IMG/VR virus record: IMGVR_UViG_3300030520_000070
Coordinates: 1 to 38,234 of that record
Source of the DNA: a virus
Reading direction: 5' to 3' (one strand)
DNA: 38,234 nt
Below are positions 1-38,234 of this stretch, piece after piece (position 1 is the stretch's first letter; every line of letters begins with the position of its first letter). The notes under the pieces were generated by a model, which was given only the letters and a program-made list of their open reading frames with translations, did no database searches and was not told where the DNA came from. A program made the translations under genes and the position numbers.

Positions 1-275
1 GTTTTCCTTCTTTTTCAACCGCGGGGCCGCGACCATCGAAAAGGTTTGCTTTTCGCGGAACGAACGGAAATTGCTTACAGAAAATTCGATTAGCATGCGG
101 AAATCTCGCAGATAGGAGGTAAAACCGCTTATTATTATGCCAGAATATGTAGTGAGTTGCAGTTTTTCTGCATTTCGCGTCAAGCGTGGCGCGTAAGGCG
201 GAAACGAGTGCAGCACCTTCTGCGCTACCTGTTACGCCGGTTCGTTTGAGTCGCGCGCGTAATTCGGCGCCAGCC
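1..275. other. Intergenic region left of the repressor gene
   Basis: No convincing gene is seen. A strong Shine-Dalgarno-like AGGAGGT at 114-120 precedes an ATG at 137 by 16 nt, giving only a 19-codon frame (137-196). The spacing is too long for good initiation, so I do not call it. A small hairpin (TGCAG, T5, CTGCA) lies near 161-175. The repressor transcript would end in this stretch, but no clear intrinsic terminator is visible. Confidence 0.4.
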
Positions 276-1022
276 CTAAAAACAAAGCGTACTACGCCAA
301 GCAGTCAACACCCTACCCAGCACCTGAAAATCCATATCCGGCTTCACCAGCCAATCCTTGTACATCTTGTTTTCGCTGATGACCACCAGCCCTTCGCCGG
401 GCACGCGTTGCAGGTGCTTGATGAAGCCCTCTTCGCCGACGCGGAAGAAATAGACGCCGTCGACGTCGGCGCGGGTGACGCCGATGTCGACGATCAGCGG
501 ATCGCCGGGATTGTAGAGCGGTTGCATCGATACGCCGAAGCCGGTGACGATGCACAGGTTGTTGATGCCGGTGTTGTTGGGGATGTTGCGCTTGATCCAT
601 TCCTCGGTGACGTGCCAGTCGCGGATGACGCCGGGCTGGTCGCGCAGGATGACGCCGTGGCCCATGCTGCCGCTGACGTCGAATTGCGGGATTTCGACGG
701 TGTCGGCCGGGAGCAGGGCCGGCGGGTCGTAGGAGGGGATGGCAACAGTCAGGCTGTTGATCTGGCGCGCGATGCTGGGGCTGAAGTCGCCGACCTTGGC
801 GCCGATCAGGCCCGATATCTTGGCGGCGAAGTCGGGGTTGAGCGGGATTTTGCCGTTGAGGTATTGCGAGAACGCGCTTTGGCCGATGCCTAGGCGGTCG
901 GCCACGTCGTCCTGCGAGACCTTGCTCCCGGCACGGCGCATGGCGTCCTGCCAGGCCTTGAACAGGTCCTTGAGCTTGGCGGATTCCTTCAGTTGGTCTT
1001 TGGTCAATGGTTTGGCTGGCAT
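276..1022 (-). CDS. Phage CI-like repressor, HTH plus S24 peptidase-like domain
   Basis: A 248-residue DNA-binding repressor expected to hold the lytic promoter shut. An XRE-type helix-turn-helix spans about residues 33-65 (VSQDDVADRLGIGQSAFSQY). The C-terminal half has the LexA/S24 signature: Ser165 in GFGVSMQPLYNPGD and Lys202 in GFIKHLQRV are the predicted catalytic dyad. The linker (about 95-130) shows no Ala-Gly or Cys-Gly dipeptide, the usual autocleavage site; SGSMGHG stands there instead. The start at 1022 is preceded on its strand by GGCGGGA. The gene is divergent from the rightward early genes across an operator-like region, as in lambdoid immunity. Family assignment is firm; SOS cleavability is not established. 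Confidence 0.9.
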   Translation of the reverse strand: MPAKPLTKDQLKESAKLKDLFKAWQDAMRRAGSKVSQDDVADRLGIGQSAFSQYLNGKIPLNPDFAAKISGLIGAKVGDFSPSIARQINSLTVAIPSYDPPALLPADTVEIPQFDVSGSMGHGVILRDQPGVIRDWHVTEEWIKRNIPNNTGINNLCIVTGFGVSMQPLYNPGDPLIVDIGVTRADVDGVYFFRVGEEGFIKHLQRVPGEGLVVISENKMYKDWLVKPDMDFQVLGRVLTAWRSTLCF

Positions 1023-1036
1023 AGTCCCGCCACGAT

Positions 1037-1051
1037 ATAAGTGTTGCTAAT
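1037..1051. promoter_or_regulatory. Putative repressor operator, O3-like (weakest)
   Basis: A 15-mer matching the perfect palindrome at 1085-1099 at 10 of 15 positions, including the full CTAAT right arm. It lies closest to the repressor start, where an autoregulatory site would be expected. Centre-to-centre distance to the next site is 23 bp. Confidence 0.4.
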
Positions 1052-1059
1052 AAAAATCA

Positions 1060-1074
1060 ATTAGCCTGACTGTT
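1060..1074. promoter_or_regulatory. Putative repressor operator, O2-like
   Basis: ATTAGCCTGACTGTT matches the perfect site ATTAGTCAGACTAAT at 11 of 15 positions and abuts the -35 box of the rightward promoter. Centre-to-centre distances are 23 and 25 bp to its neighbours, close to two helical turns, which would suit cooperative dimers. Confidence 0.5.
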
Positions 1075-1101
1075 GACTTATATAATTAGTCAGACTAATA
1101 T
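1073..1101 (+). promoter_or_regulatory. Rightward early promoter (pR-like)
   Basis: TTGACT (1073-1078), an exact 17-bp spacer and TAATAT (1096-1101) form a near-consensus sigma-70 promoter reading away from the repressor gene. The operator-like palindromes overlap both boxes, so repressor binding would block polymerase. A run of A and T around 1035-1060 could also hold the leftward repressor promoter (TTGATT on the minus strand), but its spacing is poor. Confidence 0.8.
1085..1099. promoter_or_regulatory. Putative repressor operator, O1-like (perfect palindrome)
   Basis: ATTAGTC-A-GACTAAT is a perfect 7+1+7 palindrome overlapping the -10 box of the rightward promoter. It is the best candidate for the high-affinity repressor site. 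Confidence 0.65.
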
Positions 1102-1234
1102 GTGCCCATGGACTGCCGATGCGCCATGGGCAACCCCCCCGGTTGCTGCGTTGCCGGCGGTTCTGTGCGGCGCGGGAGCAGGCCACGGCCTCTCCTGCGC
1201 CCCCATGACAACCGACGACAGGAAATCAGCCACC

Positions 1235-1588
1235 ATGCAAACCAAACACCGGGGCCGCGTTCGTTGCTGCGAGCACAGCGGCAATTACGACAACAATCGC
1301 AGCGGCAACCACAGCGGCAATCACGGCAACAACCAAAACAGCAATCACAGCGGCAATCGCGCCTGCAATCGATGCGATGCGCCGCAGGGCGAGATCGCGC
1401 TCCTCAATGGCGCGGAGCACGTCTGCGGCGCCTGCATCGATCTGATGGGCAATCTCTTTGCCGTTGCCGGGCGCGTTGCGCTCGACCTGACGCCGTCGAT
1501 CGAGTGCGGCACCGGGAGCGGTGACGGCGGCTTCTTGCGCGGCATGGGGGACATGTCTTGCAACAACGCGCATGGATTGGCGGCCTGA
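1235..1588 (+). CDS. Small zinc-ribbon-like protein with Asn/Gly/Ser/His-rich linker
   Basis: A 117-residue protein of unknown function, first gene after the rightward promoter, in the place where a cro or early regulator often sits. The start at 1235 is chosen because AGGAAAT precedes it; the frame is open further upstream. Residues 13-45 are a low-complexity tract of NHSGN-like units. It is followed by CNRC...CGAC pairs about 20 residues apart, which could bind zinc. The stop at 1586-1588 lies 2 nt before the next ATG, suggesting coupling and supporting reality. I do not recognise the family. The repetitive DNA at 1280-1360 may have expanded by slippage. Confidence 0.5.
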   Translation: MQTKHRGRVRCCEHSGNYDNNRSGNHSGNHGNNQNSNHSGNRACNRCDAPQGEIALLNGAEHVCGACIDLMGNLFAVAGRVALDLTPSIECGTGSGDGGFLRGMGDMSCNNAHGLAA

Positions 1589-1590
1589 TC

Positions 1591-1998
1591 ATGTGCTCGC
1601 TTCCTCGCCGCAATTACGTGGCGCGCTGGGCGGTGGCGCGCAAGCTGTACGAACGCGGTCCGCAAAGCGGGCCGGAGCTGATCGCGCTGTTCGACGTCGA
1701 TCCGCGCGGGCGCAAGAATTTCCTCGTTTCGCTGGAAAAGATGTGCGTCGAAGGCAATCTGCTGCAGATGGGCCGCACCTATCAATTGAGCGACGACCTG
1801 GCCGCTTACCTGGCCGACGAGGGCGACAAGCAGCGCGACCGCGAACACCGCGAGATCGCCTCGGCGCGTGCGGTGGGCTTCAGGCCGCTCGACCTCGACA
1901 AGTATCCGCACCTGAAGTCCGCCAACCACGGCTACGCGCATTTTGTTTCGATGAGTTCGAGGGTGCGCGGGCCGGAGGATTTGATTGGTGAGGTTTGA
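1591..1998 (+). CDS. Putative winged-helix DNA-binding phage protein
   Basis: A 135-residue protein beginning MCSLPRRNYVARWAVARKL. Residues 10-65 look like a winged-helix fold: a helix-rich stretch with GPQSGPELIALFDVDPRGRKNFLVSLEKM, then a short beta wing (EGNLLQMGRTYQLS). The C-terminal part is charged and shows no motif that I know. ATG at 1591 follows the upstream stop by 2 nt. Position in the early operon suggests a regulator or replication accessory factor, but the function is inference. Confidence 0.6.
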   Translation: MCSLPRRNYVARWAVARKLYERGPQSGPELIALFDVDPRGRKNFLVSLEKMCVEGNLLQMGRTYQLSDDLAAYLADEGDKQRDREHREIASARAVGFRPLDLDKYPHLKSANHGYAHFVSMSSRVRGPEDLIGEV

Positions 1999-2016
1999 CA
2001 TGGCAGAAATTTAGAA

Positions 2017-2197
2017 CCCCTCTCCCGCAGGCGGGAGAGGGGCAGGGGTGAGGGGCGAGGGGCGTTGTGAACTGACTGCCTGGTTTTATGGGAGTGTGCA
2101 GTCATCCATCCTTTGGCCTTCGCAAGCGCAGCCACGACGCGACTCCCCTCATCGGATCGCCGCCCGCCCCACCTCTCTCCCGCAGGCGGGAGAGGGG
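2017..2197. repeat. BIME-like composite repeat, copy 1
   Basis: Two inverted copies of the palindrome CCCCTCTCCCGC-NN-GCGGGAGAGGGG (2017-2042 perfect, 2172-2197 slightly degraded) flank about 130 bp. The spacer begins with a GGGGTGAGGGG-type tract and ends with CTCATCGGATCGCC. A short hairpin CGTAGGGCGG/CCGCCCTAC follows at about 2240-2263. Together with these, the gap 1999-2344 holds no gene. Confidence 0.8.
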
Positions 2198-2344
2198 AGT
2201 TAGGACAGCAGGGGGCGTGACCCACCAAGCACCTAAAACGCGTAGGGCGGCCATCCGCCCTACTCGACTATTTACCAGAATCGTAACGCAGCAGCTTTTT
2301 CATTCTCAACCCGCCGTGATCGGCACAACCAACCGGGAGATCCC

Positions 2345-2854
2345 ATGAGCGATATCGTACTGACCAAACCGCCTTGCCAGCCCTTGAGCGAGGAACAGCA
2401 AACCCTATTGCGCGAGAGCCTCTTCGCGCTGGTCGACGGCCATGCCGAGTCGGACAAGAAAGCCTGGCGCCGCTTCTGGCAGGGCGTGTTGACGATGGGC
2501 AGTGGCGAATGTGTATCGATCAAGACGCTGATGCCGCGCGCGGGACTGGCGCATCGCCGGCAGATGGTGCTGGAGGCGGTGGTGTTCAAACACCAGTCGC
2601 GCCTGAAGGAGCGCGAGGAGTTCCGGCTCTGGCTCAAGGTCGGCTCGGGTTGGGTGACGTGGGCCAGCGGGCCGAAGGGCGGTGTGTTTCCGGTGCCGAA
2701 ATCGGTCAGCTACGCGCGCTGCGACGAAGAGCAATTCGCGCGCTATTGCGAGGGCGTGCATGCTTTTTTGCGCAGCGAACATGCGCGCAAATATCTGTGG
2801 CCGGCGAAGGATGCGGCCGCGACCCTGGTGTGGATCGAGGGGCTGCTCGGATGA
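2345..2854 (+). CDS. DUF1367-like phage protein
   Basis: A 169-residue early protein with GGGAGA as a ribosome site before ATG 2345. The central pattern (RFWQGVLTMGSG...), then WLKVGSGWVTWASGPKG and PKSVSYARCDEEQFARYCEGV, resembles DUF1367, a family in the replication/nin-type region of many temperate phages. Its biochemical role is not known. The gene overlaps the next by 4 nt (ATGA at 2851), so the two are probably translated together. The family call comes from remembered motif layout and has not been checked by a profile search. Confidence 0.65.
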   Translation: MSDIVLTKPPCQPLSEEQQTLLRESLFALVDGHAESDKKAWRRFWQGVLTMGSGECVSIKTLMPRAGLAHRRQMVLEAVVFKHQSRLKEREEFRLWLKVGSGWVTWASGPKGGVFPVPKSVSYARCDEEQFARYCEGVHAFLRSEHARKYLWPAKDAAATLVWIEGLLG

Positions 2855-4179
2855 AGGCTGCGGTTGATACGACGGATGCGATGGCGCACAGGATGACGCA
2901 AGAACGGGCGCCGCTGGTCGATGCCTCGGTGGACTTGAAGGGCTTCGCCGGTTTCATCCTCGACGTGGAGGCGCTGCAGTCCAGCGAGTTGCTCGCGCTG
3001 GCCACGCCCGAGGAGATCGCCGCCGCGCTCATGCTGTGGTGCCGCGCCTGGCAGCAGGTGCCGCACGGTTCGCTGCCCAACGACGAGCGCGTGCTGGCAT
3101 CGTTCTCGCGCGCGAAGGACTGGCCCAGGGTGCGAGACATGGCCCTGCGTGGGTTCGTCCTGTGCAGCGACGGCAGGCTGTACCACCGCACGCTGTGCAA
3201 GAAGGTGATGGAGGCGTGGACGCAGCGGCAGGCCTACAGCAGGCGGCGCGAGAAGGATGCAGAGCGCATGCGCGACTGGCGCGGCCGCAAGGGGGAGCGG
3301 CGGGAGGCGGCCTTGCCCGCACGCGAGGGGGCCTGTGAAGCTGCGCGCGACGGCGCTCGCGATGGTGCTCTTGACGGCGACGGCGCTGGAGATCATTGGC
3401 GCGGTGGCGGCGCTGGTGTTGGTATCGGCGACGAAATTGCCGGCGGTATTGGCGTCGATACCGGCCTCCGAGTCGGCCACGGTATTGACGTCGGCAAGCG
3501 GCGACCCGGCAGCGGCCTTGTCACGCGTGACGTCACTGCTGCTGCACCGGCCTTGTCACCTCTAAGAAGAGAAGTGAAGGGAAGTGAAGTAAACCATGCC
3601 GTACCTGGCGGTACGGGCGCGGGCGCCTTGGCCACCCTGCCCGCAGAGTTCGATGCCAGCGGGGAGCCTGATGCCGCATGCAAGGCGGACAAGGTAGACC
3701 ACGCAGGCGATGTCGGCAATGCAGCCGATGCAAGCGACGCAGCCGACGCAACCAAAGCAATCGACGCAGCCAAAGCAATCGACGCAGCCAAAGCAATCGA
3801 CGCAGCCAAAGCAATCGACCCGGTACACGCCGGCAAACTGGTCGAGGCGCACGCAGGCGGCATCACGCTCCTGCCCGCCGACCTGCCGCGCCAGCAGCTA
3901 TGGCAGGCCGGTAAGGCGCTGCTGGCGCAATCGGGCATGGCGGCCAGGCAGTGCGGCAGCTTCATCGGCAAGCTCGTGTCGCAGCATGGCGAACGCATCG
4001 TGGCCGAGGCGGTGCGCGCGGCCGTGACGGCGCAACCGGCTGAGCCGGCGGAGTATCTGGTCGCCGCGTGCCGCCGTGCGGCCGGCATGCGCAGCGGCGG
4101 CGGCCGGGCCGGGATGCAGGAGGCGCTTGAGGCGCGCAACCATGCCGTCGCCGACAAGCTCGCGCAGGAGGCCCCATGA
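2851..4179 (+). CDS. Phage replication protein, DUF1376-like (O-type)
   Basis: A 442-residue protein started at 2851 by ATGA overlap with its upstream neighbour. Residues 20-135 fit DUF1376: FAGFILDVEALQSSELLAL, LMLWCRAWQQVPHGSLPNDE, then a Trp/Arg-rich stretch ending in RREKDAERMRDWR. This domain is typical of phage replication-initiation proteins beside a helicase loader. The middle (about 140-325) is low-complexity Gly/Ala/Asp-rich and contains tandem AIDAAK units. The C-terminal 100 residues (LWQAGKALLAQSGMAARQ onward) form a second, basic domain probably used for DNA or partner binding. The low-complexity middle varies easily and could be phage-specific. Confidence 0.7.
   Translation: MKAAVDTTDAMAHRMTQERAPLVDASVDLKGFAGFILDVEALQSSELLALATPEEIAAALMLWCRAWQQVPHGSLPNDERVLASFSRAKDWPRVRDMALRGFVLCSDGRLYHRTLCKKVMEAWTQRQAYSRRREKDAERMRDWRGRKGERREAALPAREGACEAARDGARDGALDGDGAGDHWRGGGAGVGIGDEIAGGIGVDTGLRVGHGIDVGKRRPGSGLVTRDVTAAAPALSPLRREVKGSEVNHAVPGGTGAGALATLPAEFDASGEPDAACKADKVDHAGDVGNAADASDAADATKAIDAAKAIDAAKAIDAAKAIDPVHAGKLVEAHAGGITLLPADLPRQQLWQAGKALLAQSGMAARQCGSFIGKLVSQHGERIVAEAVRAAVTAQPAEPAEYLVAACRRAAGMRSGGGRAGMQEALEARNHAVADKLAQEAP
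3754..3825 (+). repeat. 18-bp tandem repeat coding for AIDAAK
   Basis: AAAGCAATCGACGCAGCC is repeated three times exactly (3754-3807), with a fourth unit diverging in its last third. It encodes in-frame KAIDAA units within the linker of the O-type replication protein. Because the unit is a multiple of three, copy-number change would only alter linker length. Confidence 0.9.
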
Positions 4180-4853
4180 ATCCGGGCGACCGCAAGGACT
4201 TCTTCGCGCTGGTGGCCAACGTGTACGGCTTCTATCGGCAAGAGATGAGCGAATTCGCCGGCAGCGTGTGGTGGGAAGCGATGGCGCCGTTCGACATCAA
4301 GGCCGTGCGCGCCGCCTTCACCCGCCACGCGATGAACCCTGACAGCGGCCAGTTCCTGCCCAAGCCGGCCGACGTGATGCGCATGCTGCAAGGCGGCACG
4401 GCGGATCAGGCCGCCACCGCCTGGGCCAAGGTCGACCGCGCGCTGCGCATCGTCGGCCCGTGGCAGGACGTGGCCTTCGACGACGCGCTGATCCACCGCT
4501 GCGTGGCCGAACTGGGCGGCTGGGCCTGGCTCGGGCAGCAGACCGAAAAGGAATGGCCCTTCATCGCGCGCCGGTTTGAGACGCTCTATCGCGGCTACCG
4601 CATGCGCAACGAACTGCCCGACTACCCGAACGTGCTGATCGGCGTGGCCAACGCGCACAACGCGCGCGAGGGAAGGGGCCGCGTGCCGCCGCTGTTGATC
4701 GGCGACGCGGCAGGCGCGGCAAATGTGGCGGCGCTGGGCTGCACAACGCCGCTGTTGACGGTGACGCAGGCGGGCACAGCGCTGCAGGCGGCGCTTGGCA
4801 TCGGGTGGGAGGCGGCGCGAGCCATCCCATCAGGCAATCCACGCAATCAGTGA
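4176..4853 (+). CDS. DUF6475-like phage protein, probable helicase-loader-type partner
   Basis: A 225-residue protein coupled by ATGA overlap to the O-type gene. The pattern of GQFLPKPADVMRMLQGG, then AWAKVDRALRIVG, DALIHRCVAELGGW and EKEWPFIARRFETLYRGY is what I recall for DUF6475 proteins, found directly after DUF1376-type genes in Burkholderiales prophages. By position it would be the lambda P-like partner, but no helicase-loading motif is visible. The last 50 residues are Ala/Gly-rich and poorly constrained. Confidence 0.65.
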   Translation: MNPGDRKDFFALVANVYGFYRQEMSEFAGSVWWEAMAPFDIKAVRAAFTRHAMNPDSGQFLPKPADVMRMLQGGTADQAATAWAKVDRALRIVGPWQDVAFDDALIHRCVAELGGWAWLGQQTEKEWPFIARRFETLYRGYRMRNELPDYPNVLIGVANAHNAREGRGRVPPLLIGDAAGAANVAALGCTTPLLTVTQAGTALQAALGIGWEAARAIPSGNPRNQ

Positions 4854-4863
4854 AGGAGAACAC

Positions 4864-5166
4864 ATGAAATCCGACGACATCGGGCGCCGTATCGGGCACC
4901 ACAGCGCGCACCGCGGCGCGCAGAGCGACATCAGCCGCACCGAACTGTTCGCCATCTATAGCGCCGGCGCGCGGCTGCAGCCGCAACCATCGCGCGCGCT
5001 GCCGCAGCACAGCTACGGCGATCCGGCACGGCACGCCAAGCTGCGCGGCGAGGCGCAGTGCGACGCCTGCCGCCACAGCAGGCCGGGCGCGCAAGGCGCG
5101 TTCTGCGGCCAGGGCAACCAGTACGGCAAAAGCTGCATCCAATTCAAGGAGAAATCATGGCGCTGA
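4864..5166 (+). CDS. Small Cys-containing hypothetical phage protein
   Basis: A 100-residue protein with a good ribosome site (AAGGAGAACAC) before ATG 4864. It has His/Arg-rich sequence at residues 9-20 and a C-terminal Cys cluster: CDACRHS, FCGQ and SCIQF, four cysteines that might bind a metal. It overlaps the next start by 10 nt. I do not recognise a named family; similar short Cys-containing proteins occur between replication and late-regulator genes in temperate phages. Confidence 0.6.
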   Translation: MKSDDIGRRIGHHSAHRGAQSDISRTELFAIYSAGARLQPQPSRALPQHSYGDPARHAKLRGEAQCDACRHSRPGAQGAFCGQGNQYGKSCIQFKEKSWR

Positions 5167-5561
5167 TCCGCGTGAAGAAAGAGCACCTCGCCACCGCACC
5201 GGCGCAAGCCGCCGGCGGCCTCGACATCTGCCTGGCGTGCTGGTGCGACTACATGCACACCGACGACCGCGACCTCGGCACATCGCGCATGCGGCTGCTC
5301 GGCAGCGGGGAGGGCAGCATCGGCCACGAGTCCGATCCCTACGCCGACCAACGCAAGGCCGACATGAAGATCGGCGAAGCCACCGACGCCATGATCGACA
5401 GCCTGCCGCGCCTGTACATCTGGGCGATCTACAAGGCGCACGGCTTCGGACAGGTGTGGCGTTTTGCGCCCGAAGATTTCGGCGCGACGCTGGCGGCGGC
5501 GAAGGTGGAGCTTGAGAAGAAGTTGCGGGGGAATTTGGCTACGGGGGTGAAGTTTGGGTGA
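5157..5561 (+). CDS. Putative late-gene regulator or antitermination-like protein
   Basis: A 134-residue protein with AAGGAGAAATC before ATG 5157. The layout of a WCDYMHTDDRDLG segment near residue 30, a central DAMIDSLPRLYIWAIYKAHG helix, and a C-terminal VWRF...FGATLAAAKVELEKKLR resembles the Q-like/ArpU-like proteins at the end of early operons in Burkholderiales and Ralstonia phages. In those, a sigma-region-4-like fold drives late transcription. Its place as last gene of the early block, upstream of candidate pR'-tR' units, supports that. Direct evidence for activity is lacking. Confidence 0.5.
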   Translation: MALIRVKKEHLATAPAQAAGGLDICLACWCDYMHTDDRDLGTSRMRLLGSGEGSIGHESDPYADQRKADMKIGEATDAMIDSLPRLYIWAIYKAHGFGQVWRFAPEDFGATLAAAKVELEKKLRGNLATGVKFG

Positions 5562-5771
5562 GTTTTTTTGTAGCGGTTCGGGTGGGTGAATGTTGTTTGG
5601 TTTTGGCTGACATGTTAAGGTGGTGATGGAGCGCAATCCTGCCTGGGAGGCGGGATTGCGGGAGTGTGCTGTGGGATAGGGATCTGCCAGAAGCGGCCGG
5701 TCGTGGGAATCATCGAAAGCGGTCACTCACACGGATGGTGCGTGTAGCCATCCATGCGTGCGCCCCTATAA

Positions 5772-6218
5772 ATGTCCGTAATTGGTATAGACATGCGAAC
5801 TGCTCAAAGAATATTGTTTTCTGTCTTTAGCGCGTCACTTGTGCCCGCAGTTTTGTTCACGCTCGTCTCATCCATTCTTGACTCAGGGTTTTATGGTTGG
5901 GCTGTCATTATTTTTCCTTTTGTGTTGCTTACGACTTTTTCGCATACTCTCTTTTTAGGCGTTCCACTTTTTTTGTTATTGAGAAAACTCAGTTGCGTTC
6001 ATTTGTGGTCAATGGCCGCTTTGGGCTTTTTTGTCGGAGCATTACCCATACCAATAAGTGGGGCATTGATGTCGTGGCTTCGCAATGGGGCGGACATAGG
6101 CTGGGACGAATTTATAAAAGGATTCTTCTCCGCTGGGGTGGTCGGAGCAATTGGGGGACTTGCCTTTTTTCTGACATGGAAACGTTCAAATCGCCTTGAT
6201 GAACATCGTGCACCTTGA
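5772..6218 (+). CDS. Hypothetical four-helix membrane protein (accessory)
   Basis: A 148-residue protein with four hydrophobic segments at about residues 12-35, 41-65, 78-100 and 119-138, ending in a short basic/charged tail (KRSNRLDEHRAP). ATG 5772 or ATG 5793 could be the start; neither has a good ribosome site. Base composition is visibly more A/T-rich than in the flanking phage genes, which suggests separate acquisition. It starts the accessory cassette between the early and late operons. Superinfection exclusion or a holin-like role are possible for such genes, but nothing in the sequence decides this. Confidence 0.65.
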   Translation: MSVIGIDMRTAQRILFSVFSASLVPAVLFTLVSSILDSGFYGWAVIIFPFVLLTTFSHTLFLGVPLFLLLRKLSCVHLWSMAALGFFVGALPIPISGALMSWLRNGADIGWDEFIKGFFSAGVVGAIGGLAFFLTWKRSNRLDEHRAP

Positions 6219-6230
6219 ACTGGCAGGGCG

Positions 6231-6336
6231 GTAGGTCAGATGAGCCGAAGGCGTTATCCGACGTATGAAAAAATGGTGACGCACATACGCGGATCGCCGC
6301 CCGGTCGGAAGGCGCTGCGCTTTTCCGACCTACCGC
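6231..6336 (+). repeat. Repeat family B (GGTCGGAAGGCGC type), copy 1
   Basis: About 105 bp starting GTAGGTCAGATGAGCCGAAG and ending GCTTTTCCGACCTACCGC. The right part is itself a hairpin, GGTCGGAAGGCGC paired with GCGCTTTTCCGACC. The same block is found inverted at 8831-8970, where the minus strand reads the same sequence. Open frames through it are by-products of the repeat. Confidence 0.8.
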
Positions 6337-6387
6337 GCTGGTTTGGCACCTGTTTTAAGTATTGCTTGATGAAAGACCGACTTAAAT

Positions 6388-7104
6388 ATGTTTTGCCGAC
6401 TCTTGTTTGTCGTCGTATTCTCGAACCTGTCGCTCGCAGCTATCGCCGCCGACACGCCCTCGAAGGCAAGCGGCGTGGCTTCCGAAGATATCTCTCCAGA
6501 TATTTATGACACTTGTGGCTGTCCAAGCGGTAGCGCGCTAACGCTCTGCGCATTAATTGCCGAGAAGGCCAATGTCAAGATCAGTCAAAAGCGATTTCTG
6601 AGCATTGTGAAGACATTCAATGCGGCTGAGGGAATCGAAGCGAATCATCTGCGAGCGGCCGCAGAACGGTTCGCGCAGGATCGAGGACAATATGAAACTG
6701 ATGCCACCGGATCCGCGAGAGGCGCATTGGCAATCGAAGCACGCACCGATGAATTGAATTTGTTTCTGGACGATTTGCAAGGGTTCGAGGCTGGCCATTT
6801 TCCCGAGGTTCATACTTCGCATGAAACGGCGGTTGTGGATCAGGAATTGAATCAGGCCTACAAAGAAGTATTGGCGATGCAACCCGATCAAGACAACAGA
6901 TTTGGCTTGTCGGAAATCACGCTTGAGGGAGTACGTGCGACCGAGCGGAACTGGATTGCATATCGCAACGCATGGGTGGATTTTGGCCGCCTTCGATATC
7001 GGAAATTAGATGCGGCCTCACTGCAATATTCGCTTACCAAAAGACGCGTGGCTGAACTGGAGGATGTGTTGTATACGCTGCGAAATTGTGTGGGATGTCC
7101 TTAG
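6388..7104 (+). CDS. Exported LprI/DUF1311-like protein (possible lysozyme inhibitor)
   Basis: A 238-residue protein with a Sec signal peptide (basic start, hydrophobic residues 5-20, AIAAD near 18-22). The C-terminal half fits the LprI/DUF1311 pattern: VVDQELNQAYKEVLAM, then VRATERNWIAYRNAWVDF and LQYSLTKRRVAELEDVL. Family members are periplasmic or surface proteins, some inhibiting lysozyme. The region between, including DTCGCPSG and ALTLC with three Cys, is unlike the short family members and may be an extra domain. In a prophage this could modify lysis, or protect the host against lysozyme; that is inference. There is no strong ribosome site. Confidence 0.7.
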   Translation: MFCRLLFVVVFSNLSLAAIAADTPSKASGVASEDISPDIYDTCGCPSGSALTLCALIAEKANVKISQKRFLSIVKTFNAAEGIEANHLRAAAERFAQDRGQYETDATGSARGALAIEARTDELNLFLDDLQGFEAGHFPEVHTSHETAVVDQELNQAYKEVLAMQPDQDNRFGLSEITLEGVRATERNWIAYRNAWVDFGRLRYRKLDAASLQYSLTKRRVAELEDVLYTLRNCVGCP

Positions 7105-7123
7105 ACAACAACGAATTAGGGCC

Positions 7124-7181
7124 GTAGGCTGGGACGAGTCCCAGCTTTCGCCTACAGATGCTGGGACTCGTCCCAGCCTAC
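7124..7181. repeat. Perfect 22-bp inverted repeat, stem-loop
   Basis: Arms at 7124-7145 and 7160-7181 are exact reverse complements separated by 14 nt. Each arm itself contains the palindrome CTGGGAC-GA-GTCCCAG. It sits just after the LprI-like gene and could stop transcription in either direction, although no T-tract follows. Confidence 0.9.
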
Positions 7182-7277
7182 GAGCTACGAGCTGCTTCAA
7201 CGCGGTAAAGGTGTAAATGGCAGGGCGGCATCCGCTCTGCCGAGCTACCGTACTGCAGATTCCTCCAACGAATTCGT

Positions 7278-7283
7278 TATAAT
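7278..7283 (+). promoter_or_regulatory. Possible -10 box for the 7342-8816 gene pair
   Basis: A perfect TATAAT at 7278-7283 lies about 60 bp before ATG 7342. The -35 position (GCAGAT with 17-bp spacing) is poor, so the call is tentative. Confidence 0.35.
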
Positions 7284-7341
7284 CCTCTTTCATTTTTCGT
7301 AACCTGAAATCGCCCGTAAACGTCAATTTATTCGATAACTC

Positions 7342-8334
7342 ATGCTCAAAAAATTGTTTGCTGCGATTGGTCTTGGTTCTGCCGCTGCCGCCGCCCCGGG
7401 CAAAGCGGCTGTCGCAATCTATTCGCCTTATACGAGCGAATCCTCCAACGTTATTTACAATTTGTTGTTTTGTGATGACCTCGCTGCATTCAAGGTGAAG
7501 CCGGGCGCGAGCCCTACGCACTGGCATCAGGTTCTTTTTTCCGAACCGGGCGACGTCGCGGCATTGGAAGCGCTTGCTGCCGACGTCAATCAAGAGGGGC
7601 GCATTCGATATCTGGCGTTTTCCAAGCTTCGCGGGCTTGGAAAATCCGTTCCGCCGAAGATTTCGCTTGGCGTGATCGTTGAAGTTCCGCTGGCGGGCGG
7701 TCTTGATACGCTGGCCGCGTTTTCGGAGGGCGGGGTTCGATACATCAATCAATCGGGTAAGCTCGTCGTGATTGAAGGCGTGGAAAATTTCTCGCTCATG
7801 GTCAAGCGCTTGTTTGCCGCATCGGAGCCGCTCGTGGCGCGGATCGGACCGTGGGACAAGCCGCGACTGGCGCCGCCAAAGCAAAGTAATGTGCGTTTGA
7901 CCTTCCTGGTATCTGACGGCATGTATTTTGGCGAAGGGCCGATGCTGGTGATGGAGCATGAAGCCTTGGCTGGACCGGTCATTCATTGTGCAACCGCGTT
8001 GCTTCAGGCTGTCGTCGCAACGGGCACGGCGCCGGTCGCGGCACGGAACATGGATCAGCCGAACAAGTCGGATGCAGATTGGCAGCCTAGTCCGGCGCAA
8101 TCTGAAGAAATCAACAGATTCTGCAACGGCTGGCAATTGATCGCCGGCCAAGTGTTCTCGATGAAACAACAAGGCAAGCCAAGATCACAATCGCCTGGCA
8201 CCAACCAACTCTACGAGAGAATTGCAGATGAGATTTATTCGCCCGATTCTTCTATTACGAGTCAGGAGATGGCGCGCGCTTTTGCGCACCAGCTTTGCCT
8301 TCCGCTGATCAGAGACATCATCAGAAACAGATGA
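7342..8334 (+). CDS. Hypothetical 330-residue protein (accessory)
   Basis: Not recognised. The N-terminus (MLKKLFAAIGLGSAAAAAPG) is short and hydrophobic but lacks a clear cleavage site. The remainder reads as a soluble alpha/beta protein of two similar-sized parts: residues 20-155 (VAIYSPYTSESSNVIYNLLFCDD... to VVIEGVENFSLMVKRLF) and 175-330. No catalytic motif is evident. It overlaps the next gene by 4 nt (ATGA at 8331-8334), so the two form an operon and probably act together. Codon use looks like that of a chromosomal gene rather than of a phage structural gene. Confidence 0.7.
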   Translation: MLKKLFAAIGLGSAAAAAPGKAAVAIYSPYTSESSNVIYNLLFCDDLAAFKVKPGASPTHWHQVLFSEPGDVAALEALAADVNQEGRIRYLAFSKLRGLGKSVPPKISLGVIVEVPLAGGLDTLAAFSEGGVRYINQSGKLVVIEGVENFSLMVKRLFAASEPLVARIGPWDKPRLAPPKQSNVRLTFLVSDGMYFGEGPMLVMEHEALAGPVIHCATALLQAVVATGTAPVAARNMDQPNKSDADWQPSPAQSEEINRFCNGWQLIAGQVFSMKQQGKPRSQSPGTNQLYERIADEIYSPDSSITSQEMARAFAHQLCLPLIRDIIRNR

Positions 8335-8816
8335 AAAAACACGCTTTTCCAATGGCTGCGTGCCTGGCGCTTGGCGGCTTGTTTGCCTTTCTCCCTGCGT
8401 TCGCGCAGGAGGGAAGTTCGGCAGAATCGCTGCTTGTCGTTGTGGGCGATCCGATGCCGGCGGTGCGCTTCGGGCACGAAGATCATTGCACGGGCATGCA
8501 GGAGATCGATCGGGGCAGCGGCGGCAAGGTGAGCCGGTTGAATGTCATTCTTGCGGCGAATACGCAAAACTGGATCAGTTTGGTGGGCGAGGTCAAGGGC
8601 GGGAAGTGCGAGAGCGTGACCTCGCTCGTGCCTTTGGCGGGCGTCGGCTATATCGCCAAGTTGAGCAAGCTGAGCTGCAATACGGAGCTGTTTCAGGCGA
8701 GGAAGGGCGAGGCGCCGCTTCTGATCAAAACCGGCAACGAATCGATGATGAAAACGCTGCTGTGCGCGGCGTCCACCGGCCCGGCTGATCAAGCGGGGGT
8801 GATGTGCGGCGCGTGA
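8331..8816 (+). CDS. Small exported hypothetical protein
   Basis: A 161-residue protein started at 8331, where ATGA overlaps the preceding stop; an in-frame upstream ATG at 8295 is less likely. It has a clear signal peptide (MKKHAF, hydrophobic core, AFAQ cleavage near residue 26). The mature part is small and carries four cysteines (HCTGM, KCESV, SCNTE, LLCAAS) plus a terminal Cys (MCGA), consistent with a disulphide-bonded periplasmic protein. No family is recognised. Coupling to the 330-residue protein suggests a shared task. Confidence 0.7.
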   Translation: MKKHAFPMAACLALGGLFAFLPAFAQEGSSAESLLVVVGDPMPAVRFGHEDHCTGMQEIDRGSGGKVSRLNVILAANTQNWISLVGEVKGGKCESVTSLVPLAGVGYIAKLSKLSCNTELFQARKGEAPLLIKTGNESMMKTLLCAASTGPADQAGVMCGA

Positions 8817-8830
8817 GGCTGTGCACAGCC

Positions 8831-8970
8831 ATAGGTCGGATGGCCGCCCCAGAAAAGCGTAGCGCCTTCCGGCCGGGCGGCGATCCGCGCATGGTGCGGC
8901 ATTTTGATATGTCGGTTTCATACGTCGGATAACGCCTTCGGCTCACCTAGGCGGCCCCATCCGACCTACC
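8831..8970 (-). repeat. Repeat family B, copy 2 (inverted)
   Basis: Begins ATAGGTCGGATGGCCGCCCC and ends CATCCGACCTACC, and contains the AGCGTAGCGCCTTCC and CGTCGGATAACGCCTTCGGC motifs of the family in reverse orientation to the copy at 6231. It follows the last accessory gene directly. Confidence 0.8.
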
Positions 8971-8993
8971 GCCTGTAGAAAAATTTGAATCAG

Positions 8994-9114
8994 CGCTTGC
9001 CCGTTCAGGACATGCGGCATTATCATACGAAGTACGGGGCGGGTTTGCTCGTCCGGAGAAAAGCCTGCTGATTCAAATCGGCGGGCTTTTTGCATTGTTG
9101 CGCCATGAAAATTG
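8994..9114 (+). ncRNA. Promoter-hairpin-terminator unit, copy 1 (candidate leader RNA)
   Basis: A 121-bp unit repeated at 9455-9575 (106 of 121 identical, no gaps). TTGCCC (8997-9002), an 18-bp spacer and TATCAT (9021-9026) look like a sigma-70 promoter. A transcript from about 9033 would hold a hairpin GGGCGG/UCGUCC (9037-9054) and then an intrinsic terminator with stem 9060-9072/9077-9089 and T5, giving an RNA of about 60 nt. Differences between copies keep both stems paired, using G-U pairs here. Placed between the putative late regulator and terminase, it resembles lambda pR'-tR'. A host regulatory RNA is the alternative. Confidence 0.6.
9060..9091 (+). terminator. Intrinsic terminator of leader unit 1
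   Basis: The stem AAAGCCTGCTGAT pairs with ATCGGCGGGCTTT (with two G-U pairs), with a 4-nt loop TCAA and a TTTTT tail. The A-run on the 5' side also gives it activity potential on the minus strand. Confidence 0.85.
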
Positions 9115-9122
9115 TGGGGTTG

Positions 9123-9234
9123 TCGGTCGGATGGCCGCCCCTGGAAAAACGTTGCGCCTTCCGACCGGGCGGCGATACGCGTATGGGGCGATATTTCATG
9201 CGTTGGATGACGCCTTCGGCGCATTCGACTTACG
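9123..9234 (-). repeat. Repeat family B, copy 3 (inverted)
   Basis: GTCGGTCGGATGGCCGCCCC to GCATTCGACTTAC, with the same internal motifs as 8831-8970 (GCGCCTTCCGACCGGGCGGC and GGATGACGCCTTCGGC). It separates the two leader units. Confidence 0.75.
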
Positions 9235-9349
9235 GGCATGGGGCGGGTGGCGATCCGATGAGGGAGATTGCAAGTCGGCTCGCTTTGTCGGATCAAGACG
9301 TCGTTCGTCAAACACAGAATTCCTTAGCTTAAGCGAACGTGGTCGGTAA

Positions 9350-9399
9350 AGGGACGTCCCTCACCCCCACCCCTCTCCCGCCTGCGGGCGAGGGGAGTT
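9350..9399. repeat. Palindromic repeat family A, single copy
   Basis: The core CCCCTCTCCCGC-CT-GCGGGCGAGGGG lies at 9370-9395, preceded by the typical flank ACGTCCCTCACCCCCA. This is a half unit without an inverted partner close by. Confidence 0.8.
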
Positions 9400-9454
9400 T
9401 CACCGAGCGTGAGAAAACGGCTGTTTGATCTGCTCAAATAAATAGTTTAAAAAC

Positions 9455-9575
9455 CGCTTGCCCGTTCAGGACATGCGGGCATATCATTACAAGTACGGGG
9501 CGACTTTGCTCGCCCGGAGAAAAGCCCGCTGATTGAAACCAGCGGGCTTTTTGCATTGTTGTGCCCTGAAAATTG
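9455..9575 (+). ncRNA. Promoter-hairpin-terminator unit, copy 2 (candidate leader RNA)
   Basis: Second copy of the 121-bp unit. The promoter is TTGCCC (9458-9463), 18 bp, TATCAT (9482-9487). The first hairpin is now fully Watson-Crick: GGGCGA/TCGCCC (9498-9515). The terminator stem is AAAGCCCGCTG/CAGCGGGCTTT with T5. It is the last promoter-like unit before the small terminase (9961), so read-through from it would transcribe the whole late operon in the presence of an antiterminator. Confidence 0.6.
9521..9552 (+). terminator. Intrinsic terminator of leader unit 2
   Basis: The 11-bp perfect stem 9521-9531/9540-9550 has an 8-nt loop and a T5 tail. This is one of the strongest terminators in the window, standing about 400 bp upstream of the packaging genes. 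Confidence 0.9.
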
Positions 9576-9599
9576 CAGGGCCGTAAGTATGGGCGATAT

Positions 9600-9960
9600 T
9601 CTCATACGCCGGATGACGCCTCTGCTCCCCAGGCGGGCCGATCCGATCTACGGCCTGCAACTTTGAGGGTGACAGCCGGTTGGATCGCTCCTGTTGCGCT
9701 TGGTCTTGTGCCCTTGCGCTGGCGGAATCGCCAGTATCCAGGCACCGCCAGCCGCCGCCACGCTTGATGTCTTTTGCGCTTGCATTGCCTATGCATGCGG
9801 CGCGTCGACTAGTGGATTCCCTCATTCTATTTTTGATGCGATGCCGGTGCTGTTGCCGCGGTATTTTTGATCGGGCGATGTGGCGCGATCGTTCGCCTGC
9901 GTGTTGTGCGCGGGCGTCTTTTATTGCGGCGGCGCTGCGGCCGGCGATGGCGGGAGGGTG
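9600..9960. other. Untranslated late leader before the small terminase
   Basis: There is no convincing gene. Short frames here (for example 9680-9961) are Cys/Arg-rich with no ribosome site or recognisable domain. The interval may simply be late-transcript leader. Confidence 0.4.
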
Positions 9961-10722
9961 ATGGGTCGCAAGTCCAAATTGACCGATGCAGCGTGGGAAG
10001 CCATTGCTGCACGCTTGCGCGGCGGCGAGACGGTGCGCGAGCTGGGACGCGAGTTTGGCGTGAGCGAGGCGACGATACGCTGGCGCTTGCCGGCGTTGAG
10101 GGTGAAAGCGGATGCGGCCGCTGACGATGGTTCGGCGTTGGGAAGCGCGGTACAGGCTTCCTTGCCATCGCTTGAGCCGGCACAAGCTGCGCTGCGCTTG
10201 CCGTCGCAGGCGTCATTGCGGACCTTGTCGCCCGGCGCTGCGCGATCGTCTGCGCAAGCTTCATCGCAATCCTCTGCACCATTCCCGTTGACGCCATCGG
10301 CACAAACAGTAAGCCGCCAGCTTGCCGCCACGCTTCTCGTCGTTACCGATCATCTGTCCGGTGCGGCGTTGACGGGCGCGGAGATGGCGCGCTGCCTGGC
10401 TGAGATGGCGCAGGAGCAGGTGGCGCAGCTTGGGCTGATCGCGCAGAGTGCGCAGGATGGTTCGATCACGCAAGATTCCCAACGCGCTGCGCCGTCGATG
10501 CTGGTGGAGGCGATCAAGCGCATCCAGTTGTTGACGGCGGCGTCGAACAATGCGGCCGAGCTGGGGATGAATTTGCTGAAGGCGAACAAGGAACTGACCC
10601 ATGCCGAAACGGAGCCGACGCCGGTTACGATCGCTTTCACGGTGAAGGATGCGCGAGTCGATGCGGACGATAACATTTTCGCTGAACCGGCCGCAGGCCA
10701 GGTTCCTGCAGCTGCCGCATAA
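9961..10722 (+). CDS. Terminase small subunit
   Basis: A 253-residue protein. The N-terminus (residues 5-50) is a helix-turn-helix of the type used by small terminases to bind packaging DNA: LTDAAWEAIAARLRGGETVRELGREFGVSEATIRWRL. The middle is Ala/Ser/Gln-rich and flexible. The C-terminal part (about 120-220) is helical and probably oligomerises or contacts the large subunit. ATG 9961 is preceded by GGGAGGG. The gene overlaps the start of the large terminase by 74 nt in another frame, tightening the pairing. The acidic end (DARVDADDNIF) is typical of the interaction tail. Confidence 0.8.
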   Translation: MGRKSKLTDAAWEAIAARLRGGETVRELGREFGVSEATIRWRLPALRVKADAAADDGSALGSAVQASLPSLEPAQAALRLPSQASLRTLSPGAARSSAQASSQSSAPFPLTPSAQTVSRQLAATLLVVTDHLSGAALTGAEMARCLAEMAQEQVAQLGLIAQSAQDGSITQDSQRAAPSMLVEAIKRIQLLTAASNNAAELGMNLLKANKELTHAETEPTPVTIAFTVKDARVDADDNIFAEPAAGQVPAAAA

Positions 10723-11977
10723 GTTCAAGGCTTACGTGGCCGGGTTCGGCAGCGGCAAGACCTATGTGGGCTGCGCCGGCATGGCGGCGCATTTCTGGCG
10801 CTGGCCCGGGGTCAATCAGGGGTATTTTGCGCCGAGCTATACGCAGATCCGCGATATCTTTTATCCGACGATGGAAGAGGTCGCGGAGGCGATGGGCTTG
10901 CGCGTGCTGGTGAAGAAGACCGATCACGAGGTTGATGTATTCGAGGGCGGCAGCTATCGCGGCACGGTGATTTGCCGTTCGATGGAGCGGCCCGAGACGA
11001 TCGTGGGTTTCAAGATCGGGCATGCGCTGGTCGATGAGCTCGATGTGCTGGCGCCGGAGAAGGCGCGCACGGCCTGGCGCAAGATTATTGCGCGCATGCG
11101 CTACAAGATCGATGGCCTGCAAAACGGCATCGACGTGACGACCACGCCCGAGGGTTTCCGCTTCGTGCATGAGCAGTTTGTGAAGGCGGTGCGCGAGCAG
11201 CCGGGACTTGGCGATCTGTACGGCATCGTGCAGGCGAGCACGTTCGATAATGCGGCCAATCTGCCGCACGATTATGTCGATGCGCTGATGGCGTCGTATC
11301 CGCCGCAGTTGATCAAGGCGTATCTGCGCGGCGAGTTCGTCAATCTGACTTCGGGCGCGGTGTATCCGGATTTCGACCGGCGCTTGAATCATACCGACGA
11401 GATCATACGCGAGCGCGAGCCGCTGTTCGTCGGCATGGATTTCAATGTGATGAACATGAGCGCGTGCATCAACGTGATCCGCGACGGCTGGCCGATGACG
11501 CTGGCCGAGCGCATGAATGTGCGCGATACGCCGGCGATGGCGCGGATGCTGCGCGAGGAGTTTTTGGCGAAGGGGCATCCGGTGCGGATTTTTCCTGATG
11601 CCTCGGGGAAGCATGCTTCCAGCCGCGACGCGAGCGAATCGGATTTGTCGATCCTGCGCGAGGCGGGGTTTGTGATCGAGTCCGACGCGGCCAATCCGGC
11701 GGTGAAGGATCGCGTGAATGCGTATAACGCGCTGATCTTGAACGCGCAGGGCGAGCGCAAGTGGAAGATCAATACGCATGCCTGCCCTGTTACGACTGCG
11801 TCGCTGGAGAAGCAGGTGTGGGGCGAGGATGGGGCGCCGGACAAGCGGGCGGGGCATGATCATGCGAATGATGCGAATGGGTATTTTTTGGTGAAGAGGT
11901 GGCCGATTGTGCGGCCTGCTGTTGCTGCGGAGGTTCGGGCGGCTCGGGTTGTGCGGGTGGGGTATGTGGGGCGGTAG
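10649..11977 (+). CDS. terL: Terminase large subunit (packaging ATPase and nuclease)
   Basis: A 442-residue packaging motor that pumps DNA into the prohead and cuts it. Walker A is GFGSGKT (residues 32-38); Walker B is ALVDELD with the acidic pair 129-130. The C-terminal RNase H-like nuclease has its acidic residues in VGMDFN (Asp264), RIFPDASG (Asp317) and GHDHANDANGY (Asp404/Asp408). All key residues are present, so the enzyme looks functional. The start at 10649 has GAAGG just upstream; ATG 10661 is the alternative. It is followed by an 800-bp gene-free gap with repeats, unusual inside a head operon. Confidence 0.95.
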   Translation: MRESMRTITFSLNRPQARFLQLPHKFKAYVAGFGSGKTYVGCAGMAAHFWRWPGVNQGYFAPSYTQIRDIFYPTMEEVAEAMGLRVLVKKTDHEVDVFEGGSYRGTVICRSMERPETIVGFKIGHALVDELDVLAPEKARTAWRKIIARMRYKIDGLQNGIDVTTTPEGFRFVHEQFVKAVREQPGLGDLYGIVQASTFDNAANLPHDYVDALMASYPPQLIKAYLRGEFVNLTSGAVYPDFDRRLNHTDEIIREREPLFVGMDFNVMNMSACINVIRDGWPMTLAERMNVRDTPAMARMLREEFLAKGHPVRIFPDASGKHASSRDASESDLSILREAGFVIESDAANPAVKDRVNAYNALILNAQGERKWKINTHACPVTTASLEKQVWGEDGAPDKRAGHDHANDANGYFLVKRWPIVRPAVAAEVRAARVVRVGYVGR

Positions 11978-12060
11978 GGTGTTTTTTTACTGTCGTTTTT
12001 TGGGCGAGAAATGATGCCTTCCTCGGCTCGCAGGTGACCGCGTTCGGGCGACTGGCCGAT

Positions 12061-12100
12061 CACCCCTCGCCCGCGGGCGGTGAAGGCGGGGCTCGGCGGG
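12061..12100. repeat. Palindromic repeat family A, degenerate copy
   Basis: The flank GACTGGCCGATCACCCCTCG and a degraded palindrome (CCCTCGCCCGCGGGCGG) match the left outer part of family A. It is the left boundary of the repeat-filled gap 11978-12778, in which I see no gene apart from the portal start. Confidence 0.6.
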
Positions 12101-12136
12101 CCACGTAGGCAAGCATGCTTTTCGCCGACGGAACGA

Positions 12137-12156
12137 CACTCGCTTGCAAGCGAGTG
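12137..12156. repeat. Perfect 20-bp palindrome
   Basis: CACTCGCTTGCAAGCGAGTG at 12137-12156 is fully self-complementary. Symmetry like this suits a dimeric DNA-binding protein, or could form a short hairpin in RNA. Confidence 0.7.
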
Positions 12157-12167
12157 TCTCCTCCCTA

Positions 12168-12210
12168 TAGGGGCGCCCGGCGTAGGGGCGCCCGGCGTAG
12201 GGGCGCAGGG
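12168..12210 (+). repeat. 15-bp tandem repeat
   Basis: TAGGGGCGCCCGGCG is repeated twice exactly (12168-12182, 12183-12197), with a third, truncated copy. GGGGCGCCCG is itself nearly self-complementary. Confidence 0.85.
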
Positions 12211-12365
12211 GAGGAGGGCGGGCGGCGTGCCGATGAGGGACGTTGCGTATCGATTGCTTTCTTAAAATCTTTCCGGTCACAAATCCTCATGTTTTTTGCT
12301 TTTAGCTGAGCCAGATCACAACGTCCCTCACCCCCAGCCCTCTCCCGCCTGCGGGCGAGGGGAGT
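12200..12365. repeat. BIME-like composite repeat, copy 2
   Basis: A left half with degraded palindrome (GGGGAGGAGGGCGGGCGGCG) is followed by GCCGATGAGGGACGTTG. After an A/T-rich spacer comes the right half: CCAGATCACAACGTCCCTCA and palindrome core 12338-12362. Left and right inner flanks are inverted copies of each other (GAGGGACGTTG versus CAACGTCCCTC). Confidence 0.75.
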
Positions 12366-12450
12366 ACGGTCAGCGCGACATTGAGCGCATGCTGCTATGC
12401 GTACTTGTGTATTTGAATCATTTTGTTCGCGGTAAACAGTCCAGTATTAC

Positions 12451-12746
12451 TAGAGCTCATTCCATAAATAGGGGCCTGATGCATTTTCACCAGGAAAGGC
12501 GCTGGCAAGGCGTGCGACGCGTCTCGTGGCGGGGCCACGAGCAAGGACTAGGCGTCCCCGAGCGAACGCGGCCAGCGCCTTTCCTGGACTCGGCGTCCCC
12601 GTGAAAACCCGGAGGGAACGCGCTATTTGGGCGGTGCGCGTTGTTGTGCCGCTTGCACAGGGACCCACCCTGTGCGGCGCGACACGCCTGGCGCCCCATC
12701 CCAAATAGCGCGTTTGCACAGGCCCCTATTTATGGAATGAGCTCTA
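12451..12746. mobile_element. 296-bp MITE-like element, copy 1
   Basis: Bounded by perfect terminal inverted repeats of about 26 bp (GAGCTCATTCCATAAATAGG inward), each flanked by TA, as expected of Tc1/IS630-type TA target duplication. It contains no transposase. Inside are two large stems: CCAGGAAAGGCGCTGGC/GCCAGCGCCTTTCCTGG around a CTCGTGGC/GCCACGAG hairpin, and GCGCTATTTGGG/CCCAAATAGCGC around GCACAGGG/CCCTGTGC. A copy identical at 294 of 296 positions lies at 28758-29053. The right end is only 32 bp from the portal start. Confidence 0.85.
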
Positions 12747-12778
12747 CTTACGCGATACCAACCAACAGCCCCATACCC

Positions 12779-14206
12779 ATGTTCAAACTCCTCCAATCCA
12801 AACTCGGCCGCGACAAAGACTACCCCGAGCGCACGGCCAGGCTGCAGAGTTTGCAGCATGTCCTCAAGGGTACGCTGTATGACGTGTTGCGCCATCCGTT
12901 TCATGACGAGCGCAATGGCGCGGGCGAATATATTCCGCTGCGCGAGCGGCGCCCTTGTGTGCGCTCGAACACCTGCCGCGTCGTGGTCGACGATTCGGTG
13001 GCGCTGCTGTTCTCCGATGGGCATTTTCCCACTGTGGAGCTGGCCGACGGCGCTCAGAAGGCCACGTTGGCGCGCATTCTGAGGGAGGCGCGTTTCAACG
13101 AGGTGATGATCGATGCGGCCACGCGCGGCAGTGTCGGCTCGGTGGCGTTGCACTTTCAGGTGCTGGGCGGGCGCGTGTTTCTGAAGGTGCTCGACACCGC
13201 GCTGTTGACGCCGCTGTGGCAGCAGGGCGCGCCCGACAAGCTCGCGCGCGTGGTGGAGAAATACAAGGTTAATGGCGAGGCCTTGCGCGCAGCGGGTTAT
13301 GCGATTGCCGATGGCGATTTGCCGGCGATGTTCTGGTTCCAGCGCGTGTTCACCGGTGTTGCGGAAGAATGGTATCTGCCGTGGAAGGTGGCCGATGCGA
13401 TCGATGGTTTTCAGCCGCGGCTCGATCCCGAGCGGTGCGTTACGCATGCGCTGGGCTTTGTGCCTGTCGTGTGGATACGCAATCTGCCTGGCGGCGATGA
13501 TGTGGACGGCTTGCCGACGTTTTGCGAGGAGGCGATCGATACGCAGATCGAGATCGATTACCAGCTCTCACAGGCCGGGCGCGGGTTGAAGTATTCGTCG
13601 GACCCGACGCTGTTGATCAAGGAGCCGTCCGGCAGCGGCGGCGATCCGATTGTGAAGGGCGGCGCGAACGCCATCGTGGTCGACGAGAAGGGCGATGCGA
13701 AGCTGCTGGAGATCAGCGGCAAGGCCAGCGAGGCGGTGCTGGATTACGTGAAGTTCCTGCGCGAGATGGCGCTGGAGACGATGCACGGCAACCGCGCGCA
13801 GCCGGATAAATTGAGCGCGGCGCAATCGGGCCGGGCGATGGAATTGATGATGCAGCCGCTGGTGTGGCTGGCCGACAAGCTGCGCATCAGCTATGGCGAA
13901 CGGGGAATTGTCGAAGTCGCCGTCATGATTTTGCGGGCGTCGCGCGTGCTGCCGTTGGTGTTTGCCAATGGCGAGCGGGTGGTACCGTTTGATGCGGATC
14001 AGGCAGTGTCGTTGCGCTGGCCGCGCTGGTTTGCGCCTACGGCTGCGGACCTGGCGCAGATTGCGGCGACCTTGTGCCAGTTGTGCGCGGCGTCGTTGAT
14101 GTCGCGCGAGACGGCGATCAAGGTGCTGGCGGCGCAGTATGACATTGATGATGCGGCGGCGGAGCGGGCGCTGGTTGAGGAGGAGATGGCGTTGGAAAAC
14201 ACTTGA
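12779..14206 (+). CDS. Portal protein
   Basis: A 475-residue portal, forming the ring at the capsid vertex through which DNA passes. The length, the N-terminal region with ERRPCVRSNTCRVVVDDSVALLF, the central core (FVPVVWIRN...FCEEAIDTQIEIDYQLS) and the C-terminal helical part fit the SPP1 gp6-like portals. Start chosen at ATG 12779 (MFKLLQSKLG); the frame is open back into the MITE, with another ATG at 12737 right at the element's end. Neither start has a Shine-Dalgarno sequence, so the MITE insertion may have changed initiation. It is followed by family A and B repeats instead of the usual MuF-type gene. Confidence 0.85.
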   Translation: MFKLLQSKLGRDKDYPERTARLQSLQHVLKGTLYDVLRHPFHDERNGAGEYIPLRERRPCVRSNTCRVVVDDSVALLFSDGHFPTVELADGAQKATLARILREARFNEVMIDAATRGSVGSVALHFQVLGGRVFLKVLDTALLTPLWQQGAPDKLARVVEKYKVNGEALRAAGYAIADGDLPAMFWFQRVFTGVAEEWYLPWKVADAIDGFQPRLDPERCVTHALGFVPVVWIRNLPGGDDVDGLPTFCEEAIDTQIEIDYQLSQAGRGLKYSSDPTLLIKEPSGSGGDPIVKGGANAIVVDEKGDAKLLEISGKASEAVLDYVKFLREMALETMHGNRAQPDKLSAAQSGRAMELMMQPLVWLADKLRISYGERGIVEVAVMILRASRVLPLVFANGERVVPFDADQAVSLRWPRWFAPTAADLAQIAATLCQLCAASLMSRETAIKVLAAQYDIDDAAAERALVEEEMALENT

Positions 14207-14302
14207 TGGTGTTTGGGCGAGTGCGCTTTATTCTTTTGCGAATGCGAGAAGTTCAACTTTGCGCTGCTCGCAGGTGATGCCTTTAGGACGACTGGCCGGT
14301 CG

Positions 14303-14328
14303 TCCCTGTCCCGCCTGCGGGAGAGGGG
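14303..14328. repeat. Palindromic repeat family A, single copy
   Basis: The flank GACTGGCCGGTCGTCCC precedes the palindrome TCCCGCCTGCGGGA and AGGGGAGTT. It stands in the 314-bp gap between portal and scaffold, which also holds a family B copy and no gene. Confidence 0.75.
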
Positions 14329-14380
14329 AGTTACAGCGGCTGCTCCAGGTAAGCTGGCGATTGATATTCGGTCAGTTTCC

Positions 14381-14428
14381 TAGGTCGGACGGCCGCCCCG
14401 TCGGAAGGCGCTGCGCTTTTCCGACCTG
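14381..14428 (+). repeat. Repeat family B, short copy
   Basis: TAGGTCGGACGGCCGCCCCG runs directly into TCGGAAGGCGCTGCGC, TTTTCCGACCTGC, giving the family's hairpin with little of the internal part. Confidence 0.75.
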
Positions 14429-14520
14429 CGGCTGCTCCAGGCGAGCCGGTGACAGGATTGACTTTGCAATGCGTAGTACCAAATCAAGCAGTACCCATAC
14501 AACTCTAACAGGAGGACTCG

Positions 14521-15096
14521 ATGTCCGATAACGCCTCATCATCCGCCGCGGCGGCGAAATCCGGCAACCCCTTGCTCGACGCGCCGCTCGAGGATATTCC
14601 AGATCAATGGCGCGAGCACGCGCGTGAGTTGCGGCGCGAGAATGCCAGGTGGCGTGAGATGGCGCGGCAGCAGGACGAATCGGTGCAGCAGCGCCGCCTG
14701 GACGACGCCGTGGCTGCGGCGCGGCGAGAGCATGAGAGCAAGACGGCTGCCCTGCTGCAGTCTGAACGTGCTGCGGCGGGCCGGCGCATTGTGGCGGCCG
14801 AGGTGCGGTCGGCGGCGCTGGCGCTGGGGATACAGGATCTCGATGCCTTGACGCTGCTCGATACTTCTCGCATTGCGGTCGACGCCGATAGCGGCGAGGT
14901 CGATGGCGTGCGCGAGCTGCTGGAGCAGTTCAAGGAGGCCAAGCCCTATCTGTTTCGCGGTGCGCCCAGGGATACGACGCAGACGCGCGGCGTACCGCCT
15001 GTTGCCAATGGCAGGAAGTTCGATGCGCGGCACGCTACGCGGGAGGAGCTGGCGTTGGATGCGAGGGCTCGGGGGTTGAATATCAGGCAGTTTTGA
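14521..15096 (+). CDS. Putative head scaffolding protein
   Basis: A 191-residue protein with an excellent ribosome site (CAGGAGGACTCG) before ATG 14521. Residues 30-90 are strongly charged and predicted coiled coil (WREHARELRRENARWREMARQQDE). An acidic/hydrophobic middle and a Pro-rich link follow, and the C-terminus is basic (HATREELALDARARGLNIRQF), the usual capsid-binding end of scaffolds. Placement between portal and major capsid is the classical scaffold position. No protease domain is seen. Confidence 0.75.
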   Translation: MSDNASSSAAAAKSGNPLLDAPLEDIPDQWREHARELRRENARWREMARQQDESVQQRRLDDAVAAARREHESKTAALLQSERAAAGRRIVAAEVRSAALALGIQDLDALTLLDTSRIAVDADSGEVDGVRELLEQFKEAKPYLFRGAPRDTTQTRGVPPVANGRKFDARHATREELALDARARGLNIRQF

Positions 15097-15164
15097 TTGC
15101 GGGCTGGCCGGTCGCCCCTCGCCCGCAGATGCTGGTCATTGCCCACAAGTCTTGGCACTACTAA

Positions 15165-15326
15165 CTCCCGTCTCCCGCAGGCTGGAGAGGGGTGGGGCGG
15201 GCGGCGTCATGACTCGGCATGCAAAGGCCATTTTACTGCCGCAATCAATCCATTGAGTTTGCCAAGCGCAGTCGGATCGCAACGTCCCTCACCCCTGCCC
15301 CTCTCCCGCCTGCGGGAGAGGGGTTC
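15165..15326. repeat. BIME-like composite repeat, copy 3
   Basis: The left palindrome (CTCCCGTCTCCCGCAGGCTG...) is slightly degraded, followed by GGGGCGGGCGGCGTCATGAC. The spacer ends AGTCGGATCGCAACGTCCCTC before the perfect palindrome CCCCTCTCCCGC-CT-GCGGGAGAGGGG. Further partial copies lie at 15101-15132 and 15360-15385, with one at 15410-15468. The gap 15097-15683 holds no gene. Confidence 0.8.
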
Positions 15327-15409
15327 CAAGCTCCTGTATGCAAATGCGGGTATTGATCAGATCGCAGGCGGGCGAGGGGAGTTCAGTCGGTGATTTGGCT
15401 TGGGTTATG

Positions 15410-15468
15410 AGACGCGCTGGCCGATCACCCCTCTCCCGCCTTCACCGCCCGCGGGCGAGGAGAGTTTT
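15410..15468. repeat. Palindromic repeat family A, enlarged single copy
   Basis: The flank CGCTGGCCGATCACCCC is followed by CTCTCCCGCCTTCACCGCCC and GCGGGCGAGGAGAGTT. Compared with other copies the palindrome centre carries a short insertion. Confidence 0.65.
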
Positions 15469-15683
15469 CTCCGTGGGCAGTGCTATGCAGGCATTGACGC
15501 CTATGACCAATATCAGTATTGAAGCTGCGCACTAGCGTCTCGTATTACGTTCCCGCATCAAAACCGGATTCACAGTTAAACCTAAGCAACGCGTACGCCT
15601 ATCTCACGAGAGACATCGCACGCACCCATCATTACCCGACAGCCCCGGTGGCGACGGGAAAACCTCGCTCATAAGGATCACAC

Positions 15684-17045
15684 ATGTCGTTCAATAATCT
15701 TCCCGCAGCCATTCAGTCCGTCATCCAGGCCGGCTATCTGGAACAGCAATTCGGTTTGCCGCTGAAGGCCCGGCTGGGCTTTCGTGCGATTGCCGATCGC
15801 GAGCCTTTTCTGGCCAACGTCGGTGAAACCATCACCAAGACGCGTACCGGTTTGCTGCCGGCGATCACTACGCCGATGGCGCCTGCGGCCAATGCGGATT
15901 TCACCAGCGGGCTGACGCCGCAGCAGTTCGGCGTCGAGCAATACATCATGTCGATTGCGCAGTATGCCGGCAACATGCAGTTGAACGTGGCGACGTCGCG
16001 TGTGGCGATTGCCGACGTTTATCTGCGCAACGGCTACACGCTGGGCGAGCAGGCGGCGCGTTCGGTCGATACGCTGGCGCAGCAGGCCTTGTTCAATACC
16101 TATATGGGCGGCAATACGCGTGTGCGCGTGACGCTGGGTTCGGCCGGCGCGACGGTGTCGGTCGATGACATTCGCGGCTTCCAGAGCACCTTGAACAGCA
16201 GCGGCCAGGTGGTGGCGGTGTCGCCGTCGAATCCGGTTGCGGTGACGGTGGGCGGCGATGGGTATTCGTGCATCGGCTCGGCCGCCGACGGCAGCAATGT
16301 GTCGACGGCGCCGGGCGGGGTGTCGGGCACGTTGAGCTTTTCGGCCAACGTCATCGTGGCCGATGGCACGGCGGGCAATCCGGTGGTGTCGGCGCTGGCG
16401 CCTTATGTGGTGCGGCCTTCGACGTCGAGCAGCAATGTGATGGCGGCCAGCACGGCGGCGATCAGCTCGACGGCGGACATCAACAACGGCAAGCTGACCA
16501 TGCAGATGATCTTGAACGCCAAGGCGACGATGGCGGCCAACGGCGTGCCGGTGGTCGATGCGACGGGCATGTATCACCTCTATATCGATCCGCTGCAGGC
16601 CACGGGCTTGTACAGCGATCCGGCGTTCCAGCAGTTCTTCCGCGGCCAGGTGACGTCGGAAGAGTACCGCATGGGCGTGATCGCGCAGATGCTGGGCGTG
16701 CGGCTGCAGGAGACCAATCTGAATCCGGTGCAGACGCTTTCCGGCGTCGGCACGGTGCGCCGCGGCATGCTGGTGGGCCAGGGCGCGCTGGTGGAAGGCT
16801 TGTTCACCAACGAGGCTTACCAGAGCAATCTGGACGGTGCGGATGATGAAGCGATGATCGCCATTGTCGACGGCATCGCGCATGTGACGCGCGAGCCGTT
16901 GGATGCGTTGAAGCAGGTGGTGACGCAGAGCTGGTCGTATATGGGCGGGTTTGCGGTGCCGACCGATACGACGACGAATCCGAATACGATTCCTACGGCG
17001 AGCAATGCGGCTTATAAGCGGGGGATTTTGTTGGAGTCGTTGTAG
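15684..17045 (+). CDS. Major capsid protein
   Basis: A 453-residue coat protein. Its position after the scaffold, its high Ala/Gly content, an N-terminal part (AIQSVIQAGYLEQQFGLPLKA, then GETITKTRTGLLP) and a C-terminal DEAMIAIVDGIAHVTREPLDALKQVVTQSW segment fit HK97-fold coats of the P22-like branch. Residues about 160-260 are a beta-rich, Ser/Val/Gly-rich block (VSPSNPVAVTVGGDGYSCIG...) that looks like an inserted surface domain. ATG 15684 has AAGGATCACAC before it. No N-terminal protease-processing segment is obvious. Confidence 0.85.
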   Translation: MSFNNLPAAIQSVIQAGYLEQQFGLPLKARLGFRAIADREPFLANVGETITKTRTGLLPAITTPMAPAANADFTSGLTPQQFGVEQYIMSIAQYAGNMQLNVATSRVAIADVYLRNGYTLGEQAARSVDTLAQQALFNTYMGGNTRVRVTLGSAGATVSVDDIRGFQSTLNSSGQVVAVSPSNPVAVTVGGDGYSCIGSAADGSNVSTAPGGVSGTLSFSANVIVADGTAGNPVVSALAPYVVRPSTSSSNVMAASTAAISSTADINNGKLTMQMILNAKATMAANGVPVVDATGMYHLYIDPLQATGLYSDPAFQQFFRGQVTSEEYRMGVIAQMLGVRLQETNLNPVQTLSGVGTVRRGMLVGQGALVEGLFTNEAYQSNLDGADDEAMIAIVDGIAHVTREPLDALKQVVTQSWSYMGGFAVPTDTTTNPNTIPTASNAAYKRGILLESL

Positions 17046-17163
17046 GCGTTGATAAGCACGCCTGTCCGTGTTTGGTGAAAGGAGCCAGTCTTCTCGCTGT
17101 GGAAGGGTGGAGTTTCATAGGCCATAGCTGACAGGTGTTGGTATTCGAGCGACTGGCTGGTCA

Positions 17164-17189
17164 CCCCTCTCCCGCCTGCGGGCGAGGGG
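17164..17189. repeat. Palindromic repeat family A, single copy
   Basis: CCCCTCTCCCGC-CT-GCGGGCGAGGGG preceded by the flank GACTGGCTGGTCA. It lies in the 17046-17366 gap, which has no gene. Confidence 0.85.
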
Positions 17190-17260
17190 AGTGTCTCTCC
17201 GGTTGAAGGTTTGTGTTAACGCACTCCGTTTTGCGGAAAAGCCATTCTTGGAAAATCGCA

Positions 17261-17330
17261 TTGCGGCAATTCATTTTGCAGCAAACACCTTGCAGAAAAC
17301 ACTTTGCAACAATCCACTTGCAACAACCCC
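17261..17330 (+). repeat. 14-bp degenerate tandem repeat (TTGCAnCAAnCACC)
   Basis: Consecutive units start at 17276, 17290, 17304 and 17318: TTGCAGCAAACACC, TTGCAGAAAACACT, TTGCAACAATCCAC, TTGCAACAACCCC. A weaker unit lies at 17261. The array ends 36 bp before the head-connector start. It is CA-rich and should be unstructured in RNA. Confidence 0.8.
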
Positions 17331-17366
17331 GTTTCGTAGACCCAGCTTCACTACAAAGAGCCCACC

Positions 17367-17768
17367 ATGCCCTTCATCCCCTACACCTTCACCGACGCCC
17401 AACTCGTCGATATCCGGCGCTTTTGCGGCTATCCGGCCTATGGCGACGGGGCTGTGGTGTTTCCGTTTCCCTGGGTGATGCGGCAATACCTGGCCCTGGA
17501 ATATCGCTTGCAGCATCTCGATCAGAATGAAGGCGCGGTGGTGGTGACTACTTACCTCGCCAATCTTTACACGCTGGAGACGGCGATTCCGGCGGCGGCG
17601 GCCAATCTCGATACCGATGCGGCTGCCGTCTGGACGCACAATCGCTACGAATTGAAGGACCGCGATGCGCTGTTCGATTCGTGGCGCCGGCGCTTGTGCA
17701 ATTTCCTTGGCGTGCCGCCGGGGCCGAACTTCGGCGGCGCGTCCAGCACGATGGCGTTGGTGGTCTGA
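17367..17768 (+). CDS. Head-tail connector-type protein
   Basis: A 133-residue protein directly after the coat gene. The start (MPFIPYTFTDAQLVDIRRFCGYPAYG) and the predominantly helical character suggest a head completion/adaptor protein that plugs onto the portal, but I recognise no specific family. The ribosome site is weak (AAAGAG). Its stop overlaps the next start (TGATG at 17766-17770), so translation is probably coupled. Confidence 0.6.
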   Translation: MPFIPYTFTDAQLVDIRRFCGYPAYGDGAVVFPFPWVMRQYLALEYRLQHLDQNEGAVVVTTYLANLYTLETAIPAAAANLDTDAAAVWTHNRYELKDRDALFDSWRRRLCNFLGVPPGPNFGGASSTMALVV

Positions 17769-18448
17769 TGGACGCGACTATGCTGCAGGAAAAAATCTAC
17801 GGCGCCTATGCCAGGGCGGCGCAACGCATCGGGCCGATGTACACGCTGTATCGCCCCAATGGTGCGGGCAGCCCTATCGTACCTGGCAATATCGTCACCA
17901 CGCTGGCGGCGAGCTTCAACGCCGAGGATATGTCGTACGGCAAGCCGCGCGGCTACGGTCAGGCGGCATGGTATTGCCTGGCTGACGGCACGCAGCTTCA
18001 AGTGGGCGATTACCTCGTCAACCTGGCCGACGCTGCGGAGTCTTATTTCATCGCCGCGATGCAAAATGCGCTGCCTATCCTGGCGGTGCAGTGCAATCGT
18101 TCAGTGCGAATCGGACGCATGCCGGTGGAAAACGGCGCCGGCTACGTCGGTTATGCGGGCGTGGTGCAAAGCGAAGAGCGCGATGCGCTGGGTGCGGCAG
18201 GCGCAGAAGGCACGTTCGGTTCGGGCTGGCCGGCGTCGATTCTGTTGGGCGGCAAGTCGGACAACGGTTCGGTGTTGCCGTCGGGCGTGAAGCAAAGCGG
18301 CGTGACGATCCTCTTGCCGACATCCGTTCCGTTGGCGATTGCCCAGTCCGATGTGATTCAAGACGACATGGAGCGCGATTATGCGATTTCCAGCGCCGAG
18401 CTGACGCCCTTGGGCTGGCGTATCGAAGCGAACGAGGAGCATTCCTGA
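17768..18448 (+). CDS. Phage neck/head-completion protein, unknown family
   Basis: A 226-residue protein starting within TGATG shared with the upstream stop. It has a helical start, then a beta-rich body (TLYRPNGAGSPIVPGNIVTT, WYCLADGTQLQVGDYLVNLAD) and a C-terminal LPTSVPLAIAQSDVIQDDMERDYAISSAELTPLGWRI. Orthologues, as I recall, sit between capsid and sheath genes in Mu-like-tailed prophages and are annotated hypothetical. A neck or tail-terminator role fits the position but is inference. Confidence 0.6.
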   Translation: MDATMLQEKIYGAYARAAQRIGPMYTLYRPNGAGSPIVPGNIVTTLAASFNAEDMSYGKPRGYGQAAWYCLADGTQLQVGDYLVNLADAAESYFIAAMQNALPILAVQCNRSVRIGRMPVENGAGYVGYAGVVQSEERDALGAAGAEGTFGSGWPASILLGGKSDNGSVLPSGVKQSGVTILLPTSVPLAIAQSDVIQDDMERDYAISSAELTPLGWRIEANEEHS

Positions 18449-18472
18449 TGCAGCTTGAAAGCGAGAATTGGC

Positions 18473-19300
18473 ATGGCTGATTTATCCGATGTCGAAGCGG
18501 CGTTGGCGCAGCTTGCGGTGACGGCAACCTATCCCGCCGGCACGGCGCAGGTCAGCGTGGCCGGCGTGACGGTGACAATTGCGACGGGCTGGCCCGAGCC
18601 GCAGCAGCTGGACGGCATCATCGCCGCCGGCAATGCGATGGTGAGCGTGTTTCCCAAGCCGGGCAGCGAAGAAAACACCACGCGTTTTGTGCCGGTGATG
18701 GAAGCGCTCAATGGTGTTCCGGCGGCGCAGTTGATGTTGACTGTGGCGGGTAACCGGGTTGCCGTTGGCGGCGCGATCAATCCGGGCGAGGCGGCGTCTT
18801 TGCTGGTGAATTACCAGGGCTATTGCTACGGCGTGCAGGCGGGCGACAGCCTTCTTTCGATTGCGGCGGCGCTGGCGGCGCTGATTCCCGGTGCGAGCGC
18901 TGCGGGCGCGGTGGTCACGATTGCGGGAGCGTTCGATATCGCGGCGTCGGTGTCGGTGCCCGTTGCGATGCAGGCCGAGATCGCGCGCCAGCGCAGGGAG
19001 TTTTTGATTTCAATCTGGGCTGCCACGCCGGCCATCCGCGCGCTGCTTGGCCCGGCGATCGACTTGTATTTGAAGGCTGCGGCGCAAAAGCGCATTGCGC
19101 TGCCGGACGACACGCTGGCGCGGCTGATTTATCGCGGCACGCTGGAGATCGATCATCTGGCCAAGCAGCGCATTTATCGGCGCGACTTGCGCTATGAGGT
19201 CGAATACGTCACCAGCAGCGGCGAACTTGACCACACCGTCACCAGCTTCGGCACGGCTATCGCGCCTGCCGGGGGCTTTACACTCACCATCAACATTTGA
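18473..19300 (+). CDS. Hypothetical structural protein of the head-tail interface
   Basis: A 275-residue protein starting at ATG 18473; an in-frame TTG at 18455 is an alternative. Residues 1-105 are beta-rich (VTATYPAGTAQVSVAGVTVTIATGW...). Residues 105-165 (SLLVNYQGYCYGVQAGDSLLSIAAALAALIPGA) resemble a LysM-like or tail-adaptor module. The C-terminal third is helical and basic, ending in beta strands (YEVEYVTSSGELDHTVTSFGT). Probably a virion protein, because it lies in the connector block. Confidence 0.6.
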   Translation: MADLSDVEAALAQLAVTATYPAGTAQVSVAGVTVTIATGWPEPQQLDGIIAAGNAMVSVFPKPGSEENTTRFVPVMEALNGVPAAQLMLTVAGNRVAVGGAINPGEAASLLVNYQGYCYGVQAGDSLLSIAAALAALIPGASAAGAVVTIAGAFDIAASVSVPVAMQAEIARQRREFLISIWAATPAIRALLGPAIDLYLKAAAQKRIALPDDTLARLIYRGTLEIDHLAKQRIYRRDLRYEVEYVTSSGELDHTVTSFGTAIAPAGGFTLTINI

Positions 19301-19307
19301 GGCAAAC

Positions 19308-19469
19308 ATGGAAAACCAATTTATTGCACCGGCCCAGGCGTACCACCTCGTCGTGATCCATCCGTTCGGCACGCACCAGCGCGGCGCGATCATCAGCGAT
19401 CCCGATGACGTGGCTGACGTGCTGGCAGGCGAGAACGCGCATCACGTCAACCGGATCAAGGCGCAATGA
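19308..19469 (+). CDS. Small phage protein of 53 residues
   Basis: MENQFIAPAQAYHLVVIHPF and onward, ending in HHVNRIKAQ. It contains a VIHPFGTHQRGAIISDPDDV segment that recurs in short proteins at this site in other temperate phages, annotated hypothetical. It starts 7 nt after the upstream stop. It overlaps the next gene by 4 nt (ATGA at 19466), so the short frame is well supported by context. Function unknown. Confidence 0.65.
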   Translation: MENQFIAPAQAYHLVVIHPFGTHQRGAIISDPDDVADVLAGENAHHVNRIKAQ

Positions 19470-19699
19470 GCGTTGCCGCAGCGGCACTTGCCATTCGCGA
19501 GGCGGCGCGCGGATTTGTGGGACGTGCGGCAACGCCCGCGGTTGTTGATGGTGTGAAGCTGGAGTTTGTTCGCATCATGCGCGAGCGTTATGGGGTGGAT
19601 TTGGGTGGGCATGTTGCGGAGATCGAGGTGGGGTTTGGCGGGCGGGGTGAGGTTTATTTGGAGATTGCGCCTGGGTTGCTGGAGGTGAGGTTGCAGTGA
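19466..19699 (+). CDS. Small hypothetical phage protein of 77 residues
   Basis: Coupled to its neighbour by ATGA. The sequence is helix then strands (VKLEFVRIMRERYGVDLGG, AEIEVGFGGRGEVYLEIAPG). No family recognised. It is the last gene before the repeat-rich gap that separates the head and tail modules. Confidence 0.6.
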   Translation: MSVAAAALAIREAARGFVGRAATPAVVDGVKLEFVRIMRERYGVDLGGHVAEIEVGFGGRGEVYLEIAPGLLEVRLQ

Positions 19700-19704
19700 T
19701 TTAG

Positions 19705-19748
19705 AACCCCTCGCCCGCCCCACCCCTCTCCCGCTTACGGGCGAGGGG
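19705..19748. repeat. Palindromic repeat family A, single copy
   Basis: AACCCCTCGCCCGCCCCA is followed by the core CCCCTCTCCCGC-TT-ACGGGCGAGGGG at 19723-19748. It begins within a few bases of the preceding stop codon. Confidence 0.75.
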
Positions 19749-19784
19749 AGCTCAGCCAGCGATCCTGGATCGGTTGATGAAGCG

Positions 19785-19975
19785 CGCCGGCCGGTCACCC
19801 CTCGCCCGCGGGCGGGAGAGGGGAGGGCGGCGGGCCGATGAGGGACGTTGTGACCTGACCCTGCTTGTAAAGGCCAAAAACATATGTGTGACGACAGCAA
19901 TATAACTTTCTCAAACAGAGCCGGATCACAACCGCCCTCACCCCCACCCCTCTCCCGCCTGCGGGAGAGGGGAGT
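19785..19975. repeat. BIME-like composite repeat, copy 4 (most complete)
   Basis: The outer flank CGCCGGCCGGTCACCCCTCG leads into the left palindrome (about 19798-19823), then GGGCCGATGAGGGACGTTGTG. After a spacer of about 70 bp comes GAGCCGGATCACAACCGCCC and the perfect palindrome 19947-19972. Left and right inner flanks are inverted copies. It fills the gap 19700-20036. Confidence 0.85.
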
Positions 19976-19994
19976 TTAAGTGAATTTTCATCCC

Positions 19995-20017
19995 AAACCG
20001 CCCAGCGCGGTTTTTTT
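19995..20017 (+). terminator. Intrinsic terminator just before the sheath gene
   Basis: The stem AAACCGC/GCGGTTT (19995-20001, 20007-20013) has a 5-nt loop and a T7 run. Only 20 nt separate it from the sheath start codon, so the late transcript must pass through it. Confidence 0.8.
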
Positions 20018-20036
20018 ATTCCCGGAGGCTTCAACC

Positions 20037-21584
20037 ATGCCCGTTTATCAAGCAGGCCAACTCAACGTCACGTCGCTGCAGGCGCCTGACCTTTACGTCA
20101 TCATCCAGCCGCCCTCGACGGCGTATATCAACGGCGTGCCGACCGATGGCCTTGGCCTGGTTGGGGTCGGGTCTTGGGGGCCGGTCAATGCGGTGATGCT
20201 GGGCATCGGCACCAATGCGCAGGCGCAGCAGGCCATCGGCGCGGTGACCAACCGCAGCCATGACCTGGCCACTGCGGTGGCCGTGGCGGTGCAGAACAAT
20301 GTGCAGAACTTCGGCCTGGTGCGCGTGACCGACGGCACCGATACCGCCGCCAGCGCGATGGTGAAGGATAGTGCCGGCACACCGGTGACGGGGCTGACCT
20401 TGACGGCCATGTATTCCGGCGTCGTCGGCAACGGCATCACGGCCTCGATCGTCGCGGGCACGGCGCCCAATACCTTCAAGCTGTCGGTGCAGCGCCAGGG
20501 CTTCACGCCCGAGGTGTACGACAACATCGCCGGCACGGCTGCGGCCTTCTGGGCCAATGCCGTTGCGGCAGTCAACCAGGGGCAGAACGGCATACGCGGG
20601 CCGTCGCAGATCGTGGTGGCGAGCATCGGCACGTCCAGCGCTGCGCCCAACGTCACGAGCACGTACACGCTCTCGGGCGGCACCGACGGCGCTTCGGGTG
20701 TGACCGACGCCACGCTGGTCGGCGCCGATGGCCTGACGCGCACCGGCATGTATGCGCTGCGCAAGTCGGGCATGCAGGTGGGTAACCTGGTCGATTGCCA
20801 GACCGCGACTACCTGGACTGCACAGCTTGCTTTGGGCCTGCAGGAAGGCATCTACTTCCACACCGCCAATGCGCCGGGCAGCAGCATTACGGCAAGCGCC
20901 GCCAACCTCGCCACCGCCGGCATCGACGGCTATGCCATGAATTGCCTGGTCGGCGACTGGGCCTACTGGCAGGACAACACCAACGGCGTGCAGCGCATGC
21001 TGTCGCCGGCGACGTTCACCAGTGCCTTGCAGGCGGCCACCAGCCCTGAGCAATCGATTCTGAACGCGGCCGTGTCGGGCATCGTCGCCACGCAGCGCAG
21101 CTTGCAGAACCTGCCCTATAGCGATGCCGAGATCGGCCAGGCGGCGTCAAGCCGTCTGGAAGTGCTGACCCTGGGCGCGCCGGCGGGGCCGATCTTTGCC
21201 TGCCGCACGGGGCGCAACATCAGCTCGAATTCGGCCACCAATGGCGACAACTACACGCGCATGACCAACTACATCGCCTTCACGATCGCTTCGGCTTTCG
21301 GCTACGTGGTGGGCAAGCCGCAGACGGCGGATTTGCGCCGCTCGGTCAAGGGCGTGATGGATGCGTTCTTCGCCAACCTGCAGCGCGTGGGCATGATCGG
21401 CAACGTCAACGCGCCGACCCAGCCCGGCTGGAGCGTGCAGATCGACGCCAACAACAATCCCATGAGCCAGGTGGCGCTGGGGTACATGGAGGCGGATGTG
21501 AAGGTGACTTATCTTTCCATCGTGAGGTATTTCCTCGTGAACATTCAAGGCGGCCAGACCGTCACGGTCAATCCGGTTCAATAA
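20037..21584 (+). CDS. Contractile tail sheath protein
   Basis: A 515-residue sheath subunit. ATG 20037 is preceded by CCGGAGGC. The N-terminal part (YINGVPTDGLGLVGVGSWGPVN) and the C-terminal domain (RNISSNSATNGDNYTRMTNYIAFTI..., RRSVKGVMDAFF...) follow the myovirus sheath plan, as in Mu gpL. Its conserved C-terminus (residues about 380-510) forms the contractile core; the variable middle (about 95-240) is surface exposed. The presence of a sheath proves a contractile tail. The gene is intact. Confidence 0.9.
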   Translation: MPVYQAGQLNVTSLQAPDLYVIIQPPSTAYINGVPTDGLGLVGVGSWGPVNAVMLGIGTNAQAQQAIGAVTNRSHDLATAVAVAVQNNVQNFGLVRVTDGTDTAASAMVKDSAGTPVTGLTLTAMYSGVVGNGITASIVAGTAPNTFKLSVQRQGFTPEVYDNIAGTAAAFWANAVAAVNQGQNGIRGPSQIVVASIGTSSAAPNVTSTYTLSGGTDGASGVTDATLVGADGLTRTGMYALRKSGMQVGNLVDCQTATTWTAQLALGLQEGIYFHTANAPGSSITASAANLATAGIDGYAMNCLVGDWAYWQDNTNGVQRMLSPATFTSALQAATSPEQSILNAAVSGIVATQRSLQNLPYSDAEIGQAASSRLEVLTLGAPAGPIFACRTGRNISSNSATNGDNYTRMTNYIAFTIASAFGYVVGKPQTADLRRSVKGVMDAFFANLQRVGMIGNVNAPTQPGWSVQIDANNNPMSQVALGYMEADVKVTYLSIVRYFLVNIQGGQTVTVNPVQ

Positions 21585-21603
21585 CATTCCAGGAGCATAA
21601 AAC

Positions 21604-22038
21604 ATGCCGCAATCCGGTTTGAATATCGGCGCAGACGCGCGATTCGATGTCCACACTGCCAGCGGGCCGCTGACGCTGCCGACGCTGCTCAATTTCAAGT
21701 CCAAGAAGCTCAACCAGAAGCTGACGGTGAAGCCCTTGAACGGCTTGCCGATCCACCTGAATTTCCAGGAGAACGGCTGGGAGGGGTCGTTCGACGTGTC
21801 GCGCGCGGACTCTTCGCTGGACGATTACTTCGTGGCTTACGAGGCCGCTTACTACGCAGGGCAATCGCAGCCTGCGGGGACGATCCAGCAGACGGTGTCG
21901 GAGGTCGATGGCTCGGTCTCGGTCTACCAGTATCAGGGCGTAGTTCTGTACTACGACGATGCAGGGGATTATGAGGCGGAGAAGAATGTGATTTTGAAAG
22001 TGTCGTTTGGGGCGGCTACGAGGGTTAAGTTGTCGTAG
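21604..22038 (+). CDS. Tail tube protein
   Basis: A 144-residue protein directly after the sheath, as in all P2/Mu-like tails. The beta-rich sequence (HTASGPLTLPTLLNFKSKKLNQKLTV..., YQYQGVVLYYDDAGDYEAEKNVILKVSF) and length suit an inner tube subunit. The ribosome site CAGGAGCATAAAAC is good. Family membership is inferred mainly from position and fold character. Confidence 0.8.
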   Translation: MPQSGLNIGADARFDVHTASGPLTLPTLLNFKSKKLNQKLTVKPLNGLPIHLNFQENGWEGSFDVSRADSSLDDYFVAYEAAYYAGQSQPAGTIQQTVSEVDGSVSVYQYQGVVLYYDDAGDYEAEKNVILKVSFGAATRVKLS

Positions 22039-22057
22039 TTCATATGGCTCGCGGTCG

Positions 22058-22083
22058 CCCCTCTCCCGCCTGCGGGCGAGGGG
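22058..22083. repeat. Palindromic repeat family A, single copy
   Basis: CCCCTCTCCCGC-CT-GCGGGCGAGGGG, starting 19 bp after the tube stop codon and followed by GTCCAGCCGGTGATGCTGG. A further hairpin (GCCGG/CCGGC, about 22216-22232) precedes the chaperone gene. Confidence 0.85.
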
Positions 22084-22279
22084 AGTCCAGCCGGTGATGC
22101 TGGTTAGATACATGAGGCGCGACTGCAGTTCGCCCTCCTTTCTATGGGAGGGATGCGGCATCTCCTTTTTCCATTCCACATCCTCCTTCGCGCGGCTAGA
22201 TCGATCATCAAAAAGCCGGCCGCTCACCGGCCTGCCGCGCAATCTTTTTCCTGAGCGTCATCGATAGAAAGAGCAATCC

Positions 22280-22615
22280 ATGTCCGAACTTACCCAAGCC
22301 AATTCCGACGGTTCCGCCGTCGTCAATGATGCCCGTGGCCGCAAGCTGACGGTCAGGCAGCCTGACTTTTTGCAGGAGTCGCGCATCACCAAGCTGTGCG
22401 GCGAGGCCTCGACCAACGTCGGCTATATGTATGCCTATGTCTTTCCGGCCATCGCCGTGATTGCCGTCGATGGCGATGCGGTGCCGTTTCCGACGACCTA
22501 TCTGCAGATCGAGGGCTTGATCGCGCGTGTCGGGCGGGAAGGATGCAGCGCGGTGCTGAACCACATGAGCAGTGCGCACAATGCCGAAGCGCATCGGGAA
22601 GACGTAAAAAACTAG
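22280..22615 (+). CDS. Tail assembly chaperone, short form (G-like)
   Basis: A 111-residue cytoplasmic chaperone expected to coat the tape measure protein before tube polymerisation. AAAGAG precedes ATG 22280. The position between tube and tape measure, size and helical/beta content (LTVRQPDFLQESRITKLCGEA...) match the first product of the P2 gpE / lambda gpG type. It ends VKN-stop on a slippery heptamer, so it is the unshifted product of a frameshifting pair. Confidence 0.8.
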   Translation: MSELTQANSDGSAVVNDARGRKLTVRQPDFLQESRITKLCGEASTNVGYMYAYVFPAIAVIAVDGDAVPFPTTYLQIEGLIARVGREGCSAVLNHMSSAHNAEAHREDVKN

Positions 22616-22794
22616 GACGGAACCCCGGCTTCCGGCAGGCTGCGGTGCTGCTCAAGGGCGGGGTTCCTTTTCATATTGCCTTTCCCGGCGCCACCTGGTT
22701 GACGGCGTCGGAGAGCCACGCGCTGGCGGTGGTGCTGCTGGAACTGGAGGGCGCTACATTCAACTGGGACAGCATGAGCTGGGTGGAGCGTTGA
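22280..22794 (+). CDS. Tail assembly chaperone, -1 frameshift fusion (G-T-like)
   Basis: A programmed -1 shift at A AAA AAC (22606-22612) joins the 111-residue G-like part to a 60-residue extension read from CTA 22612 to the stop at 22792-22794 (LGRNPGFRQAAVLLKGGVPF... to WDSMSWVER). The heptamer lies directly before the zero-frame TAG. A 6-nt spacer is followed by a perfect 9-bp stem, GGAACCCCG/CGGGGTTCC (22619-22627, 22659-22667). The extension has no start codon or ribosome site of its own. Myo- and siphophages commonly make such a fusion in a fixed ratio. Confidence 0.85.
22606..22667 (+). promoter_or_regulatory. -1 ribosomal frameshift signal
   Basis: Slippery heptamer A AAA AAC in the correct phase (zero frame GTA AAA AAC TAG), 6-nt spacer and a 9-bp G/C-rich stem with a 31-nt loop. 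All three parts match the X XXY YYZ model of bacterial frameshifting. Confidence 0.88.
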
Positions 22795-22796
22795 CG

Positions 22797-23264
22797 ATGG
22801 CGGAGATCACCTTGCATGCGCTGATGTACCGCCTGGCCAACGCGGCCGAAGCGGAAGATGCCGCGCTGGCCAAGGGCTTGCGCGATTGTGCCCGCGCGAT
22901 TGCGACTGGTTTGAAGGATGAACTGGGGCAGGTGCAGGCCGGGGCGCTCGCGCCGTCGGGCGGCGCTGCCGATGTGCATGTGGCGGAGCAGGCGGGGCCG
23001 GCGGCGGTCGCGTCGAGCACATCGGCTGCATCGGCCGGGAAAGCCGGACAGCACGCATCGGCCGATCTGCGCCGTAGTGTGGGTTATACGGTTGATGGCT
23101 TGCATGCTTCGATCGGCTCGACTTCCGACCGGGTCGCCGAGATGGAATTCGGCACGCACCGCATGGCGCCGCATGCCGTGCTGGGTGCGGCGCTGACGGC
23201 CAATCGCGACAGGATCGAGGCGCTGCTCGGCGAGGCTGCGGCGAAGGGCATTGCGGGGCGCTAG
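22797..23264 (+). CDS. HK97 gp10-like tail completion protein
   Basis: A 155-residue protein starting at ATG 22797, two bases after the fusion stop. A helical N-terminus (residues 1-45), an Ala/Gly/Ser-rich loop (50-85), then LRRSVGYTVDG...IGSTSDRVAEMEFGTHRMAPHAVLGAALTANRDRIEALL. The 'EFGT...PH/RP...A...' ending is the hallmark of the HK97 gp10-like family of tail completion proteins. Its location after the chaperone is unusual, because such genes more often sit with the head-tail connectors. Confidence 0.65.
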   Translation: MAEITLHALMYRLANAAEAEDAALAKGLRDCARAIATGLKDELGQVQAGALAPSGGAADVHVAEQAGPAAVASSTSAASAGKAGQHASADLRRSVGYTVDGLHASIGSTSDRVAEMEFGTHRMAPHAVLGAALTANRDRIEALLGEAAAKGIAGR

Positions 23265-23356
23265 TTGGCGCGCCGGCGCCGCACACTCGCTGCGTTCCCC
23301 GGCTTCGCAGTGCTGCTCGCCCAGGCGAACCCTTTCGCCCGGCCTCAGGCAACGAA

Positions 23357-23605
23357 CTACTTGAACAACTCGTAGATGAGGAAGCAGATAAAGATAAAGG
23401 CGGCGGCTGCCACTGCCAGCGACACCACGACCGTGATCAACGACATGATCAACATGGTCATGGTGGAGAAAAACATGTCGATCTTGTCGAGCAGCGACAT
23501 CGGCCTGCCCTGATATTCGGCGCGCTTGGCGGCCCAGGATGCGGCCACGCCGGAGTAGTCCCGCAGCCACCTGGTTTCCGTGTCTTGCGATCCCTTTCTT
23601 CTCAT
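23357..23605 (-). CDS. Small membrane protein encoded against the tail operon
   Basis: An 82-residue protein on the minus strand, starting at 23605 with a strong GGGAGGGG ribosome site on that strand. Residues 1-40 are charged (MRRKGSQDTETRWLRDYSGV). Residues 47-78 are one long hydrophobic span (MTMLIMSLITVVVSLAVAAA onward), enough for one long or two short membrane helices. It is divergent from the tape measure gene, with 21 nt between the start codons. The frame stays open far upstream, but that part is a tape-measure shadow. Function unknown; such reversed single genes in tail operons are often lysogenic-conversion genes. Confidence 0.6.
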   Translation of the reverse strand: MRRKGSQDTETRWLRDYSGVAASWAAKRAEYQGRPMSLLDKIDMFFSTMTMLIMSLITVVVSLAVAAAAFIFICFLIYELFK

Positions 23606-23626
23606 TTTTCCCCTCCCTGAATTCTT

Positions 23627-25858
23627 ATGTCGAACGAAGCTTACAAAGTGGCGATCACGATCGCTCTCAAAAACGAGGTCAGTGGCGTGCTGCAGACCCT
23701 GTTGCGCGATTTCAGCCGTCTCGACGACAAGGCAAAAGCCTTGACCAAGAGCCTGGGCGGTATCGGCAAGAATACCACAGCCGGTTTGGAATCGGTATCG
23801 CGCAGCATGAGCCAGATGGAGAAAAAGGCGGAGTCTCTGGCGAAGAAGCTGGAGAAGATCGGCAAGCGCGGCAAAGGCGGCGCGGCGGCAGCGGAGAAGG
23901 GTGAAGACGAACCCCATTCGCTGGCAGGGCACTTGGCGGGGATCGGAGAAAAGACCGAGGCCGGGCGCAAGGTCATCGACGCCGGCAAGACGATGATGGA
24001 AGCCTTGAAGGGGCCGCTCGACGAAGCCGACAAGTTCGAGCAGGCCTTTGCCAAGTTCAAGCTGATGGGCCTTGGCGGCGCGGCCAATGAAGAGGCCGAG
24101 AAGTTTGCGCGCAGCATGAACGTGATGGGGTCTTCCTACACCGACAACATGCAGGCCATGACGCAGGCGGTCGGCGTGTTCCGCGCGGCCGGTGCGACCG
24201 ACGGGGAGGCCTTGGCGCAGGCGAAGATGGCCGCGCCGACGATCGCCAAGCTGCATCTGGCCACGTCGACCTACGACGATGAAACGCGTGAGAACATCCA
24301 GAGCCAGGATGCGGACATGCTGCGCTTCATCAAGGCGCGCGGGGGCATGAAGGACGCCAAGAGCTTCAACGACATCGCCGACACCGGCTGGAAGGCGATG
24401 CAGGCTTCGGGCGGCACGCTCAAGTGGTCGCAGTTGAACGATGTGCTGGCCTCGGGCGGCGCCGCCACGGCGAACCTGAGCGACAAGGCGCTGATGGGCG
24501 AAATCCAGCCGTTGTTGAATCACATGAGCGGCGGTGCGATCGGCGACGGCATCGCCGGTGCGCTGTCGCACCTGACTTCCACGTCGGGCGTATCGGCCGA
24601 CACGGCGCACATGCTGGCCGACGCCGGCGTGTGGGATGCGAAGAAGATCAAGTGGAACAAGAAGGGCGGGGTCGATTCCGTCGGCGGCGACGGCAATCCG
24701 CTCAAGGATCTGGCGGCCTTCAATGCCTCGCCTACGGCGTTCTACGAAAAATACATCGCGCCGATGTATGACAAGCAACACCTGGATGCCGGCGCACGCG
24801 CCGTGCAAAACACCCGGCTATTCGGCGACAAGGGCGGCGCGCTGTTCACCGCCATCGACGGCGACAAATCGGCGATCCATGCGAGCGCGAGCAACCTGGA
24901 CAAGGCGTCGACGTTAGGCAAAAGCGCCGATGCGGCCAGGGACAGCTCGAGCGCGCAGTTCAAGGATTTGCAGGCGAACCTGCAAGACGTGATGATCGAG
25001 ACCGGCAACGCCGTGCTGCCCATGATGGTCGACGGCTTGCGCACGATCAATCCGATGCTCAAGGATCTGGCCGGCTGGATGCACGAGCACACCGGCACGG
25101 TGAAGGTGCTGACCTTTGCCTTCGCCGGCCTTGGTGCGGCCCTGATCCTGGGCGGTACGATCAACACCGCTGCGACGGGATTGCGCGCGATCAGCGCTGC
25201 GCTGGAATTTACCGGCGCGGGCGGTGCGGGGGGGCTTTCGCGCCTTGCCTCGGGGATCGGCAGCGTTGGCTCGGGGCTGGCGTCGATGGGCAAGACGGTT
25301 GTGTCAGGTCTTGCAAGCGTCAGCCGTGCCGTGATCGCCAACGTGGGCGGCGCCAGCGGGGCGTTGGGCCTGCTGGGCAGGACCAGCCTGGTGGCCGCCG
25401 CCGCGTTTGCCGGCTGGCAGCTCGGCACGTGGCTCTACGACACCTATCTGCAAGGCACCAAGTTCAGCGACTGGCTGGGCGGCCTCTTGACCCACGTGCT
25501 GGCGTTCTTCGGCAATTCGGACGCGAAGGAAGCGCTGGAAATCCAGGAGAAAGCGAAGAAGGCGATGGCGCAGGGCGGACAACATATCGCCGCGGGCGCC
25601 AAGGCGCAAGCCGCCGCGGCCCAGGCCGGCCGTGCGCAGCAATATGCGCCGCTACCGAGCCGCGCCAGCGCGCCGCAGCAGGACGCGGGAGCGCACGAAG
25701 CGCCCGGGCAGTCGCCGGTGAACGTGGTGGTGAACAATTATCTCGATGGCAAAGAGATCGCTTCGCATTTCGTGCCGAACTTCTCGACCGGCACGACCGA
25801 CTTCAATTCCGGTGCCTCGGCCTTGCGCCCCGGCATGGGCAACATGGGTATCCCGTAA
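23627..25858 (+). CDS. Tail tape measure protein
   Basis: A 743-residue tail-length ruler. The start (MSNEAYKVAITIALKNEVSGVLQTLLRDFSRL) is typical. Residues 30-95 are coiled-coil and Lys/Glu-rich. The middle is long and helical. Hydrophobic, Gly/Ala-rich stretches at about 490-535 and 585-610 are the membrane-active part seen in tape measures. The C-terminus (VNVVVNNYLDGKEIASHFV) is probably the tip. No murein hydrolase motif is visible. ATG 23627 has no clear Shine-Dalgarno because the opposing small gene uses this DNA. The stop shares TAATG with the next start. Confidence 0.9.
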   Translation: MSNEAYKVAITIALKNEVSGVLQTLLRDFSRLDDKAKALTKSLGGIGKNTTAGLESVSRSMSQMEKKAESLAKKLEKIGKRGKGGAAAAEKGEDEPHSLAGHLAGIGEKTEAGRKVIDAGKTMMEALKGPLDEADKFEQAFAKFKLMGLGGAANEEAEKFARSMNVMGSSYTDNMQAMTQAVGVFRAAGATDGEALAQAKMAAPTIAKLHLATSTYDDETRENIQSQDADMLRFIKARGGMKDAKSFNDIADTGWKAMQASGGTLKWSQLNDVLASGGAATANLSDKALMGEIQPLLNHMSGGAIGDGIAGALSHLTSTSGVSADTAHMLADAGVWDAKKIKWNKKGGVDSVGGDGNPLKDLAAFNASPTAFYEKYIAPMYDKQHLDAGARAVQNTRLFGDKGGALFTAIDGDKSAIHASASNLDKASTLGKSADAARDSSSAQFKDLQANLQDVMIETGNAVLPMMVDGLRTINPMLKDLAGWMHEHTGTVKVLTFAFAGLGAALILGGTINTAATGLRAISAALEFTGAGGAGGLSRLASGIGSVGSGLASMGKTVVSGLASVSRAVIANVGGASGALGLLGRTSLVAAAAFAGWQLGTWLYDTYLQGTKFSDWLGGLLTHVLAFFGNSDAKEALEIQEKAKKAMAQGGQHIAAGAKAQAAAAQAGRAQQYAPLPSRASAPQQDAGAHEAPGQSPVNVVVNNYLDGKEIASHFVPNFSTGTTDFNSGASALRPGMGNMGIP

Positions 25859-26976
25859 TGAGTAATCCAGTCACACTCACCTTGACGACGGCGCAGGGCG
25901 ACTTCGTCTTCGCCGGCGCCGAAGTGCCGGAGAAGATCGCCATCGGCGGCGAGCAGATGCTGACCACGCACAAGCTGGTGGGCGGCTTGCGCGTGGTCGA
26001 TGCAATGGGGCCGGACGATGCGGCGTTGTCGTGGTCGGGCTGGTTTCTGGGTTCTGCCGATGCGACGGGCGATCTGCCGGACAACAGCACGGCCACCGGG
26101 CGCGCGCGCTTCCTCGATTACGTGCGCCGCAGCGGCCTGCCTTGCACGCTGACCTGGGGCGAGTTCAGCTATCTCGTGGTGGTGTCGAAGTTTTCCGCCG
26201 ACTATGAGAAGCCGTACAAGGTGCCGTTCCAGATCACCTGCGAAGTGGTGCAGGACCAGACGCAGGACGTCACATCGGTCGCCGGTTCTTCTCCGGCGGA
26301 CGCGATCAATCAGGACGCGGCGACGCTGGGCACGCTGGCGACGGCGGTGGGGATACCTGCGCTATCGACGGCGGTGTCGGCGGCGGCGTTGGCGCTGTCG
26401 TCGGTGGTGGGCGCGGCCAAGCCGATTGCCAATGGCTTGGTGTCGCTTGCCGGCTCAGGCGGCGGCGCTGCGGCGTCTTCCGGTGCCTCGGGAGTTGTCG
26501 GCTCGGCGACGAGCGCGATTGCCAGCGCGTTGTCGGCCACCTTGAGCAGCACCGTGACGAGCGCCTTGAACGGCGCCATCGCGTCGGCATCGTCGGCTTT
26601 GGCGTCGGTGCAGGGCACGGTGTCAGGTCTTGTCGCCGGCGCCGAATCGGCGGTGGCATCGATTCCCTCGATCGGCGGGCTCAATCCGCTGCAATCGGTG
26701 GCGCAGCAGGCCACGGCGATGGCGGCACAATCGGCGGCGGCGGTGCAATTGTCCACATTGACGCAGATCGGATCGGTTGCCGCGCGGCTCTCGGCCAACC
26801 TTGCGCTGGTGACCGACCCCGGCGGCAACAAGCAGGTGACCACGGGCGGCGGCAATCTCTACAGCGTCGCCGCGACGGCCTATGGCGACGCGACGCGCTG
26901 GAGCGACATCGCGCAGGCCAGCGGCTTGATCGATCCGATGACGACCGGCTTCAACACATTGACGATACCTTCATGA
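25858..26976 (+). CDS. Baseplate/tail protein with C-terminal LysM-like domain
   Basis: A 372-residue protein. Residues 1-135 form the N-terminal domain of a known phage baseplate type (GLRVVDAMGPDDAALSWSGWF..., RRSGLPCTLTWGEFSYLVVV, VPFQITCEVVQD). Residues 140-320 are a long Ala/Ser/Val-rich linker. The last 45 residues (NLYSVAATAYGDATRWSDIA..., NTLTIPS) are a LysM-like module such as in T4 gp53 or P2 gpX-type proteins. It is translated through TAATG after the tape measure and overlaps the hub gene by 4 nt. It probably joins tube end to hub. Confidence 0.7.
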   Translation: MSNPVTLTLTTAQGDFVFAGAEVPEKIAIGGEQMLTTHKLVGGLRVVDAMGPDDAALSWSGWFLGSADATGDLPDNSTATGRARFLDYVRRSGLPCTLTWGEFSYLVVVSKFSADYEKPYKVPFQITCEVVQDQTQDVTSVAGSSPADAINQDAATLGTLATAVGIPALSTAVSAAALALSSVVGAAKPIANGLVSLAGSGGGAAASSGASGVVGSATSAIASALSATLSSTVTSALNGAIASASSALASVQGTVSGLVAGAESAVASIPSIGGLNPLQSVAQQATAMAAQSAAAVQLSTLTQIGSVAARLSANLALVTDPGGNKQVTTGGGNLYSVAATAYGDATRWSDIAQASGLIDPMTTGFNTLTIPS

Positions 26977-28091
26977 GCGTAAATCAGATCATCCAGGCCG
27001 GGCAGGCGCGCACGCCGCGCGCGATTCTCATGGTGGGCGGCACGGCGATTCCGTGGCTGTCGTTCGAGATGCAGCACAACGGCATCTACGAGGCCGGTTC
27101 GCTGTCGCTGAAGATGCCGGTGCCGTTTGCCCAATGGCCGTTCTGGACGCAGCAGACCGAGATCATTGTGGACGTATACGTCGGCTTTCCCGCTGACCCT
27201 GCGAATTGCACCACGGCCGATCTGACGCTGATGATGACGGCGCGCATGGACGAGTTCAAGCTCGATCCGGCGACGTCGCTGGTGTCGCTCTCGGGGCGCG
27301 ACTTGACGTCGCTGTTCATCGACAACAAGATCAACGGCACGTACCAGAACATGACCTCGTCGGAGGTGATCGCGCAGCTGGCGTCGACGTTTCCGGTGCT
27401 GCAGCAGAACATTACGGCCACGACCGGCTGGATCGGGAATTATCTCAAGCAGGATAACGTGCAGATCCAGAATTCGACTTCGATGTGGAAGCTGATGACC
27501 TACCTGGCGCAGCACGAGGGCTTGCAATGCTTCGTGCTGGGGCGCGAGCTGTATTTCGGCGACTTCGGCACATCGGTTTCGGATTCGCCTTACCGCATCG
27601 TGTATCAACCGCCGGGCGCGAGCAACGCTGCGCCTGCGATCAATGCGGAACGGCTCGATTTTTCGCACGACATGACGATTTCGGGCGACGTGACGGTGCG
27701 CGTGCGCAGCTTTCACGGCGCGCAGAACGCGGCTTACGCCTACACGGCCAAGAGCGCGCGCACGCAAAAGAATATCGAGCAAAGCATGAAGACGGTGCAG
27801 ACGGCGCAGGAGTACGACTACGTGTTTCCCGGCATGACGCAACAGCAGGTGCAGCAAAAGGCCGAATCGTTGTTGCAGCAGATCGGCCAGCATGAATACA
27901 AATTGGAGGCGACAGTGCCGGGCGACCTGGCGACGTTTCCGTGGACGCCGGTGACGGTCGAAGGCACGGGCACGGATTTCGATGCGACGTACGGCATCGC
28001 GCGCATCTCGCGCTCGTTCGACCGGCGCGGCTACAGCATGAGCATCAGCGCGCGCACGGCGCCGGATACGGTGGAGGTGAAGCTTTCATGA
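26973..28091 (+). CDS. Baseplate hub protein (gpD / Mu gp44-like)
   Basis: A 372-residue hub that connects tube and spike. Features include an N-terminal beta domain (ARTPRAILMVGGTAIPWLSFEMQ), a middle part with LTSLFIDNKINGTYQNMTSSEVIAQLAS (the typical 'late control D' helix) and WKLMTYLAQHEGLQCFVLGRELYFGD, and a C-terminal VEGTGTDFDATYGIARISRSFDRRGYSMSI. Order between the LysM protein and the spike agrees with Mu gp43-gp45. ATGA overlaps join it to both neighbours. Confidence 0.85.
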   Translation: MSVNQIIQAGQARTPRAILMVGGTAIPWLSFEMQHNGIYEAGSLSLKMPVPFAQWPFWTQQTEIIVDVYVGFPADPANCTTADLTLMMTARMDEFKLDPATSLVSLSGRDLTSLFIDNKINGTYQNMTSSEVIAQLASTFPVLQQNITATTGWIGNYLKQDNVQIQNSTSMWKLMTYLAQHEGLQCFVLGRELYFGDFGTSVSDSPYRIVYQPPGASNAAPAINAERLDFSHDMTISGDVTVRVRSFHGAQNAAYAYTAKSARTQKNIEQSMKTVQTAQEYDYVFPGMTQQQVQQKAESLLQQIGQHEYKLEATVPGDLATFPWTPVTVEGTGTDFDATYGIARISRSFDRRGYSMSISARTAPDTVEVKLS

Positions 28092-28678
28092 TCAATCACA
28101 TCAAGCGCGTGGTGTCTGAATTCATGTCGGGCGTGTTCATCGCGCGCTACGGCACGGTGACCTCGTTCAACCCGGCAGACTATACGGTGAAGGTGCAGAT
28201 CCAGCCCGAAGGTACGCAGACCGGCTTCATCCCGCTGACCTCGCCGTGGGTGGGCAACAACTTCGGCGCGGTGTTCGGCCCTGAGGCGGGCGACCAGGTG
28301 CTGGTGCATTTTGTCGACGGCAATCTGCAGGCGGCGCTGGCCGGTGGGCGCACCTTCAGCAATGCCGCGCTGCCGCCTACGGTGCAGTCGGGCCAGGCGG
28401 CGATCGTCGACAGCCAGGGTGCGTATGTCAGGCTCAACAACGACGGCACGCTGACGGTGGGCGCGCCGACCTCGATCACGCTGACGGCGCCCAATGCGTA
28501 TGTGGAAGGCAACCTGACCGTGTCGCAAAACCTGACGGTACAGGGCAACCAGAGCAACAGCGGCACGATTGCGGCGACGGGCACGATTTCGAGTTCGTCG
28601 GATGTCGTGGCTAACGGCAAGAGCGGGCATAACCATACGCATACGGTGAGTGGGACGATTTCTTCGGCGCCGGATTAG
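28088..28678 (+). CDS. Baseplate spike protein (gpV / Mu gp45-like)
   Basis: A 196-residue membrane-piercing spike. It starts with ATGA overlap at 28088. An OB-fold-like N-terminal domain (residues 15-95: GTVTSFNPADYTVKVQIQP..., PEAGDQVLVHFVDGNLQAAL) is followed by a repetitive beta-helix (LTVGAPTSITLTAPNAYVEG...). The tip holds the HNHTH sequence at 181-185, the HxH type of motif that coordinates an iron ion at the tip of P2-type spikes. All parts for a working spike are present. Confidence 0.88.
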   Translation: MINHIKRVVSEFMSGVFIARYGTVTSFNPADYTVKVQIQPEGTQTGFIPLTSPWVGNNFGAVFGPEAGDQVLVHFVDGNLQAALAGGRTFSNAALPPTVQSGQAAIVDSQGAYVRLNNDGTLTVGAPTSITLTAPNAYVEGNLTVSQNLTVQGNQSNSGTIAATGTISSSSDVVANGKSGHNHTHTVSGTISSAPD

Positions 28679-28757
28679 GGGGCGTTGCGCGCGGTTTGTC
28701 ATTTCTTGATCGAAGCAGAGGGAAGTTTTGCCGTCCAAAAATCACAGGCCAAAGTAT

Positions 28758-29053
28758 TAGAGCTCATTCCATAAATAGGGGCCTGATGCATTTTCACCAG
28801 GAAAGGCGCTGGCAAGGCGTGCGACGCGTCTCGTGGCGGGGCCACGAGCAAGGACTAGGCGTCCCCGAGCGAACGCGGCCAGCGCCTTTCCTGGACTCGG
28901 CGTCCCCGTGAAAACCCGGAGGGAACGCGCTATTTGGGCGGTGCGCGTTGTTGTGCCGCTTGCACAGGGACCCACCCTGTGCGGCGCGACACGCCTGGCG
29001 CCCCATCCCAAATAGCGCGTTTGCACACGCCCCTATGTATGGAATGAGCTCTA
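28758..29053. mobile_element. 296-bp MITE-like element, copy 2
   Basis: Same orientation as copy 1 and 294 of 296 bases identical. Both differences lie in the right terminal inverted repeat (ACGCCCCTATGTATGG instead of AGGCCCCTATTTATGG), which might weaken mobilisation. TA flanks both ends. It sits 79 bp after the spike stop, in a gene-free gap (28679-29537) that otherwise contains family A and B repeats. Confidence 0.85.
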
Positions 29054-29056
29054 GTG

Positions 29057-29244
29057 CAGCCGGCCGGTCGCCCCTCGCCCGCAGGCGGGAGAGGGGAGGG
29101 GATGAGGGAGGTGGTGATATGACTCACTTCCCAAGTCCTTTTTGTCGATTGCTGGAAAACGGCTTTTGTTTCGAGTGTAGTCAAAGCATAACTTCCCTCA
29201 TCGGATCGCCGCCCGCCCCACCCCTCTCCCGCACACGGGAGAGG
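29057..29244. repeat. BIME-like composite repeat, copy 5
   Basis: The outer flank GCAGCCGGCCGGTCGCCCC is followed by palindrome 29071-29096, GGGGATGAGGGAGGTGGTGA and a spacer. Then come ACTTCCCTCATCGGATCGCC and the degraded palindrome ending at about 29244. It directly follows the MITE. Confidence 0.8.
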
Positions 29245-29294
29245 AAGTCTGGCCGACGACGCGAATATGATTCGCGCCTCACAACCACAGATAT

Positions 29295-29380
29295 GTAGGT
29301 CGGAAAAGCGCAGCGTCTTCCGACGCATGCAGTGCGCGCGCCGTCACACACGTTCGAAGGCGCTGCGCTTTTCCGACCTT
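29295..29380 (+). repeat. Repeat family B, copy 5
   Basis: GTAGGTCGGAAAAGCGCAGC with CTTCCGACGC on the left, GAAGGCGCTGCGCTTTTCCG with ACC on the right. The two ends are inverted copies of each other around about 40 bp. Confidence 0.8.
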
Positions 29381-29412
29381 GCTTCAGTCTTTATAAACGT
29401 AGCCAGATCATA

Positions 29413-29470
29413 ACCTCCCTCATCGGATCGCCGCCCGCCCCAACCCCTCTCCCGCCCGCGGGCGAGGGGA
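29413..29470. repeat. Palindromic repeat family A, single copy
   Basis: The flank CTCCCTCATCGGATCGCCGC precedes CCCCTCTCCCGC-CC-GCGGGCGAGGGG (29444-29469) and GTCCGGCCAGCGC. It is the last repeat before the wedge gene. Confidence 0.85.
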
Positions 29471-29537
29471 GTCCGGCCAGCGCATCGAAGAGACTGCAAG
29501 CCCGCCCACACATTTCAAGACACCCCAAGGATCAAAC

Positions 29538-29915
29538 ATGCCATCCGAATTCCACTGGTGGGGACTGGACACCCAGTTCACCGCCGCAGGCGACGACGCC
29601 AGCGTCACCGCCGTCGACGAGATCAACCAGCGCATCGTGCGCGAATTGCTGACGCCGCCGGGCGATTACCTGTTCCAGCCGAGCTATGGCGCGGGTCTGG
29701 GACGCTACATCGGCCGCGCGCTGTCGAACGACAAGTTCAGCGAGATCAAGGCGGCCATCCGCTCGGTCGTGGCCAGGCAGCCCGACATCTTGAAGCAGCC
29801 CGGCGCGCAGATCGCATTCCAGAACGATGCATCGGGGCTGGTGGCGGTGCAGATTCTTTATACCTATGCGCCGACGGGGCAGGCGGTCACGCTCACCATT
29901 CCATCGACGCAATAA
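29538..29915 (+). CDS. Baseplate wedge protein (gpW / gp25-like)
   Basis: A 125-residue protein of the T4 gp25/P2 gpW/Mu gp46 family. Features: DEINQRIVRELLTPPGDYLFQPSYGAGL, the helix KFSEIKAAIRSVVARQPDI, and the last strands VAVQILYTYAPTGQAVTLTI. It joins sheath and wedge during baseplate assembly. The start is ATG 29538 (AAGGATCAAAC before it). J follows after 90 bp, as expected. Confidence 0.85.
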   Translation: MPSEFHWWGLDTQFTAAGDDASVTAVDEINQRIVRELLTPPGDYLFQPSYGAGLGRYIGRALSNDKFSEIKAAIRSVVARQPDILKQPGAQIAFQNDASGLVAVQILYTYAPTGQAVTLTIPSTQ

Positions 29916-30005
29916 GAGGTTGTCGAGAAATTGCCGCAGCGCTGTTGCGACGCCTGACGCCAATCTCACAACACCCTCCAAGACATCCAATCATTCAGGA
30001 CCTCC

Positions 30006-31115
30006 ATGGCGCTCAATACCCAATCCTTCACTTCCCTGGTGCAGCAGCAGGTCGCGGCGATACAGGCGGCTTGTTCCACGGCGCTGACTTTCCTGGTCGG
30101 TTCGCTCGAACTTGCGCGCGTGCAAGCCGTGGCCGGCGTGGCGATGTGGCTGCAATCGCTGGTGCTGCAATTTCTTACCGCGACGCGGCTGTCCACCGCA
30201 TCGGGCGCCGACGTCGATTCCTTCGTGGGCGACTTCGGCCTGATCCGCGAGGCGGCGATCCCCGCCACCGGCGAGGTCACGTTCGCGCGCTTCTCCAGCA
30301 GCAGTACGGCTTACATCCCTGTGGGCACCCAGCTCTCCACGTCTGACGGCACGCAGCAATTCCTGGTCATTGCGGACACCACGCGAGCGGCCTTCAATGC
30401 CTCGACCGACACCTACATCGTGCCGGCCGGCACGGCATCGATCACGGCCACGGTGCAGGCGGTGAACGCCGGCGTGCAGGGCAACGTCAATGCCGACACC
30501 ATCACGGTGCTGTCGGCGGCGATTCCCGGCGTCGACACCGTCAACAATGGCGCGCCCTTCGCCAGTGGCGTCAATGCCGAAAGCGATGCGGCGTTGAAGA
30601 CGCGCTTCCAGCTTTACATCTCTGGCCTGAAGGAAGGCACCAAGGCGGCGGTTGCGTCGGCCGTTGCCAACCTGCAGCTCGGCCTGCAATACAGCCTGAC
30701 CGAGAACCTGGCCTATGGCGGCGGCGCGCAGCCGGGCTATTTCTACGTGGTGATCAATCCCGGCACCTCGGGCGACATCGCCGCGGCGTACGCTGCCATC
30801 GATGCGATCCGGCCGCTCTCCGTGACGTTTGGCGTGTTCGCCGCCACGCAGGTGACGGCAGCGGTGGCGCTGACGGCCATTGCAGCAACCGGCTACACGC
30901 ACGCGCAGATCGTGCCGGCGATCCAGAACGCGATCGAAGACTTCGTTGCAGCCATTGCGCTGGGCCAGCCGCTGTACTGGTCGCAGCTTTACGCCGTCGC
31001 CTACGGCGTGCCCGGTGTGCAGGAAGTCACCGGCATGCTGTTGAACGGCGCCACGAGCGATCTCAACGTCACCAATCAGCAAGTCATCATCCCCGGCACC
31101 GTCACCGTCAATTAA
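30006..31115 (+). CDS. Baseplate J-like protein (Mu gp47-type)
   Basis: A 369-residue wedge protein of the gpJ/gp47 family. Key parts: LATRLSTASGADVDSFVGDFGL-like N-terminal segment (TRLSTASGADVDSFVGDFG), AVNAGVQGNVNADTITVLSAAIPGV, the ESDAALKTRFQLYISGL signature around residues 190-210, and the C-terminal GVPGVQEVTGMLLNG. Together with gp25-like and I-like proteins it forms the wedges around the hub. The gene is complete. Confidence 0.9.
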   Translation: MALNTQSFTSLVQQQVAAIQAACSTALTFLVGSLELARVQAVAGVAMWLQSLVLQFLTATRLSTASGADVDSFVGDFGLIREAAIPATGEVTFARFSSSSTAYIPVGTQLSTSDGTQQFLVIADTTRAAFNASTDTYIVPAGTASITATVQAVNAGVQGNVNADTITVLSAAIPGVDTVNNGAPFASGVNAESDAALKTRFQLYISGLKEGTKAAVASAVANLQLGLQYSLTENLAYGGGAQPGYFYVVINPGTSGDIAAAYAAIDAIRPLSVTFGVFAATQVTAAVALTAIAATGYTHAQIVPAIQNAIEDFVAAIALGQPLYWSQLYAVAYGVPGVQEVTGMLLNGATSDLNVTNQQVIIPGTVTVN

Positions 31116-31138
31116 TTACCACCAAGAGCAGAGGTCAC

Positions 31139-32968
31139 ATGAAACGCCTATTCCTTGCCATCCTGTTTGTGCTGGCGCCCTTTGCCTACGGCGCGGGCTC
31201 GTCGATCAACCCGGCCTATCCGCCTGAAGACGCTCTGGTGCAATCGGCACCGCTGCGCAGCAATTTTCTCGCGGCCTACAACGACATCAACGCGCTGATC
31301 GGACAAAACGCCGGCCCGACCGCGCCGCTGTTGCCGCTGGCGGGGCAGTTGTGGCTCAACACCGGCGCGACGCCCTACGCGCTGAGCGAATACGACGGCG
31401 CCGCCTGGGTCGTGCTGGGCCGCCTCGATCCGGTCAACCACGTCTGGACCTGCGCCGTCGCTTCAGGCTGCACCGGCATGGGCGGCCCCGGTGCGGCAGG
31501 CAATGTGCTGACATCGAACGGCACGAGCTGGGTCAGCACGGCGCCTGTGCCCGCACCGACGGTGGCAACCGCCAACGGCTTTTCCGGGACGGTAAGCAAC
31601 GCCACGACCGCGCCGGCGATCACGCTATCGACCACGCAGAGCGGCATCCTGCAAGGCATCAACGGCAATGTGCTCTCGACCGTGCCGGGGGCGGATTACA
31701 GCGTCGGCACGGCCTCGCTTGCCACCGGGATGCTGAAATCGACCACGGTGTCGGGCGCGTTGTCGATCGGGGTGCCGGGGACGGATTACAGCGCGGGAAC
31801 GGCGTCGTTGGGGACGGGATTGCTGAAGTCGACCACGGGGACGGGTGGCTTGTCGATTGCCGTCTCCGGGACGGATTACTACCTGCCCGGGAACGCGCTT
31901 GGTACGCCGTCGAGTGCGACGCTGAGTAATGCGACCGGTTTGCCGTTGTCGACGGGGGTTACCGGGGTGTTGGGTGGGGTTAGTGGGGGGACTGGGGTCA
32001 ATAATGGTGGTAAGACGATTACGCTTGGCGGTAACCTGACGACGAGCGGGGCCTTCAATACGACGCTCAACGAGAGTGCGACGACTAATGTCACCTTGCC
32101 GACGTCCGGCACGATCATCAGCAGTTCAACCTCGCTCCCCGGTGCCGTAACCGGCACGCCGTCATCGTTGACCTTCTTGCGCGGCGATGGAACGTGGGCG
32201 GTGGCGTCTCCCGTCGCCGCTGGATTCATTAGCGGCTTTACGCTTTCGAACGATGGCACGTCACCTAACACCGTGATTGACGTGGCCGCGGGCTTCGCCT
32301 CCGATAGCACGAACGCCGTGATGATCAATGGAACGGCGTTGACCAAGCAGATCAGTGGATCAAGCTGCACCGGTAGCAGCAATGCCTTTGTCTCCGGTAC
32401 CGGAAACTGCGGAATGTTCGGTACGGCGGTGGCCGCGAGCACGTGGTACCACGTGTTTGCGATCATCGTCAACGGCGGGTTCGATGTCTATTTCGACACG
32501 TCGGCAACTGCCGCGAACAAGCCTTCCGGTGCGACTTATGCGCGTTACATCGGTAGTATCAAGACGAACTCCAGTTCGCAAGTCATTGGCTTTACGCAGT
32601 ATGGGCAGCGGGTGATTTTTACTTCCTTCGTCGCAGATTTGAATACCACAGCCGCGACATCCGAGGTAGCGGTCACGTTGTCGACGCCTCCTGGCTTCGT
32701 GGTTCATCCATTCGGAGTCTTGCAATTCTCAGCGGCCAACCAGAACGCGCAATTCAAGATTTTTCCCGCAACTGCTGGCGGTATAGCGGGAACTGTCTTT
32801 GACAGCTATTTGCAGACACAGGTCTCAAACCAGACCATTGACGGGCAATTTATCACCACCACCAATACATCCAGTCAGATTTATTACTCGATCGCAAATG
32901 GATCGTCATTTGTGGCAGAAATCGTCACCAATGGCTATATCAACCCTCACCTTGCACCAAGTTTCTAA
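31139..32968 (+). CDS. Tail fibre-like protein with N-terminal signal peptide
   Basis: A 609-residue fibre-like protein. The first 20 residues (MKRLFLAILFVLAPFAYGAG) form a classical Sec signal peptide, odd for a virion protein assembled in the cytoplasm. Residues 20-100 are an attachment-type domain (INPAYPPEDALVQSAPLRSNF, QLWLNTGATPYALSEYDGA). Residues 150-310 carry repeats of the form VPGTDYSxGTASLGTGLLKST, typical of fibre shafts. From about 360 on is a receptor-binding-like domain. The gene sits between J and I, where a fibre is not usually found. Fibre identity is likely; export is uncertain. Confidence 0.75.
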   Translation: MKRLFLAILFVLAPFAYGAGSSINPAYPPEDALVQSAPLRSNFLAAYNDINALIGQNAGPTAPLLPLAGQLWLNTGATPYALSEYDGAAWVVLGRLDPVNHVWTCAVASGCTGMGGPGAAGNVLTSNGTSWVSTAPVPAPTVATANGFSGTVSNATTAPAITLSTTQSGILQGINGNVLSTVPGADYSVGTASLATGMLKSTTVSGALSIGVPGTDYSAGTASLGTGLLKSTTGTGGLSIAVSGTDYYLPGNALGTPSSATLSNATGLPLSTGVTGVLGGVSGGTGVNNGGKTITLGGNLTTSGAFNTTLNESATTNVTLPTSGTIISSSTSLPGAVTGTPSSLTFLRGDGTWAVASPVAAGFISGFTLSNDGTSPNTVIDVAAGFASDSTNAVMINGTALTKQISGSSCTGSSNAFVSGTGNCGMFGTAVAASTWYHVFAIIVNGGFDVYFDTSATAANKPSGATYARYIGSIKTNSSSQVIGFTQYGQRVIFTSFVADLNTTAATSEVAVTLSTPPGFVVHPFGVLQFSAANQNAQFKIFPATAGGIAGTVFDSYLQTQVSNQTIDGQFITTTNTSSQIYYSIANGSSFVAEIVTNGYINPHLAPSF

Positions 32969-33016
32969 GCGAATTTTGTGACACCCGCAATAGCCACGAT
33001 TCCGTAAGGAAAACCC

Positions 33017-33757
33017 ATGCCACTCAACTACGACGACAACCAATCCCGCTACGACAACACCACCTCTACCTGGGACGACAGCGCGCAACTCCCCGTAGCC
33101 CCGGCAATCGGTACCCAGGCCGATTTCTTCGCCCGCCTGAAGGCGTTGATCCCGCGTTCGTGGTTCAAGAGTTCGCCCAACTTCGACGCCACGCTGCAAG
33201 GCGCGGCGTTTGCGCTGGCGCAGCTCTACGCGTTGTTGATGTATGCCAGGCAGCAGATGCGCATCCGAAGCGCGGTGGATGGCTTTCTCGACGTCGTCTC
33301 CAACGACTACTTCGGCCCCACCGTGCCGCGCTTGACGCAGGAGGGCGATGCCAGTTTCCGCAACCGCATCCTGGCCAACCTGTTCGTGAAAGGGCCGACG
33401 CGGCGCGACATGGCCGACGTGTTGATGCTGTTGACCGGCCGCGTGCCGACGATCTTCGAGCCCGGCAACGCGAACGACTCCGGCTGTTATGACGGCGCTG
33501 CGTTCTTCGATGCCTGGGGCGGCTGGGGTGATCCGCTGCCGTATCAATGCTTCGTCACGGCCTACCGCCCCGCCGTGGGCGATACCTCGCTCGGCGAATA
33601 CGACACCGTGCGCGAATGGCTCGATGTCGGCGGCTACTATTCCGACGCGCAGGCCGAATCGGTCGGCGATACGGCGATCTATGCCGCCGTCGAATCGACG
33701 CGCGCGCTCGGCACCACCGTGTGGCTACGCATCGCCAATGACCCCGTTACGCCTTGA
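33017..33757 (+). CDS. Baseplate/tail protein I-like (Mu gp48-type)
   Basis: A 246-residue protein. FFARLKALIPRSWFKSSPNF, the helix AFALAQLYALLMYARQQMRI with TAVDGFLDVVSNDYFG-like continuation, and GDASFRNRILANLFVKGPTRRDM match the phage tail protein I/gp48/YmfQ group that completes the wedge and anchors the fibre. AAGGAAAACCC precedes ATG 33017. It would normally follow J directly; here the fibre gene lies between. Confidence 0.75.
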   Translation: MPLNYDDNQSRYDNTTSTWDDSAQLPVAPAIGTQADFFARLKALIPRSWFKSSPNFDATLQGAAFALAQLYALLMYARQQMRIRSAVDGFLDVVSNDYFGPTVPRLTQEGDASFRNRILANLFVKGPTRRDMADVLMLLTGRVPTIFEPGNANDSGCYDGAAFFDAWGGWGDPLPYQCFVTAYRPAVGDTSLGEYDTVREWLDVGGYYSDAQAESVGDTAIYAAVESTRALGTTVWLRIANDPVTP

Positions 33758-33951
33758 TATGTGTGAGGCGCCTTGGTGCGACATAGCAAGACATGCCCCC
33801 TTTTGATATGCCGTGACGTACCGAACACTTCAAGCGCATCAGAGAACGGCACCGCACGCAGCAAAGAGCACACCGTATCGCCGACTGCAAACCAGCCCAC
33901 ACCCACCAATCCAGGCCGCTATCGCGCGGCCTTTTTCATTTCCGAGGAACC
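33758..33951. other. Gap before the second fibre gene
   Basis: 194 bp without a supported gene, ending in an intrinsic terminator and a ribosome site. The open frame through it (33813 onwards) is a shadow of the fibre gene in another phase. Confidence 0.4.
33913..33936 (+). terminator. Intrinsic terminator just before the second fibre gene
   Basis: The stem AGGCCGC/GCGGCCT (33913-33919, 33926-33932) has a 6-nt loop and a T5 run. It stands 15 nt before ATG 33952, with CCGAGGAAC as the ribosome site between. This mirrors the terminator-then-start layout at the sheath gene. Confidence 0.85.
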
Positions 33952-34977
33952 ATGCACCGCCCCATCATCTACACCAGCGAACAGGTACGCAGCACCGACA
34001 TCCTCTCCGGGTTCCGCTACGCCATGATCGCGCTGTCCAAGCTCGCCGCGGCGATCCTTGGCACCTCCACCGTCGTCAACGGCTTCGCCTGCACGCCGAC
34101 CTCGCCCAACACGCTGACGGTCAACGTCGGCCAGGGCGAAATCTATGGCATGGGCGCGGTCGATGCTACCGCCTATGGCGTGCTGGCGGCCGACACCACC
34201 GACCAGATCCTGAAGCAGGGCATGGTGCTGGGCACCAGCAATCTGTCGTGCCCCGCGCCGACCACGGCGGGCTTCTCCATCAACTACCTGATCGAGGCGC
34301 AATTCCAGGAAGTCGATGCCGCCAACGTCGTGCTACCGTTCTACAACTCGGCCAATCCGAGCCAGCCCTACAACGGACAAGCCAATTCCGGCGCGGCGCT
34401 GCCCACACAGCGCCAGGGCATCTGCCTGTTGCAGGTGAAGGCGGGCGCGGCGGCGGCAACCGGTGTGCAGGTCACGCCCACGCCCGACGCCGGTTTCGTC
34501 GGTTTGTGGGTCGTCACCGTGGCCTACGGCCAGAGCGGCATTGCTGCGGGCAACATCGCGCAATACAGCGGCGCGCCGTTCATCAATTCGACGCTGCCGC
34601 AACTGGCTTCGCAGTCGTTTGCCAAGTTGAACGCAACGCAGGCCTGGACGGCAGCGCAATCCGGCACCCCGGTCCCGCTGGTCTTCGGCACCACTGTCAC
34701 GCCGAATTTCGCGGCAGGCAATAACTTCACGCTGGCGACGACTGCCAGCTTCAGCCTGGCCAACCCGACCAACGTCGTGCCGGGCCAATCGGGCGTCATC
34801 GAATTCAATCAGAATTCCGGCGGCGGCAACGCCATCAACTCCTACGGCAATCTTTACATCGGCGCCAACGGCACCAAGCCGCAATTGGCGGCCGGCGCCA
34901 ACGGCACCGACGTGTTTTCCTACTACGTGAGCTCGGCCGGCAAGATCGTGCTGACAGCGATACCGAAGGTGGCGTGA
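33952..34977 (+). CDS. Second tail fibre/collar-like structural protein
   Basis: A 341-residue protein. The N-terminal 110 residues ([40 protein letters not shown]...) look like a baseplate-binding domain found at the start of phage fibre or receptor-binding proteins. The rest is beta-rich with Gly/Asn/Ala repeats ([20 protein letters not shown]), suitable for a trimeric shaft and head. It is the last large virion gene. The stop overlaps the start of the Pro-Thr protein (GTGATGA). Confidence 0.7.
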
Positions 34978-35486
34978 TGACGGTCCCCGCAAATCTGACG
35001 GCACTGATGCTGGCCGGCGCGCCGACGCCGACTCCCACGCCCACACCAACACCAACACCGACTCCCACACCAACACCGACGCCGACGCCAACGCCCACAC
35101 CAACACCAACACCGACGCCGACGCCGACGCCGACGCCCACACCCACACCTGCACCGGCGCCGCTATCGGTCACCGTCTCCAGCGACAATCTGGCCGAAGG
35201 CTATTACTTCATCAACGGCACCACGGTCAACTTCGACGTGTTCTGCAATGTCTCGGGCGGTGTCGCGCCGTACTTCTACCAATTCACGGTTCCCTCGAGC
35301 TTCAGCCTCGCGGGCGGCTCGACGCTGCTCAACACTTCTTCCACCTTCGCGGGGATCTCGCTGCACTGCACGGGCACCAACACCAGCGTATCGGGGTCGC
35401 CGGGCTGCCTCGTCACCGACAGTACAGGCGCGCAGATGGGCGGCTTCACGTCACTGTCGGCCACCTTCAACGCCAGCGGCAACTGA
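34974..35486 (+). CDS. Pro-Thr linker protein with small C-terminal beta domain
   Basis: A 170-residue protein starting at GTG 34974 or ATG 34977. A short head ([15 protein letters not shown]) is followed by 21 consecutive Pro-Thr pairs (35022-35147), then PAPA. A 105-residue beta domain follows: [40 protein letters not shown]..., with three Cys (35 bp-scale spacing at FCN, LHC, GCL). The rod-like linker suggests a surface-exposed virion decoration or fibre tip, translated together with the fibre gene. It could equally be an accessory adhesin domain. The domain resembles Ig-like folds, but I cannot name the family. Confidence 0.65.
35022..35147 (+). repeat. Hexanucleotide (Pro-Thr) repeat tract
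   Basis: 21 CCN-ACN hexamers in a row, with third bases varied (CCGACG, CCCACA, CCAACA). The variation shows that the peptide pattern is kept although the DNA is not perfectly identical, so selection on the linker is plausible. Confidence 0.9.
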
Positions 35487-35498
35487 CGAAAGGCGCAC

Positions 35499-35765
35499 AT
35501 GGATTATGAACTGATGCGGCTCGCCTTCGAGCTGCTCGTCACAGCGCTCGCCGGGGTGCTGTGGTGGAACTTCCGCGTGCTCGCCGCCAAGGCGGCCCGC
35601 ACGCAGGACGAACTGGTGGCCTTCAAGCTCTCGGTGGTGGAAGGCTACGCCAAGAAAGACGACATCAAGGACGCCGTGGCCCAGATCGGCAAATCGGTCG
35701 AACGGCTGGAGCACAACATCGAGCGCTTCTTCGACCTGCTCGACAGAAAGGCCGACAAACTATGA
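35499..35765 (+). CDS. Small membrane-anchored coiled-coil protein (lysis region)
   Basis: An 88-residue protein. Residues 6-25 are hydrophobic (MRLAFELLVTALAGVLWWNF), followed by a long charged helix (residues 26-88) likely to be a coiled coil. Similar small proteins occur beside endolysin genes of T7-like and temperate phages. A holin or spanin-helper role is possible, but no known holin signature is present. GAAAGGCGCAC precedes ATG 35499. The stop overlaps the next start (ATGA at 35762). Confidence 0.6.
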   Translation: MDYELMRLAFELLVTALAGVLWWNFRVLAAKAARTQDELVAFKLSVVEGYAKKDDIKDAVAQIGKSVERLEHNIERFFDLLDRKADKL

Positions 35766-36229
35766 ACCTACCCAATAACCTACCCCAAAGCGAACACCTG
35801 CAGCGGCGCACGCTGACCGTCGCCGTCTACATCCCCGACCATCCCGAGCGTGCCAACACGCCGGTTTTCGAGCGCACACGAAGGAAACTCATCACCCACA
35901 ACCCGCACGCCAAGTGCATGGTCGACAACGCGCACTGCGACCGCGACCATCCACTCGAACTGCATCACGCCCACGTCGAATGGTGCGACAGCAACGGCGT
36001 CGATTGGGTCAAGGTCAAAGCACGCGTACCCGATTTCGACTGGGGCCAATTCGACCCGGCGCACCCGGAAACCTTCATCGACAGCGAATGGAACGCCAAC
36101 GTCGTGCTGTGCAAGCGCCACCACACCGGCGTGGACCACGGCATCCATTGCCTCGATGGGCCGACGTGGCAGATGCAGATGTGGCAGCGCGCCGATTTCG
36201 TGTTTTCGCCCGATGAGGAGGCCGCATGA
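35762..36229 (+). CDS. HNH-like protein with Cys/His metal site
   Basis: A 155-residue protein started by ATGA overlap at 35762. C52-type pair in HAKCMVDNAHC, then HPLELHHAHVEW, and NANVVLCKRHHTG...GIHCLDG follow the layout of phage HNH nucleases with two zinc-binding Cys pairs and a His-Asn-His core. Such proteins often help terminase cut cos DNA, but they normally lie beside the terminase genes. Here the gene is at the far end, joined to the endolysin by ATGA. It may be a homing-type or degenerate HNH protein; activity is not shown. Confidence 0.65.
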   Translation: MNLPNNLPQSEHLQRRTLTVAVYIPDHPERANTPVFERTRRKLITHNPHAKCMVDNAHCDRDHPLELHHAHVEWCDSNGVDWVKVKARVPDFDWGQFDPAHPETFIDSEWNANVVLCKRHHTGVDHGIHCLDGPTWQMQMWQRADFVFSPDEEAA

Positions 36230-36726
36230 GCCTACCCGACAGCGCACCCAAAAAGACGCCGGCGGAATTCATCGCCTACGTGGCATCAGCCGCGCAGGCA
36301 ACGCAAAGGGCAAGCGGCATCCCGGCCGGCTTCACGATCGCGCAGGCGGCGGTGGAAAGCGCATGGGACGGCTCGGGATTGTCGCAGCAAGACTTCAACT
36401 TCTTCGGCATCAAGGCCATCGGCGATTGGCATGGGCCATCGCAGATGTGGCCGACGCTTGAATTCCTGCAGGGGCACTACGTCAGCATCATGGCGCCGTT
36501 TCGCAAATACGCCAGCCTGACCGAAGGCTTCGAGGATCACGCCGCGTTCCTCGATCCCAGGATCAACCCGCGCTACGCACCGGCGTACCAGCACACCGGC
36601 GACAGCGTCGCCTTCGCGCACGCGATCCAGGCCGCCGGCTATGCGACCGATCCCAACTATGCCGCCGCCATCATCGCCATCATCGAGGGCGACGACTTGC
36701 GGCAGTACGATGCGGCGCCCGGTTGA
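36226..36726 (+). CDS. Endolysin, GH73 glucosaminidase-type (FlgJ-like)
   Basis: A 166-residue murein hydrolase. The motif PAGFTIAQAAVESAWDGSGLSQQDFNFFGIKA carries the catalytic Glu of the family. FRKYASLTEGFEDHAAFLDPR...YAPAYQHTGDSVAFAHAIQAAGYATDPNYA is the conserved second half. There is no signal peptide, so release would need a holin. The gene overlaps the HNH-like gene by 4 nt. No spanin pair was found after it; the next gene is convergent. Confidence 0.85.
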   Translation: MSLPDSAPKKTPAEFIAYVASAAQATQRASGIPAGFTIAQAAVESAWDGSGLSQQDFNFFGIKAIGDWHGPSQMWPTLEFLQGHYVSIMAPFRKYASLTEGFEDHAAFLDPRINPRYAPAYQHTGDSVAFAHAIQAAGYATDPNYAAAIIAIIEGDDLRQYDAAPG

Positions 36727-36756
36727 GCGGCGTCAAGCGCTGCGGCGCGGCGTAAC

Positions 36757-38091
36757 TCAAGCGGCGCGCCGCAACGACACGATCATTTCCGGAACCGGTT
36801 TCCCGTTGGTGTATTCGTGCACGCCCTCATCGATCTGCACGATCTCGAAGCCCTGCGCTGCGGCAGTGCGCGCGACATAGTTCCTGCCGTGGAAATAGCA
36901 GCCGCCCTCGGCGAAGCCGTCCAGGCTGCCGACCGAAAAACGCTCCGGGTCCGGGTCGGGAAACACCGTGAAGACGAACAGTCCGCCCGGCTTGAGCGCA
37001 GCGGCCGCTGCCTGGAATATGCCCGAGAGATCGCCGAAATGGATCAGCGTTGCGGCCGACGTGATCGCATCGTAGCTGGCCGGATTCATGCGCATGAATT
37101 CGATCATGTCGCCGCCGAACAGCCGGTTGTAGGCGCCGCTTGCCTGTGCCTGCAGCAGCATCGGCTCGGAAATATCGACACCGTGCAATTCGGCCGCCAT
37201 GTCGCGGATGCGCCGTCCCACGAGGCCCGTGCCGCATCCTGCATCGAGGATGCGCAGCCCGGCCGGCGCCAGGCGGCGCAGCGCCGCTTCGACCAGCAGC
37301 ATGCCGCGGTAGTTGTGATGGGCTTCGACGTCGTGGTCCCAATGCGCGGCGCGCTCGGTGTAGAGCTTCTGCAGATAGGCGTCGGGCGCGCGTTCGGGGA
37401 TGTCCGTGCCGCCCAGCGCGGCCAGCACCAGCGCACAACCTTCGGCGTCGGCCGGGTCGCGCTTCAATGCCAGTGCGAGGAATTGCCGCGCCTTGTCGAC
37501 CACGCCGGCGCGGGCGTAAATCTTGCCCAGCGTCGCCATGTTGAAATGGGGATGGTGGGCAAACTTCGCCGCCGCATCGACTTGCGCCAGCGCGTCGTCC
37601 CGCCTGCCCTCGGCCAAGAGGATCTGCGCATAGGCAAGGCGCGCCTCGGCATTGTCGGGCTTCAACTGGATGCCGCGCAACAGTGACGGCGCCGCGTCTT
37701 GCGGGCGGTGCTGCGCAAGCAGCAGGTGCCCCAGATTCGAATGCGCATAAGCATCGTTCGGATTGAGTTCGATCGCGCGCCGGTACGCGGCACTCGCCTC
37801 GTCCGAGCGGCCCAGCGCACGCAAGGCCTGCCCGAGATTGACGTGAAACGCCGACATCGCCGGGTTGCCCTGCACGGCCTTGGTGAACAGCTCTACCGCA
37901 ACGTCGTTGCGCCCGACGCGATGCGCGATCAAGCCCAGATTGTGGTTGGCCAGCGCGTGGGCCGGCTGCGTCTGGAGGATGGCGCGATAAATCTTTTCCG
38001 CCTCGGGCAGGCGGCCTGCCTTGAAATGTTCACCGGCCTGCATCAGGGCCTGGTCGATCGAAAGCTGTTTTTGCTGCACGTTGCACCGCAT
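36757..38091 (-). CDS. TPR-repeat protein fused to a SAM-dependent methyltransferase
   Basis: A 444-residue protein. Residues 10-215 hold about six tetratricopeptide repeats (for example AEKIYRAILQTQPAHALANH, AAYRRAIELNPNDAYAHSNL). Residues 275-440 are a class I methyltransferase with motif I ILDAGCGTG (281-289) and the acidic loop HGVDIS. The methyl acceptor is unknown; related TPR-methyltransferases work on cell-surface or glycan-linked substrates or small molecules. It is transcribed against the phage and stops 30 bp from the endolysin stop. It could be a lysogenic-conversion gene or the first host gene beyond the prophage. Confidence 0.8.
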   Translation of the reverse strand: MRCNVQQKQLSIDQALMQAGEHFKAGRLPEAEKIYRAILQTQPAHALANHNLGLIAHRVGRNDVAVELFTKAVQGNPAMSAFHVNLGQALRALGRSDEASAAYRRAIELNPNDAYAHSNLGHLLLAQHRPQDAAPSLLRGIQLKPDNAEARLAYAQILLAEGRRDDALAQVDAAAKFAHHPHFNMATLGKIYARAGVVDKARQFLALALKRDPADAEGCALVLAALGGTDIPERAPDAYLQKLYTERAAHWDHDVEAHHNYRGMLLVEAALRRLAPAGLRILDAGCGTGLVGRRIRDMAAELHGVDISEPMLLQAQASGAYNRLFGGDMIEFMRMNPASYDAITSAATLIHFGDLSGIFQAAAAALKPGGLFVFTVFPDPDPERFSVGSLDGFAEGGCYFHGRNYVARTAAAQGFEIVQIDEGVHEYTNGKPVPEMIVSLRRAA

Positions 38092-38144
38092 CGGTAGTGG
38101 TTAGGCCTTCTATATATCACATTGCCGCTGCGGCTGGTCTTTCC

Positions 38145-38188
38145 CGCTTCTTTCGCGCTTCTATTGCACTTCTTTTGCGCTTCTTCTG
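38145..38188. repeat. 11-bp tandem repeat upstream of the TPR-methyltransferase
   Basis: Four units, CGCTTCTTTCG, CGCTTCTATTG, CACTTCTTTTG, CGCTTCTTCTG, follow without gaps, about 55-95 bp before the start codon on the minus strand. The period is near one helical turn. No clear -35/-10 pair is visible, although TGATATAT (minus strand) lies between the array and the gene. Confidence 0.8.
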
Positions 38189-38234
38189 CGTAAGAAAGAG
38201 CCCGTCCAAACGCTAATGTCGCTCAGCTAACGCG

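Follow-up and report, generated by a model that had tools for sequence, protein, structure and literature searches.

We found a compact cassette, comprising a predicted promoter, a conserved RNA hairpin and an intrinsic terminator, that by sequence comparison is a linked family with one gene, here called Q-like. Neither the RNA element nor the regulator was previously catalogued. The family spans at least 47 viral contigs, in which an as yet unnamed regulator is accompanied by a promoter of fixed layout and by an RNA hairpin that covaries and lies at the predicted start of the transcript. The comparison among phages supports reading these parts as a late promoter and, with it, as a new variant of Q-type late control. 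We put at roughly three in four the probability that the cassette is a late promoter–attenuator analogous to pR′-tR′ of phage lambda, run by a putative new Q-type antiterminator. The window, by which we mean the whole stretch of 38,234 nucleotides that was analysed, carries two copies of the cassette (Table 1).

Table 1. Features of the window that bear on the cassettes, their regulator and the late genes
Feature	Position	Strand	Basis or detail
Q-like regulator gene, 134 aa	5157..5561	+	Cassette partner in 46 other viral contigs (one cut before the gene)
Cargo between Q-like gene and cassette	5562..8978	+	ORFs 5772-6218, 6388-7104 (LprI-like), 7342-8334, 8295-8816, plus repeats
Cassette 1 promoter, −35 TTGCCC, 18 bp, −10 TATCAT	8997..9026	+	Sequence; near-same position relative to the hairpin in other phages' cassettes
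Cassette 1 predicted leader RNA, about 58 nt	9034..9091	+	Start inferred 7-8 nt past −10; end is the terminator U-tract
Cassette 1 conserved 5′-terminal hairpin	9035..9056	+	Core stem 9037-9043 with 9048-9054; covariance model R1 80.6 bits
Cassette 1 intrinsic terminator, 15-pair stem, T5	9058..9091	+	RNA fold
Intergenic repeat and REP-like element between the cassettes	9120..9439	+	Repeat comparison
Cassette 2 promoter, −35 TTGCCC, 18 bp, −10 TATCAT	9458..9487	+	Sequence
Cassette 2 predicted leader RNA, about 58 nt	9495..9552	+	Start and end inferred as in cassette 1
Cassette 2 conserved 5′-terminal hairpin	9496..9517	+	Fold; covariance model R1 83.4 bits
Cassette 2 intrinsic terminator	9519..9552	+	Scan and fold
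Intergenic repeat again, truncated, following cassette 2	9587..9660	+	Repeat comparison
First late gene, probable small terminase subunit (HTH protein)	9961..10722	+	Late gene
Terminase large subunit	10649..11977	+	Late gene

Linkage of the cassette to the Q-like gene

A single-sequence protein search with the Q-like gene product found a homologue with 50% identity (L182). A profile search with this protein gave four loci, one of which (L214) lies on the same contig as L182, and a wider profile gave eleven, seven of them on new contigs. The DNA 3′ of each homologue contains a promoter, about 6 nt, a hairpin of the type TACGGGGYG..TTCGCTCGYCC, the linker GAGAAAAG and a terminator. A covariance model of the cassette, built from five sequences, recognises the cassettes behind the newly found homologues with E-values of 1e-13 to 8e-11. 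The cassette of L225 reached E 0.67 with the model alone and was placed by eye at the matching position.

The reverse search started from the RNA element. We ran a degenerate DNA pattern of hairpin and linker (GGNNGNNTTYGYNCGYCCNGARAAAAG, about 38 bits) over IMG/VR, where by our own estimate ~0.3 matches are expected by chance, and it matched 42 viral contigs. The Q-like gene lies upstream on the same strand in 41 of the 42 (E 1e-26 or better); the remaining contig ends 26 nt before the hairpin, so the position of its gene is not judgeable. These 42 contigs, together with L182, L212, L225, L226 and the window, make up the 47. The stop codon is usually 15-21 nt from the hairpin, but the distance is 48-53 nt in three contigs and 554-579 nt in three more, because a gene sits between the Q-like gene and the hairpin in the latter. 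L226 likewise has a gene between the two and has kept its cassette. Another locus, L228, matched an earlier, narrower hairpin pattern by chance, in coding DNA, and was rejected by the covariance model.

The sequence-only reading had likened the position of the window's cassettes, after a Q-like gene and before terminase, to that of lambda pR′-tR′. The family agrees with this: the cassette occurs behind the homologues in other contigs, usually 15-53 nt past the stop codon, and terminases follow where tested. The suggestion that the cassettes could be late promoters for antitermination, which we treat as a candidate function, is strongly supported by the same comparison, given that the cassette lies behind homologues of the same gene.

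The large terminases behind the relatives' cassettes belong to at least three PHROG families (phrog_9, phrog_2 and phrog_38), and the regulator and cassette therefore form a module that is combined with different packaging modules. Ten downstream ORFs were scanned, and two (in L213 and L220) had no match. Relatives that were chosen as possible carriers by their terminase or tail sheath lack the unit, since it is the Q-like gene, rather than the structural genes, that the module moves with; most of the weak matches inspected in them were ordinary terminators.

Searches of other collections gave no relatives of the RNA element. No Rfam family reached its gathering score, either over the window's two cassettes or over those of 11 relatives, and the sub-threshold Rfam matches to the unit are mostly single terminator stems. 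DNA similarity between the window unit and 50,697 annotated phages was not found, and the cassette of L213 matched terminator-like pieces alone in annotated phages. An exact pattern of the promoter part matched nothing in IMG/VR or GTDB genomes, because this part is not conserved between phages. In the open-access literature, we did not find a described RNA-hairpin late promoter.

Some further features of these late regions can be noted. In L182, three successive terminator-like hairpins, recognised by eye, lie between the Q-like gene and terminase (10480-11006). Two tRNA genes separate the cassette of L213 from its late genes (1255-1446); one of them spans 110 nt, with an unusually long insertion or variable region. 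Within the window's late operon, between tail genes, an Rfam search matched the int-alpA RNA (RF02996) at 22189-22257 (+) with 43.1 bits (threshold 35.8); as this RNA takes its name from integrase and alpA, its occurrence here is unexpected. Compared with the window's tail sheath, the homologues in L112, L117 and L122 (around 10550-11020) contain about 450 nt of extra sequence at residue 184-190, which is in frame and open in L117 and L122 and probably encodes an extra domain. At the right end of the window, after a glucosaminidase gene, a TPR-repeat protein with a C-terminal methyltransferase domain is encoded at 36757-38091 (−).

Promoter geometry and RNA structure

The sequence-only reading had described two 121-bp units in the window, each with a promoter, a first hairpin and a strong intrinsic terminator, and we recovered all of these parts. 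The core units (8994-9114 and 9455-9575) are identical at 106 of 121 positions and lie within direct repeats (8979-9119 and 9440-9580) that agree at 84% over 141 nt. Both contain the promoter-like TTGCCC-18-TATCAT, and these two sites are the only promoter matches in the range 7500-10500. The 74-nt RNAs downstream fold into two hairpins each, with energies of −32.6 (z −4.3) and −34.2 kcal/mol (z −5.1), and 0 of 200 shuffles were as good. The second hairpin of each unit is an intrinsic terminator ending in TTTTT; that of cassette 2 was called by a scan, and that of cassette 1 was taken from the fold (15 pairs, then TTTTT). Directly after the first hairpin of cassette 1 comes the conserved linker GGAGAAAAG.

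The further claim that substitutions between the copies keep both stems paired is only partly borne out in the window. In the cores of the stems the changes are one-sided swaps between G-U and Watson-Crick pairs, and the claim does not hold for a few outer or inner pairs: the innermost pair of hairpin 1 and two loop-closing pairs of the unit 1 terminator are lost between the copies. We saw no compensatory double change in the core between the two units. As an argument for selection on structure, the two window copies are only fair, and comparison with sequences of the relatives provides the stronger evidence.

A separate feature of cassette 1 lies just 5′ of its promoter, where ATTTGAATCAGC (8983-8994) is a perfect 12-nt complement of GCTGATTCAAAT (9067-9078) in the loop region of terminator 1. 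This complementarity is absent at unit 2. In a transcript started upstream, pairing of ATTTGAATCAGC with GCTGATTCAAAT could form an anti-terminator.

We surveyed promoter geometry in 46 distinct cassettes, 45 of which have upstream sequence. The −10 element is TAnnnT in 44 of the 45, the −35/−10 spacer is 17 bp in 42, and exactly 9 nt separate the −10 from the hairpin core in 37, so that the family promoter can be written TTGC..-17-TAnnnT. A T-run follows the structure in 43/46 cassettes. The −35 is mostly TTGCAA or TTTGCA, overlaps the final codons of the Q-like gene and in many cassettes deviates from consensus. Since the spacing between −10 and hairpin is nearly fixed, the RNA should start only about 1-3 nt before the hairpin.

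The hairpin covaries. For thirteen cassettes (those found through the protein, L229 from the earlier pattern and both window copies), its covariation was 0.183, compared with 0.091 ± 0.015 in shuffles (0/500) and at most 0.087 in slid controls; several of these sequences are closely related, and their relatedness remains in the shuffles. Column pair 13-20 occurs as UA, AU, GU and UG, and the extended stem gains pairs 6-27 and 7-26.

Conservation is unevenly distributed over the cassette. The stem and loop of the terminator vary among cassettes, while the 5′ hairpin is kept. In cassettes found by protein homology alone, the mean information per position is 1.28 bits for the hairpin, 1.57 for the linker and 0.67 for the −35/−10 spacer, the last value being too high, as the spacer of attached cassettes doubles as coding sequence. 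L221, whose cassette is separated from the regulator by a gene, offers the cleanest comparison, with L223. Their regulators are identical at 102/129 positions and their cassettes at 73/75 positions from the −10 to the terminator, versus 6/17 in the spacer. This divergence tentatively argues against a protein-binding element between −35 and −10. In addition, TAnnnT occurs in the initially transcribed region of 0/46 distinct cassettes, and the sigma-dependent pause site of lambda and 21 is therefore absent by sequence.

The Q-like protein and the layout of the window

The Q-like protein has no sequence match in Pfam (searched with 12 family members), PHROGs (two members), NCBIfam or PDB sequences (searched with a profile). 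Annotated phages and plasmids likewise gave no convincing match, nor did samples of 369 and 398 genomes, which were searched with no positive control. The Q-like proteins start with a conserved basic stretch of the LRRVRKE type.

An AlphaFold model of the protein, made from 13 sequences, has a mean pLDDT of 72. Its residues 20-127 match Q of phage 21 (6p1a_C) with Z 5.3 over 82 residues (rmsd 4.0), which is below the tool's clear level, and the tool warns that such Z values may reflect common arrangements. Domains of sigma factor region 3/4 match the model at Z 5-7, as well as or better than 21 Q does. Foldseek gave no significant match in PDB (no E below 1) or among viral structures. The modelled likeness to 21 Q is modest support for a Q-type regulator. 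We use the label "Q-like" on account of the gene's position and this moderate structural match, without sequence homology.

Within the family, the window is an outlier. Its cassette is duplicated and 3.4 kb of cargo lie between cassette and regulator; the other contigs have one cassette each within the stretches examined. Three of the four cargo ORFs have no Pfam match, and the fourth is LprI-like. Because L221, L226, L246 and L249 also carry a gene at the matching place, their sequences suggest that insertions are tolerated at this point between regulator and cassette. The length of the gap in the window could also mean that the system is decaying here.

What follows cassette 1 recurs in shortened form after cassette 2, so cassette and repeat were duplicated together. 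A further copy of the intergenic repeat precedes cassette 1, and recombination between repeats is a plausible route for the duplication.

Two kinds of repeat recur in the window. The intergenic repeat, roughly 110 bp long (GGTCGGATGGCCGCC...), occurs at 6231-6326 (−), 8834-8945, 9125-9236 and 9587-9660, and the sampled Stenotrophomonas-order genomes, for each of which only two candidates were scored, gave no reported match. A REP-like 38-mer has about 15-20 copies in intergenic gaps throughout the prophage, at sites that include 2018, 2186, 9371, 12338, 14317, 15299, 17165, 19724, 19948, 22059, 29085, 29222 and 29445. A similar 38-mer is present in 20/299 genomes of the Stenotrophomonas order. 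This density of REP-like elements is unusual for a phage and perhaps reflects long residence in the host.

Proposed mechanism, alternatives and known systems

From the observed linkage, promoter geometry, RNA structure, terminator and late-gene context, we infer that the Q-like protein is an antiterminator and the hairpin its loading signal. Each unit would consist of a phage late promoter joined to an attenuator. RNA polymerase would start at the promoter, the leader RNA would begin at once with the conserved hairpin, and the polymerase would stop at the intrinsic terminator after about 58 nt, leaving the capsid and tail operon off. The Q-like protein, presumably expressed early from the early operon, would then engage the polymerase in the leader region, such that terminators are ignored and the 27-kb late operon is switched on. 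In the window, the cassette and its flanking repeat would have been duplicated, and cargo genes inserted between regulator and cassette.

The hairpin could contribute in either of two ways. It may prolong a promoter-proximal pause of the polymerase, giving the Q-like protein time to load. Alternatively, it may be bound as RNA by the Q-like protein, whose basic N-terminus would allow this. The linker, NGARAAAAG, has about the length of the RNA-DNA hybrid, an arrangement likened to hairpin-stabilised pauses. Speculatively, once hairpin 1 occupies the exit channel, a polymerase paused in that way would have reached the beginning of the terminator stem or the position just before it. The cassettes might even represent a separate class of phage late antitermination, in which a Q-type protein is loaded via a 5′ RNA hairpin that replaces the sigma-dependent pause and DNA element; this proposal is tentative, and we give it somewhat less than even odds.

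A complete promoter–RNA–terminator unit that specifies a conserved, structured RNA is also what two small regulatory RNAs of ~58 nt would look like, the other option raised by the sequence-only reading; they would regulate host or phage mRNAs in trans and would not depend on read-through. We consider this unlikely in view of how closely the unit is tied to a single regulator gene and to the place where the late operon begins. Moreover, the conserved part adjoins the start of the polymerase, and the terminator varies in stem and loop while the 5′ hairpin stays. The small-RNA and attenuator readings are compatible, as an attenuated leader can also act in trans.

Less probable still is a leader RNA that acts alone like put of phage HK022, whose nascent hairpins bind polymerase and suppress termination without a phage protein. 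The two RNAs are alike in size, position and two-hairpin layout. Here, however, hairpin 2 is a terminator with a U-tract, and the RNA would need to overcome the very terminator that it contains. A self-sufficient RNA would also have no use for the Q-like gene, with which the element is always paired, and put acts on early operons.

We give equally little weight to the Q-like protein being some other regulator, e.g., an activator of the late promoter or a factor resembling sigma region 4, with the terminator as a mere insulator. The match of its fold to sigma region 3/4 (Z up to 7.0) and the off-consensus −35 in many cassettes would suit such a role. However, an insulator between promoter and operon blocks the operon unless it is overcome, and the conserved hairpin lies downstream of the start, whereas activators bind upstream.

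Finally, a dispersed host repeat that resembles a promoter and terminator by chance is largely refuted: although the copies are embedded in intergenic and REP-like repeats scattered through the window, the unit occurs only twice in the window and once per contig elsewhere, and the Q-like gene always precedes it. The sequence-only reading had named many copies scattered over unrelated host loci as a refutation of its own proposal; such copies were not seen, the unit being present in 0/398 genomes of the Stenotrophomonas order (no positive control), with only the REP-like 38-mer in some.

The reading as a late promoter–attenuator run by a Q-type antiterminator thus remains our preferred one. To our knowledge, the molecular details of late-gene antitermination have been worked out for few regulators. 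The Q systems of 21 and lambda and the AlpA system, compared below, load through promoter DNA, and the new family provides parts for testing RNA-assisted loading. The covariance model and the protein profile together are a marker with which late promoters in uncultured phages can be annotated. The duplicated and displaced copy in the window provides a natural experiment on whether the site needs its regulator gene beside it.

Lambdoid phages (lambda, 21 and 82) also place one late promoter between Q and the late operon. The likeness of the cassettes to pR′-tR′ extends to a short leader RNA, an intrinsic terminator and late genes beyond, with late promoter and terminator within about 200 nt here, and the regulator may share the fold of 21 Q, with no sequence homology. 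The Q proteins known so far make use of two elements, a Q-binding site within the −35/−10 spacer and a −10-like pause site in the region that is transcribed first (PMC6606751). By contrast, our cassettes have no −10-like pause (0/46) and a spacer that is unconserved when detached (6/17), and carry a conserved 5′ RNA hairpin instead. The lambdoid rule that the promoter lies directly behind the regulator gene applies to most relatives, at 15-53 nt; the distance is 554-579 nt in some, and in the window the cassette is displaced by 3.4 kb of inserted genes.

In the parts of the source drawn on here, AlpA of Pseudomonas aeruginosa is described as letting polymerase pass terminators that begin 26 and 54 nt from the start site (PMC7969949). 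On that account, AlpA resembles the proposed system as an antiterminating regulator unrelated in sequence to lambda Q. It differs in needing a DNA element between −35 and −10, and a leader hairpin is not described in those parts of the source.

The put RNA of HK022 is about 70 nt with two stem-loops, and putL lies just downstream of its promoter (PMC9378689). Judged by layout, our leader is similar as a promoter-proximal RNA with two stem-loops. However, put uses no phage protein and serves early operons, whereas here stem-loop 2 is a terminator and a protein gene is always linked. The nut sites of lambda, on which N acts, also belong to early operons and include boxA and boxB, but they would have in common with our cassettes the recruitment, by a hairpin in the leader, of an antiterminator whose N-terminus is basic, which is the LRRVRKE-type stretch here.
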